From assembly GCF_003575965.1 (NCBI RefSeq), contig NZ_QWJJ01000013.1, positions 88,359 through 152,358 of the forward strand: a stretch of 64,000 nt of DNA, in the 5' to 3' direction. How positions within the stretch are numbered: the first letter of the stretch is position 1; every line of letters starts with the position of its first letter. Origin of the DNA: Pseudooceanicola sediminis. Lineage in GTDB: Bacteria > Pseudomonadota > Alphaproteobacteria > Rhodobacterales > Rhodobacteraceae. Below are positions 1 to 64,000 of the stretch, piece after piece. A model generated the notes under the pieces. It was not told the origin of the DNA. It saw only the letters and a program-made list of their open reading frames with translations, and did not search any database. Both the position numbers and the translations under genes were made by a program.

Positions 1-1128
1 ATCGACTGCGAACATGGTGATCTGCTGGCCGTCGGCTCGGCCCCCACCTTCGATCCCAACCTCTTTGTCGAAGGCATCTCGGTCACCGATTACCGCGCCC
101 TGACGGAAAACAAGTATCGCCCCCTCGCCGCCAAGGCGGTGCAGGGCATCTATCCGCCCGGGTCCACCTTCAAGATGGTCGTGGCGCTGGCCGGGCTCGA
201 GGCTGGCGTGATCGGCCCCGAAGACACCTTCTACTGCCCCGGCTACATCGAGGTTTCGAACCGCCGCTTTCACTGCTGGAAACGCGGCGGACACGGCTCG
301 GTCAATCTTGAGGGCTCGCTGCAACACTCCTGCGACGTATTCTATTACGAACTGGCCATGCAGGTCGGCATCGAAAAGATCTCGGAAATGGCGATGAAGC
401 TGGGCATCGGCGTGCACCACGACCTTCCGATGTCCGCCGTTGCCACCGGCCTTGCCCCCACCAAGGAATGGAAGCGCACCGTGCGCGGGCAGGACTGGGT
501 GATCGGCGATACCGTCAACTCCGCCATCGGGCAGGGTTTCGTGCTGGCCTCGCCGCTGCAACTGGCGATCATGGCGTCGCGCGTCGCCACCGGGCGCAAC
601 GTGACCCCCCGCATCATCAAGAGCATCGACGGCGTCGAACAGCCCTCCGGATCGGGCGAAAGCCTCGGGCTGAACCCCAACAACCTGCGTCACGTCCGCC
701 AGGGCATGTTCGAGGTGTCCAACAACCGCCGCGGCACCGGCTATGGCGCGCGCATCATCGCCGAGGGCTACCGCATGGCGGGCAAGTCCGGCACGTCCCA
801 GGTCCGCAACATCTCCGCCGCCGAACGCGCCGCCGGGGTGACCAGCAACGCCGACCTGCCCTGGGAACGTCGCGACCACGCGCTCTGGGTCGATTTCGCG
901 CCCTTCGACAACCCCAAGGTCGCCGTCTGCGTCGTCGTGGAACACGGCAGCGGGGGCTCCTCCACCGCGGCGCCGATCGCCCGCGACATCACCCTCCAGG
1001 CCCTGTTCGAAGGTGACCCGCCGCTCGATGCCTACCCCGCAAAAGACCGCGACGCCGTGCGCGAACGCCAGGAGCGCCTGCGCGCCCTGCGCCCCGACGT
1101 CGAGCGAGAGAAGAAGAGCCGCGCATGA
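1..1128 (+). CDS. mrdA: Penicillin-binding protein 2 (peptidoglycan transpeptidase), 5'-truncated
   Basis: This is the C-terminal 375 residues of PBP2, the transpeptidase of the rod-shape elongation complex, which cross-links peptidoglycan in the periplasm. The frame is open from base 1, so the N-terminal membrane anchor and dimerisation domain lie outside the window. The three penicillin-binding motifs are visible: PPGSTFK with the acylated Ser (about residue 55), the SCD form of SxN in HSCDVFYY (about 110), and KSGTS (262-266). The stop overlaps the rodA start by four bases (ATGA), which implies translational coupling with its glycosyltransferase partner. A GTG at 139 is internal and is not the start. 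Confidence 0.95.
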   Translation: MDCEHGDLLAVGSAPTFDPNLFVEGISVTDYRALTENKYRPLAAKAVQGIYPPGSTFKMVVALAGLEAGVIGPEDTFYCPGYIEVSNRRFHCWKRGGHGSVNLEGSLQHSCDVFYYELAMQVGIEKISEMAMKLGIGVHHDLPMSAVATGLAPTKEWKRTVRGQDWVIGDTVNSAIGQGFVLASPLQLAIMASRVATGRNVTPRIIKSIDGVEQPSGSGESLGLNPNNLRHVRQGMFEVSNNRRGTGYGARIIAEGYRMAGKSGTSQVRNISAAERAAGVTSNADLPWERRDHALWVDFAPFDNPKVAVCVVVEHGSGGSSTAAPIARDITLQALFEGDPPLDAYPAKDRDAVRERQERLRALRPDVEREKKSRA

Positions 1129-2264
1129 GCTATCTTGAATATGCCGTCAAAACCACGCCGTCCGGCCTGCGCAAGGTGCTCTATCTGAACTGGCCGCTGG
1201 CGCTGCTGCTGACGGCGGTCGCCTCGGTCGGCTTCCTGATGCTCTATTCCGTCGCAGGCGGCAGCTTCACCCCCTGGGCCGAACCGCAGATGAAACGCTT
1301 TGCCCTCGGCCTCGCGGTCATGTTCGCCGTCGGCATGGTGCCGATCTGGTTCTGGCGCAATATCTCGGGCGTCGCCTACGGCATCTCTCTCATGCTGCTG
1401 ATCGCGGTCGAACTGTTCGGTTCCATCGGCATGGGTGCACAACGCTGGATCGACCTCGGCCCGCTGCGCCTGCAACCCTCCGAACTGATGAAGATCGCGC
1501 TGGTGATGTTCCTCGCCGCCTATTACGACTGGCTGCCCGCGCGCAAGGTCAGCCACCCGGTCTGGGTCATCCTGCCCGTGTTGATCATCCTCGTGCCCAC
1601 CTTCCTGGTGCTCAAGCAACCCGACCTCGGCACCGCCATCCTGTTGCTGACCGGCGGCGGCGCGGTGATGTTCATCGCCGGGGTCCACTGGGCCTATTTC
1701 GTCGCCGTCATCGCCGGGGCCGTCGGCCTCGTCTCGGCGGTCTTCGAAAGCCGGGGCACCGACTGGCAGCTGATCAAGAACTACCAGTTCCGCCGCATCG
1801 ACACCTTCCTCGATCCCTCCACCGATCCGCTGGGCGCGGGCTATCACATCACCCAGTCCAAGATCGCCCTCGGCTCGGGGGGCTGGGCGGGCCGCGGCTA
1901 CATGCAGGGCACGCAATCACGCCTCAACTTCCTGCCCGAAAAACACACCGACTTCATCTTCACCACCCTGGCCGAGGAATTCGGCTTTGTCGGCGGCATC
2001 GCCCTGCTGGTGCTCTACGCCTTGATCATCATGTTCTGCGTCTCCTCGGCGATGACCAACCAGAACCGGTACGCGGCACTGCTCACCCTCGGCATCACCA
2101 CGACCTTCTTCCTGTTCTTCGCCGTCAACATGTCGATGGTGATGGGCCTCGCCCCCGTGGTCGGCGTGCCCCTGCCACTGGTCAGCTACGGCGGCTCGGC
2201 CATGCTGGTGCTGATGCTGGCCTTCGGGCTGGTGCAAAGCGCGCATATCCACAAACCCCGCTAA
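1125..2264 (+). CDS. rodA: Rod-shape peptidoglycan glycosyltransferase RodA (SEDS family)
   Basis: RodA polymerises lipid II into glycan strands as the SEDS partner of PBP2 in the elongasome. The 379-residue protein is almost wholly hydrophobic with about ten membrane spans. It carries the family features: the QPSELMK motif near residue 120, KQPDLGTA near 165, the FLPEKHTDFIF stretch near 270 and the C-terminal PLPLVSYGGSAML signature. The ATG overlaps the mrdA stop (ATGA). The length is normal for the family, and FtsW would usually lie beside division genes instead. A REP element follows the stop. Confidence 0.96.
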   Translation: MSYLEYAVKTTPSGLRKVLYLNWPLALLLTAVASVGFLMLYSVAGGSFTPWAEPQMKRFALGLAVMFAVGMVPIWFWRNISGVAYGISLMLLIAVELFGSIGMGAQRWIDLGPLRLQPSELMKIALVMFLAAYYDWLPARKVSHPVWVILPVLIILVPTFLVLKQPDLGTAILLLTGGGAVMFIAGVHWAYFVAVIAGAVGLVSAVFESRGTDWQLIKNYQFRRIDTFLDPSTDPLGAGYHITQSKIALGSGGWAGRGYMQGTQSRLNFLPEKHTDFIFTTLAEEFGFVGGIALLVLYALIIMFCVSSAMTNQNRYAALLTLGITTTFFLFFAVNMSMVMGLAPVVGVPLPLVSYGGSAMLVLMLAFGLVQSAHIHKPR

Positions 2265-2295
2265 TGCGCAGCGCAGGTGGTGTGAGGCACTCCAA

Positions 2296-2317
2296 GGCGG
2301 GGTGAACCCCGCCCTAC
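2296..2317 (-). repeat. Solitary REP element (22 bp), same family as the RAYT-linked copies
   Basis: This 22-base imperfect palindrome reads GGCGGGGTGAACCCCGCC followed by CTAC. It is identical to the copies at 60173-60194 and 60457-60478 and is the reverse complement of the one at 60081-60102. It lies between rodA and the next gene, a typical REP position, and could fold into a hairpin in the rodA transcript. It has no inverted partner nearby, unlike the copies at about 60 kb. Confidence 0.85.
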
Positions 2318-2377
2318 ACCTCCCCGGCGCATCCTGTTAGCCTGCTCCGGACACACGCAAGACCTGCCGGAGGCCCC

Positions 2378-3307
2378 ATGATCAACGTGCTCTACGCCGC
2401 GACATCCCCCACCTGGGAAGAATACGAAGCCCCCCTGCGCCGCGCCTTCGATGCCGCCGGCCTGCCCGTCACCCTAAGCCGCGATATAGCGCCCGAACAG
2501 GTCGACTACATCGTCTACGCCCCGAAATCCGACCTGACCGATTTCACCCCCTATACCAACACCAAGGCCGTGCTGAACCTCTGGGCGGGGGTCGAGGGGA
2601 TCGTGGGCAACCAGACCCTGACGCAACCGCTCTGCCGCATGGTCGATCACGGGTTGGAACGCGGCATGATCGAATGGGTCACTGGCCACACCCTGCGCCA
2701 CCACCTCGACATCGACTATTTTCTCGCCCGCCAGTCGGGCTCCTGGGAACCCTTCGTGCCCCCGCTGGCGCAGGATCGCCCCGTCACCGTCCTCGGCCTG
2801 GGCGAACTCGGCCGGGCCTGCGCAGTGACCCTCTCCCAGCTCGGCTTTCCCGTCACCGGGTGGAGCCGCACGCAGAAACAGATCGACGGCCTCACCTGCC
2901 TCTCCGGCCCCGACGGGCTGGAACAGGCCCTCTCCACCGCGCAAATCCTCATCCTGCTGCTGCCGCTCACAGCCGAAACGACAGACCTGCTCGACTCCAC
3001 CCGCCTCGCACAGCTGCCAAAGGGTGCCTGTATCCTGAACCCCGGTCGCGGCCCGCTGATCGTCGACGCGGCCCTGATCGCGGCACTGGACAGCGGCCAG
3101 ATCGCCCGCGCCACGCTGGATGTCTTCCGCCAGGAACCGCTGCCCCCCGAACATCCCTTCTGGGCCCATCCGCAGGTCACGGTCTGCCCGCATATCGCCT
3201 CTGAAACCCGCGCCAGTACCGCAGCCGAGGTCATTGCCGAAAACATCCGTCGCGGCGAAGCGGGAGAGGACCTGCTGTTCCGCGTCGACCGGACCCGCGG
3301 CTACTGA
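2378..3307 (+). CDS. ghrA: Glyoxylate/hydroxypyruvate reductase A-like D-2-hydroxyacid dehydrogenase
   Basis: A 309-residue member of the D-isomer-specific 2-hydroxyacid dehydrogenases, of the GhrA type that reduces glyoxylate and hydroxypyruvate with NAD(P)H in the cytosol. The nucleotide-binding glycine motif is GLGELGRA near residue 140. The catalytic elements are visible as NPGRGPLI with the substrate Arg (about 230), the Glu in DVFRQEPLP (about 255) and the acid-base His in CPHIAS (about 278). GGAGG precedes the ATG at 2378. It is probably monocistronic, as the next gene is on the other strand. The exact 2-keto acid substrate cannot be read from sequence. Confidence 0.88.
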   Translation: MINVLYAATSPTWEEYEAPLRRAFDAAGLPVTLSRDIAPEQVDYIVYAPKSDLTDFTPYTNTKAVLNLWAGVEGIVGNQTLTQPLCRMVDHGLERGMIEWVTGHTLRHHLDIDYFLARQSGSWEPFVPPLAQDRPVTVLGLGELGRACAVTLSQLGFPVTGWSRTQKQIDGLTCLSGPDGLEQALSTAQILILLLPLTAETTDLLDSTRLAQLPKGACILNPGRGPLIVDAALIAALDSGQIARATLDVFRQEPLPPEHPFWAHPQVTVCPHIASETRASTAAEVIAENIRRGEAGEDLLFRVDRTRGY

Positions 3308-3360
3308 GGCACGACGCAGAAACCCGGGCGCGCAACCCAGACAGGATCAGCACAGGGTCG

Positions 3361-4053
3361 TTACCGGGGCCGCTTCAGCGGCGGCTCCTCGCCCCCCCGG
3401 CGCACCTTAGGCGCCGAACGGCGCAATGGCGGCTCCGATCGCCCGCCCACCTTGGGATAGGTCTCGACCACGGGACCGCCCCGCGTCTGGCGCGCCCCAC
3501 GACCAATACCCCCCCTGTCACTGCCACCCCTGCCTGCACCGCGCCCGCGCCGCTTCGTGCCGCTGCGACGAAACGGCCAGATCAGCATGCGCAGCAGCCC
3601 AAGCAGCAGCGACAGCAAGACAGCCCCCAGCACGAATCCCGCCCCGGCAAAGGTCACCCCCTCAAAGGTGACGGGCAGCGCCGGCTCGAAATCCTCCAAC
3701 GCGCGGCGCGCAACCTCCCGGTCAGTCATGTGCCGGGCATAATAGACCCGCTCGAACGCCCCCGCGCCGCTCAGCAGCGCCAGGTCGGCCCGCAGGACCT
3801 CCAACCGCGCAAAGGCCCGTGCCATGTCCTGATGCCGCCGCCCGATAAAGCCATCGGAGCCCATGCTCTCCAGCGCGGCCTCCCGGCTCAACCCTTCGGC
3901 CGCCGCAGAGGCATCGAAATCGGCCGTCACCACGCTCAGCTCATCCACCGCCCCGGCAAGGCGCTGTCGGTACTGCTGGGTAAACTCCGGAAATTGCGAC
4001 AGCCCGGCCGCCCCGGCAATGCCACCTGCCAGCACAATCATGCGCAAGAACAT
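3361..4053 (-). CDS. DUF2937 family membrane protein with Arg/Gly-rich tail
   Basis: The N-terminal part (FLRMIVLAGGIAGAAGL, then a helical segment with FPEFTQQYRQRLAG) matches the DUF2937 family as I know it; its function is unknown. An N-terminal hydrophobic helix and a second one near residues 140-162 suggest two membrane spans around an extracytoplasmic loop. After residue 165 comes a strongly basic low-complexity tail of about 60 residues rich in Arg, Gly and Pro (RRGRGAGRGG-type runs), probably cytoplasmic. I chose the ATG at 4053 because AGGAGG sits just upstream; a longer frame reaching 4191 would run through a repeat array. The gene lies downstream of proS on the same strand, 236 bp away. 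Confidence 0.8.
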   Translation of the reverse strand: MFLRMIVLAGGIAGAAGLSQFPEFTQQYRQRLAGAVDELSVVTADFDASAAAEGLSREAALESMGSDGFIGRRHQDMARAFARLEVLRADLALLSGAGAFERVYYARHMTDREVARRALEDFEPALPVTFEGVTFAGAGFVLGAVLLSLLLGLLRMLIWPFRRSGTKRRGRGAGRGGSDRGGIGRGARQTRGGPVVETYPKVGGRSEPPLRRSAPKVRRGGEEPPLKRPR

Positions 4054-4128
4054 ACCCTGCCTCCTGGGGTCTCCCGGGCCATCGCGCAGCCGAACCCACT
4101 GCACCGCCGACACCGGAACATCGAATTC

Positions 4129-4172
4129 CGCACCGTTCACATACAGCCAAGATACCGTCAGGATACCGACGT
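4129..4172 (-). repeat. 11-bp direct-repeat array, copy A (4 units)
   Basis: On the minus strand four 11-bp units run head to tail: ACGTCGGTATC, CTGACGGTATC, TTGGCTGTATG, TGAACGGTGCG. The same four-unit layout, with the first unit starting ACGTCGGTAT, recurs at 47442-47485 and 57437-57480. This copy lies 75 bp upstream of the DUF2937 start codon, a position suited to transcription control. The 11-bp period puts units on one face of the helix, as in arrays bound by OmpR/PhoB-type regulators; that comparison is inference. Confidence 0.7.
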
Positions 4173-4289
4173 CGCAATCCGGCCATTTCAATCACTTAGG
4201 CGCAAAAGACCGCAATTTGCCGACGGGCTCGCTCATCTGGCCGGAAATACCCCCGCCGGAGGCACCCGCAGGTGCGACCGGCCCACCGC

Positions 4290-5627
4290 TCACAGGTTGG
4301 CGTAAATCCCCGCCACCTTCGCAACAGCCTGTTCCGGCGTCAGTTCCTCGCTCTCGCCCGTCCGCCGGCTGGTCAGCTCGACCACACCGTTCTTCAGGCC
4401 GCGCGGACCCACGGTGATCCGCCAGGGCAACCCGATCAGATCCATCGTGGCGAACTTGCCCCCCGCGCGCTCGTTGCGGTCATCATACAACGGCTCCAGC
4501 CCCAGTTTCACGAACTGCGCATACAGCGCCTCGCAGGCCGCATCCGCCTCGCCGTCGCCGCTCTTCAGGTTGACGATGCCAACATGAAACGGCGTCACGC
4601 CCTCGGGCCAGATAATGCCCTTGTCGTCGTGGCTCGCCTCGATGATTGCGCCCAGCAGGCGGCTCACACCAATGCCATGGCTGCCCATATGCACGGCAAC
4701 AGGCTTGCCATCCGGGCCCTGCACGGTCGCGCCCATTGCATCGGAATACTTTGTTCCGAAATAGAAAATCTGGCCAACCTCGATACCGCGCGCAACCCGG
4801 CGACGCTCTTCGGGGACCTCGTTGAACAGCGCCTCGTCATGGGTTTCGTCGGTGCGGGCATAACGGCTGGTGAACTCTTCCAGCACAGCCTGGCAGGCTT
4901 CGACCGAATCGTAATCGATCTCGCGCTTGCCGAATTTCAGATCGGTGATCTCAGCATCATAGAACACCTCCGACTCCCCCGTCTCGGCCAGCACCAGGAA
5001 TTCATGGGTATCATCGCCGCCGATCGGCCCCGAATCCGCCCGCATCGGAATCGCCTGCAATCCCATCCGCTCGTAGGTGCGCAGATAGCTCACAAGGTGG
5101 CGATTGTAGGCGTGCAGCGCATCTTCCTTGGTCAGGTCAAAGTTGTAGCCGTCCTTCATCAGGAACTCGCGGCCCCGCATCACGCCAAAGCGCGGGCGGA
5201 TCTCGTCACGGAATTTCCACTGGATATGGTACAGCGTCAGCGGCAGATCCTTGTACGAGCTGACGTTGGAGCGGAAGATATCGGTGATCATCTCCTCGTT
5301 CGTCGGCCCGTACAGCATGTCCCGATCCTGGCGGTCGCGAATGCGCAGCATCTCGGGTCCATAGGCATCGTAACGCCCTGATTCCTTCCACAAATCCGCG
5401 GATTGCAGGGTCGGCATCAGCATCGGGATATGGCCCGCGCGCACCTGTTCCTCGTGCACGATTCTCTCGATGTTCTTCAACACCTTGTACCCCAGCGGCA
5501 ACCAGGAATAGATCCCGGCGCTGGCCTGTTTGATCATCCCCGCACGCAGCATCAGCCGATGGCTGACGATCTGCGCCTCGGAGGGGGTCTCCTTGAGAAC
5601 GGGCAGGAAATAGCGGGACAGACGCAT
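4290..5627 (-). CDS. proS: Prolyl-tRNA synthetase, short alphaproteobacterial form
   Basis: ProS charges tRNA-Pro with proline. At 445 residues it lacks the roughly 180-residue editing insertion found in E. coli ProS, as expected for the alphaproteobacterial form. Class II motifs are present: motif 2 region [21 protein letters not shown] (about 135-155, so the insertion point is simply closed) and motif 3 [13 protein letters not shown] (about 320). The C-terminal anticodon-binding domain follows and ends with the [15 protein letters not shown] stretch. I chose the ATG at 5627, which gives [13 protein letters not shown], the usual start; an in-frame GTG lies two codons upstream. Confidence 0.96.
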
Positions 5628-5800
5628 GTACACGGGCCTTTCAGGGTCTCATCAGGCCTTGGTTTATTGAAAGGCGCGCGCACCGGCAATGGCAATTCCA
5701 CGCGCGGTACGCCGCAATCACGCGTGTCTCCGGCCCTGTTGGTGCTTGAATTCCCAACGCCACAAGGTGAGATAGGGACAGATACGAAGGAGACTGCCCC

Positions 5801-6886
5801 GTGGCCCTGCCTGTTCGCCAGCAGCTGAAATACTGGATCATCGCAGCCGTGGTGTTCTTCATCGCGCTCTGGTGGCTGGGGGGCGTCATCATGCCCTTCC
5901 TGCTGGGCGGTGCCGTTGCCTATTTCCTCGATCCCGTCGCGGATCGCATTGAACGTCTCGGGGCGTCGCGCGGGCTGGCAACAGCCATCATAACCCTTTG
6001 CGCTGTCTTTATTTTCGTGCTTCTGGCGCTTCTGGTCGTGCCGACGCTGGTCAACCAGACCATCCAGCTTTTCGATACAGCGCCCAAGTTGTTCCAGGAT
6101 CTGCAATCCTTTCTGACCCAGCATTTCCCGCAAATGCAGGACCAGGATTCGACGATGCGAAAATCGCTGATCGCTGTTGGCGAAACCATCCAGTCCAAGG
6201 GCGGTGAGTTCCTCAACACCGCCCTTGCCTCGGTCGGCACCCTGCTGAACATGGTCGTTCTTTTCGTCATCGTGCCCGTCGTGGCGTTCTACCTGCTCTA
6301 CGACTGGGACAATATGGTGGCGGAAATCGACAGCCTGCTGCCCCGCGATCACGCCCCCACCATTCGTCACCTCGCCCGCGAGATCGACCGGACTCTGGCC
6401 GGGTTCATCCGGGGCATGGGCTCGGTCTGTCTGATCCTGGGCACCTATTACGCCATTGCGCTGATGCTGGTGGGCCTGCAATTCGGGCTGGTCGTCGGGG
6501 CCGTCGCCGGGCTGATCACCTTCATTCCATATGTCGGCGCGGTGGTCGGCGGCTCGCTCGCCATCGGCCTGGCCCTGTTTCAGTTCTGGGGCGACTGGCT
6601 GCCCATCGGGTTGGTCGCGGGGATCTTCGTGATCGGTCAGATGGTCGAGGGAAACTTTCTGACGCCAAAGCTGGTAGGCGGCTCCGTAGGCCTGCATCCC
6701 GTCTGGCTGATTTTCGCGCTGTCGGCCTTTGGCTCGCTCTTCGGGTTCGTCGGGATGCTGGCCGCCGTCCCGCTGGCGGCCGCTATTGGCGTCGTGGCGC
6801 GGTTCATGGTCGCCCGCTATCGCCAGAGCAGCCTTTACAAGGGTACCACCCTGACGCCGCCGACGTCGGTCCGCGACCCGGAATAA
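5801..6886 (+). CDS. AI-2E family transporter (PerM-like permease)
   Basis: A 361-residue inner-membrane protein of the AI-2E/PerM permease family (PF01594), with an N-terminal hairpin of two spans, a long soluble helical stretch (about residues 70-130) and five to six C-terminal spans. The family signatures FIPYVGAVVGG (about 245) and the MVEGNFLTPKLVGGSVGLHP stretch (about 283-302) are clear. Members move AI-2, ions or other small molecules, so the substrate is open. The start is GTG at 5801, supported by AAGGAG upstream. hdaA follows after four bases, so the two are probably co-transcribed, an arrangement I know from related genomes. Confidence 0.9.
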   Translation: MALPVRQQLKYWIIAAVVFFIALWWLGGVIMPFLLGGAVAYFLDPVADRIERLGASRGLATAIITLCAVFIFVLLALLVVPTLVNQTIQLFDTAPKLFQDLQSFLTQHFPQMQDQDSTMRKSLIAVGETIQSKGGEFLNTALASVGTLLNMVVLFVIVPVVAFYLLYDWDNMVAEIDSLLPRDHAPTIRHLAREIDRTLAGFIRGMGSVCLILGTYYAIALMLVGLQFGLVVGAVAGLITFIPYVGAVVGGSLAIGLALFQFWGDWLPIGLVAGIFVIGQMVEGNFLTPKLVGGSVGLHPVWLIFALSAFGSLFGFVGMLAAVPLAAAIGVVARFMVARYRQSSLYKGTTLTPPTSVRDPE

Positions 6887-6890
6887 GACC

Positions 6891-7589
6891 ATGAAAGACC
6901 GTCAGAAAAGCCTGCCCCTACAGCCCGCCGAGGCCGCCATGGGCCGGGACGACTTCATCGTCGGCCCCGGAAACGAGGTTGCCTTTGCGATGCTGGAAAG
7001 CTGGCCGCAGGGCTGGAGCGCGCGCAAACTCGCGCTCGTCGGTCCCGGTGGCGCGGGCAAGACTCACCTGACCCGCATCTGGGCCGCCACCAGCGGCGCC
7101 AGCATCCTGTCCGCCGTCGATCTTGCGCACGCCGACATTCCGGCGCTATCGCACGGACCTGTCGCGGTCGAGGATGTGCCAGCCATAGCCGGCGACCGCG
7201 CCGCCGAAGAGGCGCTGTTTCACCTGCACAACCTGACCCTGGCCGAGGGCAACACGTTGCTGGTGACCGCCCGCAACGCGCCTTCTCGCTGGCCCCTGAC
7301 CATCCCGGATCTTGCCAGCCGGATGCAGGCCTGCCCCACCGTCATGATCGACGCGCCGGACGATGCGTTGCTGGGCGGGCTGCTGATCAAGTTCTTCACC
7401 GATCATCAGATCATGCCGAACCCCGATGTCATCCCGTTTCTTCTGCCCCGCATCGAACGGTCTTTCAGTGCCGCCCGGCGCATTGCCGCGGCACTGGACG
7501 CGCAGTCGCTCGCGGAAAAACGTCCCGTAACGCGCTCCATGGCGGCAAGGGTCCTTGAATGGCTGGAACAAGAAGCTTCGCGGCGATAA
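6891..7589 (+). CDS. hdaA: DnaA-related regulator HdaA (regulatory inactivation of DnaA)
   Basis: A 232-residue protein equivalent to the AAA+ domain of DnaA without the DNA-binding domain. Hda/HdaA binds the sliding clamp and stimulates ATP hydrolysis by DnaA to prevent re-initiation of replication. The N-terminal QKSLPLQP is consistent with the clamp-binding peptide of the family (Q..L.L form). Walker A is GPGGAGKTHL near residue 50, and the Walker B region is degenerate (VAVEDVPA). A box VII-like Arg lies in the SFSAARRIAAALD helix. It starts four bases after the permease gene. Confidence 0.92.
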   Translation: MKDRQKSLPLQPAEAAMGRDDFIVGPGNEVAFAMLESWPQGWSARKLALVGPGGAGKTHLTRIWAATSGASILSAVDLAHADIPALSHGPVAVEDVPAIAGDRAAEEALFHLHNLTLAEGNTLLVTARNAPSRWPLTIPDLASRMQACPTVMIDAPDDALLGGLLIKFFTDHQIMPNPDVIPFLLPRIERSFSAARRIAAALDAQSLAEKRPVTRSMAARVLEWLEQEASRR

Positions 7590-7670
7590 GGTAACGCCAG
7601 GGTGGCAATTTCCAGGGCCAGATCACGATAACCCCGTAAAACTGTTACGAACTTCCGGCAAGCAGGCGAT

Positions 7671-9851
7671 ATGATTGACGCAGATTTCCTGAACTCCCCC
7701 GTGCCGTCGCCGGTCGACCTGCCGGACATAGATCCTGCCGGGCCCTCCCGTTTCTTCAACCGTGAACTCAGCTGGCTCGGCTTCAACTGGCGGGTGCTGG
7801 AAGAGGCTGAAAACACCGCCGTGCCCTTGCTGGAACGGTTGCGCTTCCTGTCCATCAGCGCCACGAACCTTGACGAATTCTATACCGTGCGGGTGGCGGG
7901 CCTGCGGGAACTGGCCAAGGCGGGCAAAACGAAGCCAGCCGCTGACGGCCTCAGCCCGGCCGAGCAGCTGGTGCGTATCAACGAAGATGCGCGCAACCTG
8001 ATGGCTCACCAGCAGGTCGTGCTTGGTGACCTGCGCCGCCTGATGCTGGACTCCGGCATCGCCATCCTGTCGCGCGACGATCTGGGCGAAGACGACCTGG
8101 ACTATTTGGGCGATGTCTTTCTGCACAAGGTGTTTCCCGTCCTGTCACCGCTGGCCATAGACCCGGCGCATCCCTTTCCCTTCATCCCGAACCTCGGTTT
8201 TTCGCTGGCCTTGCAACTGGAACGCAAGCGGGACCGCCGCCCGCTTCAGGCGTTGTTGCCGATCCCGCACCAGATCGACCGTTTCGTGGCCGTGCCCTCA
8301 GTCAATGGACAAAGCCGCTTTCTGCCGTTGGAAGAACTGTTGATGGTGCATCTTGAGCGCCTTTTTCCCGGTTACCGGGCCACGGGGTTCTGCACCTTTC
8401 GGGTGCTGCGCGACAGTGATCTGGAAGTCGAGGAGGAGGCCGAGGACCTGGTCCGAGAGTTTGAGACAGCCCTCAAACGCCGCCGACGGGGCGAAGTCGT
8501 GCGTCTCAAGATATCCTCGGGTGCCCCCGCCCAGCTGAAGTCGGTGATCATGCGCGAACTGCGGGTCGAGGGGGACGAGGTGATCGAGGTCGACGGTCTC
8601 ATCGGTATCTCGGCCCTGTCCGAACTGGTGCTCGACAGCCGCCCCGACCTGCTCTGGCCGCGGTTCGCCCCGCGCGTCCCCGAACGTGTGCAGGACCACG
8701 AAGGCGACATGTTCGCGGCCATCCGCCAGAAGGACATGCTGCTCCACCACCCTTACGAGACATTCGACATGGTCGTGCGGTTCCTGCAGCAGGCGGCGCG
8801 CGATCCGGACGTCGTTGCGATCAAGCAGACGCTTTACCGGACCTCCAAGAACTCTCCCATCGTCGAGGCGCTCTGCGAAGCGGCGGAAGAGGGTAAATCC
8901 GTCACGGCCCTTGTCGAACTCAAGGCCCGTTTCGACGAGGCGGCGAATATCCAGCAATCCCGGCGGCTTGAACGTGCCGGGGCGCATGTCGTCTATGGCT
9001 TCGTCGATTGGAAGACCCATGCAAAGATCAGCTCGGTCGTGCGGCGCGAAGGCGATAACCTGGTAACATACAGCCACTTCGGCACAGGCAATTACCACCC
9101 GATCACGGCGCGCATCTATACCGACCTCAGCTTTTTCACCTGTGATGCCGAACTGGGGCGCGATGCAACACGCGTGTTCAACTACCTGTCCGGCTACGCC
9201 CAGCCAGAGCGGCTTGAGAACCTGTCGATCTCGCCTCTGGCGATGAAAAAGGATCTGATCCGCATGATCGGCGCCGAGGCCGAGTTTGCCCGCGCCGGAC
9301 GTCCTGCACAGATCTGGGCCAAGATGAATTCGATCATCGAGCCCGATATCATCGATGCGCTCTACGAAGCCGGTCAGGACGGGGTAAAGATTGACCTCGT
9401 GGTGCGTGGCATCTGCGGCCTGCGGCCCGGTATCAAGGGGCTGTCGCCGAATATCCGCGTCAAGAGCATCGTCGGGCGGTTTCTGGAACATTCCCGCATC
9501 GTCTGCTTCGGCAATGGCTATGGGCTGCCCTCGAACGGGGCACGGGTGTTCTTTTCCTCGGCCGACTGGATGGGGCGGAACCTGGGACGTCGGGTCGAAA
9601 CGCTGGTCGAATGCAAGACGCAGACCGTCAAGGATCAGATCGTGCGTCAGATCATGGCCGCCAACCTGCATGACCAGGCACAAAGCTGGGTGATGCAGCC
9701 CGATGGCCGTTTCCTGCGTGCAGAGGTGGCCGAGGGCACCGTTCCCTTCAACTGCCACAGGTTCTTCATGGAAAATCCCTCGCTGTCGGGGCGCGGAAGC
9801 GCCGGTGCATCAGACGTGCCGAGATTGACTCATGACCCGCAAGCAGGTTGA
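7671..9851 (+). CDS. ppk: Polyphosphate kinase 1
   Basis: PPK1 reversibly polymerises the gamma-phosphate of ATP into polyphosphate. The 726-residue protein starts in family style with FFNRELSWLGFNWRVLEEA (residues 24-42). The autophosphorylated His is in SHFGTGNYHP (about 465) and the second essential His is in RFLEHSRIVCFGN (about 610). Binding residues for ATP and phosphate lie in VELKARFDEAANI. The exopolyphosphatase gene follows, so synthesis and breakdown of polyphosphate are encoded side by side. Names of the 'RNA degradosome polyphosphate kinase' type refer to the same family. Confidence 0.96.
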   Translation: MIDADFLNSPVPSPVDLPDIDPAGPSRFFNRELSWLGFNWRVLEEAENTAVPLLERLRFLSISATNLDEFYTVRVAGLRELAKAGKTKPAADGLSPAEQLVRINEDARNLMAHQQVVLGDLRRLMLDSGIAILSRDDLGEDDLDYLGDVFLHKVFPVLSPLAIDPAHPFPFIPNLGFSLALQLERKRDRRPLQALLPIPHQIDRFVAVPSVNGQSRFLPLEELLMVHLERLFPGYRATGFCTFRVLRDSDLEVEEEAEDLVREFETALKRRRRGEVVRLKISSGAPAQLKSVIMRELRVEGDEVIEVDGLIGISALSELVLDSRPDLLWPRFAPRVPERVQDHEGDMFAAIRQKDMLLHHPYETFDMVVRFLQQAARDPDVVAIKQTLYRTSKNSPIVEALCEAAEEGKSVTALVELKARFDEAANIQQSRRLERAGAHVVYGFVDWKTHAKISSVVRREGDNLVTYSHFGTGNYHPITARIYTDLSFFTCDAELGRDATRVFNYLSGYAQPERLENLSISPLAMKKDLIRMIGAEAEFARAGRPAQIWAKMNSIIEPDIIDALYEAGQDGVKIDLVVRGICGLRPGIKGLSPNIRVKSIVGRFLEHSRIVCFGNGYGLPSNGARVFFSSADWMGRNLGRRVETLVECKTQTVKDQIVRQIMAANLHDQAQSWVMQPDGRFLRAEVAEGTVPFNCHRFFMENPSLSGRGSAGASDVPRLTHDPQAG

Positions 9852-9905
9852 CCCGAAGCCTTCGGGATGCACATAAACCGAATAACTAGCCAAGGGTCGC
9901 CGGTC

Positions 9906-11459
9906 ATGGATGGGGACAACCTGCAAAATTCCGCGGATTGGGGGCCTTTTGGCCGTCCTCTCTTCGATGATCCCCAGGCACGGGCGCTGTCGCGTGTCGG
10001 CGTCGTCGATGTCGGGTCGAACTCTGTCCGCATGGTGGTGTTCGATGGCGCGGCGCGTAGCCCGGCCTATTTCTACAATGAAAAGATCATGTGCGGACTT
10101 GGGGCGGGCCTGTCGGAAACCGGTCGCCTGAACCCCGAGGGGCGCAAGCGCGCACTGGCTGCCATTCACCGGTTTCAACTGCTGGCGCATGGCATGGGCG
10201 CAACGCCCCTGTCCGCTGTCGCCACCGCCGCGGTGCGAGAGGCCGAGGACGGCGGCGACTTTGCCGAACAGGTCGAACGCCAGACCGGGCTGAAGCTTTA
10301 TGTCATCGACGGCAAGGAAGAGGCCCGCCTGTCGGCACAGGGTGTGCTGCTGGGCTGGCCTGGCTCCTACGGCCTGATCTGTGACATTGGCGGCTCGTCG
10401 ATGGAACTGGCACGCATCGCGGACGGCAAAGTGGGCGAGCGCGAGACCTCGCCGCTCGGCCCGCTGAAACTGGCAGACCTCAAGGGCGGCAAGAAGGGGC
10501 GGCGCGCCTATATCCGCGCCGAGGTCGAGAAACTGCACGAACAGATCGGCATGGACCGCAACCGGTTGTTCCTGGTTGGCGGGTCATGGCGGGCGATCGC
10601 GCGGATAGACATGGAACGGCGCGGATACCCACTTCACGTGCTGCACGAATACCGGATGAGCGCCAAGGCCGTACGTGCCACTGCCCAGTTCATCGCTGAC
10701 GAAGACGCGAATGCACTGCGCAGCCGCTGCAACCTGTCATCGTCGCGGATGTCCCTGGTGCCCATGGCTTCCGAAGTGCTGCTGGAGGTCGTGCGGCGGT
10801 TCAAGCCGCATGACATCGCAATTTCGTCCTACGGCATTCGCGAAGGCCTGCTGTACGAACAGATGCCCCAGACCCTGCGCGACCGCGATCCGCTGATCGA
10901 ATCCTGCCGCTTTGCCGAACAGAAGGATGCGCGACTTCCGGGCTTTGGCCGCACCCTCTACGACTTTATCTTGCCGCTGTTCAGGTCCGCACGACCTGAG
11001 CGCAAGCGTCTGGTCAAGGCCGCCTGCCTGCTGCACGACGTGACGTGGCGGGCGCATCCCGATTACCGGGCCGAAGTCTGCTTCGACAATTCCACCCGTG
11101 CCAACCTGGGCGGTCTGAATCATTCGGAACGCGTCTTTCTGGGGCTGGCGCTGCTGCATCGCTATCGAAACAAGCGCGAGGGCACGCCTTTCGAGAACCT
11201 CTACAGTCTGCTGCCGCCCGAAGACCTGATTCAGGCAGAAATCCTGGGCAAGGCCATGCGCTTCGGGGCAATGCTCTGGCCCGAACGCGACGCGGAAATT
11301 GGCAAGCTGAACTGGTACCCAAAGAAAAAGATCCTTGAGCTGCATCTGGCCGAGCAGGCCTGGCCCTTGTTCGGTGAGGTCGCAGAGGCCAGGTTCAAAT
11401 CGCTGGCCAATTCATTGAACGCCGAAACGGCACTCAAGATCGGAATGACCCGCGTCTGA
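9906..11459 (+). CDS. ppx: Exopolyphosphatase (Ppx/GppA family)
   Basis: The enzyme removes terminal phosphates from polyphosphate and possibly the 5' phosphate of pppGpp. The actin-like ATPase fold is shown by GVVDVGSNSVRMVVFDG (phosphate-1, about residue 34) and CDIGGSSMELARI (phosphate-2, about 160). The remaining 200 residues form a helical HD-like C-terminal domain containing LLHDVTWRAHPDYR. I prefer the ATG at 9906, which has AAGGG nine bases upstream; an upstream in-frame ATG at 9867 would add 13 residues. The pairing with ppk 50 bp upstream supports the assignment. Confidence 0.92.
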   Translation: MDGDNLQNSADWGPFGRPLFDDPQARALSRVGVVDVGSNSVRMVVFDGAARSPAYFYNEKIMCGLGAGLSETGRLNPEGRKRALAAIHRFQLLAHGMGATPLSAVATAAVREAEDGGDFAEQVERQTGLKLYVIDGKEEARLSAQGVLLGWPGSYGLICDIGGSSMELARIADGKVGERETSPLGPLKLADLKGGKKGRRAYIRAEVEKLHEQIGMDRNRLFLVGGSWRAIARIDMERRGYPLHVLHEYRMSAKAVRATAQFIADEDANALRSRCNLSSSRMSLVPMASEVLLEVVRRFKPHDIAISSYGIREGLLYEQMPQTLRDRDPLIESCRFAEQKDARLPGFGRTLYDFILPLFRSARPERKRLVKAACLLHDVTWRAHPDYRAEVCFDNSTRANLGGLNHSERVFLGLALLHRYRNKREGTPFENLYSLLPPEDLIQAEILGKAMRFGAMLWPERDAEIGKLNWYPKKKILELHLAEQAWPLFGEVAEARFKSLANSLNAETALKIGMTRV

Positions 11460-11462
11460 ACG

Positions 11463-11831
11463 TTACAGGTCGACGGATCCGTCAGGGTTTTCACCGGGAA
11501 CGGGTGGCATGTATTCAGGTGCGTCCTGCTTGCGGCGGATCAGGATGTCGCCGTTCGGCAGTACCTGCGGCGCCTCGTACTTGGAAAAATCCTTGATCTC
11601 TCCCAGGATGTCTTCGAAGGCAGGGCCCATTTGTTGCAGGAAATTCTGCAATGCGGGGCCCGCCCCGTCTGCAAGCTCCCCCACGCCATCCGACAACCCG
11701 TCCAGGAACTGCCTCAGGCCCTCCTGCATCTTTGACGCGGGCGGCGCGGTATCCTGCTGCGCAATGGCTGTGCGCGGCGGCAAGCCGGCAACGGAAATGG
11801 TCAACGCAAGGGCAATCAGTGCACGTTTCAT
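11463..11831 (-). CDS. Small exported protein of unknown function
   Basis: A 122-residue protein with a clear signal peptide: MKRALIALALTISVAGL, then a likely cleavage after AIA near residue 24. The mature part is acidic and predicted helical (LRQFLDGLSDGVGELADG, LQNFLQQMGPAFEDILGEI), ending in a short beta-like stretch (VLPNGDILIRR) and a Pro-rich tail. I do not recognise a domain. Homologues in this order are sometimes named as ATPases, but there is no P-loop here. It converges on ppx, leaving only three bases between the two stop codons. Confidence 0.75.
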   Translation of the reverse strand: MKRALIALALTISVAGLPPRTAIAQQDTAPPASKMQEGLRQFLDGLSDGVGELADGAGPALQNFLQQMGPAFEDILGEIKDFSKYEAPQVLPNGDILIRRKQDAPEYMPPVPGENPDGSVDL

Positions 11832-11873
11832 GTCACTTGATATAGGACGGTCCAGTCAGATCGCAAAGTCGCG

Positions 11874-12887
11874 CTAGAGCGCGATATCCATCGTCACCGG
11901 GAAGTGATCCGATGCATTCAGCAGCGCAGCCTGCAATTCAGGGTCTTGCCAGCACTGCGGATCATCGAACGGATGCCAGATGCGCCAGCTGGGCGAGCGT
12001 GCCGCAAGGTCCGGCGACACCATGATGTAATCCAGCAGGGCCTGAAGATACCGGCCTTCCTGGGCGATGTGAAACCGTGCGGACGTCGGCGGCGCGTTGA
12101 AACGGCGGCTCAGGGCCTGCCCGACATGTGGATCGTAAAGGCAGGCCTCGGGTGGCGCACCCATCAGGATCTCGACAGACGAACGGCCGAACAGATCTTC
12201 ATATTCATCCAGCCCCGGTCCATCATTCAGATCCCCCATCAGGATCACGCTTTCATCGGCCGCCAGGTGCCCTTCGATACGGCGCCGCAGCCATATTGCC
12301 TGCGCCAACTGCTTGCGACGGTTCGCGATCGACAGGCGCATCACATCGTTCGGGGTGGTTGCGCCATGCGGGGCCTTGGATTTCAGATGTGCCCCGATCA
12401 GACGCAGCGCCTTTCCCGCGGCCGTGCGCACGGCAAGCTCCAGCGGCGGTTTTGAGAAACGGACGTGGTCCATTCGGGCATCGATATCCAGGTCGATATG
12501 GAAGGTACCATCAAAACGCGGCGCCGTGTCCTGCGCCTGCGACCCCAAGGGGTCGTGCTGTACGTCCAGAACATCCGGATCGTACATGAGGGCAATTTCC
12601 TGCTGGGTGTCATTGGAAAACCCGATGACCGCGCGGCGCGCCCGCAATCCAAAGGCCTGTGCGAATCCCTCCAGCGCCCGGACGCTGGACCGTTTCACGC
12701 TGTTGTCCGGCGCTTCGATCACCATCACCGCGTCCGCGTCCAGCGTGCGATACACCTTGCCCAAGGCATCGATCTGCGCCGTCCGCGTCACGTCACGGCG
12801 GCGCGACCACAGGGCATCGCGTTGCAACAGGCCTGCATCGTCGAACAGGGAATCAAACCATTCGACGTTATAGGTGGCCAAACGCAT
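11874..12887 (-). CDS. Endonuclease/exonuclease/phosphatase (EEP) fold protein
   Basis: A 337-residue member of the EEP superfamily, Mg-dependent phosphodiesterases and nucleases. Typical motifs appear in order: TYNVEWFD at the N-terminus (Asn metal and substrate ligand), VMVIEAPDN with the Glu ligand (about 55), ILMGDLNDGPG (Asp/Asn pair, about 215) and the C-terminal SDHFPVTM with the catalytic His. There is no signal peptide, so it probably acts in the cytosol. The substrate is undetermined and could be DNA, RNA or a phospho-small molecule. It starts 14 bases after the TerB/DnaJ gene, probably in one transcript. Confidence 0.85.
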   Translation of the reverse strand: MRLATYNVEWFDSLFDDAGLLQRDALWSRRRDVTRTAQIDALGKVYRTLDADAVMVIEAPDNSVKRSSVRALEGFAQAFGLRARRAVIGFSNDTQQEIALMYDPDVLDVQHDPLGSQAQDTAPRFDGTFHIDLDIDARMDHVRFSKPPLELAVRTAAGKALRLIGAHLKSKAPHGATTPNDVMRLSIANRRKQLAQAIWLRRRIEGHLAADESVILMGDLNDGPGLDEYEDLFGRSSVEILMGAPPEACLYDPHVGQALSRRFNAPPTSARFHIAQEGRYLQALLDYIMVSPDLAARSPSWRIWHPFDDPQCWQDPELQAALLNASDHFPVTMDIAL

Positions 12888-12901
12888 GTATCATCTGCCT
12901 T

Positions 12902-13582
12902 TCAGGCGTGAATGCGCCGGATCTCTTCCCACGCTCTATTGATGTCGACCATGCGTTTTTCCGCCATCAGCACCGCCTCCTCGGGTACGCCGCGCGCCAT
13001 CATCCGGTCAGGATGACTGTCCCGCACTGCCTGCCGCCACGCAGCGCGCGCCTCTTCGAAACTGGTGCCCGGTTCCAGCCCCAGAACGGCAAATGGATCC
13101 CGCTCGGCCTCGGGCACGAAACGCGCACGCAACCGGCGAAACTGCGCCGTGCTCAGCCCGAAGATTTCACCAACCCGGACAAGGAAAGCATCTTCGGCGT
13201 CATGATAGGTGCCATCGGCCACGGCGATGTGGAAAAGCCCCTCCATCAGGTCGCAAAAGACGTTGCTGTCAGGGCCGAACATCCGAACGATCCGAGCGGC
13301 GTATTCCTCGTATCCCGCGACGTCCTGCCGGGCCAGGTTAAAGACCCGCGCCGCGCCGGCCTCTTCGCTGGGTGCGATATGAAACACCTCGCGAAATGCC
13401 GTAACCTCGTTGCGGGTCACCTCGCCATCGGCCTTGGCCATCTTGGCACCCAGGGCGATGACGGCAATCGCAAACGCCACGCTGCGTTCGGGCGGCGTAC
13501 GCAGACGGTCGAAGACGGCTGAAAGCGCCTCTCCATTTGTCAGCGCCTGAAGCGCCTCTGATATGCGGGACCAGATCGACAT
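12902..13582 (-). CDS. TerB-DnaJ protein, DjlA/DjiA-like co-chaperone
   Basis: A 226-residue two-domain protein. Residues about 30-140 form a TerB-like helical domain (KMAKADGEVTRNE motif, a metal-site signature of TerB). Residues about 163-226 form a J domain with the invariant HPD in RDSHPDRMM (about 193-195). J domains stimulate the ATPase of DnaK. E. coli DjlA has an N-terminal membrane helix, but none is evident here, so this is closer to the soluble DjiA type. Neighbouring minus-strand genes are closely spaced. Confidence 0.88.
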   Translation of the reverse strand: MSIWSRISEALQALTNGEALSAVFDRLRTPPERSVAFAIAVIALGAKMAKADGEVTRNEVTAFREVFHIAPSEEAGAARVFNLARQDVAGYEEYAARIVRMFGPDSNVFCDLMEGLFHIAVADGTYHDAEDAFLVRVGEIFGLSTAQFRRLRARFVPEAERDPFAVLGLEPGTSFEEARAAWRQAVRDSHPDRMMARGVPEEAVLMAEKRMVDINRAWEEIRRIHA

Positions 13583-13629
13583 GCGGATATATTAGCGTGA
13601 CAGGCGGCGGCTGTCGCTGCGCTGCGGTG

Positions 13630-14424
13630 TCATTCGGCAAATCCCGGATCCAAAAGCTTTGCGCGACCGCTTGCAAGCAGCGCAAGCTGACGCGGCAGGC
13701 AATTCACCTCGGTCACGGCGCGGCGAAACTCGGCCTTGAGGGTACGGTGCTTGCCGCGGTCCCGGCTCATGTCCGAATCAAGCGCGAGGTTCTGAACGGC
13801 CAATCCGGGGGTGATCATCCCGACGCCCATCTTGCCGAACACGGGCGACACGTTGGGCGAAAACAGCAGGTGATCGGTGGGAAACCGAATTTCGAAGTCC
13901 GCTTCGACGATCTTCTGCATGGCCCATCGGCGGATATAGAATGCCGCCGACCCCCCGGTTCTGAGATACAGATGGCGCAGGTGACGCTCGACCTTCGCGC
14001 CGGGTAGACTTGCAACAGGCGCGCTCAGCAATTTCTTGGGTTTCCCCTCGACCCTCTTCTCCAGCTGGACGAGGCCAAAGGTGTCGGGAATCCAGCTGTC
14101 ATCCGCACAGAACGCCGCGAAATCCTGGGCGAGGTAGGCATCGTCTTCCAGCATCACGACCCCATCATCGGGATTGCCCGGCTGCGACAGGATCATTTCG
14201 CAGAGGTTCAACAGGGTTGTTGCCCGCGCCTGGCTTCCCCGCCCCATCGGAATGATGTGATCGCTGTCGGCAATGCGTGGATGCACCCGACCTGCGGGCG
14301 CAGCATGGCCATCCACAGCCGACACACGGTTCCACGTCAGGGCCATTTGATCCAGCTGGCCGCCAAGGGCCTCCAACCGGTCCTGCCGGCGATCCAGATT
14401 GACGACATAGATGGGTATTTGCAT
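13630..14424 (-). CDS. Glycosyltransferase family 25 protein
   Basis: A 264-residue GT25 protein, a family of lipooligosaccharide galactosyltransferases and their relatives. The N-terminus IPIYVVNLDRRQDRLE is the family start signature, and GVVMLEDDAYL (about residue 90) carries the acidic motif expected at the metal/sugar-nucleotide site. The C-terminal half includes FPTDHLLFSPNVSPVF, also typical. The ATG at 14424 begins the domain directly; a longer open frame upstream overlaps the GNAT gene and is not family-like. There is no signal peptide, as expected for a cytosolic envelope-glycan enzyme. The acceptor is unknown. Confidence 0.87.
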   Translation of the reverse strand: MQIPIYVVNLDRRQDRLEALGGQLDQMALTWNRVSAVDGHAAPAGRVHPRIADSDHIIPMGRGSQARATTLLNLCEMILSQPGNPDDGVVMLEDDAYLAQDFAAFCADDSWIPDTFGLVQLEKRVEGKPKKLLSAPVASLPGAKVERHLRHLYLRTGGSAAFYIRRWAMQKIVEADFEIRFPTDHLLFSPNVSPVFGKMGVGMITPGLAVQNLALDSDMSRDRGKHRTLKAEFRRAVTEVNCLPRQLALLASGRAKLLDPGFAE

Positions 14425-14438
14425 TGGTCCGTTCCCGG

Positions 14439-14939
14439 TCAGGGTGTAAGAATACGCTGCATCAGCACCAGATCCAGCCAGCGGCCGAACTTGCGCCCGA
14501 CCTGCGGCATGCGACCGGTTTCGACATAACCGAGTGCGGCGTGAAAGGCGACACCGGCCGTGTTCTCGGCGGAAACCCCCGCGACCATCACATGAGCGCC
14601 GCCCGCAAGGGCGTGTGCCTCGACTGCCTGCATCAATGCCCGCCCCACGCCGCGACCGCGCGCCTCGGGCGCCAGAATGATCGTATGTTCCATTGCGTGC
14701 ACGTATCCATCGCCCCCACGGAACTGGTCGTAAGAGGCAAATCCGAGCAAATGACCGTCGGTTTCGGCCACAAAAGTCTCGCGTCCGGCCGCACGGCGGG
14801 TCTCGACATAGATCGGCAGCGTCACGTCCGTCTTTTCTTCGGACGCGAAAGTGGCCGTCGTCTCTCGGTAGATGGGGCGCCATATTTCCAGCACACGCGC
14901 ATAGTCGCGCGGGGCAATGGCGCGGATGGTAAGGCTCAT
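14439..14939 (-). CDS. GNAT acetyltransferase, phosphinothricin N-acetyltransferase-like
   Basis: A 166-residue GNAT-fold enzyme that transfers an acetyl group from acetyl-CoA to an amine. Motif A is visible as LAPEARGRGVGRALMQAV (about 92-109), with the pyrophosphate-binding RGxGVG. The order TIRAIAPRDYARVLEIW, FASYDQF, VMVAGVSAENTAGVAFH and GYVETGRMPQVGRKFG follows the Pat/MddA subgroup, which acetylates phosphinothricin, methionine sulfoximine or related amino acids. The start at 14939 gives MSLTIRAI. The GT25 gene starts 14 bases downstream of its stop. Confidence 0.85.
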   Translation of the reverse strand: MSLTIRAIAPRDYARVLEIWRPIYRETTATFASEEKTDVTLPIYVETRRAAGRETFVAETDGHLLGFASYDQFRGGDGYVHAMEHTIILAPEARGRGVGRALMQAVEAHALAGGAHVMVAGVSAENTAGVAFHAALGYVETGRMPQVGRKFGRWLDLVLMQRILTP

Positions 14940-15044
14940 TTGCGGGCTCCGCCGGGGTGTTTCGTGCAATCTTCCCCGCGCGACCGAAAATGGCAAGACC
15001 GTCCCGCCGCAAGGCTGCTCCGCGACGGGTACGGGCCTATCCGA

Positions 15045-17174
15045 TCAGCTGCGGCTGCTGCGGATCAGCTTCAGAATATCCTGCGCGGCAGCGGGAATGT
15101 TCGTCCCCGGGCCAAAGATCGCCTTGACCCCTGCGGCCCTCAGAAACTCATAGTCTTGCTGTGGGATGACGCCGCCGCAGATCACGATGATATCCCCGGC
15201 GTCCCGGGCCTCAAGCGCCTTGATCAGCAGAGGGGCAAGCGTCTTGTGGCCCGCCGCCTGAGACGAGATTCCGACAACATGCACATCGTTGTCGATGGCA
15301 TCCTGCGCGGCCTCATCCGGGGTCTGGAAGAGCGGTCCGACGTCAACATCAAAGCCGATGTCGGCAAAGGCCGTCGCAATCACCTTGGCGCCGCGATCGT
15401 GCCCGTCCTGTCCCATCTTCACCACCAGCATGCGTGGGCGGCGGCCCTCTTCCTCGGCGAACTCCTCCACCGATTTCTGGATGGCGGCAAAGCCCTCATC
15501 GCCCTCGTAGGCAGCGCCGTAAACCCCGGCGAGCGTCTTGACCTCTGCCCGGTGGCGGCCGAATTCCTTTTCCATCGCCATGCTGATCTCTCCCACGGTT
15601 GCACGCGCACGCGCCGCCTCGACCGCGGCCTCCAGCAGGTTCCCCCCCGCGGTGGTGCGCCGCGTCAATTCCTCCAGTGCGGCCTGACAAGCGGCCTCGT
15701 CCCGCGATTCGCGGATCTTTTTCAGGCGGGCAATCTGGCTCTCACGCACGGCAACGTTGTCCACGTCCAGAATGTCGATCGGGTCTTCCTTGTCCTTGCG
15801 GTACTTGTTGACGCCGACGATCACATCCTCGCCGCGGTCGATCAGGGCCTGCCGCTTGGCGGCGCTCTCCTCGATCCGCAGTTTCGGCATCCCCGAGGCG
15901 ACGGCCTTGGTCATGCCGCCCATCTCCTCGACCTCGGTCATCAGCGCCCAGGCCTTTTCGATCAGCTCGTTGGTCAGGCTTTCGACATAGTACGATCCCG
16001 CAAGAGGGTCGACGACGTTGGTGACTCCCGTTTCTTCCTGCAACACAAGCTGGGTGTTTCGGGCGATGCGGGCACTGAAATCCGTGGGCAGGGCAATCGC
16101 TTCATCCAGCGCGTTGGTATGGAGCGATTGGGTGCCGCCCAGAACCGCGCTCATGGCCTCGTAGGCGGTGCGGATGACGTTATTGTAGGGGTCCTGTTCC
16201 TGCAACGATACGCCCGAGGTCTGGCAGTGTGTCCGCAGCATCTTGGAGCGGTCGTTCTGTGCCCCGAATTCGGTCATCACGCGATGCCAGAGCGTTCGGG
16301 CGGCGCGGAGCTTGGCAATTTCCATGAAGAAATTCATGCCGATGGCGAAGAAGAACGACAGCCGCCCGGCGAATTTATCAACGTCCATCCCGGCCTCTAT
16401 CGCGGCCTTCACATATTCGCGCCCGTCCGCCAGCGTATAGGCCAGCTCCTGCACCAGGTTCGCGCCCGCCTCCTGCATGTGGTAGCCGGAGATCGAGATG
16501 GAGTTGAACTTGGGCATCTCGTTCGAGGTGTATTCGATGATGTCCGAGATGATGCGCATCGAAGGTTCTGGCGGGTAGATATAGGTGTTGCGCACCATGA
16601 ACTCTTTCAGAATGTCATTCTGAATGGTGCCCGACAGCAGCGATTTGTCGTGCCCCTGTTCCTCGCCCGTGACGATGAAACTGGCCAGCACCGGGATCAC
16701 CGCGCCATTCATCGTCATGGACACGCTGACCTGATCCAGCGGAATGCCATCGAACAGGATCTTCATGTCCTCGACGGAATCAATCGCGACACCGGCCTTG
16801 CCAACGTCGCCCTCAACCCTGGGGTGGTCACTGTCGTAACCTCGGTGCGTGGCCAGATCGAAAGCAACCGACACCCCCTGCTGACCCGCAGCCAGGTTAC
16901 GGCGATAAAAGGCGTTGCTGTCCTCGGCAGTTGAGAAACCGGCATACTGACGGATCGTCCAGGGACGGCCCGCATACATCGTCGCCTTGACGCCGCGCGT
17001 GAAGGGCGCAAAGCCGGGCATCGCCCCCATATGAGGGAGATCGGCCGTATCCTCTGCCGTGTAGACGGGCTTGACCGGAATTTCCTCCAGCGTCTGCCAC
17101 GTCAGATCCTCCAGCGGGCGACCGCGAAGTTCCTTTTCAGCAAGCTTGGCCCAATCCTTCGTTTTCGATGTCAT
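15045..17174 (-). CDS. scpA: Methylmalonyl-CoA mutase, single-chain
   Basis: The B12-dependent enzyme rearranges (R)-methylmalonyl-CoA to succinyl-CoA, the last step of propionyl-CoA assimilation. The 709 residues hold the TIM-barrel catalytic domain (residues 1-560, with [18 protein letters not shown] and the substrate-channel sequence [11 protein letters not shown]-like [15 protein letters not shown]) and a C-terminal cobalamin domain with the DGHDRG motif whose His ligates cobalt (about 600). AGGAGG precedes the ATG at 17174. It lies 78 bp after pccA in the same direction. No methylmalonyl-CoA epimerase gene is visible in the window. Confidence 0.96.
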
Positions 17175-17252
17175 GGCTGTGTCCTCCTGTCCCGGCACGA
17201 TGGGCCGGGCAATCTGTCCCTGCACTGGCTGCCGATCGGGCGGCCAGCAGCG

Positions 17253-19253
17253 TCATTCGAATTCCATGATCACTTCGTCAACGGCCAGGCTGTCACCGGC
17301 GGTGGCGTTGATCTTGCTCACCACGCCCTTCTTTTCGGCGCGCAGGATGTTTTCCATCTTCATCGCCTCGATAGTGCATAGTGCCTGGCCTTCGTGTACC
17401 TCCTGCCCCTCTTCCACATCCAGTTTGACGACCAGACCGGGCATCGGGCAAAGCAGCAGCTTGGATGTATCGGGCGCAACCTTTTCAGGCATCAGGGCCG
17501 CCAGCGCCGCCTGCCGTGGATTGCGCACATGCACCTTGATGTCGGCCCCCCGGCTGCGAATGCGGAATCCGCCCGAAATCTTGCCCACCTTCAGCACCAG
17601 CAGATCGTCATCGACCCTCATGTGCGCCAGCGTATCGCCCGGGGTCCATGCTCCTTCGACGCGGTGACTGGTTCCATCTGCGAAAAGGATCGTCGCACCA
17701 GCGGTATCGGCCTGCACCGTCAGCTCGAATTTTTCGCCTTGCAGCGACACCACCCAATCGTCACCGACCTTGCGTTCGTGGTTGTCCATCCGGCCCGAGA
17801 TCCGCGCCCGGCGAATTTCGCCCACCCGGTGCATGGCGGCGCAGCTGGCCGCGATGCGGCGCAGGGTTTCACCGGGCAGCGTCACCCCTTCGAAACCATC
17901 CGGCCACTCTTCGGCGATGAAAGCGGTCGTCATCGTGCCACTTACGAACTTGGGATGATCCATGACCGCCGCCAGGAAAGGCAGGTTGTGGCCGATACCC
18001 TCGACTTCGAAACTGTCCAGCGCAACCCGCATCGCCTCGATTGCTTCGCCCCGCGTCGGCGCCCAGGTGCACAACTTGGCGATCATCGGGTCATAGTACA
18101 TGCTGATTTCGCCGCCCTCGAAGACGCCGGTGTCGTTGCGCACGACATGCGCGGCATCCGCGACCTCCGACGGCGGTCGATAACGGGTCAACCGGCCGAT
18201 GGATGGCAGGAAACCGCGATAGGGGTCCTCGGCATAAAGACGGTTTTCGATGGCCCAGCCCGTCAGCGTAATGTCGTCCTGAGTGATGCTGAGCGGTTCG
18301 CCATTCGCAATCCGGATCATCTGTTCCACCAGATCCACACCCGTGATCAGTTCCGTCACCGGATGTTCGACCTGCAAGCGGGTGTTCATCTCAAGGAAAA
18401 AGAAATTCTTGTCCCCATCCACGATGAATTCCACTGTCCCCGCGCTGGCGTATCCCACGGCCTTTGCCAGTGAAACAGCCTGTTCCCCCATGGCGCGGCG
18501 CGTTGCCTCGTCCAGGAAGGGGCTTGGCGCCTCTTCGACAACTTTCTGATTGCGACGCTGGATCGAACACTCCCGCTCCCCCAGGTAGACGCCGTTGCCA
18601 TGCGCATCGCACAGCACCTGGATCTCGATATGGCGGGGTTGCGTGACGAATTTCTCGATAAAGATCCTGTCATCGCCAAAGGAATTCGCGGCCTCGTTCT
18701 TGGACGATTGAAAGCCCTGACGGGCTTCGTCATCGTTCCAGGCGATCCGCATCCCCTTGCCGCCACCGCCGGCGCTGGCCTTGATCATCACCGGATAACC
18801 GACCTCTGCCGAAATCTTCACGGCCTCATCGGCATCGGCGATCAACCCCATATATCCCGGAACGGTACTGACACCTGCCTCCTTCGCGATCTTCTTTGAG
18901 GTGATCTTGTCCCCCATCGCCTCGATCGCCTTGACCGGCGGTCCGATAAAGGCAACGCCCGCCGCCTCGAGAGCCTGCGCGAATTTCGGATTTTCCGACA
19001 GGAAGCCATAGCCCGGATGCACGGCCTCGGCCCCGGATGACCGGATCGCCTCCATGACCTTGTCGATGACGATGTAGGATTGGTTGGCGGGTGCCGGTCC
19101 GATATGCACGGCCTCGTCCGCCATTTCGACATGCAGCGCGTTTCGATCCGCGTCGGAATAGATCGCAACAGTCGCGATTCCCATCTTGCGCGCTGTCTTG
19201 ATGACCCGGCAGGCGATCTCTCCCCGGTTCGCGATCAGGATCTTATTGAACAT
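17253..19253 (-). CDS. pccA: Propionyl-CoA carboxylase alpha subunit (biotin carboxylase and carrier)
   Basis: The 666-residue subunit carboxylates its own biotin using ATP and bicarbonate, and PccB then transfers the carboxyl group to propionyl-CoA. Residues 1-450 form the biotin carboxylase with ATP-grasp elements (KASAGGGGKGMR near 165, EMNTRLQVEHPVTE near 290). A linker (BT) domain follows, and the C-terminal biotinyl domain carries EAMKMEN with the biotinylated Lys at about 632. The ATG at 19253 gives MFNKILIANRGEIACRV, the usual start. In this window it is separated from pccB by about 2.2 kb with four small genes. Confidence 0.97.
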   Translation of the reverse strand: MFNKILIANRGEIACRVIKTARKMGIATVAIYSDADRNALHVEMADEAVHIGPAPANQSYIVIDKVMEAIRSSGAEAVHPGYGFLSENPKFAQALEAAGVAFIGPPVKAIEAMGDKITSKKIAKEAGVSTVPGYMGLIADADEAVKISAEVGYPVMIKASAGGGGKGMRIAWNDDEARQGFQSSKNEAANSFGDDRIFIEKFVTQPRHIEIQVLCDAHGNGVYLGERECSIQRRNQKVVEEAPSPFLDEATRRAMGEQAVSLAKAVGYASAGTVEFIVDGDKNFFFLEMNTRLQVEHPVTELITGVDLVEQMIRIANGEPLSITQDDITLTGWAIENRLYAEDPYRGFLPSIGRLTRYRPPSEVADAAHVVRNDTGVFEGGEISMYYDPMIAKLCTWAPTRGEAIEAMRVALDSFEVEGIGHNLPFLAAVMDHPKFVSGTMTTAFIAEEWPDGFEGVTLPGETLRRIAASCAAMHRVGEIRRARISGRMDNHERKVGDDWVVSLQGEKFELTVQADTAGATILFADGTSHRVEGAWTPGDTLAHMRVDDDLLVLKVGKISGGFRIRSRGADIKVHVRNPRQAALAALMPEKVAPDTSKLLLCPMPGLVVKLDVEEGQEVHEGQALCTIEAMKMENILRAEKKGVVSKINATAGDSLAVDEVIMEFE

Positions 19254-19315
19254 TCGTGCCCCTCTTCCCGGATGCCATTGGTGCCCTGTTGCCGCTGGCG
19301 GCAGGCGTCGGGCAC

Positions 19316-19351
19316 AAAAAAACCCTCGCTGCGGCCAGACCGCTGCGAGGG
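19316..19351 (-). terminator. Rho-independent terminator after the 68-residue lipoprotein gene
   Basis: On the minus strand a 12-bp stem with one mismatch (CCCTCGCAGCGG pairing with CCGCAGCGAGGG around a five-base loop) is followed by seven T residues. It lies 58 bp past the stop of the small lipoprotein gene and 63 bp before the pccA start, so pccA probably has its own promoter or depends on read-through. Confidence 0.85.
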
Positions 19352-19408
19352 GTATTGTCATAACTGTCGCGCCCGCCGGGAACGGCGGCGCGAAGGCGCG
19401 CTAGGCGA

Positions 19409-19615
19409 TTAGTTGCAGGAGCGCGGGTTCGACTGGCAATATGCCACGTTCGCTGCAGCACCGACCAGTGCGCCGGTCCCCATGCTGCCACCCGTGGCTG
19501 CTGCACCGCCAACACCGACTGCGCCACCGACCAAGGCTTGTTCGCCCATGGTTTGGCCGCAAGCGGCGAGTGCGGCACAAACGAGGCCGACCGAGATCCA
19601 TTTTTTGCTGAGCAT
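19409..19615 (-). CDS. Small lipoprotein, Gly/Ala-rich (68 residues)
   Basis: The protein starts MLSKKWISVGLVCAALAACGQ, a lipoprotein signal with lipobox LAAC and the lipidated Cys at 19. The mature part is a Gly/Ala-rich stretch (GGAVGVGGAAATGGSMGTGALVG) resembling a glycine zipper, ending with two Cys (AYCQSNPRSCN) that could form a disulfide. It is likely anchored in the inner or outer membrane. A strong terminator follows. Its position within the propionyl-CoA region is the only functional hint, and homologous placement in other genomes was not checked. Confidence 0.75.
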   Translation of the reverse strand: MLSKKWISVGLVCAALAACGQTMGEQALVGGAVGVGGAAATGGSMGTGALVGAAANVAYCQSNPRSCN

Positions 19616-20045
19616 GACATACTTCCTTTGTGTTGATCGCTACTGGACAAGCAAACGCACGACAGGCCTTGCGGTTCCACCCCATTGCACAGGTAGGTCA
19701 GGCGTGCCGGCGGGAATTCGCCCAGAGCGGGCAGCAACACACCAGCGCAGCCACCCATCCTAGCATTCAAAAGGTCGAACACCTTCGCCTGCGCAACGAT
19801 TGGTCGCGCCTGCCCGCGCCGCGCGCCAAGGACCGCGCGCGAAAAAGCGGGCGGCCGCATTTTGGGGATGCGTGGCCGCCCGTCAGGGGAAGGGGTCGTG
19901 TATTGACACACACCGCGCCCGGCGAAGTGATCCGGCAGCGCAGCAAGATCGATGCTGCGATGATCAGACGCCTGCGAAAAGCCTTTCATGGCTTGCCCGC
20001 CCGTCTGAGCCGAGTTTCGCGCAAGATCGGTGTGCATCAGCCAGA
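19616..20045. other. Intergenic stretch of 430 bp, no gene supported
   Basis: Between two minus-strand small genes. The left part should hold the promoter of the 68-residue lipoprotein gene. A terminator-like hairpin lies at 19842-19882. Open frames crossing the stretch on both strands look like shadows: atypical composition, no ribosome site, overlap with better genes. I see no RNA gene. Confidence 0.5.
19842..19882 (-). terminator. Terminator downstream of the 119-residue protein gene
   Basis: On the minus strand a nine-base perfect stem (CGGGCGGCC with GGCCGCCCG), extended by an inner four-pair helix after a small bulge, is followed by GCTTTTTC. It lies about 160 bp beyond the stop of the gene ending at 20046. 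Confidence 0.7.
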
Positions 20046-20405
20046 TCACGCCCAATCGTCCTCTTCGAACGCACCGGGAAAGGACAGTCGCGCGGCCGCT
20101 TCGTCGATGACCAGCAGCGCTTCGTAGCTTTCCGGATCGAAGGGATCTTCGGCGGGCAGAACTTCTCGGCCGAACAACCACGACAAGCGCCCTGCATCCA
20201 GGTTGCCCCGCTCGAACGGTTGATCGCCAAATTGCTGCCACAAGGCTTCCATGAAGCCTTCGTCGGCACGCCGGTCAGGTGCGCGTCGGTCTCGGTAACG
20301 TTCGCGCTTGATCAGGGGTGTCGCCCCTTTGGGATTGGCACGTCGCACGACAAACTGGAAATCCGTCCCCGGCAAACGCCCGGGAAACCCGCGATGCTTC
20401 AGCAT
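20046..20405 (-). CDS. Uncharacterised 119-residue protein in the propionyl-CoA locus
   Basis: A soluble, highly charged protein with no signal peptide or membrane span. It begins MLKHRGFPGRLPGTDFQFVVRR and has a very basic segment (LIKRERYRDRRAPDRRADE, residues 32-50) followed by an acidic C-terminal half (LPAEDPFDPESYEALLVIDE). I do not recognise a domain. A Shine-Dalgarno-like GGAGGGGAG sits upstream of the ATG, supporting translation. It lies between pccB and pccA on the same strand. Confidence 0.7.
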   Translation of the reverse strand: MLKHRGFPGRLPGTDFQFVVRRANPKGATPLIKRERYRDRRAPDRRADEGFMEALWQQFGDQPFERGNLDAGRLSWLFGREVLPAEDPFDPESYEALLVIDEAAARLSFPGAFEEDDWA

Positions 20406-20513
20406 GATTGCTCCCCTCCTTGGCGAAACCCAGTCAGGAAGGCATCAGCCGGGCCCGCGGCAAGGGGCAGGCCCGACGTCAGTAGTGAGCTGCGCTGGAC
20501 AGCGCAGGCCGGC

Positions 20514-20654
20514 TTACTTGTACTTGCCGGTGTAGACGGGCTCGACCGAAATTGGTTCCGGCGCCACGACGACGTAGTCGGGTTCAGGTTTCGCGCAGGC
20601 GGACATGGTCGTGACAACGCCAACCGCGAGGAAGAAGGGGATACTCTTGAACAT
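20514..20654 (-). CDS. Very small lipoprotein (46 residues)
   Basis: A short gene encoding MFKSIPFFLAVGVVTTMSAC followed by AKPEPDYVVVAPEPISVEPV and YTGKYK. The first 20 residues are a lipoprotein signal with Cys20 in the MSAC lipobox, and the mature peptide is only 27 residues, rich in Pro, Glu and Val. GGAG lies seven bases before the ATG, the codon use is normal, and the frame closes cleanly. A perfect eight-base hairpin (CTGCGCTG/CAGCGCAG, 20490-20507) just past the stop may end the transcript, although no T-run follows. Function unknown. Confidence 0.75.
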   Translation of the reverse strand: MFKSIPFFLAVGVVTTMSACAKPEPDYVVVAPEPISVEPVYTGKYK

Positions 20655-20988
20655 ATGGGTCTCCTGTTTTGCCTGTTGCCTCCGGCAGGCTTCTTGAATC
20701 CCTTGTCGCCGGCGGCATTTGAAGGGACCGCATTTGCGGCCCCCGAGGAGATGATAGCGCAGAGGCGCGTCATTTTGTACTTACTCCGTGCGGAGCGGCC
20801 TGAAAGTGATGGAAAAACCGCAGGCTTTTCAGACATCGCTTTCCGCCGCGCAACATATTGTGGTTTCGAAAGAAACGCCTCCAGATGAAGAGCCCTTGGC
20901 GGCAACATCGCAGGCGCGCGAAAAAAATTCTGTAACACCGTCTTCACAGGGGCGGAAACCGGGATTTGCGGGGCACAGGCGGAAATCC
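20655..20988. other. Intergenic stretch of 334 bp, no gene supported
   Basis: This stretch lies upstream of the 46-residue lipoprotein gene and downstream of the gene ending at 20989, both on the minus strand. It is less GC-rich than its surroundings and contains A-rich runs (GCGAAAAAAATTCTG at about 20918), fitting a promoter zone. A plus-strand frame from about 20812 is open but runs on into the antisense of pccB, so I treat it as a shadow. Confidence 0.4.
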
Positions 20989-21372
20989 TCAGGTGCATGC
21001 GCAGCCTCGCTCCCTGGCGCTCGGATCAAGGGCTGCATGGCGCAGCCAGCGGCCCTGATGCGCGCGACTTTCCAGCAAACGCTGCAAGCGGTGCAGCGTG
21101 GCCTCGGTGGGCGCTGCGCCATCGATGCGGCCCCCCGCAATGATGCACACGCCGCCCGTGCGCAACTCGACCCGCACGGCAGGAGAGAACCCCCGCACCC
21201 CCTGCAACCCCCGCCACATGTCCTGACGGACCTGATGGGCGACACGGGTCAGCGACACCGGGCCGGTGGTGGCGACCTCGGTCCTGGCCTCGAGATCAAA
21301 TTGCACCGGCAGGCGCCGTGTCACGGTGACGGCCTCCGCCTCCCTCAACCTGTGCCAAACATTGCGCGGCAT
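20989..21372 (-). CDS. Uncharacterised 127-residue protein downstream of pccB
   Basis: The protein begins MPRNVWHRLREAEAVTVTRR and is soluble and Arg-rich. A beta-rich middle (AVRVELRTGGVCIIAGGRIDGAAPTEA) is followed by a helical segment (ATLHRLQRLLESRAHQGRW). No known domain is recognised. The ATG at 21372 is preceded by AAAGGA; the longer frame from 21423 would overlap the pccB stop. It follows pccB by 47 bp on the same strand and is probably co-transcribed with it. Confidence 0.65.
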   Translation of the reverse strand: MPRNVWHRLREAEAVTVTRRLPVQFDLEARTEVATTGPVSLTRVAHQVRQDMWRGLQGVRGFSPAVRVELRTGGVCIIAGGRIDGAAPTEATLHRLQRLLESRAHQGRWLRHAALDPSARERGCACT

Positions 21373-21419
21373 CTGTCGTTTCGTCCTTTCACTGACTGGA
21401 TGCGTACCGGCCCCTGCTC

Positions 21420-22952
21420 TCAAAGCGGGATGTTGTCGTGTTTTTTCCAGGGGTTCGCCAATTTCTTGTTGCGCAGACTGGCGAACGCTCGGCTGACACG
21501 TCGGCGGGTTGACCTGGGCTGGATGACCTCGTCGATGAACCCCCGCTCGGCGGCGACAAACGGATTGGCAAACCGCGCCTCGTATTCGGCAGCATGGGCC
21601 GCAATCTTTTCGGCATCCCCCAGGTCTGCGCGATGAATGATCTCGGTCGCGCCCTTCGCCCCCATCACCGCGATCTCCGCTGTCGGCCAGGCATAGTTGA
21701 AATCGCCCCGCAGGTGCTTTGACGACATCACGTCATAGGCACCGCCATAGGCTTTGCGCGTGATCACGGTCACTTTCGGTACCGTCGCCTCGCCGTAGGC
21801 GAACAACAGCTTTGCACCGTGCTTGATGACCCCGCCGAATTCCTGGCTGGTGCCCGGCAGAAAGCCCGGAACATCGACAAAAGTCAGGATCGGAATTTCA
21901 AACGCATCGCAAAACCGCACAAAGCGCGCCGCTTTTCGTGAACTGTCGATGTCCAGGCATCCAGCCAGCACCATCGGCTGGTTTGCCACGACCCCCACGG
22001 TCTGCCCCTCGAGACGGATAAAACCCGTGATGATATTCTTGGCAAATTCCTCCTGAATCTCGTAAAAATCCGCCTCATCCGCGACCTTCAGGATCAGTTC
22101 CTTCATATCGTAGGGCGTATTGGCGTTTTCCGGGATCAGGGTATCCAGGCTGTTTTCGATCCGGTTCACGTCGTCGAAGAACGGGCGCACCGGCGGTTTT
22201 TCCCGGTTGTTCAGCGGCAGAAAGTCCACCAGGCGGCGGACCTCGGCCAACGCTTCGACGTCGTTTTCAAAAGCGCCGTCGGCAACCGAGCTTTTACGGG
22301 TGTGCGTCGAGGCCCCGCCAAGCTCCTCTGCCGTCACAACCTCGTTCGTGACGGTCTTGACCACATCCGGCCCGGTCACGAACATGTAGGAACTGTCTTT
22401 CACCATGAAGATGAAGTCGGTCATCGCCGGGCTGTAAACCGCGCCACCCGCACAAGGGCCCATGATGACGCTGATCTGCGGTACGACACCACTTGCCATC
22501 ACGTTGCGCTGGAACACGTCCGCGTAACCGGCAAGCGAGGCGACGCCTTCCTGGATCCGCGCGCCCCCGGAATCGTTCAGCCCAATGACCGGTGCACCAT
22601 TCTGCACCGCCATATCCATGATCTTGCAGATTTTCTGGGCGTGGGTCTCCGAAAGCGATCCACCGAATACTGTAAAATCCTGACTGAAGACATAGACCAT
22701 GCGGCCGTTGATCGTTCCCCAGCCCGTGACGACACCATCCCCGTAAGGCCGTTGCTTTTCCATGCCGAAATCGGTGCAGCGGTGCGCGACAAACATGTCA
22801 AATTCCTCAAAGCTGCCGTCATCAAGCAGCAGGTCGATCCTCTCGCGCGCGGTCAGCTTGCCTTTCGAGTGCTGGGCCGCGATGCGGGCTTCGCCCCCGC
22901 CGAGACGCGCCGTATCGCGCCGCGCCGTCAGCTCCTGGAGAATGTCCTTCAT
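21420..22952 (-). CDS. pccB: Propionyl-CoA carboxylase beta subunit (carboxyltransferase)
   Basis: PccB transfers the carboxyl group from biotin on PccA to propionyl-CoA, forming methylmalonyl-CoA. The 510 residues contain the two crotonase-like carboxyltransferase halves. Oxyanion-hole Gly pairs appear in [11 protein letters not shown] (N-half) and [12 protein letters not shown], and in the C-half in [12 protein letters not shown] and the [14 protein letters not shown] stretch. GGGAGG precedes the ATG at 22952. The upstream region holds several TTTGCA-type sequences expected for PccR control. Confidence 0.97.
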
Positions 22953-23051
22953 ATTCGCCTCCCGATCTTGGCCATCACCTTGGCCGACGCCTTCGCGCCG
23001 ACCGTGCTGCCGAACCATAGGCGCAGACAAGGGCGCAAACAAAGAGAAATT

Positions 23052-23107
23052 GGGCAAATTTGCAAACCCTTGACAAACCCTGAACTGCAAATTGCAAAAC
23101 TGCAAAC
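23052..23107. promoter_or_regulatory. Probable PccR (ScfR) binding region upstream of pccB
   Basis: The AT-rich gap between pccB and the divergent MFS gene contains TTTGCAAA at 23059-23066 inside GGCAAATTTGCAAA, a degenerate TTGACAAA at 23070-23077, and TGCAAATTGCAAAACTGCAAA at 23086-23106. PccR of Rhodobacter sphaeroides is reported to recognise TTTGCAAA pairs separated by four bases. Here the second half-site is degenerate and the spacing differs, so binding is likely but the exact operator is uncertain. Confidence 0.65.
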
Positions 23108-23157
23108 TACATGCAACCCACATGGACATGCGCGTTTCATGCGCTTAGCAGAAGCCT

Positions 23158-24366
23158 ATGACACAACCTATTGGCAAGCGACCCCGGCGAACGCCACCAC
23201 ACCTCACGACGCTCATCATGCTCGCGGGGGTTTCCGCCATGACGATGAACGTGTTCCTGCCGTCGCTGCCGCACATCGCAGATCATTTCGGCACTGATTA
23301 CAAGTTGGTGCAGCTTTCGGTCGCCTCCTATCTTGCTGCCAGCGGTTTCTTGCAATTGTTCATCGGCCCTCTGGCCGACAAGTACGGGCGTCGCCCCATC
23401 CTGCTGATCGGCCTGGCCGTCTTTCTTGTTGCAACACTCGGCTGCCTGATGGCGGACAATTTTGCGACCTTCATCGCCTTTCGCGTCCTGCAATCCTCGG
23501 TCGCCTGCGGCATGGCGCTTTCGCGTGCCATCGTTCGCGACATGTACAAGGGTGATCGTTCGGCGGCGGTGATGGGGTACGTCACCATGGGCATGTCCAT
23601 GGTCCCGATGTTTGCACCAGTCGTTGGCGGCGTTCTGGATCAATATTTCGGCTGGCAGGCCTCCTTCTGGTTGCTGTTCGCGGGTGGGGCGATGATCTTC
23701 GCGATCAGCTGGGTCGACCTGGGTGAAACGGCTGCACCCAGCGACCTGTCGATCCTGCGTCAGTTTGCCGAATACCCCGAGCTGTTCAAATCCCCCCGGT
23801 TCTGGGGCTACTGCATGGCGGCGGCGCTTTCCTCGGGGGCCTTTTTTGCCTACCTCGGTGGCGGCCCATTTGTCGCGACCGAAGTTTTCGCCCTCAGCCC
23901 GGCGCAATTCGGCATGTTCAACGCTGCGGCCGGCATCGGGTACTTTGCCGGAAACTGGTTCACCGGCCTGAATGCCGCCCGCGTCGGCATGAACCGGATG
24001 ATCCTGATCGGCTCGATGCTGATCGCGGGAGGCATGATCGTCTCGCTCATCCTTTCCACGCTTGAGATCGGCAGCCATTACGCCTTTTTCGGTACGATGA
24101 TCTTTGTGGGCCTTGGCAATGGCATGACGATCCCTTGCGCCAATGCTGGGATGCTGTCAGTCCGCCCGCACCTTGCAGGCACCGCCTCGGGCCTCGGCGG
24201 GGCCATGATGATCGGCGGCGGCGCAGCTCTGTCGGCCCTGGCCGGCGCGCTGCTCAGCCCGGCGTCGGGTGCCACGCCACTGATCTGGATCATGATGCTC
24301 TGTGGTATTGCCGGGGGCGTCGCCATCCTGGCCGTAATGCACCGTGAGCGCCGGATCATGACGTGA
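23158..24366 (+). CDS. Bcr/CflA-type MFS drug transporter
   Basis: A 402-residue major facilitator with 12 predicted spans, of the 12-TM drug:proton antiporter group (Bcr/CflA). The loop 2-3 motif A appears as GPLADKYGRRPILLIGL (about 65-81), and motif C as MGMSMVPMFAPVVGGVLDQ (about 142-160). It opens with a short basic N-terminus before LIMLAGVSAMTMNVFLPSLP. It stands between pccB and pccR, which are normally adjacent and divergent in relatives, so it looks like an insertion into the regulatory region. It may itself be under PccR control. The substrate is unknown. Confidence 0.9.
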   Translation: MTQPIGKRPRRTPPHLTTLIMLAGVSAMTMNVFLPSLPHIADHFGTDYKLVQLSVASYLAASGFLQLFIGPLADKYGRRPILLIGLAVFLVATLGCLMADNFATFIAFRVLQSSVACGMALSRAIVRDMYKGDRSAAVMGYVTMGMSMVPMFAPVVGGVLDQYFGWQASFWLLFAGGAMIFAISWVDLGETAAPSDLSILRQFAEYPELFKSPRFWGYCMAAALSSGAFFAYLGGGPFVATEVFALSPAQFGMFNAAAGIGYFAGNWFTGLNAARVGMNRMILIGSMLIAGGMIVSLILSTLEIGSHYAFFGTMIFVGLGNGMTIPCANAGMLSVRPHLAGTASGLGGAMMIGGGAALSALAGALLSPASGATPLIWIMMLCGIAGGVAILAVMHRERRIMT

Positions 24367-24412
24367 AATCGCGGCAGTTTTGCCGCTCCGGGTTACCGCT
24401 TGTTAACCACGA

Positions 24413-24452
24413 TTTGCAAAGTTAGCTTCGACGCAGGCAAAACTGCAAATCG
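24413..24452. promoter_or_regulatory. TTTGCAAA-type sites in front of pccR
   Basis: TTTGCAAA occurs perfectly at 24413-24420, and GCAAAACTGCAAAT follows at 24438-24451, close to the pccR start at 24467. These match the half-site of the PccR motif and suggest autoregulation. A second hairpin-like GGCAGTTTTGCC lies at 24373-24384. The matching sites on the other side of the MFS gene (23052-23107) suggest one original control region that was split. Confidence 0.55.
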
Positions 24453-24466
24453 CTGACAGGTGGGGA

Positions 24467-25867
24467 ATGGCCGCACAGAAACTCTATGCTGGCGCCAAGT
24501 TGCGTGAAATGCGGCAACGTCTGGCGCTGACACAAAAGGATTTCGCCACCAAGCTCGGCATTTCGCTGCCCTACCTGAACCAGATGGAAAACAACAACCG
24601 GCCGGTCTCGACCTCGGTCGTCTTGTCGTTGGCACAGGAGTTCGGGCTGGACGTGACCGAACTTTCGACTGGCGATAGCGAACGCCTGGTTTCCGACATG
24701 AAAGAAGCGATGGCCGACCCCGTGCTGGCGGACACGGCGCCCCTGATGGCTGATCTGCGGCTGACGGCATCGAATGCACCCAGCCTTGCGCGGGCGTTTC
24801 TGCACCTGCACCGGGCGTATCGGCAAACCCACGAACGCCTCGCCTCGCTTGACGAGGCATTGGGGAGAGAGGATTCGCGCAGCACGCCATCCCCGTGGGA
24901 CGAGGTGCGCGATTTCTTCCACTACTGCGACAATTACATTGATCCGGTCGATCGCGCGGCCGAACGCTTCGCCGCACCGGTGCGCAGCGAAAACAACCTG
25001 CGCGTACGTGCGGTTTCCGTCCTGGGCAACCTGGGTATCGACGTCGTATTTGCGGACATCCAGCACCTGCGCGTCTACGACCCGGCAGCGAAACGGCTGA
25101 CCCTTTCACTCCGCGCCACGCCGGAAACCCAGACCTTTCAGCTCTTGCTGCAAGTCGCGCTGCTGGAGCAGGACAAATTGCTCGAGGCAACGCTGGATCT
25201 TGCGCGGTTTCAGTCCGACACGGCCCGGTCCATAGCCAAGATCGGCCTGGCTAATTATTTTGCCGGTGCAGCAATGATGCCGTACACCCGCTTCCTGGCC
25301 AAGTCACAGGAGGTCCGACATGATCTCGAACGCCTCGCCATGCACTTCGGTGCATCGATCGAACAGGTCGCGCATCGGCTGTCGACGCTGCAACGACCTG
25401 GTGCCAAGGGTATTCCCTTCTTCTTTGTACGTGTGGATCAGGCCGGCACGATCACCAAACGCCATTCCGCGACGCGCCTGCAATTCGCGCGATTTGGCGG
25501 CGCATGCCCGCTTTGGAACGTGCATCGTGCCTTTGAAACACCGGGGCAATTCCTGCGCCAGCTTGCACAAACCCCCGACGGTGTCCGGTATGTCTCGCTG
25601 GCCCGCGACGTCAGCAAGGCAGGCGGTTCATTCGGCGCACCGGTACGCCGGTTTGCCATCGCTCTCGGCTGCGAGGTGGCCCACGCGGGTGCCCTGATCT
25701 ATGCCGACGGGTTGGACCTGACCAATCCAAAAGCCTTTGAGCCGATTGGTATTTCCTGCCGGATTTGCGAACGCGAACAGTGCCACCAGCGCTCCGTCCC
25801 ACCGCTGGAGCGCAAGCTCAGCATCAACGTGAACGCCCGCGGGACGCTACCGTACGAGGTCGGCTGA
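24467..25867 (+). CDS. pccR: Short-chain fatty acyl-CoA regulator PccR (ScfR family)
   Basis: A 466-residue XRE-type regulator of propionyl-CoA assimilation. An N-terminal helix-turn-helix (residues about 6-62, KLREMRQRLALTQKDFATKL then SLPYLNQMENNNRPVS) is joined to a long sensor region of the ScfR type. That region has an IrrE-like motif zone (FARFGGACPLWNVHRAFETP near 345-365) and a C-terminal Cys cluster ISCRICEREQC (about 431-441). In Rhodobacter PccR activates pccB and responds to the acyl-CoA state. Its location in the propionyl-CoA locus, though now one gene away from pccB, supports the name. The 3' end overlaps the convergent emrA-like gene by 21 bp. Confidence 0.9.
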   Translation: MAAQKLYAGAKLREMRQRLALTQKDFATKLGISLPYLNQMENNNRPVSTSVVLSLAQEFGLDVTELSTGDSERLVSDMKEAMADPVLADTAPLMADLRLTASNAPSLARAFLHLHRAYRQTHERLASLDEALGREDSRSTPSPWDEVRDFFHYCDNYIDPVDRAAERFAAPVRSENNLRVRAVSVLGNLGIDVVFADIQHLRVYDPAAKRLTLSLRATPETQTFQLLLQVALLEQDKLLEATLDLARFQSDTARSIAKIGLANYFAGAAMMPYTRFLAKSQEVRHDLERLAMHFGASIEQVAHRLSTLQRPGAKGIPFFFVRVDQAGTITKRHSATRLQFARFGGACPLWNVHRAFETPGQFLRQLAQTPDGVRYVSLARDVSKAGGSFGAPVRRFAIALGCEVAHAGALIYADGLDLTNPKAFEPIGISCRICEREQCHQRSVPPLERKLSINVNARGTLPYEVG

Positions 25868-26998
25868 CCCGGCATCGCCCCCATCCAACACCGCCAGCTG
25901 ATCGGCGGCGCCCAGACCGAACCCGGAATGCGACTGATCCCCGGCTGCTTCACGCTCGGTCTGGCCGATATCGACACGGGCCACAACCGACATGCCCGGC
26001 ACCAGACGCGCCGCCAACGCCTGATCGGGGTCGATGTTGATGCGCACAGGCAGCCGCTGCGAGATCTTGATGAAATTACCGGTCGCGTTGGAACTGCCCA
26101 TGACGCTGAACTCCGAACCCGTGGCGGGTGAAAAGCTGGCGATCCGCCCTGTCATCACGGCTTCGCCCAGGGCGTCGACTGTAAAACTGACCTTTTGCCC
26201 GATGTTCATGCCGGACAGCTGCGTTTCCTTGAAATTGGCGACCACCCAGATCGTGTCCGGCACCAGGGACGTCAGCTTGGTGCCCGCGGTGACATACTGG
26301 CCGACGTGGGCAGCAACCTCGCCCAACCGCCCGTCGACCGGCGCCACGATCCGGGTGTTATCCAGCGATATCTGCGCCAGTTTGACGGTGGCCTCGGCCT
26401 GGCGCACATTTGCCTCCAGCGACGTTCGCCCCGTGATGACCGATGCCAGGGACTGACGTGCCGTCTCTGCGTTGGCCGTGGCCTGTTGCACGGCGGCCTG
26501 CGCCTGTTCATAGCTCAGCTGGGATTCATCTGCTGTCTGGTTCGACAGCACCCCGCGCTGCTTCAGCGCGTTGGAGCGGTCCAGATTCGCCTGGGCCAGT
26601 TTAAGGCTCGCCTTGGCAGACACGACGCCCGCCTCGGCGGCATTTACGCTGGCTTCGGCAGATTTGCGATCTTGGTCCGAATTGGTCAGTGCCGCGCGTG
26701 CTGCATCCAGCGCCGCCTGTGCCTGCGCGACCTTTTCGCGGTAACTGTCCTCGTCGATCCTGACCAATAGATCTCCGGCCTTCACACGCTGATAATCCTG
26801 CACGGCAACCTCGGCCACCTCTCCGGCCAACTGCGGTGCGATGAACGTGACCTGCCCCCGGACATAAGCGTCGTCGGTGACGCGCATCGTCGTTTCGAAG
26901 GGCGGCAGACGCCAGGCGTACAACACGCCCAGAACACCCAGAACACCGATGGCACAGGCTAGAAATGTCGCGATATGGCGGGAAAAGCGGGAAATCAT
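25847..26998 (-). CDS. emrA: HlyD/EmrA-type membrane fusion protein
   Basis: A 383-residue periplasmic adaptor anchored by one N-terminal membrane span (residues 8-30). It has a lipoyl-like half (VTFIAPQLAGEVAEVAVQDYQRVKAGDLL read across 49-77), a long alpha-helical hairpin rich in Ala, Gln and Glu (about 85-210), and the second half-motif RIVAPVDGRLGEVAAHVGQYV (about 222-242). A beta-barrel domain then ends the protein. It links the inner-membrane EmrB-type pump to an outer-membrane channel. It starts 12 bp after emrB. The last codons overlap pccR from the other strand. Confidence 0.9.
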   Translation of the reverse strand: MISRFSRHIATFLACAIGVLGVLGVLYAWRLPPFETTMRVTDDAYVRGQVTFIAPQLAGEVAEVAVQDYQRVKAGDLLVRIDEDSYREKVAQAQAALDAARAALTNSDQDRKSAEASVNAAEAGVVSAKASLKLAQANLDRSNALKQRGVLSNQTADESQLSYEQAQAAVQQATANAETARQSLASVITGRTSLEANVRQAEATVKLAQISLDNTRIVAPVDGRLGEVAAHVGQYVTAGTKLTSLVPDTIWVVANFKETQLSGMNIGQKVSFTVDALGEAVMTGRIASFSPATGSEFSVMGSSNATGNFIKISQRLPVRINIDPDQALAARLVPGMSVVARVDIGQTEREAAGDQSHSGFGLGAADQLAVLDGGDAGSADLVR

Positions 26999-27010
26999 GG
27001 CGAAACTCGA

Positions 27011-28759
27011 TCAAGCAGCTTGGGGAGGAGAAGGATTGGCGGGGTCGTTCACCGAAACGGCAGCGTCAGCCGCGGCCTTGCGCCGGGCGCGCCAGCCATC
27101 CAGGGCGACATGCCCCAGCAACAGGGCCAGCGCCGCCGTGGACAGCGCGGCAACACCCAGAAAGGCGTCGTTGTAGGCCAGGACCGAGGCCTGGGTCGCC
27201 ACCTGGCGCCCCATCACCGTGGCCGCCTGTCCGGCCAGTTGCGCCGGGTCGGAAATGGACGATGAATAGGCGGCGCCATAGGCCGACATTTGCGACGCGA
27301 CCATGGGGTCGGTGGCCGGCAGCGCTTCGTACAGGCGGGTCAGGTGCAGTTTCTGGCGGATCTGAACAAAGGTCGAAAACAGGGCACTGCCGAAGACACC
27401 GCCGATCTTCTGGGTCGAGATGAAAACGACGATGAAGCTCAGCAGGTATTGCGGCCCGCGCGCCAGCGCCGACAACAGGCCGGACAAGAGAGCGGGCGGC
27501 AGGAACAGCGCCGAGGCCATGGCGATCAGCCCCTGCGACAGGTACATCTGCGACGGCGCGATCTGTGACGTGGCCCGGGCATCCATCAGCGAACCGACAA
27601 TCAACAGGCTCAGCGAAACGATGTGAAATTGCTGCACCCGCTCGGGTTTCAGCGTAAAGGCGCAGATCACTCCGCCCAGTATGGTCACGCAGAGCACGAC
27701 GACCCACAGCATCCGTGTTTGATCATTCAGCAGGCCAAGCGCGCGAAACAGACCGGCGGCCCCCGAACTCTGTTCACTCAGCACCAGACGGAACAGCAGC
27801 AATGTGCCCGCGAAGTGCAGGACAGGCGGGCTGGTCAGCCAGCGGATGTCGATCAGCGGTGAGGTCCGGTTCAGCTCGATACACGCCGCAACGGCAAAGG
27901 CCGCGACCCCGACCGCCAGAAGCACCCCCAGCCAGGGTTGCTCGAACCACCAATAGAGAGGGCCCAGCGTAAAGCTGACGGCGAGAGCCCCGAAACTGAC
28001 CGCGATCAACAGGAATGAGATCACGTCGGCGGACTCGATCACCTTGCTGCGCGGAGGAGAGTTCAGCGGAAACAGGTAGATCAGGCCGAAACCGATCGCA
28101 GCCATTGCCGCCTCGAACGCGGTCAGACCATGCCACAGCCCGACCTCCAACAGGTGCGGCGACACCAGCCGCGTCACCGACGAGCCCATGAAGATCGCCG
28201 TCAGCGCCGCCGACAGGCCGATATTCAGCTTTTTCTCGGGTGGCAGCGGCTCCAGCATGTACAGAAACGCCAGCGACGTCATTGGCGCCGCCGCCATGCC
28301 CGACAGAAACCGGACCGCCATGTTCGACCACAGGCCATCGGCCGCGTAGTTCAGCAGCGCTGCCAACAGAAACCCGATAATCGACAGCTCTGCAAAATTC
28401 CGCAGCCCGTATTGGGCACGGATCTTGATCAACGCCAGCGTCAGCGAGACGTTCGGTGCCAGATAGGCCGCGACCAGCCAGGTCGTCTCGGCCTGCGTCG
28501 CGCCGAAACCGCCCTGCAACTGCTGCACGTTGGCCGAAACGACGCTCTGCCCGAACCCCTGCGCCAAGGCCAGCAGAACCGAGGTTCCGAAATAGCCGCT
28601 CGCACGCAGGCGCGACATCGGCACGAACGGTGGCGGCGACGGGGGCTGGGGGCTGGTCGACGGCGCCTCGGCCTCTTCACCGGAAACCGGTTCTTGGCGG
28701 TCCGTATCAGCGCGGGGCACCGCCTGCTCTGTTCCCGTCGTGTGGGTGCGCTCGGTCAT
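27011..28759 (-). CDS. emrB: EmrB/QacA-type (DHA2) MFS efflux pump
   Basis: A 582-residue MFS protein with about 14 spans. An unusual N-terminal Pro/Glu-rich extension of about 48 residues (EAPSTSPQPPSPPPFVPMS) precedes the first span. The motif A region is diverged from that of classic drug pumps, and the closest layout is the DHA2 group with an EmrA partner. The start codon overlaps the marR stop (ATGA) and the adaptor gene follows after 12 bp, so marR-emrB-emrA form one operon. Function as multidrug or weak-acid efflux is inferred from this layout. Confidence 0.85.
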   Translation of the reverse strand: MTERTHTTGTEQAVPRADTDRQEPVSGEEAEAPSTSPQPPSPPPFVPMSRLRASGYFGTSVLLALAQGFGQSVVSANVQQLQGGFGATQAETTWLVAAYLAPNVSLTLALIKIRAQYGLRNFAELSIIGFLLAALLNYAADGLWSNMAVRFLSGMAAAPMTSLAFLYMLEPLPPEKKLNIGLSAALTAIFMGSSVTRLVSPHLLEVGLWHGLTAFEAAMAAIGFGLIYLFPLNSPPRSKVIESADVISFLLIAVSFGALAVSFTLGPLYWWFEQPWLGVLLAVGVAAFAVAACIELNRTSPLIDIRWLTSPPVLHFAGTLLLFRLVLSEQSSGAAGLFRALGLLNDQTRMLWVVVLCVTILGGVICAFTLKPERVQQFHIVSLSLLIVGSLMDARATSQIAPSQMYLSQGLIAMASALFLPPALLSGLLSALARGPQYLLSFIVVFISTQKIGGVFGSALFSTFVQIRQKLHLTRLYEALPATDPMVASQMSAYGAAYSSSISDPAQLAGQAATVMGRQVATQASVLAYNDAFLGVAALSTAALALLLGHVALDGWRARRKAAADAAVSVNDPANPSPPQAA

Positions 28760-29199
28760 TCGGACGCCGCCTTCACGATGTTTTCCAGCATCTGATGGAT
28801 GACGCGGTCCGCGACCTCCAGATCCTCTTCCGGGATGCCCTCAATCAGTTCGTGGCGGATCGCTTCGGTCAGTTCCGTCACGGTCTGCGCCTGTGCCCGT
28901 GCTGGCGCAGTCATGTGAACGTGGCGCTGACGCCGATCCTGGGAAGAGATCTCGCGGCGCACCAACCCTGCCTCTTCCAACCCGTCGATCAGCCGCGCCA
29001 TCGTGGGCCGCTCAACATCCATCGCCTCGGCCAGCTCGGCCTGTGTCTGGGCCTCGCAGGTGTTCATGTGCAGCAGCAAGCGGGCGCGCGCATAGGTCAA
29101 CCCGTGCGAACTGGTCCGCGCATCGAACAGCGTCCGCACTTTCCGGGTCAGCGTGACGAGGTTGCGGTAAAAGGTTTCGCGAGAGTCTCTCTGGGTCAT
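28756..29199 (-). CDS. MarR-family transcriptional regulator
   Basis: A 147-residue winged-helix regulator. The DNA-binding region is clear: TQAELAEAMDVERPTMARLIDGLEEAGLVRREISSQDRRQRHVHM spans residues about 54-98, with the wing carrying the typical SxDRRQRHVHMT form. Helical dimerisation segments lie at both ends. I chose the ATG at 29199; a TTG nine bases upstream is in frame. As first gene of the operon it probably represses emrB-emrA and itself, with release by a phenolic or hydrophobic ligand, as is usual for the family. Confidence 0.9.
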   Translation of the reverse strand: MTQRDSRETFYRNLVTLTRKVRTLFDARTSSHGLTYARARLLLHMNTCEAQTQAELAEAMDVERPTMARLIDGLEEAGLVRREISSQDRRQRHVHMTAPARAQAQTVTELTEAIRHELIEGIPEEDLEVADRVIHQMLENIVKAASE

Positions 29200-29216
29200 C
29201 GGAATCAAGATAGCCT

Positions 29217-29229
29217 GCTAATCAATAGC
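29217..29229. promoter_or_regulatory. Candidate MarR operator
   Basis: GCTAATCAATAGC, an imperfect palindrome with complementary GCTA/TAGC ends, lies 18 bp upstream of the marR start codon within the only AT-rich stretch nearby. MarR proteins usually bind such short palindromes over their own promoters. There is no further support. Confidence 0.35.
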
Positions 29230-29351
29230 ACCCTACCTAAAGTCGCAGAGGTGAATCGGCAAGCCGGTGAGCCATGCAAAAATCGCAAGGCCGTACTGTC
29301 GTCTTTAAAAGAGAGAAGTGTGAATTCGCCGCCTGCGCGCGGGCAGGTGCG

Positions 29352-30257
29352 TCAGACCTTGGTGGCGACGGACGGCGGTGTGATCTGGCGACGCTTCAGC
29401 ACCGCTTCGCGCCACGTGATAAAGGTCACCGACGACAGGATCAGCACACCACCCAGCACCACGAAAGGGTCGACGGGTTCATCGAATACGAATGCCCCCA
29501 ACGACACCGCCCAGACCAATTGCAGAAACGTCACGGGCTGCGTCACCGTCATGGGCGCGGCCTTGAAAGCCAGCGTCATGAAATAATGCCCCAAGGTTGC
29601 CAGCACCGCGACCAGAAACAACTGTCCAAGCTGGCCCAGGCTTGGCGGCACCCAGACGGGCAATGCAAGCGGCAGCAGGCCGATCGACACGGTGATCGAC
29701 AACATCGCGACAATGACCAGCGCATCGACATCGTCCGACAGACGCTTGCTGATCATGTACGACGCGGCGAAACAGGTGGCTGTCCCCAGCATCGCCAGGT
29801 GACCGGGACCGATTTCGCGCAAACCCGGGCGCAGGATGATGAAGGCCCCGATCAGCCCGCAGATCACAGCCATGATCCGGCGCGATGCCAGCCGCTCTCC
29901 CAGAAACAATGCCGCCCCGATGGTGATCAGGATGGGCGACAGGTAATTCATCGCCGTCACATCGGCGATCGGAATGCGGGCCATGGCGTAAAACCACAGC
30001 GCCACGCCCACGGAATGCACCGCACCTCGCACTGCGATCAGCCGCCACTGGCGCGCCGCCAGCCGCATCGCCAGCAATCGCGGCACCAGCGGGATCAGGA
30101 TCAGCAAACCCAGGCTGAACCGAAGGAATGCCGCCTGCGTCGAAGGCAGCGCCGTTCCCAGGCTTTTGACCAGCGCATTGACACCGACAAACATCATGCC
30201 CGCCGCCAGCATCCACAGCACCCCGCTCACAGGGTTAGATTTACGTGCTTCCATCAT
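29352..30257 (-). CDS. EamA/DMT-family transporter
   Basis: A 301-residue inner-membrane protein made of two EamA repeats of five spans each (about residues 10-145 and 152-285). The repeat endings LGERLASRRIMAVICGLIGAF and FDEPVDPFVVLGGVLIL contain the family (G/D)E motif. Members export amino acids, metabolites or nucleotide precursors, so the substrate is open. Its ATG at 30257 is followed by a second ATG in frame. The neighbours give no clue. Confidence 0.88.
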   Translation of the reverse strand: MMEARKSNPVSGVLWMLAAGMMFVGVNALVKSLGTALPSTQAAFLRFSLGLLILIPLVPRLLAMRLAARQWRLIAVRGAVHSVGVALWFYAMARIPIADVTAMNYLSPILITIGAALFLGERLASRRIMAVICGLIGAFIILRPGLREIGPGHLAMLGTATCFAASYMISKRLSDDVDALVIVAMLSITVSIGLLPLALPVWVPPSLGQLGQLFLVAVLATLGHYFMTLAFKAAPMTVTQPVTFLQLVWAVSLGAFVFDEPVDPFVVLGGVLILSSVTFITWREAVLKRRQITPPSVATKV

Positions 30258-30492
30258 GCTTTCAGGGGTTAAGGCGATTGATGCACCTGCACAAGCCCCC
30301 AGCAGAAAACGCCACCCGCCGTTTTCAGGTGGTGCAAGGCAATCCTCGCCCGGTCAGCAACACCGCACCACGCGCTCCGTTCATCCGCGGGTCACACCAC
30401 GGGCGCACGCCCTCACCAGCAGCGGCCATCGCGCCGCCCCGCTGCACCGGCGTTCAACAGGTCGCGCAGGATGCTCAGCCGCGTCGCCGCCG

Positions 30493-31359
30493 TCAGAACC
30501 ACTGCCCAGGTTCCATCAGCCCGAAATCCAGCAACTGCCTGGAGTTCCATTCGAATTTCTCAGAATTGTGCCACACGAAAGACGCAATTTCGCGCCGTGA
30601 CCCTGGATTGCGCTTCAGCGCCTTGGCCGTGCGAAACGAACAGATACACACCGTAAGATTGTGATGCCATGGGCAGGAATACGTGTTGTATTCCTCATCG
30701 TCAAAGGTGTGATCTTCACGCAGCCGCAGGCCACGCCGGGATCGGAACAGCGAAATCCTGTCGATCTTGCGGCGACCGGGGGGAATGTGTTCCTCGTACC
30801 GCCAACGCAATCCGCCAAAGAAATCCAGTTGCCTGTCCTTGGCCGCGCCCTGCGCATCCAGCCGTGCCAGCGCGTAATAACCGGACTTGTCGAGATATGC
30901 GTTGTCCATCGACACCGCGTCCGGGAACCGTTCCAGATCATCTGCATATATGTCGATCACATACGACAGCATCGAGGTGCGGCGCTCTTCGGTATGGAAC
31001 ATCAGCAATTCACCCACCGTGCGGCTTTCGCAGAACGGGTGAAACAGGAACTCGGCGTTATAGCAGTAATACAACCACGTGCCGGTCGGCGCGGCCTCGT
31101 TGACCGCATTGACGGCCTCGCTCAGCGCATCGTCCCGCGCCATCGAATAGCGGATGCGCGTCACCGTATGGGCCAGGTCATCGGCCAGCTCGAACACGTC
31201 GGGTGCAAACAACAGCACCTGGGCAAACCCTGCGTCCCGGTGATGGCGCAGGGTCGCATCCAGCGCGACATCGTCCTCGGCAAAGATCATCGCGATCGGC
31301 CCCTTGGCCAACAGCGGCTGGTCGGCGCGCAGGAACCTGCTCAGACTGTCGAAGTACAC
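30493..31359 (-). CDS. Conserved-looking protein, possibly glycosyltransferase family 2-like
   Basis: A 288-residue soluble protein. The N-terminal part alternates strands and helices (PIAMIFAEDDVALDATLRHHRDAGFAQVLLFAP), which fits a nucleotide-sugar-binding GT-A fold, and DIYADDLERFPDA (about 138-150) could supply an acidic metal site. The C-terminal part has an unusual cluster, YNTYSCPWHHNLTVCICSFRTAKALK. I remember related proteins of this order being named as family 2 glycosyltransferases, but the evidence in sequence is weak. It is divergent from miaB with a 133-bp gap. Confidence 0.6.
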   Translation of the reverse strand: MYFDSLSRFLRADQPLLAKGPIAMIFAEDDVALDATLRHHRDAGFAQVLLFAPDVFELADDLAHTVTRIRYSMARDDALSEAVNAVNEAAPTGTWLYYCYNAEFLFHPFCESRTVGELLMFHTEERRTSMLSYVIDIYADDLERFPDAVSMDNAYLDKSGYYALARLDAQGAAKDRQLDFFGGLRWRYEEHIPPGRRKIDRISLFRSRRGLRLREDHTFDDEEYNTYSCPWHHNLTVCICSFRTAKALKRNPGSRREIASFVWHNSEKFEWNSRQLLDFGLMEPGQWF

Positions 31360-31492
31360 TCGGGCCGCCCCTGTTCTGTCGCTGCGTCCCCGTCAGGAAA
31401 CCCGGCTTTCCCCTGCATTGCAAGCACCCCCGCATCTGGTGTAGGACACCGCCTTGTTCCCACACGTCCCTTTCCCGATAAGGCAAGCGATC

Positions 31493-32815
31493 ATGGCCGA
31501 GACCAAGAAGCTGTTCATCAAGACCTACGGTTGCCAGATGAACGTCTATGACAGCGAGCGTATGGCCGAAGCGCTCGGCGGCAACGGCTACGAGGAAGTC
31601 TCCTCTGCGGCCGAGGCGGACATGATCCTGCTCAACACGTGTCATATTCGTGAAAAAGCGGCTGAAAAGATCTATTCGGAACTTGGCCGGATGCGCGACC
31701 TCAAGACCGCCAAACCCGATCTAAAGATCGGCATCGCCGGATGTGTCGCGCAGGCCGAAGGCGCCGAGATCATGCGCCGTCAACCGATGGTCGATCTGGT
31801 CGTCGGCCCGCAAAGCTATCACCGCCTGCCCGAGATGGAAGCCAGGGCGGGTGGCGGCGAAAAGGTGCTCGACACCGATTTCCCCGAAGAAGACAAGTTC
31901 GAGCTGTTGAAGGCCCGTCCGAAATCGAAACGTGGTCCCACCGCTTTCCTGACCGTTCAGGAAGGGTGCGACAAGTTCTGTGCCTTCTGCGTCGTGCCCT
32001 ATACACGTGGCGCCGAAGTATCCCGCCCCGTCGATCGCATCCTCACCGAGGCGCGGGACCTGGTCGCGCGCGGCGTGCGCGAAATCACCATGCTGGGTCA
32101 GAACGTCAACGCCTACCACGGCGCCGGGACGGATGGCCGGGACTGGACGCTGGCCCGCCTGATCTGGGAGCTGGCCGAGATCGACGGCCTAGAGCGTCTG
32201 CGCTTTACCACCTCGCACCCCAACGACATGAGCGACGATCTGATCGACGCCCATGGCCGCTGCGAAAAGCTGATGCCCTACCTGCACCTGCCCGTGCAAT
32301 CGGGCAGCGACCACATTCTGAAACGGATGAACCGCAGCCATACCCGCGACAGCTACCTGCGCCTGATCGACCGCATTCGCACGGCCCGTCCCGACATCCT
32401 GCTCTCAGGCGACTTCATCGTCGGCTTCCCCGAGGAAACCGACGCGGATTTCCGTGATACCGTCCGCCTGATCGAAGAGGTCGGCTATGGGCAGGCCTAC
32501 AGCTTCAAGTACTCCACCCGGCCCGGCACCCCCGCGGCGGAACGCGGCCAGATCGACGATGCCGTCGCCTCTGAACGGCTTGCCGAATTGCAGGCCCTGA
32601 TCACCCGTCAGCAGCGCGCCGTTCAGGATGCGATGATCGGCAAGGAGGTTGGGGTATTGTTCGAAAAGGCGGGCCGGATGCCGGGGCAGATGGTCGGAAA
32701 ATCGGACCACCTGCATGCCGTGCATGTCGATTCCGATACCCTGCAACCCGGCGACCTGCGCCGCGTGCGCATCATCGGATCAAACACCAACTCCCTCTCC
32801 GGGGTCGTGCTGTAA
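31493..32815 (+). CDS. miaB: tRNA-2-methylthio-N6-isopentenyladenosine-37 methylthiotransferase
   Basis: MiaB adds a methylthio group to i6A37 of tRNAs reading UNN codons. The 440-residue protein has the N-terminal UPF0004 domain with three Cys for the auxiliary cluster (YGCQMN, NTCHIR, AGCVAQ). The radical-SAM domain has CDKFCAFC (CxxxCxxC, about 163-170), and the C-terminal TRAM domain ends the protein. I placed the start at ATG 31493, giving [17 protein letters not shown]; the frame is open further upstream. The organism should also encode MiaA, which is not in the window. Confidence 0.96.
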
Positions 32816-33064
32816 GCGCCCCTCGGATTGCCGCGCCCCCAGGTAAGAGCCATCAGCAGGTCCGGCCATGGTCCCGGACCGGCGCCGCCCCTACGTTTAC
32901 CCTATTCGACTAAAATACTTTGTAAATTCGATACACCGGCGTAAGTGCTGTCCATGACATGGGGCAGCGCACCAAGCCTGCCTGACATGATGTTTCAGGC
33001 GATCCCGGCATGGCCTCCAGAAGGATGCACAATCCGGCGCCGCTCCGCTTTCAGGACCGTAAAA

Positions 33065-33397
33065 ATGAAAACCTTGCTCAACTCTGCGGCGTTCGCGCTG
33101 TGCCTGCTGCCGTCCGTTCCCGCCCTGGCGTCGACCCCGGCCACCCCCGAAACCGCACCTCGCCCGGTCATCGTCAGCTGCTTTCGCGGCCCCTGGACCG
33201 AGGTGATCTGGGACCATGCCAATCCGAAATTCATCCGCAGCCTGCGCGCGCTCGGCTATGATCAGGAAACGTCGGAGGCCATCGGCAACGACATCTGCCG
33301 CAACCCCGCCCTGGTCAACGATCCGGCGGCCATGCGTGCCGAAATGACCCGGATCTACGAAGAATCCCTGACCTACCTGAGCCGTCAGAACGGCTGA
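33065..33397 (+). CDS. Small exported protein of unknown function (110 residues)
   Basis: The N-terminus MKTLLNSAAFALCLLPSVPALA is a signal peptide with a likely cut after ALA at 22. The 88-residue mature domain contains two Cys (VSCFRGPW and NDICRNP) that may form a disulfide in the periplasm, and is otherwise helical (FIRSLRALGYDQETSEAIGNDI). I do not recognise the family. The region just upstream (32905-32940) is AT-rich and promoter-like, and a hairpin follows the gene. I chose ATG 33065 because the longer frame upstream lacks a signal peptide at its start. Confidence 0.75.
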   Translation: MKTLLNSAAFALCLLPSVPALASTPATPETAPRPVIVSCFRGPWTEVIWDHANPKFIRSLRALGYDQETSEAIGNDICRNPALVNDPAAMRAEMTRIYEESLTYLSRQNG

Positions 33398-33719
33398 CGC
33401 CCCGCTCCGTGCGGCGCGCCACGCCCCAGCCTCCCGACATTGCAAGGGCCGACGCATCTCCGTGCGCCGGCTTTTGCCTTTGCGACCCGCCATAACGGGC
33501 CAGCCCCGCCGCGTCGCCAGGCCATCCGCGCCCCGCGTCGCGTCCGGAGCGATCGATGCCCCGGTCCTTTCGTTGCGGTATTTTCATACTTTGCGGGCAG
33601 AGTGTCGCCCAAGCGATCATTCGGGGCTTGCCGGAAGCCGCGCGCGCTGCCACCTTATATGTCAGGGGCCGCGCCCTGCGAGCCCTCTCTGCGACCCAAG
33701 CCCATTGAAGGAGCGCTAC
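33398..33719. other. Intergenic stretch of 322 bp before phoH
   Basis: It contains the terminator of the small exported protein gene at 33448-33475 and presumably the promoter of the phoH operon. I see no gene; frames here are extensions of phoH or shadows. Confidence 0.5.
33448..33475 (+). terminator. Terminator after the 110-residue exported protein
   Basis: GCCGACGCA pairs with TGCGCCGGC around a six-base loop with one mismatch, followed by TTTT. It lies about 50 bp after the stop codon at 33397. Confidence 0.65.
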
Positions 33720-34745
33720 TTGGCCACAAGCCTGCTGACCCCGCAATCGGATGATGTCACCCTAGCCGAAGTCGCTGTCGAATTTCCCGACAACTTTCTT
33801 CTGATAGAACTCTGCGGCGAATTTGATCGCAATCTGGCCCAGATTGAAAAACACCTCGGCACCCAGATCCTGCGTCGCGGCAACCACCTTATCGCCATTG
33901 GCAGCGCCCCAGCCGCGAAAGAAACGGTGGATGTCCTGCGCGCGCTCTATTCCCGCCTCGAGGCCGGTCGGGAGGTCGAGAGCGGCGATATAGATCGCGA
34001 ATTGCGCATGAACAGTTCCGCAGCCATCCCCGCCACCACCACGCCCGGCGACGCCGGTGCCCAGCTTGAGATGTTCAAAGGTGGCCGGGTCGAGATCAAG
34101 ACCCGCAAGAAAATGGTCGAACCCCGGACCGAGGCACAAAAAGCCTATGTCCAGAACCTCTTCGCCCATGAACTCGCCTTTGGCATCGGCCCTGCCGGCA
34201 CGGGCAAGACCTACCTTGCCGTGGCAGTCGCCGTTTCGATGTTCATCGAAGGCCACGTCGACAAGATCATCCTGTCCCGCCCCGCTGTCGAAGCGGGCGA
34301 AAAGCTCGGCTATCTGCCCGGCGACATGAAGGACAAGATCGATCCCTACATGCAGCCGCTCTACGACGCCCTGAACGACTTCCTGCCCGGCAAGCAACTC
34401 GCCAAGCTGATGGAGGAAAAGCGGATCGAGATCGCGCCGCTGGCCTTCATGCGGGGCCGCACCCTTGCAAACGCCTACGTGGTGCTGGACGAGGCGCAGA
34501 ACGCCACCACCATGCAGATGAAAATGTTCCTGACCCGGCTTGGTCAGGGGTCACGCATGGCGATCACCGGGGACCGGTCGCAGGTCGACCTGCCGCGCGG
34601 AGTCAATTCCGGCCTGCGCGACGCGGAACGCCTGCTCAGTCATATTCCCGACATCAGCTTCAACTACTTCACCTCCAAGGATGTCGTGCGCCACCCCCTT
34701 GTGGCCAAGATCATCGAAGCCTATGAGGCCGACGAAACCACATAA
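33720..34745 (+). CDS. phoH: PhoH-family ATPase
   Basis: A 341-residue P-loop ATPase of the PhoH/YbeZ type, thought to act in RNA metabolism with YbeY. Walker A is GPAGTGKTYLA (about 160) and Walker B is YVVLDEAQN (about 255), with an N-terminal KH-like segment (FLLIELCGEFDRNLAQIEKHLGTQI in the region 21-45). No ATG fits. I propose TTG at 33720, preceded by AAGGAG at normal spacing; the frame is open upstream without family similarity. It starts the operon phoH-ybeY-corC-lnt. Confidence 0.92.
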   Translation: MATSLLTPQSDDVTLAEVAVEFPDNFLLIELCGEFDRNLAQIEKHLGTQILRRGNHLIAIGSAPAAKETVDVLRALYSRLEAGREVESGDIDRELRMNSSAAIPATTTPGDAGAQLEMFKGGRVEIKTRKKMVEPRTEAQKAYVQNLFAHELAFGIGPAGTGKTYLAVAVAVSMFIEGHVDKIILSRPAVEAGEKLGYLPGDMKDKIDPYMQPLYDALNDFLPGKQLAKLMEEKRIEIAPLAFMRGRTLANAYVVLDEAQNATTMQMKMFLTRLGQGSRMAITGDRSQVDLPRGVNSGLRDAERLLSHIPDISFNYFTSKDVVRHPLVAKIIEAYEADETT

Positions 34746-34828
34746 CGTCTCCTGGCAGGACGCGGCCCGATGCCCCGTCCTGCCGATTTAGTCCGGGGGT
34801 GCGGGGGCCGACAGCCCCTGCGAGCAAC

Positions 34829-35347
34829 GTGAGCGCACTGACAGATACCGTGATCGAGGATGACCGCTGGCACACCGCCGGCCTTGCCTCGTTGGCCGAA
34901 CGCGCCGCGCTCGCCACCCTGACGCACCTCGGCATCGACGTCGGCGCGCATGAAATCTGCGTCATGGGCTGTGACGATGCGCGGATTGCCCGCCTCAACA
35001 CCGAATTTCGCGACAAGCCCACCCCCACGAACGTCCTGTCCTGGCCCGCCGAGGATCTGGCAGCGCAAGAGGACGGTGCGCCCCCCTTTGCGCCCGACAG
35101 CGACGATCCCATGGACAGTGAACTGGGCGATATTGCCATCTCCTACGACACCTGTGCCCGCGAAGCGAAAGAATCAGGCCTGCCCTTCGCGGACCACGTG
35201 ACGCACCTCGTCGTGCACGGAATCCTTCATCTTCTGGGCTATGACCACGTCCGGGACGGCGATGCGGAGCTGATGGAGCGGAAAGAAGTCGAAATACTTG
35301 GCAATCTGGGTATCGGTGACCCATATAATCGAAATGGCGGGCAATAG
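34829..35347 (+). CDS. ybeY: Endoribonuclease YbeY (rRNA maturation factor)
   Basis: YbeY is a zinc-dependent endoribonuclease needed for 16S rRNA maturation and ribosome quality control. The zinc motif is HGILHLLGYDH (three His, HxxxHxxxxxH) near residue 130, and the core RDKPTPTNVLSWP (about 62-74) is the second signature. GTG at 34829 gives a 172-residue protein; a longer start at 34799 is possible but lies closer to phoH. It sits in the usual order after phoH and before the CBS protein. Confidence 0.93.
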   Translation: MSALTDTVIEDDRWHTAGLASLAERAALATLTHLGIDVGAHEICVMGCDDARIARLNTEFRDKPTPTNVLSWPAEDLAAQEDGAPPFAPDSDDPMDSELGDIAISYDTCAREAKESGLPFADHVTHLVVHGILHLLGYDHVRDGDAELMERKEVEILGNLGIGDPYNRNGGQ

Positions 35348-35371
35348 GCCCGCGACAACTGGAAAGGTACA

Positions 35372-36454
35372 ATGGGCGACAGCACAGACGGGTCTTCTAA
35401 CGCAGCGCGCCGCGCGCTGCCCCAGGATCCAGACCCCGCGCCCCCCTTGGGGGCTTCCGTGGTCAAATTCGAAGGCGACGGCTTCCCTGCGCGGGCAGCC
35501 ACCGATCCGGTCGTATCCGCGACCGACGCGCCTGCCGCCGACACCCGGTCGCAAAACGGTTACGTGATTTCCATGCCTTCAGAGGTCGAGGAAGAAGATG
35601 CCTCCCTCTTTGGCAAGGGCGGTTTCCTGCGCCGTCTTTTTTCGTCTCGGACACCCGAGGAAGAAGATTGCGACGAACCCGAACCCATGCCCATGCGCAG
35701 CACCGACGGGGATCGCCGCGCGCACCACTCGTTGCTGAACCTGCGCCGGATGCGGGTCGAAGACGTCTCGATTCCCAAGGCCGAAATCGTCTCGGTTCCC
35801 TCGACCATCACCCAGGCCGAACTGGTCAAGGTCTTTCGCGACAGCGGCATGACGCGCCTGCCCGTCTACCAGGGCACGCTGGATACGCCTGTCGGCATGG
35901 TGCACCTCAAGGACTTTGCCCTGCGCCACGGCTGGGACGCCAACTCTCGGTTTTCGCTCAAGGCGTTGCTGCGCCCGCTGCTGTTCGTTCCGCCGTCGAT
36001 GCCGATCGGGGTTCTGCTGCAAAAGATGCAATCGGATCGTCGCCACATGGCCCTTGTGATCGACGAATACGGTGGCGTCGACGGCCTCGTCACGATCGAG
36101 GACCTGATCGAACAGGTCATCGGTGAGATCGAGGATGAACACGACGTGGAGGAGGACGCCCTCTGGACACGTGAGGCCTCGGGCAGCTACCTCGCCCTGG
36201 CCAAGGCGCCGCTGGATGAATTCGAAGAGGCGATCGGCACCTCTCTCACCGACGACGACAGCGTCGACGAAGAGGAAATCGACACCCTCGGCGGACTGGT
36301 CGTCATGCTGTCGGGTCGTGTGCCCGCCCGCGGCGAGGTCGTCGAACACCCCGCCGGCCATGAATTCGAGGTGGTCGAGGCCGATCCCCGTCGGATCAAG
36401 CGGTTGCGCGTGCGACTGAACACCGACCTCTCCGCCAGCGCCGCGGCCACCTGA
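35372..36454 (+). CDS. corC: CorC/HlyC-type CBS-domain protein
   Basis: A 360-residue cytosolic protein. A long acidic, probably disordered N-terminus (1-105) leads into the paired CBS domains (about 120-255, with VSIPKAEIVSVPSTIT and HMALVIDEYGGVDGLVTIEDLIEQVIGEIEDE parts). The C-terminal CorC_HlyC (transporter-associated) domain occupies about 270-350. Family members affect Mg/Co efflux and are often mislabelled haemolysins. It has no DUF21 membrane domain, as in E. coli CorC. GAAAGG precedes the ATG. It is followed directly by lnt, a conserved pairing. Confidence 0.9.
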   Translation: MGDSTDGSSNAARRALPQDPDPAPPLGASVVKFEGDGFPARAATDPVVSATDAPAADTRSQNGYVISMPSEVEEEDASLFGKGGFLRRLFSSRTPEEEDCDEPEPMPMRSTDGDRRAHHSLLNLRRMRVEDVSIPKAEIVSVPSTITQAELVKVFRDSGMTRLPVYQGTLDTPVGMVHLKDFALRHGWDANSRFSLKALLRPLLFVPPSMPIGVLLQKMQSDRRHMALVIDEYGGVDGLVTIEDLIEQVIGEIEDEHDVEEDALWTREASGSYLALAKAPLDEFEEAIGTSLTDDDSVDEEEIDTLGGLVVMLSGRVPARGEVVEHPAGHEFEVVEADPRRIKRLRVRLNTDLSASAAAT

Positions 36455-36477
36455 GCGAAAGACCGGAATTGAATGCA

Positions 36478-38007
36478 ATGCCCCGACGCCTGATTGCCTG
36501 GTGGACCCTGCCCGCCGGGATTTTGGCGGCGGGCGGGCAGGCTCCGGTCTCGCTCTGGCTGCTTGCGCTGGCCGGCTTTTCGCTGCTTGCGCTGGCGCAT
36601 CTGCGTTCGCCTTCGCCACGCGCCGCCGCCCTCGCCGGTTGGCGCTTCGGTTTCGGCTATTTCGCTGCGGCCCTGTTGTGGATCGTCGAACCCTTCATGG
36701 TCGACGCGGCCCATGACGGCTGGATGGCGCCGTTTGCACTGATCCTGCTCAGCGGCGGGCTGGCCTTGTTCTGGGCCCTCGCCCTTTACCTGGCCCGGCG
36801 CGTGGCCCCCAGGGGTGCACTGGCCCCGGCACTGGCCTTCGCCGCTGCCCTGACGCTGTCCGAGGCCCTGCGCGGCTGGATCTTCACCGGATTTCCCTGG
36901 TCCCTGATCGGCCAGAACCTCATCCCCAGCCCGATCCTGCCGCTCGCCGCGCTTGCCGGGCCCCACGCCCTCAGCCTGGCACTCCTGCTGCCCGCTGCCG
37001 CCTTCGGCGCGGCCCTGTCGCGACGCCAGTGGCGGCCCGCCCTGACAGGCGCCGCATTGCTCGCCGCACTCCTGCTCCTGTCGCCCCTCGCGCGCCCCCT
37101 GGCGCCCCCGGCAGGCCCCGGCGCCCCCATCGTGCGACTGGTCCAACCCAATGCCCCGCAACGCGAAAAATGGGATTCTGAAAAGTCCGCGATGTTTTTT
37201 CGCCGTCAGCTGGATTACAGCAGCGCCGCACCGACGCCGGACCTGATCGTCTGGCCTGAAACGGCCATTCCCTACCTGCTCGACCAGAACCCCGGCCTGC
37301 CCGCGATGCTGTCGCGCGATGCGAATGGCGCGCCCCTGGCCGTCGGGATCAATCGCAGCCAGGATGGGCGCTACTACAACTCTCTCGCCGTGATCGGCCC
37401 GGACGCGACGCTGGTCGACCTGTATGACAAGCATCACCTCGTGCCCTTCGGGGAATATATTCCCTTTGGCGATCTGCTGGCAAAGCTCGGCATCACGGCC
37501 TTTGCCGCCCAGACCGGGCATGGCTTTTCCGCCGGCCCCGGTCCGCATCTGATCACGATCCCCGGCGTCGGAACCGCCCTGCCCCTGATCTGCTACGAAG
37601 CGGTGTTTCCCCGCGATATCCGCAATGCGCCCGCCCGCCCCGATCTGCTGCTTCAAATCACCAACGATGCCTGGTTCGGCACCTTTTCCGGCCCCTATCA
37701 ACACCTTGCGCAGGCCCGCCTGCGCAGTGTCGAACAGGGGCTGCCGATGATCCGCGTCGCCAACACCGGCATCTCGGCGCTGATCGCGGCTGATGGCACA
37801 GTTCTGGACGCGTTGCCGCTGGGCCAGGCGGGGTATCTCGACGTGGCCCTGCCATCGGCTGCCCCCGCGACACCCTACGCCCGTCACGGCGACCTGCCGG
37901 CGCTGCTGGCGGCATTTCTGGCACTCGCCCTGTCGGCGGCTCTGGCGTTCATGCCTCGTTCAGCACCCGGGCATAAAGCGATTGACCATCCCGACCCGCA
38001 GTCGTAA
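36478..38007 (+). CDS. lnt: Apolipoprotein N-acyltransferase
   Basis: Lnt adds the third acyl chain to the N-terminal Cys of lipoproteins in the inner membrane. The 509 residues have about seven spans in the first 210, then a nitrilase-like periplasmic domain with the catalytic Glu in VWPETAIPYL (about 260), Lys in DKHHLVPFGEYIPF (about 315) and Cys in PLICYEAVFP (about 370). A last span ends the protein. I chose ATG 36478; TTG at 36469 is the in-frame alternative. It follows corC by 23 bp. Confidence 0.94.
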   Translation: MPRRLIAWWTLPAGILAAGGQAPVSLWLLALAGFSLLALAHLRSPSPRAAALAGWRFGFGYFAAALLWIVEPFMVDAAHDGWMAPFALILLSGGLALFWALALYLARRVAPRGALAPALAFAAALTLSEALRGWIFTGFPWSLIGQNLIPSPILPLAALAGPHALSLALLLPAAAFGAALSRRQWRPALTGAALLAALLLLSPLARPLAPPAGPGAPIVRLVQPNAPQREKWDSEKSAMFFRRQLDYSSAAPTPDLIVWPETAIPYLLDQNPGLPAMLSRDANGAPLAVGINRSQDGRYYNSLAVIGPDATLVDLYDKHHLVPFGEYIPFGDLLAKLGITAFAAQTGHGFSAGPGPHLITIPGVGTALPLICYEAVFPRDIRNAPARPDLLLQITNDAWFGTFSGPYQHLAQARLRSVEQGLPMIRVANTGISALIAADGTVLDALPLGQAGYLDVALPSAAPATPYARHGDLPALLAAFLALALSAALAFMPRSAPGHKAIDHPDPQS

Positions 38008-38023
38008 CCAAGTTGTACACGCC

Positions 38024-38067
38024 GCCCCAACGGCTTCCTGACGGGGCAGGTAAGACATATCGGAGCA
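38024..38067 (+). promoter_or_regulatory. SAM/SAH riboswitch in the metK leader
   Basis: The 44 bases before metK show the conserved features of the SAM/SAH class as I know it. P1 is formed by GCCCC (38024-38028) with GGGGC (38043-38047), enclosing the conserved AACGGCTTCCTGAC core. After a short linker, CGGAGCA (38061-38067) provides the pseudoknot partner and includes the Shine-Dalgarno sequence of metK, whose ATG is seven bases on. Ligand binding is expected to hide GGAG and lower MetK translation. The class has been found mainly in Rhodobacterales in front of metK. Confidence 0.9.
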
Positions 38068-38074
38068 CTTCCCA

Positions 38075-39256
38075 ATGACAAGACAAAGCTATATTTTCAC
38101 TTCCGAGAGCGTCTCGGAAGGCCACCCGGACAAGGTCTGCGACCGGATTTCGGACGCGGTGCTGGATGCCCTGATTGCCGAGGAGCCAGAGGCACGCGTC
38201 GCCTGTGAAACCTTTGCCACCACCAATCGTGTCGTGATCGGCGGCGAAATCGGCCTGGCAGATCAGGACAAGCTGGCCCGCTACATGGAGAGTATCGACG
38301 CCATCGCCCGCGCCTGCATCAAGGACATCGGGTACGAGCAGGAAAAATTCCACCACGAAACCGTGGAAATCACCAACCTGCTGCACGAACAATCCGCCCA
38401 TATCGCCCAGGGCGTCGACGCCGCCACCGACAAGGAAGAGGGCGCTGGCGACCAGGGCATCATGTTCGGCTACGCCACGGATGAAACCCCGCAGCTCATG
38501 CCGGCGCCGATCCACTATGCCCACGCCATACTCAAGCGTCTGGCCGAGGTGCGCAAGGACGGCACCGAACCTTCGCTGCGCCCCGATGCCAAGAGCCAGC
38601 TGTCGCTGCGCTATGAAAACGGCATGCCGGTCGGTGTCACGCAACTCGTCCTGTCGACACAGCACGCCGACGACTCCCAGACCAGCGCCGACATCCGCGC
38701 CATCGTCGAACCCTACATCCGCGACGTCCTGCCCGATGGCTGGCTGACGGACGAGACCGAATGGTGGGTCAACCCGACCGGCAAGTTCGTCATCGGCGGC
38801 CCCGACGGCGATGCCGGCCTGACCGGTCGCAAGATCATCGTCGACACCTACGGCGGTGCCGCACCGCACGGCGGCGGTGCGTTCTCGGGCAAGGATCCGA
38901 CCAAGGTCGACCGCTCGGCTGCCTATGCCGCACGCTACCTTGCCAAGAACGTGGTCGCTGCGGGCATGGCAAAAAAGTGCACGATCCAGCTCTCCTACGC
39001 GATCGGCATCTCGAAGCCCTTGTCGATCTATGCCGATACCTACGGCACCGGCGAGGTCGACGAGGCCCAGATCGAAGCCGCCGTCGCCCGCGTGATGGAT
39101 CTGACCCCCGGCGGCATCCGCCGCCACCTGGAGCTGAACAAGCCGATCTATCAGCGCACGGCCGCCTACGGCCACTTCGGCCGCGCCCCTGACGCCGACG
39201 GCGGTTTTTCCTGGGAAAAGACCGACTTGGTCGAGGCCCTCAAAAAGGCCGTCTGA
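38075..39256 (+). CDS. metK: S-adenosylmethionine synthetase
   Basis: MetK makes SAM from methionine and ATP. The 393-residue protein begins [20 protein letters not shown], with the ATP-binding [17 protein letters not shown] (about 127-138) and [19 protein letters not shown] (about 265-283) are the two PROSITE-type signatures. Its translation is probably controlled by the riboswitch directly upstream. A strong terminator follows. The next gene of the conserved cluster, trmB, is reached after a minus-strand doxX gene. Confidence 0.98.
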
Positions 39257-39274
39257 CAAAGACCCCGCCAAAGG

Positions 39275-39303
39275 AAAAGGCCCCGCAGCAGCGGGGCCTT
39301 TTT
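39275..39303 (+). terminator. Terminator after metK
   Basis: AAGGCCCCGC and GCGGGGCCTT form a perfect ten-base stem around AGCA, continued by TTT. It is 20 bp past the metK stop. The A-rich 5' flank makes it potentially bidirectional for the convergent doxX gene. Confidence 0.92.
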
Positions 39304-39353
39304 GCATTCATGGTCGGGTTGGCATTCATGGTCGGGCCAATCCGCCAACGCCC

Positions 39354-39779
39354 TTACTTGGCGGGTATCTCCGGGCTGCGATCTATCGAAAGCGGCCCCG
39401 CGCCGAAGGCCGTGACCATCAACATGCCACCCGCGATCGAGACGTTTTTCCAAAAGCCGATCATCTGTGTCTGTGCCTCCATTCCCTCCAGGGCGAACGA
39501 TGGAACCAGGTGGAACAACAGCCCCGACAGCAGCGCGAAACCGGCCAGCAAAAAGGCTGCCAGACGGGCTTTCCAACCCAACAGCAGGGCCAGACCGCCA
39601 CCAACTTCGGTCAGGATGACCAGCGGCAACAACGCGCCGGGCACGCCCATGTATTCCATGTATTGTTGCGTCCCGGCATATCCGAACAGTTTCTGCAAAC
39701 CTGAGCTGATGAACATCACCGACAACAGCACGCGTCCCAGGGGCGCTGCGTAGTACTGGAGTTGATTGAGAGGTGTCAT
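39354..39779 (-). CDS. DoxX family membrane protein
   Basis: A 141-residue protein with four predicted membrane spans. The first, with PLGRVLLSVMFISSGLQKLFGYAGTQQYMEYMGVP in the region 13-47, is the DoxX signature (GRxLLSxxFIxSGxxKL). DoxX proteins are found with thiosulfate or redox functions, but most are uncharacterised. I chose ATG 39779; a GTG two codons upstream is possible. A perfect 14-bp palindrome lies about 105 bp upstream. The gene is inserted against the direction of the conserved metK-trmB pair. Confidence 0.85.
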   Translation of the reverse strand: MTPLNQLQYYAAPLGRVLLSVMFISSGLQKLFGYAGTQQYMEYMGVPGALLPLVILTEVGGGLALLLGWKARLAAFLLAGFALLSGLLFHLVPSFALEGMEAQTQMIGFWKNVSIAGGMLMVTAFGAGPLSIDRSPEIPAK

Positions 39780-39884
39780 ATGCACATATCCTAAGTTAAA
39801 TTGATGCGGCCCGTTATCGGGCCCTTGCCGGCAAGATGGGGGATGCAGATGATTTGCACCATTCCTCTATTTTCAATACATTCA

Positions 39885-39898
39885 GTGCAAATTTGCAC
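39885..39898. promoter_or_regulatory. Perfect 14-bp palindrome between doxX and trmB
   Basis: GTGCAAATTTGCAC is perfectly palindromic, with a half copy TTTGCACC at 39853-39860. It lies in the AT-rich gap between divergent doxX and trmB and is a good candidate operator. Its core GCAAATTTGC also occurs at 23054-23063 in front of pccB. Confidence 0.5.
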
Positions 39899-39968
39899 AG
39901 AACACCTCGTTGCATCCTGACCAGCAGTTTTAGTTGAACGATCTCGCGTCCGGCGCTAACAGGCAGCC

Positions 39969-40682
39969 ATGAAGAACGATCAACATCCCTCCGGTGCCCC
40001 ATGGCGCAATTTTTATGGCCGTTTCAAAGGCAAGGGCCTGCGGAAATCGCAGGAAGTCTACCTCGACGAGGATCTGGCAGACCTCTCGCCCGGAGCGGTC
40101 GACTGGGACGTGAACCCGGATCGCCTGCCACTCGACCTCGAACAACGCTTCGGCGGCAAACCCGTCTGGCTCGAAATCGGGTTCGGGGGCGGTGAACACC
40201 TCGTGCACCAGGCGGCAGCCAACCCCGATGTCGGCCTGATCGGCGCAGAGCCCTATATCAACGGCGTCGCAATGCTTCTTGGCAAGATCCGCGATGCAGG
40301 GGTCAGCAATCTGGCCGTCTACCCCGGCGACGCGCGCAACCTCTTCGACGTGTTGCCACAGGCCTCAATCTCGCGCGCTTTCCTGCTCTACCCGGATCCC
40401 TGGCCAAAGAAACGCCACCACCGCCGCCGCTTCGTGACACAAGAGCACCTCGCACCACTCGCCCGCGTGCTCAAGCCAGGCGCCATTTTTCGCGTGGCCA
40501 CCGATATACCTGACTACGTCCGCCAAACCCTCGAGGAAGTTCCGCCGCAAGGCTTTGAATGGCTCGCCGAAAGTCCCACTGACTGGCGCGCGGCTTGGCC
40601 CGACTGGATCTCGACCCGTTATGAGCAAAAAGCCCTGCGTGAAGACCGCACGCCGCACTACCTGACGTTCCGCAAACTTTGA
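39969..40682 (+). CDS. trmB: tRNA (guanine-N7-)-methyltransferase
   Basis: TrmB makes m7G46 in tRNA using SAM. The 237-residue protein has the Rossmann-fold SAM site in WLEIGFGGGEHL (about 65-76), EPYINGVAMLL (about 95-105) and the family motif FLLYPDPWPKKRHHRRRF (about 138-155), with substrate-contacting residues. The N-terminal basic segment NFYGRFKGKGLRKSQ is also typical. It belongs to the conserved metK-trmB neighbourhood. A bidirectional-looking hairpin within a large inverted repeat follows. Confidence 0.95.
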   Translation: MKNDQHPSGAPWRNFYGRFKGKGLRKSQEVYLDEDLADLSPGAVDWDVNPDRLPLDLEQRFGGKPVWLEIGFGGGEHLVHQAAANPDVGLIGAEPYINGVAMLLGKIRDAGVSNLAVYPGDARNLFDVLPQASISRAFLLYPDPWPKKRHHRRRFVTQEHLAPLARVLKPGAIFRVATDIPDYVRQTLEEVPPQGFEWLAESPTDWRAAWPDWISTRYEQKALREDRTPHYLTFRKL

Positions 40683-40709
40683 CCTTTGTCGGTCAGCATG
40701 GCTGCCCGA

Positions 40710-40911
40710 GCCTCCGGCGGGGATATTTCGAACAGGGAAACATGAAAAAACACCCCTCCGGCGGCCCGGCCGAACGAAGGGGTGTTTCCCTGTGCGGTCA
40801 TCGGGATCCCTCCCTGTACCGCGATATAAAGCTTACATTTCTTTGCTAACGGAAGGTAAACTGGGACCGAGCCCCGGATGTTTCCCTGTTCGAAATATCC
40901 CCGCCGGAGGC
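40710..40911. repeat. Perfect 34-bp inverted repeat flanking a 134-bp core
   Basis: The arms at 40710-40743 and 40878-40911 are exact reverse complements over 34 bases, starting GCCTCCGGCGGGGATATTTC on the plus strand. The ten-base start CCTCCGGCGG occurs a third time inside the core at 40755-40764. The core contains a terminator hairpin and no open frame. Sequences beginning GCCTCCGGCGGG are familiar to me as dispersed intergenic repeats in this order, so this is probably a REPIN-like pair, placed between convergent trmB and fabI. Confidence 0.85.
40745..40787 (-). terminator. Terminator between convergent trmB and fabI
   Basis: AAACACCCCT (40748-40757) pairs with AGGGGTGTTT (40778-40787). 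On the minus strand the stem is followed by six T residues, so it should end fabA-fabB-fabI transcripts, about 160 bp after fabI. On the plus strand the T tract is short, so it is weaker for trmB. Confidence 0.75.
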
Positions 40912-40946
40912 TGGTGCCACATCAGCGGTAAGCGGCGGCATCTGCC

Positions 40947-41735
40947 TCAGATGTTTTCGGCCTGCGGCATGCCCAGCACGTGATAGCCGCCATCGACCCG
41001 GATGATCTCGCCGCTTGTGCAGGCCCCGGCGTCCGAGGCGAGGTAGACCGCAGTGCCTCCGACTGCTTCCAGCGTGGCATTCGCCCGCAGCGGTGCATTG
41101 GCCTCGGTCTGGCGAAAGGTCTTGCGTGCTCCGCCGATCGCCGCGCCGGCAAGCGTCTTCATCGGGCCGGGAGAGATGGCATTGACGCGAATCCCCTGGG
41201 GGCCCAGGTCGTTTGCCAGGTACAGCACCGCCGATTCAAGCGCCGCCTTGGCGACGCCCATCACGTTGTAGAACGGGGTGACGCGGGTGGACCCCTGGTA
41301 TGTCAGCGTCAGGATGGTGCCGCCGACTGTCATCAGGGGCGCTGCACGGCGCGCGACGTCGATCAGCGAATAGCACGAGATATCCAGCGAGTTCTTGAAG
41401 TTGTCGCGGCTGGTGTTGATGAACCGCCCCGCCAGCTCGTCCTTGTTGGAATAGGCGATGGCATGGACAACGAAGTCCAGGCTGCCCCATGCGGACGTCA
41501 GCGTCTCGAACGCGGCATCCATCGAGGCATCGTCCGTGACATCCGCATCCACCAGCAGATCCACCCCGATCGAGGCAGCGAGCGGTTTGACACGTTTGCC
41601 GAAGTTCTCGCCCTGGTAGGTAAAGGCCAGTTCGGCCCCCGCCCCGTGCATTGCCTTGGCGATCCCCCAGGCGATCGAGCGCTCGTTCGCGACCCCCATC
41701 ACAAGACCGCGTTTTCCCTGCATCAATCCGCTCAT
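40947..41735 (-). CDS. fabI: Enoyl-ACP reductase (NADH)
   Basis: FabI reduces the enoyl-ACP in the last step of each fatty-acid elongation cycle. The 262-residue SDR protein has the cofactor-binding GVANERSIAWGIA (residues 14-26) and the catalytic pair Tyr156 and Lys163 in FYNVMGVAK, at the same numbers as in E. coli FabI. TYQGSTRVTPFY precedes the pair. It starts six bases after fabB and ends the operon fabA-fabB-fabI. The sequence keeps the usual triclosan-contact region, but sensitivity is not predicted. Confidence 0.96.
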   Translation of the reverse strand: MSGLMQGKRGLVMGVANERSIAWGIAKAMHGAGAELAFTYQGENFGKRVKPLAASIGVDLLVDADVTDDASMDAAFETLTSAWGSLDFVVHAIAYSNKDELAGRFINTSRDNFKNSLDISCYSLIDVARRAAPLMTVGGTILTLTYQGSTRVTPFYNVMGVAKAALESAVLYLANDLGPQGIRVNAISPGPMKTLAGAAIGGARKTFRQTEANAPLRANATLEAVGGTAVYLASDAGACTSGEIIRVDGGYHVLGMPQAENI

Positions 41736-41741
41736 CTGTTC

Positions 41742-42971
41742 TTATCCGTTATACCGCGACAGCAGCATCGAACCGTTCGTGCCGCCAAAACCAAAGGAGT
41801 TCGTCATGACCGTGTCGAGGCTGGCCTGTTCGACCAGCTTTGTCGCGATCTCGGCAGGGTCCAGTGCCTCGTCGAGCGTTTCGACGTTGATCGAGGGGGC
41901 GATGAAATTGTCCCGCAGCATCAACAGGCAGAAGATCGCCTCCAGCGCGCCGGCCGCGCCCTGCGCATGGCCGGTCATCGACTTGGTCGAGCTGATCGGC
42001 GGCGTCGCGCCTTGCCCGAACACCCGGCGCACCGATTGCACTTCGCCTACGTCGCCCACAGGCGTGGACGTACCATGCGCGTTGATATAGCCGACCTTGC
42101 GCCCCTCGGGCAGGGTTTCCAGCGCCAGGCGCATCGCCCGCTCGCCGCCTTCGCCCGATGGCGCAACCATGTCATGCCCGTCCGAGGTCGCCGCATAGCC
42201 CGTCACTTCGGCGTAGATCGTGGCGCCACGCGCCTTGGCGTGCTCCAGCTCCTCCAGCACGACCATGCCGCCGCCGCCGGAAATCACGAACCCGTCGCGG
42301 CTGGCATCAAAGGCTCGGCTCGCGGCCTCGGGGGTGGCGTTGTGCTTGCTGCTCATCGCACCCATCGCGTCGAACAGGCAGGACAGCGTCCAGTCGAGCT
42401 CCTCTCCACCACCGGCAAACATCACGTCCTGCTTGCCCATCATGATCTGCTCGGCCGCATTGCCGATGCAGTGCAGCGATGTCGAGCAGGCCGAGGTGAT
42501 CGAATAGTTGATCCCCTTGATCTTGAACGCCGTCGCAAGGTTTGCCGAGATGGTGGACCCCATCGCCTTGGGCACGGCAAAGGGGCCGATGCGTTTCGTC
42601 GCGCCGGATTTCAGCACTGTCTGGTGCGCGGCAAAGATCGCGCTGGTCGACGGCCCGCCGGACCCGGCGACAAGGCCGGTGCGCGGGTTGATGATATCGC
42701 TTTCCTCGAGCCCGGCGTCGGCAATTGCCTGGGTCAGGGCGATATGGGCATAGGCCGCACCCGGCCCCATGAAACGCAGGGCGCGTTTGTCGACATGTTC
42801 GGCCACATCGATCTTCAGCGTGCCTGCCACCTGGCTGCGAAAGCCGTATTCCGCCATTTCGGGTGATGCTTCGATACCCGAGCGGCCCGCTTTCAGCGAG
42901 GCGGTGACTTCTTCTGCATTGTTTCCGATCGAAGAGACGATTCCCAATCCGGTAACGACAACTCGGCGCAT
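41742..42971 (-). CDS. fabB: 3-oxoacyl-ACP synthase I
   Basis: FabB elongates unsaturated acyl-ACPs. The 409-residue protein begins [17 protein letters not shown] and has the nucleophile Cys162 in [10 protein letters not shown], with His residues in [11 protein letters not shown] (about 297) and [10 protein letters not shown] (about 332), the Cys-His-His triad. The C-terminal [13 protein letters not shown] loop is intact. AAGGAG precedes ATG 42971; the longer frame upstream overlaps fabA and is not real. Pairing with fabA marks the anaerobic-type unsaturated fatty-acid route. Confidence 0.96.
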
Positions 42972-42994
42972 GAAGCTCTCCTTCCCTTGTCGCG

Positions 42995-43504
42995 TCAGCC
43001 TTCTGACAGCGCGACTTTCATATCCTTGACCTGATAGATCACTTCGCCGTCGGCCTCTACCCGGCCGTCCGCCACACCCATGGTCAGGCGGCGCGTCTGG
43101 ATGGCCTTGGTGAAATCGACGTAATAGGTCAGCTTCTTGCGATCCGGGCGCACCATGCCCGTCAGCTTCACTTCGCCGACACCCAGGGCATAGCCGCGCC
43201 CCTGCCAGCCACGCCAGCCGAGGTTGAAGCCGGTCAGCTGCCACAGGCCATCCAGGCCAAGGCAGCCGGGCATGATCGGATTGCCGGGAAAGTGGCAGTC
43301 AAAGAACCACAGATCCGGTGTAATGTCGAACTCGGCAACAATGTGCCCCTTGCCATGCGCCCCGCCGTCGCCGGACACATCGGTGATGCGGTCCATCATC
43401 AGCATGGGTGGCGCCGGAAGCTGTGCATTGCCCGGCCCGAAAAGCTCTCCGCGCGCGCATTTCAGAAGGTCGTCCCGGTCAAAGCTCGTGGGATAGTCGG
43501 CCAT
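42995..43504 (-). CDS. fabA: 3-hydroxydecanoyl-ACP dehydratase/isomerase
   Basis: FabA dehydrates 3-hydroxydecanoyl-ACP and isomerises the double bond, the branch point to unsaturated fatty acids. The 169-residue hot-dog protein has the catalytic His71 in [15 protein letters not shown] and Asp85 in GLDGLWQ. ATG 43504 gives the usual [14 protein letters not shown] start. It heads the operon fabA-fabB-fabI and is divergent from irr across 176 bp. Confidence 0.97.
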
Positions 43505-43680
43505 CAGTGGCACGCCCCTTTCATCTCGTGTCTCAAAGTCCTGCTTCCTCTATCATCGCGCCAGCTTGCCATGCAAGTCCGGGTGGCGCATCGCCTTCTT
43601 GCGGGCTTTTGCCAGACCTGTTGCGTCTTGGTGGTGTTTTTCCCTATATTGTCGGGTGAACAGCGGGATACAAGAACGGC

Positions 43681-44100
43681 ATGTGTGCAATGGCAACCGA
43701 ACGCGGCGCCTCCTGGCTCTCCAAGGCAGGTTTGCGACCGACACGGCAGCGACTGGGGCTGGCGGCGCTTTTGGTGGGGGATGGCAGAAATCGCCATGTC
43801 ACCGCCGAGAGCCTGTTCGCCGCGGCAAAGGAAACCGGGCAACCGGTGTCCCTGGCGACCGTCTACAATACCTTACGTGCCTTCTGCGATGTCGGCCTGA
43901 TGCGCGAGATCACCGTCGATGGCTCGCGCAGCTATTTCGACACCAACATGCACGATCACCCGCATTTCTACTGGGAAGACGACGGTGAACTGACCGACGC
44001 CCCCAGTGACGAGCTTGAGATCTCGCGCCTGCCGCGCGCACCCAAGGGCGCCTCGATCGCCAAGGTCGACGTGGTGATCCGCCTGCGCCGCGACGAATAG
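43681..44100 (+). CDS. irr: Iron response regulator Irr (Fur family)
   Basis: A 139-residue Fur-type repressor. The winged helix covers residues 15-85 (RPTRQRLGLAALL, VSLATVYNTLRAFCDVGL), and the heme/metal motif with three His is in NMHDHPHFYWEDDGEL (about 89-104), a hallmark of Irr rather than Fur. Irr represses or activates heme and iron genes in alphaproteobacteria when iron is low. Divergence from fabA is, as I recall, common in Rhodobacterales. An ATG at 43690 is an alternative start. Confidence 0.93.
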   Translation: MCAMATERGASWLSKAGLRPTRQRLGLAALLVGDGRNRHVTAESLFAAAKETGQPVSLATVYNTLRAFCDVGLMREITVDGSRSYFDTNMHDHPHFYWEDDGELTDAPSDELEISRLPRAPKGASIAKVDVVIRLRRDE

Positions 44101-44187
44101 GGCGTCCCGCGCCCGGGGGGCCGTCGGGCGGCCACTGTCGCCTCCCTCTCTCCGCCGGCAGCTTCTCTCTGGCGCCCCGCCCAAATG

Positions 44188-44225
44188 AAAAGGCCCCGCC
44201 CGGAGGTTTTCCGTGGCGGGGCCTT
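44188..44225 (-). terminator. Terminator between convergent irr and FKBP genes
   Basis: AAGGCCCCGCC (44190-44200) pairs perfectly with GGCGGGGCCTT (44215-44225). On the minus strand the stem continues into TTTTC, fitting the FKBP gene; on the plus strand only two T residues follow. Confidence 0.8.
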
Positions 44226-44254
44226 CGCGTGTTGGGCGCTTGGGTCAGACGACC

Positions 44255-44689
44255 TCAGGCGGCGACGATCTCGACCATCTTGACGTCAAAGATCAGGTCC
44301 TTGCCCGCCAGCATGTGGTTGGCGTCCAGCAGGACCTGCTCGTCACCGATCTCGGCCACGGTCACCGGAATTGCCTGCCCCTGAGGAGAGCTCATCTGCA
44401 GTTGCAGACCCACTTCCAGCGGGATCGTGTCGGGGATCGCCTCACGCGGCACGGATTGCATCGCGTTCGGGTCGCGCTGGCCATAGGCCTCGTCGCACGC
44501 GATCTCGACTTTCTTCTCGTCGCCCACGGCCATGCCGGGGATCGCCTTGTCCAGGCCGGGGATGATCTGACCGGATCCGACGGTGAACTCCAGCGGGTCG
44601 CGCCCGTCGGAACTGTCAAACGTCGTGCCGTCGGCCAGGGTACCAGTGTAATGAATGCGAACGGTGTCGCCCGATTTGGCTTCGCTCAT
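44255..44689 (-). CDS. FKBP-type peptidyl-prolyl cis-trans isomerase (SlyD-like)
   Basis: A 144-residue FKBP-domain protein. It starts MSEAKSGDTVRIHYTGTL and continues with GTTFDSSDGRDPLEFTVGSGQIIPGLDKAI (in the region 22-51), the core FKBP fold. The insert-in-flap region with AYGQRDPNAMQSVPRE and the later ANHMLAGKDLIFDV are features of SlyD/SlpA. The His-rich tail of E. coli SlyD is absent, so it resembles the shorter FkpB/SlpA type. There is no signal peptide, so it is cytosolic. An in-frame ATG at 44704 lacks a ribosome site. Confidence 0.9.
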   Translation of the reverse strand: MSEAKSGDTVRIHYTGTLADGTTFDSSDGRDPLEFTVGSGQIIPGLDKAIPGMAVGDEKKVEIACDEAYGQRDPNAMQSVPREAIPDTIPLEVGLQLQMSSPQGQAIPVTVAEIGDEQVLLDANHMLAGKDLIFDVKMVEIVAA

Positions 44690-44854
44690 GCTATATCCAA
44701 TCATGTTCGGGAGGTGAATTTCAGGGCCACGCCTCATTGGGGCGCGGGTGCCTGTCTTGACTGACCCCAGTGTACCGCAGGCTCTCGCCGGGCGCAAACC
44801 GCTCTTCCCTGTCCCGAATCCGCGTGGCAATGTCACACGCGGAAGGATGCCGCC

Positions 44855-45538
44855 ATGCCCGTCACCACCTGTGTCTTCGACGCCTACGGAACCCTGTTCG
44901 ATGTCAACGCCGCTGCGCGAGAAGCTGCCCAGGAACCGGGCCGCGATGCCTTTTCCGCCCATTGGCCAGCCATCGCGGAACACTGGCGCCGCAAGCAGTT
45001 GGAGTATTCCTGGCTGCGCGCCCTGCGCGGCATCCACTGTGATTTCTGGCAGGTGACACAGGATGCGCTCGACTGGGCGATGGAGGCCGAGGGCCTGACG
45101 GACCCGGCCCTGCGCGAACGCCTGCTTCAGCTTTACTGGAACCTCTCCAGCTATCCCGAAGTGCCGCAGGTGCTGGCGCAACTTCGCGCCCAGGGGCTGC
45201 ACACGGCGATTCTCTCCAACGGGTCGCCCGACATGCTTGACGGCGCCGTCCACTCCGCCGGCCTGGGCGACCTGCTCGATGCGGTGCTTTCGGTCGAAAG
45301 CGTCGGCATCTTCAAACCTGCCCGCGCCGTGTACGATCTTGTCGGCCAGCACTTTGGCTGCACCCCCGATCAGGTGCTTTTCGTCAGCTCGAATGGCTGG
45401 GATGCGTCGGCGGCGGCGGCCTACGGCTTTGACACGGCATGGGTCAATCGCGGCGGCGCGCCGGTCGATCGCCTGCCGGGCACGCCCGCCCACCGGCTGA
45501 CCACCCTCGCCCCCGTACCGGACCTGAGGATCTACTGA
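44855..45538 (+). CDS. HAD hydrolase, (S)-2-haloacid dehalogenase type II-like
   Basis: A 227-residue HAD-superfamily enzyme. The nucleophile Asp9 is in CVFDAYGTLFDVN, motif II Ser is in AILSNGSPDML (about 117), the Lys is in GIFKPARAVYD (about 151) and SSNGWDASAAAAYGF (about 174) provides the last Asp. This set matches the haloalkanoate dehalogenase subgroup, where the Asp attacks the halogenated carbon. Other HAD activities are possible. Its TGA shares a base with the ATG of the next gene (TGATG), so translation is coupled. Confidence 0.88.
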   Translation: MPVTTCVFDAYGTLFDVNAAAREAAQEPGRDAFSAHWPAIAEHWRRKQLEYSWLRALRGIHCDFWQVTQDALDWAMEAEGLTDPALRERLLQLYWNLSSYPEVPQVLAQLRAQGLHTAILSNGSPDMLDGAVHSAGLGDLLDAVLSVESVGIFKPARAVYDLVGQHFGCTPDQVLFVSSNGWDASAAAAYGFDTAWVNRGGAPVDRLPGTPAHRLTTLAPVPDLRIY

Positions 45539-46356
45539 TGCCGCATTTCAAAGCACCCGATGGCGCCTCGATCTATTACGAGGACACTGGCACCGGCACG
45601 CCCCTGCTCTGCCTCTCGGGGCTCACGCGCAATGCCCGCGACTTCGATTTCGTCGCCCCCCATCTGCCCGAGGTGCGGATGATCCGCATGGATTACCGCG
45701 GGCGCGGCCTGTCCGAATGGACCGGGCCCGCAACCTATACCGTGCAGACCGAGGCGAAGGACGCGGTCGCCCTCCTCGACCATCTCGGCATCGCGCGCGC
45801 CGCGATCCTGGGCACGTCACGCGGCGGGCTGATCGCGCTGATCCTGGCGGTGACCGCCCGCAACCGCCTGCTCGGCGTTGCCTTCAACGATGTCGGACCG
45901 GAGCTATCAGCCGAGGGCCTCGATAACATCGCAGGGTATCTCGGCATCAATCCGCCCTTTGCCACGCTGGATGCCGCCGCCGCCGCGCGCCTGCCCGATC
46001 CCGCGTTTCCGGGCGTGCCCTTCGATCGCTGGCGGCAGGTGATGGCAAATACCAATGTCGAAACAGCCGCCGGGCTGGTCATCACCTACGATCCCACCCT
46101 GCGCGATGCCGTGTTCGGGGATACGCCACAGGCCACACCGGATCTGTGGCCGCTGTTCGATGCCCTCTCGGATCTGCCCTGCGCGGTGATCCACGGCGAA
46201 AACTCCGATCTGCTGTCCTCTGCCGTGGTGGCGCGCATGGCCGACCATCACCCCGGGCTGATCACCGCTCATGTGCCCGACCGGGGCCATATCCCCTTTC
46301 TTGACGAGGAACCTTCCCTCGCCGCTCTCTCGCTCTGGCTGGAAAAACTGCAATGA
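45538..46356 (+). CDS. Alpha/beta hydrolase
   Basis: A 272-residue alpha/beta hydrolase with the nucleophile elbow GTSRGG (Ser94), an oxyanion region CLSGLTRNARDFDF, and the C-terminal His in DRGHIPFLDEE (about 254). An Asp in HGENSDLL (about 228) may complete the triad. The reaction is unknown; the family includes esterases, lactonases and C-C hydrolases. It is coupled to the HAD gene before it and overlaps the dehydratase gene after it by four bases, suggesting one small pathway. Confidence 0.85.
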   Translation: MPHFKAPDGASIYYEDTGTGTPLLCLSGLTRNARDFDFVAPHLPEVRMIRMDYRGRGLSEWTGPATYTVQTEAKDAVALLDHLGIARAAILGTSRGGLIALILAVTARNRLLGVAFNDVGPELSAEGLDNIAGYLGINPPFATLDAAAAARLPDPAFPGVPFDRWRQVMANTNVETAAGLVITYDPTLRDAVFGDTPQATPDLWPLFDALSDLPCAVIHGENSDLLSSAVVARMADHHPGLITAHVPDRGHIPFLDEEPSLAALSLWLEKLQ

Positions 46357-47321
46357 ACTTTGAAATGATCATGGCCGCCGCTGACCGTCTCGACGGCCAC
46401 GCGCGCCATACGCCGCTTCTCTCTTCTCCCTTCCTCGACCGGATCGCCGGGCGGCGTGTGCTGATCAAGCCCGAGTGCCTGCAACACACCGGCAGCTTCA
46501 AGTTCCGGGGTGCATGGTCCGCCATCTCCGCGCTCGATCCCGCGGTGCGCGATTGTGGCGTCATCGCCTTTTCGTCCGGGAACCATGCCCAGGGCGTCGC
46601 GCTGGCGGCACAGATACATGGCGTTCCCTCGGTCATCGTGATGCCCGCCGATGCCCCCGCCCTCAAGATCGAGAACACCCGCGCCCTGGGTGCCGAAGTC
46701 GTGCTCTATGACCGCGCCACCGAGGACCGGGACGAGATTGGCGAACAGCTGGCCATCGAACGCGGCCTGACCCTGATCAAGCCGTTCGACGATCCCCAGG
46801 TCATTGCCGGACAGGGCACGATCGGCCTGGAAATCGCCCGCGACGCCGCCAACCTTGGGGTCACGCAGGCCGAACTGCTGGTGTGTTGTGGTGGTGGGGG
46901 CCTGACCTCGGGTATCGCACTGGCCTGTGCCGAACGCGCGCCGGGCATCCTTGTGCGTCCGGTCGAACCCGAAGGCTTCGATGACGTCGCGCGGTCGCTG
47001 GCGTCGGGCCAGATCGAAACCAACGCCGCCCTGTCGGGCAATATCTGCGACGCCATCATCACGCCCCAGCCGGGCAAGATCACCTTTCCCATCCTCAAGG
47101 CGCGTTGTGGTCCCGGCCTGACCGTGACCGAAGACGAAGCGTTGCGCGCCATGGCGCAGGCCTTCCTGCGGCTCAAGATCGTGGCAGAGCCTGGTGGCGC
47201 CGTGGCGCTGGCCGCCGCCCTGTACCGTGCCGACGCGATCGAGGGCGACACCGTCATCGCAGTCGTCTCGGGCGGCAACGTCGACCCGGCCATGTTCACC
47301 CGCGCCCTCTCCACGCTCTGA
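46353..47321 (+). CDS. Threonine/serine dehydratase-like PLP enzyme
   Basis: A 322-residue fold-type II PLP enzyme. The cofactor Lys is Lys50 in HTGSFKFRGA, followed by SSGNHAQGVALAA (about 75-87), a Gly-rich phosphate loop CCGGGGLTSG (about 178) and VVSGGNVD near the end. There is no ACT regulatory domain, so it is like catabolic threonine dehydratase, serine racemase or hydroxyaspartate dehydratase. The order HAD, hydrolase, dehydratase with overlapping codons suggests joint function, but the substrate is not evident. Confidence 0.87.
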   Translation: MNFEMIMAAADRLDGHARHTPLLSSPFLDRIAGRRVLIKPECLQHTGSFKFRGAWSAISALDPAVRDCGVIAFSSGNHAQGVALAAQIHGVPSVIVMPADAPALKIENTRALGAEVVLYDRATEDRDEIGEQLAIERGLTLIKPFDDPQVIAGQGTIGLEIARDAANLGVTQAELLVCCGGGGLTSGIALACAERAPGILVRPVEPEGFDDVARSLASGQIETNAALSGNICDAIITPQPGKITFPILKARCGPGLTVTEDEALRAMAQAFLRLKIVAEPGGAVALAAALYRADAIEGDTVIAVVSGGNVDPAMFTRALSTL

Positions 47322-47441
47322 CATATGCACGACGGCAGCTGATGCAGGCACGGACGGTCCCCGCCCGGCGCCCCGCCTCCGCCTCCGCCCCCGGCGCAAC
47401 AGGACTGTGGCGCGCCGGGGCCCTTGCAAAAAGCCGTGCGA

Positions 47442-47485
47442 AAAACCGCTCGGAAACCGTACAGATACCGACACGATACCGACGT
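47442..47485 (-). repeat. 11-bp direct-repeat array, copy B (4 units)
   Basis: On the minus strand: ACGTCGGTATC, GTGTCGGTATC, TGTACGGTTTC, CGAGCGGTTTT. The first three units match copies A and C well; the last is degraded. It lies 84 bp before the pobA start, in the gap that must contain the promoter of the pob-pca operon. Beside it the plus strand reads TCGGATTCCGCC, similar to the flank of copy A (GCAATCCGGCC). Confidence 0.7.
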
Positions 47486-47515
47486 TCGGATTCCGCCCCT
47501 GCATCTCGATTTTAA

Positions 47516-48735
<1,220 letters not shown>

Positions 48736-48736
<1 letters not shown>

Positions 48737-49524
48737 TGCGTATCGCGAAACTCGACGGGCTGAATGTCCACTATACGGATGAAGGCGACCCGAACGGGGC
48801 GCCCATCGTCTTTGCCAACTCGCTGGGGACCGATCTCAGGCTCTGGGACGACCTTGTTCCGCTGCTGCCCGCAGGTCTTCGCATCATCCGTTACGACAAG
48901 CGCGGGCATGGCCTGACCGACACCACCCCTGGGCCCTATTCCATGGGGACGCTGGTACGTGACGCGGAAATGCTGCTCGATCACCTCGGCGTCAAGGATG
49001 CGCTGTTCGTCGGTCTGTCCATCGGTGGCATGATTGCGCAGGGCCTTGCCGTCAAGCGGCTCGACCTGGTGCGCGCGCTGGTCATCTCGAACTCCGCCGC
49101 CAAGATCGGCACCGCCGACATGTGGGCCGAACGCGTCCGCGCCACCCGCGAGGACGGCATAGAGAGCATGGCCGATGCCGTGTTACAGCGCTGGTTCGGC
49201 AAGGCTTTTCGTGAAACGGACGCCTTCGCAGGCTGGCGTAACATGCTGATCAATCAATCGGTTGAGGGCTACGCGGGCTGCTGCTCGGCCATTTCCGGTA
49301 CTGACTTCTACACCCCCACCAGCGGGCTGCGCCTGCCCTTGCTGGGCATCGCGGGGAGCGAAGACGGCTCGACTCCGCCGGACCTCGTGCGCGAAACCAT
49401 CGACCTTGTGCCCGGCTCGCGATTTGAGCTGATCCGCGGCGCGGGCCATCTGCCCTGCGCCGAAAAGCCCGAGGAATACGCCCGCATCCTGAACACGTTC
49501 ATCAAGGAGACAGGCCATGTCTGA
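48736..49524 (+). CDS. pcaD: 3-Oxoadipate enol-lactonase
   Basis: PcaD hydrolyses 3-oxoadipate enol-lactone to 3-oxoadipate. The 262-residue alpha/beta hydrolase has the nucleophile Ser95 in GLSIGGMIAQG, the motif DKRGHGLTD (about 54-62) and the C-terminal His in GAGHLPCAEKPEE. The ATG shares its first base with the pobA stop (TGATG), and the 3' end overlaps pcaC by eight bases. The surrounding pca genes fix the assignment. Confidence 0.94.
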
Positions 49525-49912
49525 CGACAAGACCGCACGTTTTGAAAAAGGCATGGAGGTTCGCCGCTCGGTTCTGGGGGATGCCCATGTCGACCGCGCC
49601 GAAGCCGCCAAGACCGAATTCGACGAGCCATTCCAGACCCTTATCACGGAAGGCGCCTGGGGCACTGTCTGGGCCAGCGATGGCATCAGCCGCCGCGAAC
49701 GCTCGATGTTGACGCTGGCCCTGCTGGCCGCGACCGGGAACTTCGAGGAGATCCCGATGCACATCCGCGCCACCGCCCGCACGGGCGCGACCAAACAAGA
49801 CGTGCAGGAAGCGTTCCAGCACGTCGCGATCTACGCCGGTGTGCCAAAGGCGAACCACGCGCTCAAGCTTGCCAAGGCCACCTATGCTGAAATGGAGGAG
49901 GACACGAAATGA
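49517..49912 (+). CDS. pcaC: 4-Carboxymuconolactone decarboxylase
   Basis: PcaC decarboxylates 4-carboxymuconolactone to 3-oxoadipate enol-lactone. The 131-residue protein is an all-helical CMD-domain protein of the usual length. It begins FEKGMEVRRSVLGDAHVDRA and has the conserved GAWGTVWASDGISRRERSML (about 46-65) and the ETPMHIRAT-like IPMHIRATARTGATKQDVQE stretch with the catalytic His. It overlaps pcaD by eight bases and pcaH by four. Confidence 0.95.
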   Translation: MSDDKTARFEKGMEVRRSVLGDAHVDRAEAAKTEFDEPFQTLITEGAWGTVWASDGISRRERSMLTLALLAATGNFEEIPMHIRATARTGATKQDVQEAFQHVAIYAGVPKANHALKLAKATYAEMEEDTK

Positions 49913-50637
49913 AAGACTTAGGCCCGCTGATCCCGCGCAACCGGGATGCCCACCCGCCAGCCTTGACGCCCGACTACAAGACATCGGTGCCACGTTCGCC
50001 GAGCTGGACTCTGCTGTCGATGGAAAGCACCCCGTCCGAGGAAACCGGCCCGCGCTTTGGACATTCCATCCTGGGCGAATGGGACAATAACCTGATCATG
50101 AACTACACCAAAGGCAAAGCGCCCGCGGTGGGGGAACGCATCCTGGTGCATGGCCGCGTGCTGGACGAAAACAACCGCCCCGTGCCGCATACCCTGATCG
50201 AAGCCTGGCAGGCGAATGCAGGCGGCCGCTATCGCCACAAGAAAGACACCTATTTCGCGCCGCTCGACCCCAACTTTGGCGGGTGCGGGCGCACCATCAC
50301 GGATGAGAACGGCTATTATGAATTCCTGACCATCCGCCCGGGGGCCTATCCCTGGCCGAACCGCGCCAACGACTGGCGGCCCATGCACATCCACTTTTCG
50401 ATCTTCGGCACCGGCTTCGGTCAGCGCCTGATCACGCAGATGTATTTTGAGGGCGACCCCCTGATCAACCTCTGCCCGATCGTCAAGACGGTGCAGAGCC
50501 GTGGCCAGATCGAGGGCCTTGTCGCACCGCTGGACATGTCCAAGGCGCGCGGTATGGATTTCCTCGCCTACAAATTCGACATCGTGCTGCGCGGCCGCCG
50601 CCAGACCATGTTCGAGAACAAGCTGGAAGGGATGTAA
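49909..50637 (+). CDS. pcaH: Protocatechuate 3,4-dioxygenase beta subunit
   Basis: PcaH carries the non-heme Fe(III) that opens the protocatechuate ring between the hydroxyls. The 242 residues include the metal ligands: Tyr in KKDTYFAPLDPNFGG (about 116), Tyr in PGAYPWPNR (about 146) and two His in RPMHIHFSIFG (about 160-162). The preceding RVLDENNRPVPHTLIEAWQANAGGRY is the intradiol dioxygenase signature region. It is followed by the alpha-subunit gene after three bases. Confidence 0.97.
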   Translation: MKDLGPLIPRNRDAHPPALTPDYKTSVPRSPSWTLLSMESTPSEETGPRFGHSILGEWDNNLIMNYTKGKAPAVGERILVHGRVLDENNRPVPHTLIEAWQANAGGRYRHKKDTYFAPLDPNFGGCGRTITDENGYYEFLTIRPGAYPWPNRANDWRPMHIHFSIFGTGFGQRLITQMYFEGDPLINLCPIVKTVQSRGQIEGLVAPLDMSKARGMDFLAYKFDIVLRGRRQTMFENKLEGM

Positions 50638-50640
50638 ACC

Positions 50641-51240
50641 ATGGTTCAGAAACTGGATACCCTGGTCGAAACGGCCTCGCAGACCGCGGGCCCCTACGTC
50701 CACATCGGCTGTATGCCCACCTACGCAGGCATCCCCGACATCTACGAGGTCGAGATTGGCGCAAGCCCGATTTCCGATGGCGCCAAGGGCGAAATCATTG
50801 AAATCACGGGCGAAGTCATCGACGGCACCGGCTGGGCGCTGCGCGACGCAATGATCGAGAGCTGGCAGCCCGACGCCTCGGGCCTGTTTGCCGGGCAAGA
50901 GGGCGCGGACCCTGCGGTCAACGGGTTCTGCCGTTTCGGCGCAGATTTCGAGAGTGGCAAGTTCACCCTGCGGACCGTCAAGCCGGGCACCTACAAGGGC
51001 CGTGGTGGCGTGGTTCAGGCGCCGCACATCTCGCTCTGGGTGGTGTCGCGTGGCATCAACACCGGCCTGCAGACCCGGATCTATTTCGAGGACGAGGACA
51101 ACAGCAACGATCCGCTGCTGAACCGTATCGAACAGCGTCCGCGCGTCGACACGCTGATCGCCAAGAAGACCGGCGAGGGGAAATATATCTTCAACATCGT
51201 CCTTCAGGGCGACAAGGAAACGGTCTTTCTCGACCTCTGA
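50641..51240 (+). CDS. pcaG: Protocatechuate 3,4-dioxygenase alpha subunit
   Basis: PcaG is the structural partner of PcaH and contributes to the active-site pocket. The 199 residues share the beta-sandwich fold (ETASQTAGPYVHIGC at the N-terminus, ALRDAMIESWQPDASGLF about 63-80) but lack the iron ligands, as expected. Its stop overlaps the start of the next hydrolase gene (TGATGG), so translation is coupled. Confidence 0.95.
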   Translation: MVQKLDTLVETASQTAGPYVHIGCMPTYAGIPDIYEVEIGASPISDGAKGEIIEITGEVIDGTGWALRDAMIESWQPDASGLFAGQEGADPAVNGFCRFGADFESGKFTLRTVKPGTYKGRGGVVQAPHISLWVVSRGINTGLQTRIYFEDEDNSNDPLLNRIEQRPRVDTLIAKKTGEGKYIFNIVLQGDKETVFLDL

Positions 51241-51956
51241 TGGCCGCGTTCCTGCTCATCCATGGATCATGCCACGGGGCGTGGTGCTGGCGTGACTTGA
51301 TCCGCGAGCTTGAGCAGGCGGGCCATCGCGCCCGTGCCATCGACCTTCCGGGGCGCGCAGCCGATGCGCGCCCCGTTCGCGACATGACGCTGGACCTGTA
51401 CGCCCAAGACATCGTTTCGCAGATAGCGGATGAACCCGTTCACCTGCTGGGCCATTCCGCGGGTGGTTTCGCCATCGCCGCCGCGGCAGAACTTGCACCG
51501 ACGAAAATCGCGCGACTTTATTACCTTTGTGCTTACGCCCCGCGCGACGGCCTTTCGATGATTGACATGCGCCGGGAACAGCCCCGCCAGCCCCTGCTGG
51601 GCGCGGTGCGAAAATCCAGCGACGGGCTGAGTTACAGTGCAGACCCCGCGCAGGCCGTCCCGTTGTTCTATCACGACGTCGCCTCGACCACCGCACACTG
51701 GGCGACGGAGCGGCTCTGCCCTGAACCGATCCGGCCGCAAGCCACCCCGATCACCCTTGGCGCGGCCTATGCTTCGGTGCCGCGCTGTTATATCCGTTGC
51801 ACCGATGACCGTACCATCCCGCCCGAATACCAGGCGCAGATGGCCGCGACCTTTGCGCCAGAGGACCGATACGAGATGCCGACCAGCCATTCCCCCTTTC
51901 TTTCCGATCCCGCCGGCCTTGCCGTCCTGCTGACACAGATTGCGGGGGCGAACTGA
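51240..51956 (+). CDS. Alpha/beta hydrolase inside the pca operon (MES/HNL-like)
   Basis: A 238-residue hydrolase starting FLLIHGSCHGAWCWRDLI, the oxyanion and lid start known from the methylesterase/hydroxynitrile lyase group. The nucleophile is Ser73 in LLGHSAGGFA, Asp is in IRCTDDRTIPPEYQ (about 193) and His is in TSHSPFLSDP (about 222). It lies between pcaG and pcaB, sharing stop/start bases with both, although the canonical pathway needs no such enzyme because pcaD is present. It may release an aromatic acid from an ester before ring cleavage; that is inference. Confidence 0.85.
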   Translation: MAAFLLIHGSCHGAWCWRDLIRELEQAGHRARAIDLPGRAADARPVRDMTLDLYAQDIVSQIADEPVHLLGHSAGGFAIAAAAELAPTKIARLYYLCAYAPRDGLSMIDMRREQPRQPLLGAVRKSSDGLSYSADPAQAVPLFYHDVASTTAHWATERLCPEPIRPQATPITLGAAYASVPRCYIRCTDDRTIPPEYQAQMAATFAPEDRYEMPTSHSPFLSDPAGLAVLLTQIAGAN

Positions 51957-53284
51957 TGGCCGGGTCCGTGCACGATAGCCAGATGTACAACAAGCTGTTC
52001 CCGGCAGGCGACGCGGGCCGCCTGTTCACCGACAGCGCCGAGGTCCGTTCGATGCTGATCGTCGAGGGGGCGCTGGCCAAGGCGCAGGGCGCTCTCGGGC
52101 TGATCCCCGAGGTCAGCGCGGCGTTCATCCATCGCGCCTCGCTGGAAATCCCGCTTGATCCCGGTGGTCTGGCCGTGGGCGCGGGCAAGAACGGTGTGCC
52201 CGTGCCGGGCCTTGTCGCCGCCTTTCGCAAGGCGCTGGAGGCCCCCGAGCACGCGCAATACGTCCATTGGGGCGCGACGTCGCAGGACATCATGGACAGC
52301 GGCCAGATGCTGCGCCTGCGCCAGTTGCTGAGCCATTGCGAGGCCGGTGTGAAATCCTTGCTGGCCGCGCTGGCGGATATGGCCGAGGCCCATGCCGCCC
52401 TGCCCATGGCGGGACGCACCTATGGCCAGTTTGCCACCCCTGTCAGCTTTGGCAGCCACGTCGCGGGATGGGGCTGGCCGCTGCTGGACCTGCTGGGCGA
52501 ATTGCCGGCGCTGCGCGACGCATCGCTCTGGGTATCGCTGTCTGGTGCTGCCGGAACAGGGGCTGAATTCGCGGGACAGGGTGCGGCCCTGCGCGCGGCC
52601 CTGGCCGAGGGGCTGGGCCTGCGCGACCCCGGTCGCAGCTGGCACGCCGATCGCGGCCCCGTCCTGCGCATCGCAGGCTGGTTGACGCGCATGGCGCAAG
52701 TGCTGGGCAAGATGGGCGACGACCTGATCCTGATGGCGCAATCCAGCGCGGGCGAGGTGCGCCTGGGCGCATCTGGCGGATCCTCGACCATGCCGCAGAA
52801 ACAGAACCCGGTGCAGCCCTCGGTCCTGCTGGCGCTGGCGCGTCAGGCGATCGGGCTGAACGCCATGATGCAAAGCGCCGGAATGCCGCGCCAGGAACGC
52901 GACGGGGCTGCGTGGTTCACCGAATGGCTGACCCTGCCGCAACTGTGCCTGTCGGCCAGTGCCGCACTGGAAACCGCACAGGACATGGTGCCCGGCCTGA
53001 CCCCCGACGGCCGTGCGATGGCCGAGGTCTTTACCAGTTCGCACGGGTTGCTGCACGCCGAGGCGCTGTCGTTCCGCCTGGCGGCGACGATGCCGCGCCC
53101 GCAGGCGCAGGAGGCGGTCAAGGCGCTGGCGAAAAAGGTGATCGCGACCGGAACCCCGCTGGGTGAACTGGCGCGGGCGGCCTATCCCGATCTGGACCTG
53201 AGCGGCCTGTTCGAGCCGGATCAGCAGATGGGCGATGCCCCCGCGAATGCCCGCGCCTTTGCCGCGGCCGCACGCGCGATCTGA
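51956..53284 (+). CDS. pcaB: 3-Carboxy-cis,cis-muconate cycloisomerase
   Basis: PcaB lactonises 3-carboxymuconate to 4-carboxymuconolactone. The 442-residue member of the fumarase/aspartase superfamily has HWGATSQDIMDSGQ (about 103-116) and the signature loop GGSSTMPQKQNPVQPSVLL (about 276-294). Its ATG shares a base with the stop before it. It ends the pob-pca operon; the following 241 bp hold no gene. The length is close to the usual 450. Confidence 0.95.
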   Translation: MAGSVHDSQMYNKLFPAGDAGRLFTDSAEVRSMLIVEGALAKAQGALGLIPEVSAAFIHRASLEIPLDPGGLAVGAGKNGVPVPGLVAAFRKALEAPEHAQYVHWGATSQDIMDSGQMLRLRQLLSHCEAGVKSLLAALADMAEAHAALPMAGRTYGQFATPVSFGSHVAGWGWPLLDLLGELPALRDASLWVSLSGAAGTGAEFAGQGAALRAALAEGLGLRDPGRSWHADRGPVLRIAGWLTRMAQVLGKMGDDLILMAQSSAGEVRLGASGGSSTMPQKQNPVQPSVLLALARQAIGLNAMMQSAGMPRQERDGAAWFTEWLTLPQLCLSASAALETAQDMVPGLTPDGRAMAEVFTSSHGLLHAEALSFRLAATMPRPQAQEAVKALAKKVIATGTPLGELARAAYPDLDLSGLFEPDQQMGDAPANARAFAAAARAI

Positions 53285-53525
53285 CACGACCACATTTGCG
53301 AATATGCAGTCGGCCAGCCTACGCGCCGGCTGCGTTCGCATGTTCTGCGCGCGACCGGGATCGGGCGCCGCGACCCTCGGCGGCAAGGCGCAGGCGCGCA
53401 CCTTGCCATTTTCGCCTTGTTCAAACGGCGTCGAGGTGTCTAATTTCGACAAGAGGAATTATATTTCACACTTGTATTGTCTGGGGGCCGCAGCCACGCT
53501 GCGCCCCAGACAGGGGAGAGACGAC

Positions 53526-54611
53526 ATGCAGAAAATCCGCGCCGCCCTTTGCCGTGAGTTCAACGCACCGCTGACCATCGAGGAGGTGATGTTGCGTGCG
53601 CCCGGGATGGGCGAGGTCGAAGTCACGCTGGAGGCGGTGGCGATCTGCCATTCCGATATCTCTTTCTGGCAAGGCGGCTTTGGGGGCCAGCTGCCTGCCG
53701 TTTACGGACACGAAGCCGCGGGGCGCATCAGTGCCCTTGGCGAGGGTATCCAGGGGCTAAACGTCGGAGACGCGGTCTGCGTCACCCTGATCCGCGCCTG
53801 TGGCCATTGCGACACCTGCGGCGGCGGCCACCCCACCATCTGCGAAACGCCATATGACTCGATGGAGCAAAGCGCGCTGTCACTGGCCGATGGAACCCCC
53901 GTGATGCAGGCCATGGCGTCGGGCGCCTTCGCGGAAAAGATGGTGGTGGATCAGAGCCAGGTCGTGGCCATCCCCGACACGGTGCCGATGGGGGCCGCTT
54001 CGCTGATTTCCTGCGGGGTGATCACCGGGGTCGGGGCCGCGGTCTATGCCAGTGGCATTACCGCCGGTCAGGATGTGGTGGTGATCGGCGCGGGCGGTGT
54101 CGGGCTGAACGCCATTCAGGGTGCGCGCATTGCCGGCGCGCGCCGGATCGTCGCCGTAGACATGCTGCCGGAAAAGTTGGAGGCCGCAAGGGAATTCGGG
54201 GCGACCGACGTCGTGAACGCCGAAGGCAAACCCTGGAGCGCGGTGAAAAAGATCCTGGGCCGGGGCGCTGATGCTGTGCTGGTCACCGTCGGCGTCGCTC
54301 AGGTCTATGACATGGCGCCCCGCTATCTTGCGCGTGGCGGACGGATCGTCATGGTCGGTATGCCCCATGGTGACAAGACCGCCAGCTATTCACCGCTGAT
54401 CATGGCGGATGCGGGTCAGGCGATCGTCGGGTCGAAGATGGGCAATGTCGTCATCAAGCGTGACATTCCCTGGATGGTCGACCTCTATGGCCAGGGCCGG
54501 CTGAAGCTGGACGAACTGATTTCGGGCACCTGGCGCCTCGATCAGATCAACGAGGCGATTGCGGATACCCTTAGCGGCAGTGCCCGCCGCAACGTCATCC
54601 TGTTCAAATGA
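53526..54611 (+). CDS. Zinc-dependent alcohol dehydrogenase
   Basis: A 361-residue medium-chain dehydrogenase. Catalytic zinc ligands are Cys in VAICHSDISFW (about 41) and His/Glu in YGHEAAGRI (about 61). The structural zinc lobe is CGHCDTCGGGHPTIC (about 92-106), with four Cys. The NAD site is VIGAGGVGLNAIQ (about 182-194). The substrate is unknown; related proteins oxidise aryl alcohols or S-hydroxymethyl thiols. AGGGGAG precedes the ATG. It overlaps the enolase-superfamily gene by four bases and may be co-regulated with the pca operon. Confidence 0.88.
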   Translation: MQKIRAALCREFNAPLTIEEVMLRAPGMGEVEVTLEAVAICHSDISFWQGGFGGQLPAVYGHEAAGRISALGEGIQGLNVGDAVCVTLIRACGHCDTCGGGHPTICETPYDSMEQSALSLADGTPVMQAMASGAFAEKMVVDQSQVVAIPDTVPMGAASLISCGVITGVGAAVYASGITAGQDVVVIGAGGVGLNAIQGARIAGARRIVAVDMLPEKLEAAREFGATDVVNAEGKPWSAVKKILGRGADAVLVTVGVAQVYDMAPRYLARGGRIVMVGMPHGDKTASYSPLIMADAGQAIVGSKMGNVVIKRDIPWMVDLYGQGRLKLDELISGTWRLDQINEAIADTLSGSARRNVILFK

Positions 54612-55831
54612 AGCTTGCCGACCTGGATATCATCGTGACCTCGCCCCCCGCGCCGGGGTGGGGCGGTCACTACTGGATCCTGGTCAAGGTCACGACCGCC
54701 TGCGGGATCGTCGGCTGGGGCGAATGTTATGCCGCCAGCGTCGGTCCCGAGGCGATGAAGGCCGTGATCCGCGACGTCTTCGCACGCCACATGGCCGACG
54801 AGTCCCCCGAGAATATCGAGCTCATGTTCCGCCGCGTCTATTCGTCGGGGTTCACGCAGCGCCCGGACCTGACCGTGATGGGGGCGTTTTCCGGATTGGA
54901 AATCGCCTGTTGGGACATCCTTGGCAAGGCGCGCGAGCGGCCCGTCTGGGCATTGCTGGGCGGCAAGATGAATGATCGCGTCCGGGCCTATTCCTATCTC
55001 TATCCCCTCGCTCACCACGATATGGCCCGCTATTGGCGCAGCGCCGACATGGCCGCAGAGAGCGCCGCTGATCTGGTGTCGCGCGGCTATACGGCGGTCA
55101 AGTTCGACCCTGCGGGCCCCTACACCATCCGGGGCGGGCATATGCCGTCGATGTCGGATTTGTCTTATTCGACTGAGGTTTGCGCCGCCGTGCGTGCCGC
55201 TGTCGGCAGCCGCGCCGACCTGCTGTTCGGCACCCACGGGCAATTCACCGCCGCCGGTGCCCTGCGCATGGCCCGCGCCATTGCCCCCCATGATCCGCTT
55301 TGGTTCGAGGAACCGGTGCCCCCTGACGACCTGCCCGGGATGGCCCGTGTCTGTGCACAATCGGGACTGCCTGTCGCCACTGGCGAACGGCTGACCACCC
55401 TGGCCGAATTTCGCGCGGTGCTGGAGGCAGGGGTGGCCATTGTGCAACCGGCCCTCGGCCGCGCGGGTGGGCTGTGGGAGTCGCGCAAGATCGCCGTGCT
55501 GGCGCAGGCCTACGGCGCGCAGATCGCGCCGCACCTCTATGCGGGACCGGTCGAATGGGCTGCCAATATTCACCTGTGCGCCGCGACGCCCAACCTTCTG
55601 ATGGCCGAAACGATCGAGACACCGTTCCATTCCGCCCTGATTGGTGGCAGCATTTGCGTTGAAAATGGCTTTATTTCGCCACCCGAGGCCCCTGGCCTTG
55701 GATTCGAACTGGACGAAACGCTCGCGCGGCGGCATGAATACATCGGTAGCCACTTGCACCTGGAGATGCAGGAAGCCCCCTGTCGCTATGATATGGACAA
55801 TGCCTTTCAAGGCGGCGCCCCTCGCGATTGA
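54608..55831 (+). CDS. Mandelate racemase/muconate lactonizing enzyme family protein
   Basis: A 407-residue enolase-superfamily enzyme with the N-terminal capping domain (1-125) and a TIM barrel. The first acid/base Lys is in GYTAVKFDPAGPY (about 159). Metal-region motifs are LLFGTHGQFTAAG (about 206), WFEEPVPPDD (about 235) and VATGERLTT (about 258), and IAPHLYAGPVEW carries the His (about 307). The set resembles acid-sugar dehydratases more than true muconate cycloisomerases. Coupling to the dehydrogenase suggests a sugar-acid or aromatic side pathway. Confidence 0.87.
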   Translation: MKLADLDIIVTSPPAPGWGGHYWILVKVTTACGIVGWGECYAASVGPEAMKAVIRDVFARHMADESPENIELMFRRVYSSGFTQRPDLTVMGAFSGLEIACWDILGKARERPVWALLGGKMNDRVRAYSYLYPLAHHDMARYWRSADMAAESAADLVSRGYTAVKFDPAGPYTIRGGHMPSMSDLSYSTEVCAAVRAAVGSRADLLFGTHGQFTAAGALRMARAIAPHDPLWFEEPVPPDDLPGMARVCAQSGLPVATGERLTTLAEFRAVLEAGVAIVQPALGRAGGLWESRKIAVLAQAYGAQIAPHLYAGPVEWAANIHLCAATPNLLMAETIETPFHSALIGGSICVENGFISPPEAPGLGFELDETLARRHEYIGSHLHLEMQEAPCRYDMDNAFQGGAPRD

Positions 55832-55906
55832 CCGGATTGCGCGTTGTGTGACGCGGCCTATTGCTGGTTTGTGCGCGGCGTGCTCAGACCAGACGGACCG
55901 GATTTT

Positions 55907-56251
55907 GTGACTGATATCGTGGACTTGCCTCCCCCCCCGCGCGAAATGGCCGAAAACGCCAAGATGGCGGCATCCTTTCTCAAGGCGCTGGCGCATGAGG
56001 GGCGTCTGATGATCCTGTGCCACCTCGGTGCGGGTGAGAAATCGGTCAGTGAGCTGGAGGCGCTGCTGGACACGCGCCAGGCTGCCGTCAGCCAGATGCT
56101 GGCCCGGCTGCGCGAAGAGGGCTTTGTCAAGACAAGGCGCGATGGCAAGGCCGTGTATTACAGCATCGCGGACCCCAACACGGTAGAGATCATCGGCCTT
56201 CTGTATTCCCTGTTCTGCGCCCCCGAAGGCAAGGTGGAGCGGTCAGCCTAG
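55907..56251 (+). CDS. ArsR-family regulator, SqrR/BigR-like (persulfide sensor type)
   Basis: A 114-residue winged-helix repressor if GTG 55907 is the start; TTG 55844 and ATG 55946 are alternatives. The ArsR core is FLKALAHEGRLMILCHL (24-40), the recognition part is DTRQAAVSQMLARLREEGFV (55-74) and the wing is TRRDGKAVYYSI. Two Cys, Cys38 in MILCHL and Cys104 in YSLFC, are 66 residues apart, the same spacing as the sulfide-sensing pair Cys41/Cys107 of Rhodobacter SqrR. No sulfide-oxidation gene is adjacent. The stop codon overlaps the convergent FUSC stop. Confidence 0.82.
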   Translation: MTDIVDLPPPPREMAENAKMAASFLKALAHEGRLMILCHLGAGEKSVSELEALLDTRQAAVSQMLARLREEGFVKTRRDGKAVYYSIADPNTVEIIGLLYSLFCAPEGKVERSA

Positions 56252-57237
56252 GCGGGCTTTTCGCTCAGCCCGGGCGGCAGCAACCAGCGGTGCAGGGTCG
56301 ACACGATCAGCGCCGCCACCAGCATTGCCGCGCCGCCCATCAGTTCGTTGACCGCCCCATGTCCGATGGTCCCTACCTCGGCCGTGAGCAGAAATATCAT
56401 ATTGGAATCAAGGCCGAACGGCGCCGTTTTCGGGTTGGCCCGCAACAGCGCGCCAGCCGCCAGAAAGGCCGCCACCAACAGGTACAACCCCAGCGGGGTC
56501 AGGGCCAGGGACTCCCCGATCAGGCGATAGACGATCCCCGCCGCAACGCCGATGGCGCTGCCGGGCAGGATGTAGCGGATCACCGGGCGGGCATCGGGCA
56601 TACCGCCCATGATGGCCGAAAAGATGCTGAGTGCCAGCGCCAGCCCAACCGCCCAGAACTGTCCTGTCAGCAGCGCGACGGTCATGCCGAAGATGGCGCA
56701 ACCCATTGCAACGGCTCCGTTCTTGAGCGCGCGCACCCCGCCATGGTTCTTGCGCAACGCCAGCTTTTCGCCACGCACCGGGGTAAAGGGAAAGGTGGCC
56801 GCCGTGACCGCGACGACGCCGATCAGGGTGCACCAGACGCGATCGACCGCGAGGTTCAGCGGCGCGGCGTGGTTGGCCACCGCAGGCAGGATCACCACCG
56901 CCACCGTGATCGCGGCCATCAGCGCGCCATAGCTGTAGACGGTGCCGATCCAGAATGCCGCCAGCGTCGCCCCGCCGACGGCCAACCCCAGGGCCAGCGT
57001 CAGCAGCACCGGATTGGGCAGAAAATGCAGCGCAGCCAAGCCGATAGCAGCCCCCAGCAACGTGCCAAGCACGCGCAGAATGGCGCGGATCACCAGGTCT
57101 TCGCGATAGGCCTGGCTGACCACCCAGACCGGCATCGCCGCCCAGTAGGGATTGTGCAGCCCCAGCATCCACGCAAGGGCGAGCGCGCAGGCCGCTGCGA
57201 CGAAAAGCTGAACGGCGCGCCAGATCCAATGCTGCAT
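56248..57237 (-). CDS. FUSC-type inner-membrane efflux protein
   Basis: A 329-residue membrane protein in two halves of about five to six spans, with a short charged loop between. The first half starts MQHWIWRAVQLFVAAACALA and includes NPYWAAMPVWVVSQAYREDL (about 29-48), the FUSC/aromatic acid exporter motif. A second repeat follows after FTPVRGEKLALRKNHGG. E. coli AaeB of this group exports hydroxybenzoates, which fits its place next to the pob-pca genes, but the large soluble domain of AaeB is missing. Start ATG 57237; the longer frame upstream crosses repeats. Confidence 0.8.
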   Translation of the reverse strand: MQHWIWRAVQLFVAAACALALAWMLGLHNPYWAAMPVWVVSQAYREDLVIRAILRVLGTLLGAAIGLAALHFLPNPVLLTLALGLAVGGATLAAFWIGTVYSYGALMAAITVAVVILPAVANHAAPLNLAVDRVWCTLIGVVAVTAATFPFTPVRGEKLALRKNHGGVRALKNGAVAMGCAIFGMTVALLTGQFWAVGLALALSIFSAIMGGMPDARPVIRYILPGSAIGVAAGIVYRLIGESLALTPLGLYLLVAAFLAAGALLRANPKTAPFGLDSNMIFLLTAEVGTIGHGAVNELMGGAAMLVAALIVSTLHRWLLPPGLSEKPA

Positions 57238-57436
57238 GAGACCCCGAAACCCCTTGATGCCCTGTGTACCACCGGGGTGTAATCCCAGTTCCCCGGGCTG
57301 GCTAGGCCACGATCGCCGGACCGGGCGCAAGGCCGCCTGCCACCCGGTGCAAGGCCGCGATCCACGTGCCCTGTGTGCAGATCGGCACCGCCGACGCGGC
57401 GCCCCTGCTGCAAGCCTTTGAAAACGCACAAATCCC

Positions 57437-57480
57437 ACGTCGGTATTTGAACGGTATCTGTACGGTATCTGAACGGTGCC
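57437..57480 (+). repeat. 11-bp direct-repeat array, copy C (4 units)
   Basis: On the plus strand: ACGTCGGTATT, TGAACGGTATC, TGTACGGTATC, TGAACGGTGCC. This is the most regular of the three arrays and defines the consensus. It lies 200 bp upstream of the FUSC start and 265 bp upstream of the BrnA-like gene on the other side, so the controlled gene is uncertain. Confidence 0.75.
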
Positions 57481-57614
57481 GAGGCGCGGCGCACGGCGCG
57501 GTTGCGCGGCGTTAACCACGCGGAACGAGGATGTGCAGATCAACGCAGGCCACAGCACGACCGACCTGGCCGCGCGGAACCGGCGGCGGGTTCGCCCCGG
57601 CTAACCGAAAGACC

Positions 57615-57672
57615 CGACAGACCCACAGACCGACAGACCCACAGACCGACAGACCCACAGACCGACAGACCC
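57615..57672 (+). repeat. 16-bp tandem repeat (about 3.6 copies)
   Basis: CGACAGACCCACAGAC repeats three times without change (57615-57662) and then partly (57663-57672). The flanks contain related GACCCGA pieces. It lies about 75 bp before the BrnA-like gene. The copy number could vary by slippage and alter spacing of the leader. Confidence 0.9.
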
Positions 57673-57745
57673 GACCCCGCCTGGCCAGACCCGAGCCGCC
57701 CAGACGCACAGCCCCGATTGACGGGGAGAAAGAAAGAGGCCCACC

Positions 57746-58132
57746 ATGACCCGCCGCAAGCCGCTGACCCGGACCCAACGCATCGCCCAGGAACGCCTGT
57801 ACCGATATGCCTGGGAGGAAAGCCACGACATGCTGGACCTCGACCGGGTGCGCGACCGCGTGCCCGACGCCTGGCACACGCTGGAACAGGACCTGGATGT
57901 ACACGAAAAGAAGGTCAAGCTGACGCTGTACCTGGATGCCTCGGTAGCAAAATTCTATCGCGGAATGGGCAGCGGGTACCAGGCGCGCATCAACCGGCTG
58001 CTGGGCACCTGGGCGCAGATGAAGATTGCCGAGGTGCTGCGCGGGGATGCCCTGCTGAACGCGGCAGCGGAGGAGGAGCACGAGACACCCGCGACACCTG
58101 CGCCGCTGGCGCTGGAGCATATCCCGCGCTGA
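57746..58132 (+). CDS. BrnA-like (DUF4415) protein without visible BrnT partner
   Basis: A 128-residue protein. Residues 56-98 (KVKLTLYLDASVAKFYRGMG then SGYQARINRLLGTWAQMKI) match the BrnA antitoxin pattern, a ribbon-helix-helix-like strand and helix with the GxGYQxRIN motif. The N-terminal half is charged and helical. BrnA normally pairs with the RNase BrnT encoded just upstream, but here the upstream region holds only repeats. A ribosome site (AAAGAGG) precedes the ATG. It may be a solitary DNA-binding regulator. Confidence 0.7.
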   Translation: MTRRKPLTRTQRIAQERLYRYAWEESHDMLDLDRVRDRVPDAWHTLEQDLDVHEKKVKLTLYLDASVAKFYRGMGSGYQARINRLLGTWAQMKIAEVLRGDALLNAAAEEEHETPATPAPLALEHIPR

Positions 58133-58473
58133 CCATACTGCGCGGACGGGCATTCGCCCCGTGAAACGCGCAATGGGGATCATGAGGTGCAGCGCCCCGG
58201 ATGACATGCCGGATGACATGCCAGCGGGCGACGCAGCGGCGGAGCCAGAGCCGAGGCCGCTGTCACCTGCCCCCGATCGCGGGTGGTTCAGGGGTGCCCA
58301 TGCCGGTCGGCGGGCGGAGTGCAATCAGACGTGGGGCGAAAGGGGCGATCGGACGACGCGGCGCCTGCCCTGCCCGCCCTGCGACATGAGCGTGAGACGA
58401 AAAACGCCCGCGGAGGTCGCTCCGCAGGCGTTCGGGGTGTGCGTGTCAGGTCGCGGCCACGTGGGCGCGCGCC
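58133..58473. other. Intergenic stretch of 341 bp
   Basis: It lies between the convergent BrnA-like gene and cspA. It contains the cspA terminator at 58400-58432 and a GACATGCCGGAT/GACATGCCAGCG near-duplication at about 58202-58228. No gene is supported; the open frames are high-GC shadows. Confidence 0.5.
58400..58432 (-). terminator. Terminator after cspA
   Basis: On the minus strand AACGCC and GGCGTT, then CGGAG and CTCCG, form a two-part stem around a four-base loop, followed by five T residues. It lies about 40 bp beyond the cspA stop. Confidence 0.85.
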
Positions 58474-58680
58474 TCAGACCAGCGCGAGGTTAACCGCGCT
58501 TTCGCGGCCGTCACGGCCTGCTTCGATGTCGAAAGTGACTTTCGCGCCGTCACGCAGGCCGGTGAGGCCCGAACGCTCGACTGCGGAAATGTGCACGAAT
58601 ACGTCCTTGCGGCCGCCTTCGGGTTCGATGAAGCCGAAGCCTTTGGTGGTGTTGAACCATTTCACGGTGCCGTTGGCCAT
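58474..58680 (-). CDS. cspA: Cold-shock protein (CspA family)
   Basis: A 68-residue single cold-shock domain protein, an RNA chaperone that melts mRNA structures. RNP1 is KGFGFIEP (13-20) and RNP2 is DVFVHISAV (26-34); MANGTVKWFN is the usual start. GGAGAT lies upstream of the ATG. A long gap upstream (58681-59254) could hold a structured 5' leader as in other csp genes. Confidence 0.96.
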   Translation of the reverse strand: MANGTVKWFNTTKGFGFIEPEGGRKDVFVHISAVERSGLTGLRDGAKVTFDIEAGRDGRESAVNLALV

Positions 58681-59254
58681 CCGGAAATCTCCTGTCTTGT
58701 TCGCTGCCCGCGGGATGCGGCAGCCCGGCTACGTGGTCGATCGATAACTGTAGCCATACAGAAACAGAATGGTCGAAAGAGGTCGCTTAGCCCGCTGAAT
58801 ATGGCAGCGTTTCCGATTCGTGTGAAGAGGTTTCAGCAGGTCGCAACGGCGCATCCACCTGTTTTCTATGACGCTAAGGGCGGCTGGCCGTTGCGCCGGT
58901 GCCGCGACCGGGTTGCAGCACGGCGAAAGGGGCGGTTCTGCCTTGGCGGTGGCCGCCCCGCGCGCCTCTCCCGTCAGGGTTGCAGGGCTAGCGGGGCCTT
59001 TGGATCGGCGGTTCGGCGCCACGGGCAGAAGAGCGCCGGAAACCTCTGTCCCGGCCAGCGGCGCCCTGCCGGACCGGGCCGGGTTCCATCGCCGCGTTGG
59101 CCAATAGCGGTGATCCGCTGGCCCTGCGCGCGTCAAACGGCAGGCCATCGCCGCCGTTTCGCGTCCCCATTGCAGGACGGTCCGCCGCACGACACCTTTC
59201 AAGGCACACCCGCGGCACCCCGCCGCGATGTTGGACCCGATGAAGGAGACAGAG
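58681..59254. other. Intergenic region of 574 bp between divergent cspA and DUF4168 gene
   Basis: The largest gene-free region in the window. It must contain both promoters; the A/T-richer part at 58735-58830 fits the cspA leader. Open frames on both strands are present but have no ribosome site and biased composition. I find no recognisable RNA gene. Confidence 0.5.
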
Positions 59255-59677
59255 ATGACCTTTCATACCAAACTGCTTGGCACCGCCGCGGCGGCTGGCC
59301 TGATCCTCGCCCCGCTGGCCCCCGCGTTCGCGCAAGAGGCCCCGGACCCCACCGCCCCACCCGTGGCGCAAAGCGAGCAGGCGCAGGCCAGCTTCAGCGA
59401 CGAACAGATCGAGAGCTTTGTCGATGCCGCGGTCGAGGTTTCCGAGGTGCGCGACAGTTACCTGCCACAGATCCAGGCCGCCAAGGATGACGCCGAGGCC
59501 GCCGAGCTGACGCAGAAGGCGCAGCAGGAGATGGCGACCGCCGTGTCGACGACCGAGGGCATGGACGTGGACACCTACAACAAGATCAGCCAGACGGCCC
59601 AGCAGGACCCGGCGCTGAACGACCGGCTGGTCGCGATGATCCAGGATCGCACGAAGCAGCCGACGAACGACGGCTGA
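59255..59677 (+). CDS. DUF4168 family exported protein
   Basis: A 140-residue protein with a signal peptide (KLLGTAAAAGLILAPLAPAF, cut after AFA near 27). The DUF4168 domain follows (about 48-133): FSDEQIESFVDAAVEVSEVR, then a helical part and MDVDTYNKISQTAQQDPALNDRL. The function of this periplasmic family is unknown. AAGGAG precedes ATG 59255. It is followed by a strong terminator, so it is probably transcribed alone. Confidence 0.88.
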   Translation: MTFHTKLLGTAAAAGLILAPLAPAFAQEAPDPTAPPVAQSEQAQASFSDEQIESFVDAAVEVSEVRDSYLPQIQAAKDDAEAAELTQKAQQEMATAVSTTEGMDVDTYNKISQTAQQDPALNDRLVAMIQDRTKQPTNDG

Positions 59678-59727
59678 GCGATCAGCGCTGAGGGTCGGAG
59701 CCCCCTCCCTAACCGATCCGCAGCAGC

Positions 59728-59757
59728 GCCGTCCCCGAAAGGGGGCGGCGTTTTTTT
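59728..59757 (+). terminator. Terminator after the DUF4168 gene
   Basis: CGCCGTCCCC and GGGGGCGGCG fold around GAAA into a GC-rich stem with a small internal mismatch, followed by seven T residues. It is 51 bp past the stop. Confidence 0.92.
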
Positions 59758-59815
59758 GGGGGGTGGGGGTTGGGCGACCTACGGATTGTTAACCACGTCT
59801 GCGCAGACTGCGGCG

Positions 59816-60364
59816 ATGTCGCGATACATCCGCCCCCGCGTCACAGGCGCGTCGATCTTTTTCACCGTCTGCCTTGCAGACAGGCGGTCGGACCTGCTGG
59901 TGCGCCATGTCGATGTGCTGCGCGCGGCGGTGCGGGCGACAATGGCAGAGCGGCCTTTCGTGATCGATGCGTTTGTCGTGCTGCCAGACCATTTCCACTG
60001 CGTATGGAGCCTGCCACGCGGCGACGCGGAATATTCGCACCGGATGGCGGCAATCAAGGCGAGGTTCTCAAGGAATATCCGTAGGGCGGGGTTCACCCCG
60101 CCATGCCACGACAGGGCCGTCTTGCAACGCTCCGGAGGAGAGAGGTTTGGGCGCGCGATGCCGATGGCTGGCGGCGGGGTGAACCCCGCCCTACGGAAAG
60201 GCCAGACCGGGATTTGGCAAAAGCGCTTTTGGGAACATCACATTCGCACCGAGTGGGATTTTGCCAATCACGTCCGGTATTGCCATATCAATCCGGTGAA
60301 ACATGGTCTGGTCGCTGCGCCGGAAGACTGGCTATATTCATCGCTACATCGCATCAGGCCGTAG
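59816..60364 (+). CDS. REP-associated tyrosine transposase (RAYT, Y1 family)
   Basis: A 182-residue HUH-type nuclease of the RAYT group, single-copy transposases that are linked to REP/REPIN spread. The HUH motif is His59 and His61 in LPDHFHCVW, and the catalytic Tyr is Tyr155 in RYCHINPVKHGL. Between the two lie GIWQKRFWEHHIRT and the N-terminal GASIFFTVCLADRR, both family features. Residues about 89-127 are encoded by an inverted pair of REP elements inserted in frame. The TAG stop lies inside another REP copy. I chose ATG 59816; an upstream GTG extension crosses the terminator. Confidence 0.9.
   Translation: MSRYIRPRVTGASIFFTVCLADRRSDLLVRHVDVLRAAVRATMAERPFVIDAFVVLPDHFHCVWSLPRGDAEYSHRMAAIKARFSRNIRRAGFTPPCHDRAVLQRSGGERFGRAMPMAGGGVNPALRKGQTGIWQKRFWEHHIRTEWDFANHVRYCHINPVKHGLVAAPEDWLYSSLHRIRP
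60081..60194. repeat. REPIN-like inverted REP pair inside the RAYT gene
   Basis: The copy at 60081-60102 (GTAGGGCGGGGTTCACCCCG then CC) and the exact reverse complement at 60173-60194 enclose 70 bp. The full unit is 114 bp, exactly 38 codons, and keeps the transposase frame open. It encodes about residues 89-127, between the core KARFS and GIWQKRF motifs. Confidence 0.9.
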
Positions 60365-60478
60365 GGCGGGGTTCACCCCGGCCATTTTTGTGCGCTGCCG
60401 CATGTGGACCGCAGGTCGGGCGGAAGAGGATATCGTGGTGAGATTTGCCAACACACGGCGGGGTGAACCCCGCCCTAC
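60361..60478. repeat. Second REPIN-like pair, starting at the RAYT stop codon
   Basis: The left copy at 60361-60383 is the same 22-mer with one extra G; its TAG (60362-60364) serves as the transposase stop. The right copy at 60457-60478 is an exact inverted match. The unit is 118 bp, close to the 114 bp of the pair inside the gene, but the inner sequence differs. Confidence 0.88.
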
Positions 60479-60483
60479 GGAAT

Positions 60484-60512
60484 AAAAAAGGCGGCCCCGG
60501 AGGCCGCCTTTT
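60484..60512 (-). terminator. Terminator after ettA
   Basis: GGCGGCC and GGCCGCC form a seven-base stem around CCGGA, flanked by A-rich and T-rich tracts on both sides. It serves ettA on the minus strand (six T residues) and could also stop plus-strand RAYT transcripts. Confidence 0.9.
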
Positions 60513-60518
60513 CTTCGC

Positions 60519-62174
60519 TTACCTCGCGAACTTCTTGTACTTGATCCGCTTGGGTTCGACCGCGTCGGCGCCGAGGCGGCGTTTCTTGTCTTCTTCGTAG
60601 TCGGCAAAGTTGCCCTCGAACCACTCCACGTGGGCCTCGCCCTCGAAGGCGAGGATGTGGGTGCAGATCCGGTCGAGGAAGAAACGGTCGTGCGAAATCA
60701 CCACGGCGCAGCCGGCGAAATCGACAAGGGCGTCTTCCAGCGCGCGCAGGGTTTCCACGTCGAGGTCGTTGGTCGGTTCATCGAGCAGCAGCACGTTGCC
60801 ACCGGCGCGCAGAAGGCGGGCCATGTGGACGCGGTTACGCTCCCCCCCAGACAGCAGCGACACCTTCTTTTGCTGATCGCCGCCCTTGAAGTTGAAGGCC
60901 GAGCAATAGGCCCGCGCGTTCACCTCGGCGTCGCCCAGCTTGATGATGTCGAGACCGTCGGCAATCGCTTCCCAGACGTTTTCGTTGGGGTTCAGGTCGT
61001 CGCGGTTCTGATCGACGTAGGACAATTTCACCGTGTCGCCGTATTCGACCGTGCCCTCGTCTGGCTGTTCCTGTCCGGTCAGCATCCGGAACAGGGTGGT
61101 CTTGCCCGCGCCATTGGGCCCGATGACGCCGACGATACCGCCGGGCGGCAGGGAAAAGGACAGATCCTCGACCAGCAGCTTGTCGCCCATGGCCTTTTTC
61201 AGGCCCTCGACCTCGATCACCTTGGTGCCGAGGCGGGGGCCGTTCGGAATGATGATCTGGGCGTTCGAGAGCTTTTCACGCTCGGACTGGTTGGCCATCT
61301 CGTTGTAGGACTTGATGCGGGCCTTGGACTTGGCCTGACGGGCCTTGGGCGATTGACGCATCCATTCCAGTTCGCGTTCCAGCGTCTTGACCTTGGACTT
61401 GTCTTCGCGCGCTTCCTGTTGAAGACGCTTGGCCTTCTGTTCCAGCCAGGACGAATAATTGCCTTCGTAGGGAACGCCCTTGCCCCGGTCCAGTTCAAGA
61501 ATCCAGCCGGTGATGTCATCCAGGAAATAGCGGTCGTGGGTGACGATCAGGATGGTGCCCTTGTATTCGATCAGGTGGTTTTGCAGCCAGGCGATGGTTT
61601 CCGCATCCAGGTGGTTGGTCGGTTCGTCCAGCAGCAGCATGTCGGGCGCTTCGAGCAGCAGCTTGCACAGGGCGACGCGGCGTTTTTCGCCGCCCGACAG
61701 GGTGCTGACGTCGGCATCGTCCGGCGGGCAGCGCAGCGCTTCGAGCGAAATGTCGATCTGGGCATCGAGATCCCAGAGGTTCTGGGCGTCGATCTCGTCC
61801 TGCAACTGCGCCATCTCGTCGGCGGTTTCGTCGGAGTAGTTCATCGCCAGTTCGTTGTAACGGTTCAGGATCGCCTGTTTCGGCGCGACGCCCAGCATGA
61901 CGTTTTCCCGCACGGTCAGCGCCGGATCCAGTTCGGGTTCCTGCGGCAGATAGCCGACCTTGGCGCCTTCGGCGTGCCATGCCTCGCCCTGGAAATCCTT
62001 GTCCCAGCCGGCCATGATCTTGAGCAGGGTGGATTTACCCGCGCCGTTGACGCCGACGACGCCGATCTTGACGCCGGGCAGAAAGTTCAGGTGAATGTTC
62101 TCGAAACACTTCTTGCCACCCGGATAGGTCTTGGAGACCCCGGACATGTGATAGACGTATTGGTAGGCGGCCAT
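60519..62174 (-). CDS. ettA: Energy-dependent translational throttle protein EttA (ABC-F)
   Basis: A 551-residue ABC-F ATPase that binds the ribosomal E site and gates the first elongation steps according to energy charge. Two nucleotide-binding domains show Walker A GVNGAGKSTLL (about 39) with LSGGEKRRVAL, and GPNGAGKTTLF (about 355) with LSGGERNRVHM. The linker and arm region includes KARQAKSKARIKSYNEM. ATG 62174 gives MAAYQYVYHMSGVSKTYPGG, the standard start. It is the sole ABC-F protein in the window and has its own terminator. Confidence 0.96.
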   Translation of the reverse strand: MAAYQYVYHMSGVSKTYPGGKKCFENIHLNFLPGVKIGVVGVNGAGKSTLLKIMAGWDKDFQGEAWHAEGAKVGYLPQEPELDPALTVRENVMLGVAPKQAILNRYNELAMNYSDETADEMAQLQDEIDAQNLWDLDAQIDISLEALRCPPDDADVSTLSGGEKRRVALCKLLLEAPDMLLLDEPTNHLDAETIAWLQNHLIEYKGTILIVTHDRYFLDDITGWILELDRGKGVPYEGNYSSWLEQKAKRLQQEAREDKSKVKTLERELEWMRQSPKARQAKSKARIKSYNEMANQSEREKLSNAQIIIPNGPRLGTKVIEVEGLKKAMGDKLLVEDLSFSLPPGGIVGVIGPNGAGKTTLFRMLTGQEQPDEGTVEYGDTVKLSYVDQNRDDLNPNENVWEAIADGLDIIKLGDAEVNARAYCSAFNFKGGDQQKKVSLLSGGERNRVHMARLLRAGGNVLLLDEPTNDLDVETLRALEDALVDFAGCAVVISHDRFFLDRICTHILAFEGEAHVEWFEGNFADYEEDKKRRLGADAVEPKRIKYKKFAR

Positions 62175-62484
62175 GGAGATGCTCCCTCTGGGTATTGCGC
62201 TGACGCGCGCGTCAGGGTGAATGCGCTTTGGCGCTAGATACAGAAGCGGGGCGGCAGGGGCAATCGGCATGGCCACCGGGGCTGCGGAAATCGGGCAGAC
62301 ATCGGCCATGGCCGCAGAACTGGCCCGGGTGGGTTGGAACGCAAGGTTGGCCCGGGTGGCTGACCCGAGTGGCTGATCGGCGGAGCGAAAGGGTGCACGG
62401 GCCGGAACCCTTGGCGCGGCTGTACGTTGAACAGGTTAGGTCCGGATCAATCCGGCGTTTCGCAAAGGTCAGGCAGGCAGCACG
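62175..62484. other. Intergenic region of 310 bp between divergent ettA and the permease gene
   Basis: It holds both promoters presumably. GGCCCGGGTGG occurs twice at 62322-62332 and 62349-62359, with a related GACCCGAGTGG at 62362-62372. No gene or RNA was recognised. Confidence 0.45.
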
Positions 62485-64000
62485 ATGAACGACACCAAGG
62501 GGCAGGACCCACAGGACCACCCCGCGCAGGACCGCCCCGAAGGCGCCCCCCCGAAAGACGCCGCGTCGGCCAGAGCCCAGGCGAAGCGTCAGGGCGGCGA
62601 TGGGGACGACGCCGAAGACACCGCCCACCGCGATCCCGAGAGCGGGGACGCGCCGGAGGTGACGGGGAAAGAGAAGACGGGCAAGGGTAAGACGGGCAAG
62701 GGTAAGACTGAGCAGGAGAAACCGGCGCAGGAGCACGTCACCCCGTCGTCGCATGTCACCTATCCCACGCCCCCCACCGAACCGCCGCGCCAGAAGGCGA
62801 TGATGCGCCGCATGGAATACATGCTGGCGGGGTTGCTGGTGCTGTTCCTGTTCTGGTCGATCTCTCTGGCCAAGGTGGTGGTGCTGCCGATCATGCTGGG
62901 CCTGTTGATCGCGCTGACGCTGTCGCCGCTGGTGCGCTGGCTGGGCAAGTTCCGCGTGCCACCCGGCGTGGCCGCAGTGGTGATCATCTTTTCCATTGGT
63001 CTGGGCATGGCCTATGGCATCTACATGATGCGCTATCCGGCGCAGATGCTGATCCAGCAGGCCCCCGAGATCCAGCAGGAACTGCGGGTCAAGCTGTGGG
63101 ACATCGCCCAGAACGTCGAGCGGATGAAACAGGCCGGCGAAAAGATGCAGGAGCTGGCGGCCGGCGGTGGCGGCGATTCGGCCCAGGAAACCAAGGTGGT
63201 GGTCAACGACGGCTCGATGCTCCAGACCGCGCTGGCATCGCTGGCGGGCACCGGATCGGCGCTGATCATCGCGATGCTGCTGGCGATGTTCCTGCTGGCG
63301 TCGGGCAACATGTTCCAGCACAAGCTGATCGAGAGCTTTCCCGATTTCGGCAACAAGCGGCGGGCGCGCCGGATCAGCCGCGATATCGAGCGCCAGATCT
63401 CGCGCTATCTTGCGGCGATCACGGTGATCAACGCGGGCCTTGGCATTGCCATCGGGGCGACGCTGCATTTCCTCGGGATGCCCTATGGGCTGCTGTGGGG
63501 GGTTGCGGCCTTTGCCCTGAACTATCTGCCCTATCTGGGTGGGATGCTGGGCACGGCGATTGCCGGGGCCGTGGCGCTGGTGTCGTTTGACAGTGTCGGT
63601 CATGCGCTGCTGGTGCCGATCAGCTACATGACGCTGACCTCGATCGAAGGGCAGATGATCACACCCTACCTGGTGGGGCGTCACCTGCGGCTGAACGCGG
63701 CGGCGGTGTTTGTCGCGGTGATCTTCTGGGCCTGGCTGTGGGGCGTTGCCGGGGCGCTGATGGCGGTGCCGTTCCTGGTGTTCCTCAAGGTGCTGTGCGA
63801 CAACATCCCCGGCCTGTTCGTGATCGCGCTGTTCCTGGATGGCGAGACGCGCACCGCAGCGCGCGCGCGCAAGACCGCCGCCCGGCGAAAGGTCGTGCCG
63901 CGACCGCGTGGCATGCAGGCGGCCGTGTCGCGCGGTTTGAATGCCGCGGCCAGCATACCGCCGCGCCTGCCCGGGCGGCGCCGTGCCCGGCCGGCGGGCG
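62485..64000 (+). CDS. AI-2E family transporter with long charged N-terminus, 3'-truncated
   Basis: The frame is open from ATG 62485 through the window end, 505 codons. Residues 1-105 are a polar, probably disordered cytosolic tail, including a short tandem repeat TGKGKTGKGKT (about 64-74). The permease domain starts near 111 (MLAGLLVLFLFWSIS) and shows the AI-2E hallmark NYLPYLGGMLGTAIAG (about 347-362) and EGQMITPYLVGRHLRLN (about 389-405). An Arg/Ala-rich C-terminal tail follows and runs off the edge. It is a paralogue of the permease at 5801 but much longer. Confidence 0.88.
   Translation, partial: MNDTKGQDPQDHPAQDRPEGAPPKDAASARAQAKRQGGDGDDAEDTAHRDPESGDAPEVTGKEKTGKGKTGKGKTEQEKPAQEHVTPSSHVTYPTPPTEPPRQKAMMRRMEYMLAGLLVLFLFWSISLAKVVVLPIMLGLLIALTLSPLVRWLGKFRVPPGVAAVVIIFSIGLGMAYGIYMMRYPAQMLIQQAPEIQQELRVKLWDIAQNVERMKQAGEKMQELAAGGGGDSAQETKVVVNDGSMLQTALASLAGTGSALIIAMLLAMFLLASGNMFQHKLIESFPDFGNKRRARRISRDIERQISRYLAAITVINAGLGIAIGATLHFLGMPYGLLWGVAAFALNYLPYLGGMLGTAIAGAVALVSFDSVGHALLVPISYMTLTSIEGQMITPYLVGRHLRLNAAAVFVAVIFWAWLWGVAGALMAVPFLVFLKVLCDNIPGLFVIALFLDGETRTAARARKTAARRKVVPRPRGMQAAVSRGLNAAASIPPRLPGRRRARPAG

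Follow-up and report, generated by a model that had tools for sequence, protein, structure and literature searches.

Three intergenic sites in the window, the whole 64,000-nucleotide stretch of Pseudooceanicola sediminis DNA analysed here, carry a 44-bp array of four 11-bp direct repeats, and they raise the question of what such an array does at sites that are not linked to one another. An earlier note, made from the letters of the window, offered two answers: a shared operator of an unrecognised regulon, or a dispersed structured element.

Three arrays and their genome-wide set

Array A (4129..4172, minus strand) lies between proS and a DUF2937 gene, in the same orientation as both. Array B (47442..47485, minus strand) occupies the gap between a PLP-enzyme gene and pobA (TIGR02360), and array C (57437..57480, plus strand) the gap between the FUSC and BrnA genes. 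The coordinates, strands, 44-bp length, four-unit structure and gene neighbours given in the earlier note are all correct. Its inner-unit consensus, TGNACGGTATC, describes C only, the inner units of A being CTGACGGTATC and TTGGCTGTATG and those of B GTGTCGGTATC and TGTACGGTTTC; B does stand 84 bp before pobA, as described, but is oriented away from that gene. Segments with phased A/T patches lie upstream of A (4173..4199, minus strand) and of C (57410..57436, plus strand), while the corresponding segment of B (47486..47512, minus strand) is placed by analogy with the average of the set and not from B's own letters. A matrix built from the arrays' own 12 units scores C at 51.6, B at 45.4 and A at 43.0; elsewhere in the window, no unrelated place exceeds 10.1. 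When the matrix is built from 80 P. sediminis arrays, these three included, C is the top match (69.4), followed by A (59.1) and by B as the poorest (55.8), compared with -5.5 for the best of 60 first-order Markov windows.

If the structured element of the earlier note is read as RNA, the proposal lacks support: a scan of the window with Rfam finds no family up to gathering score at the arrays, and folding both strands of all three (six folds) gives z-scores of -0.95 to 1.43 and no unusual hairpin. Elsewhere, the window contains a SAM/SAH riboswitch at 38019-38067 on the plus strand (RF01727, 54.4 bits).

The arrays are real, shared, dispersed and built on an 11-bp pitch, as first described, but they are not restricted to three sites. 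Across the 4.44-Mb genome of P. sediminis, the pattern of the first two units has 223 matches with up to three mismatches, compared with 8 for its reversed control. Since 67 such matches collapse into 53 clusters in the 40 stretches that were fetched from this genome, the 223 matches scale to a total of about 180 sites.

These sites have a common architecture, in which A/T patches near positions -25, -15 and -6 are followed by the 11-bp units (30 and 80-81 copies). The A/T peaks near -15 and -6 are present in all four sets of arrays, whereas the one near -25 stands out in the three sets that share the unit sequence of the window (dialect 1) and weak in a set with another unit sequence (dialect 2). 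The first unit is ACGTCGGTAT, as set by the choice of pattern, and the last often contains CGGTGC. Arrays of Pseudooceanicola spongiae have an extra A/T patch at +44 to +48. Counting units whose core has at most one mismatch, 60 of 81 P. sediminis arrays and 42 of 53 P. spongiae arrays have four, the rest having two, three or five; four is also the number in 10 of 12 arrays of genome G186, while 14 of 15 arrays of genome G108 have five and the 15 loci of genome G001 are mixed. In some P. sediminis copies, a first unit lies 12 bp away. Copies that are near-identical within this genome lose their identity soon beyond the array.

Further sequence features recur around individual arrays. The word GTTAAC, or a near form of it, flanks some of them at a distance of about 24 bp upstream and about 21 bp downstream (L034, L036, L048, L053, L058, L059 and several of 112 loci from the family), and a GANTC word occurs further upstream in some of these GTTAAC-flanked arrays; the two words may point to a link with CtrA and CcrM. 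Tandem duplications of the element are also seen, with three arrays 80 bp apart at L124 and two arrays 92 bp apart at L049.

Dialect 1 is dispensable, as judged from its distribution. Within the genus (23 genomes, the source included; up to two mismatches, register overlaps counted), five genomes have 41-206 matches each and 18 have 0-6, and among 18 genomes outside the genus one has a single match. A sample of 295 genomes of the family, almost every one from a separate genus, includes 15 with 10 or more matches and no more than 2 for the control; the remaining 280 have fewer than 10. Hosts among the matches listed are P. spongiae, P. atlanticus, Roseovarius, Shimia, Sulfitobacter, Boseongicola, Sedimentitalea, Silicimonas and Salinihabitans; these names come from 80 of the 112 family loci, so that at least these genera bear arrays. 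A single 44-base dialect-1 consensus, used as the query, finds one partial match (25 bases, Azospirillum) in 72,556 plasmid records, a collection that may not include the plasmids of array-bearing strains, and no match in 50,697 phage records. Three viral contigs (L338, L339, L340) carry a three-unit pattern that may belong to host flanks. In G002, a genome with one match, a de novo search of 400 kb for period-11 repeats shows no clear excess over other periods, with 12 intergenic places for period 11 vs 6-10 for periods 8, 10, 13 and 14 (lower threshold, masked runs included).

Placement among genes and between genomes

Four sets of arrays provide 271 sites, with orthologous sites of P. sediminis and P. 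spongiae both included. Nine of these lie within genes called by a home-made gene caller, on which the genome-wide analyses of placement, neighbours, distances and skew context depend wherever they use genes; these nine and 38 sites at an edge were set aside, leaving 224 classified sites. Divergent gaps hold 21 of the 224 arrays vs 148 of 437 background gaps (Fisher p = 7e-13, the sites not all being independent), and convergent gaps are enriched (57/224 vs 51/437). This avoidance of promoters tells against the first reading offered in the earlier note, an operator of a regulon under an OmpR/PhoB-type regulator, and is the kind of placement that the note itself had named as counting against it. 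Such an operator would account for the 11-bp pitch and the direct repeats, and arrays do keep their position before the DUF2937 gene and in the FUSC/BrnA gap in the sister species; nevertheless, the scarcity of arrays in divergent gaps, the orientation of B and the total of about 180 sites leave an operator very unlikely.

The enrichment of convergent gaps suits the main rival reading, a transcription roadblock or terminator, in which a protein bound to the array halts RNA polymerase at gene ends, chiefly when it arrives from a gene that lies downstream of the array with its 3' end toward it. The gene on that right-hand side is antisense to the array at 152 of 224 sites vs 192 of 437 in the background, and in P. 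spongiae the median distance to such a gene is 55 and 45 bp in two gap classes. Hairpins resembling intrinsic terminators also stand next to some arrays (L040, L060). In P. sediminis, however, the corresponding medians are 225 and 148 bp, and about 180 sites would probably be too few to serve all the gene ends of a genome. A roadblock alone also does not predict the link to GC skew described below, and we regard it as unlikely, if worth keeping in view.

Comparison with P. spongiae separates the position of the arrays from their sequence. Flanking blocks of the two genomes are mostly 75-91% identical, and where the flanks of a P. sediminis array are collinear, the P. spongiae genome has an array in the same place and on the same strand in 27 of 29 cases. 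Conservation of position in a sister species, as raised in the earlier note, thus holds for these 27 and fails for array B, which has no counterpart at the orthologous place in P. spongiae, and for one other. The proS-DUF2937 place of P. spongiae carries an array oriented as A, and the place orthologous to C carries one in the same orientation as C (L180:3050-3093). Genome G015, array-rich elsewhere, has none in its proS-DUF2937 gap.

Within the conserved sites, the units have changed unequally. The core of unit 3, which lies outside the search pattern, is 96-100% identical between the two genomes; units 1 and 2 have equally conserved cores, but these are fixed in P. sediminis by the pattern, and the core of unit 4 is 78-89% identical. 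By contrast, 24 of 27 P. sediminis copies have A or G as base 4 of unit 2, where all 27 P. spongiae copies have T. The free positions of the units have therefore shifted in concert at many sites between the two genomes.

A second dialect is seen in G108 and G186, genomes of two genera in the family survey in which the reversed control itself gave 82 and 73 matches. Their dialect-2 arrays, sampled as 27 distinct arrays (loci L354-L383), have a similar architecture, with A/T patches ahead of the units near -15 and -6, and a different unit, GCGTATGGCTG. Five dialect-2 loci coincide with dialect-1 sites of other genera in both neighbour genes and in strand (L374 with L305; L363 with L267; L376 with L284; L379 with L326 and L197; L382 with L246 and L114). 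Proteins encoded next to arrays match other array-adjacent proteins 26 times in a database of 440, in which some P. spongiae loci are present twice, and match other proteins 29 times in a database of 1334; side and strand agree in 21 of the 26 adjacent pairs and disagree in 5. A slight excess of the reversed control in G176, G157 and G115 (13, 9 and 8 matches) perhaps reflects sparse dialect 2.

Fixed sites with changing unit words favour a reader that acts in trans and disfavour inert insertions. They bear directly on the idea that the arrays are an old mobile or REP-like element, now inert, whose orientation of insertion was set by replication. A dispersed element that is patchy across species and placed as REP elements are would be consistent with such an origin, as would the GTTAAC words on both sides of some copies and the tandem duplications 80-92 bp apart. 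Yet 27 of 29 arrays stand at orthologous places with the core kept and other positions changed in concert, and the same gaps of other genera can hold another unit sequence. Together with the ordinary folding of the three arrays and the divergence of near-identical copies soon outside the array, this makes a relic of insertion rather improbable.

Array strand, GC skew and chromosome direction

The strand of an array follows the sign of the local GC skew, the array lying on the G-rich strand. Measured on the two sides separately, 72 and 68 of 81 arrays agree in P. sediminis, 46 and 44 of 47 in P. spongiae, and 85 of 99 and 83 of 97 in the 112 family loci, P. spongiae included. Dialect-2 arrays behave in the same way (15 and 14 of 15; 8 and 11 of 12). 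Over 500 contiguous kb of P. spongiae (G016:C1:2455000-2954999), 16 of 18 arrays agree with the skew of their own 5-kb bin. The skew of this region flips sign in blocks of tens of kilobases, unlike a simple two-replichore pattern, and the flips are seen at the third codon positions of genes on either strand. In G002, skew over 400 kb is weak, with no such blocks.

Chromosome-wide direction varies among genomes. In Shimia SK013, where positions were merged by hand from all 100 matches, the arrays predicted a terminus at 231-414 kb of one contig before a dif-like site was located there at 343.9 kb, and 18 of the 20 merged matches on this contig point at it. Two other Shimia contigs are nearly one-stranded (9/10 and 5/5) and several are mixed; the array strand switches at a distance of 14-30 kb from parS. 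In P. spongiae, both the skew and the closest arrays diverge at the position of parS (3.217 Mb); their convergence falls at 0.92-1.0 Mb, where the best dif-like match is a weak one with three mismatches at 0.938 Mb. Close to the origin, skew and array are both inverted over a 25-kb block, and 48 of 77 arrays among the matches listed fit a single origin-to-terminus direction. Genome G041 has no dif-like match in our search, and its parS, at 1.058 Mb, lies outside the origin span of 0.61-0.80 Mb predicted from the matches listed. In genome G309, with 65 positions merged by hand from the best 100 of 108 matches, strand order is random (32 switches among 64 neighbours, against a mean of 32.2 after shuffling), while 16 of 18 flank values of nine sampled arrays, and three of four arrays in an 80-kb stretch, agree with local skew. 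The random order of G309 and the 48 of 77 arrays of P. spongiae indicate that array direction tracks local skew much better than the present direction of replication.

Arrays that point toward a dif-like site recall KOPS, and in Shimia SK013 their direction would fit a reading by the gamma domain of FtsK. FtsK-gamma was found in 22 of 22 genomes and is near-identical in the 21 compared (9 array-poor, 10 dialect-1 and 2 dialect-2; G282 is not among them). A domain that stays near-identical with and without arrays, and across both dialects, is not a co-evolving reader; FtsK-gamma is disfavoured in that role, and a KOPS identity for the arrays is most improbable.

The simplest account of the direction pattern is inversions that moved arrays and skew together. 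Orientation changes every 9-22 kb in the few P. spongiae blocks that can be mapped to G002, and two skew flips coincide with breakpoints, while two other breakpoints have no flip. A bolder reading, with a logic like that of CTCF, treats the arrays as directional sites that block or load a machine moving along the DNA, and has this machine impose the local strand asymmetry, in which case the unit dialects would record co-evolution with the machine's DNA reader. Skew that flips in blocks, with a sign that follows the arrays, would be in keeping with such a machine, and so would a rise at the array itself: in P. spongiae, skew over 5 kb is 0.084 downstream of the array vs 0.043 upstream (n = 29; higher downstream in 22) and remains elevated over some 12 kb on the downstream side. 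The asymmetry is not significant in P. sediminis (n = 45, p = 0.24) or in the 112-locus set (n = 59, p = 0.84), and inversions explain the pattern more simply, so that we hold an asymmetry-imposing machine to be quite improbable.

A polar chromosomal site and its likeness to known systems

The arrays are a real, widespread polar chromosomal site. Their observed number, architecture, placement and skew polarity, their conserved position in one relative, the concerted change of units and the second dialect in some shared gaps fit a site that co-evolves with a putative protein reader; from these sequence patterns we infer both the reader and its head-to-tail assembly. Each array may be a binding site with a direction, spanning about 75 bp and made up of about three weakly specified helical turns (the phased A/T patches), followed usually by four specific 11-bp units of one turn each. 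The natural reader of 11-bp direct repeats would be a protein that assembles head-to-tail along one face of the DNA, and a sequence-specific protein probably binds in this manner, with one subunit per unit; head-to-tail binding would give the site its direction. With some tens to about 200 intergenic sites per chromosome, off promoters and on the local leading (G-rich) strand, the arrays could signal the direction of travel to a DNA motor, to a complex that forms loops or to a polymerase passing by. From where they lie and which way they face, we put the chances at about even that the arrays serve chromosome architecture or polarity rather than acting as operators of single genes. Counting against such a role are the poor fit to the present direction of replication in G309 and P. 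spongiae, the dif and parS results of G041, the dispensability of dialect 1, the empty proS-DUF2937 gap of G015, unit numbers that stray from four and an FtsK-gamma that does not vary with the arrays.

A search of the open-access literature, with most subscription papers outside its scope, found no description of these arrays. It is unusual for a long, composite, directional site to change its recognition sequence at many places together while keeping those places, and for some of these gene gaps to hold another unit in other genera. The arrays therefore offer a natural experiment for finding a chromosome-organising protein, the gene for which would be expected where arrays occur and altered where the dialect has changed. 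The same experiment could address the source of strand asymmetry in bacteria whose gene order is shuffled.

Several known systems share part of this pattern. REP and BIME elements are extragenic, lie at 3' ends, have species-specific sequences and form hairpins from an inverted repeat. The arrays are likewise extragenic, at 3' ends, promoter-avoiding and species-specific in sequence, but lack a palindrome, are polar with respect to GC skew and mostly keep orthologous positions between two species. Boxes of the PhoB/OmpR type are direct repeats of 10-11 bp that are read head-to-tail; the arrays have such repeats in common with them and differ in avoiding promoters and in their number of about 180 sites. 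The DNA uptake sequence of Neisseria has switched dialect genome-wide, as the arrays have, although uptake sequences are numerous short single words and the arrays are composite and number tens to hundreds. Architecture imparting sequences (AIMS) are chromosomal motifs with a strand bias. The arrays share this bias but differ as composite sites of 44-75 bp, AIMS being defined as 8-bp sequences (PMC5993296). KOPS and SRS, read by FtsK or SpoIIIE, resemble the arrays in being dispersed and polar and, in at least one genome, in the direction toward dif. KOPS are 8-bp sequences (PMC2680272), whereas the arrays usually comprise four 11-bp units with an upstream segment, are mostly intergenic, and exist in dialects despite a constant FtsK-gamma.
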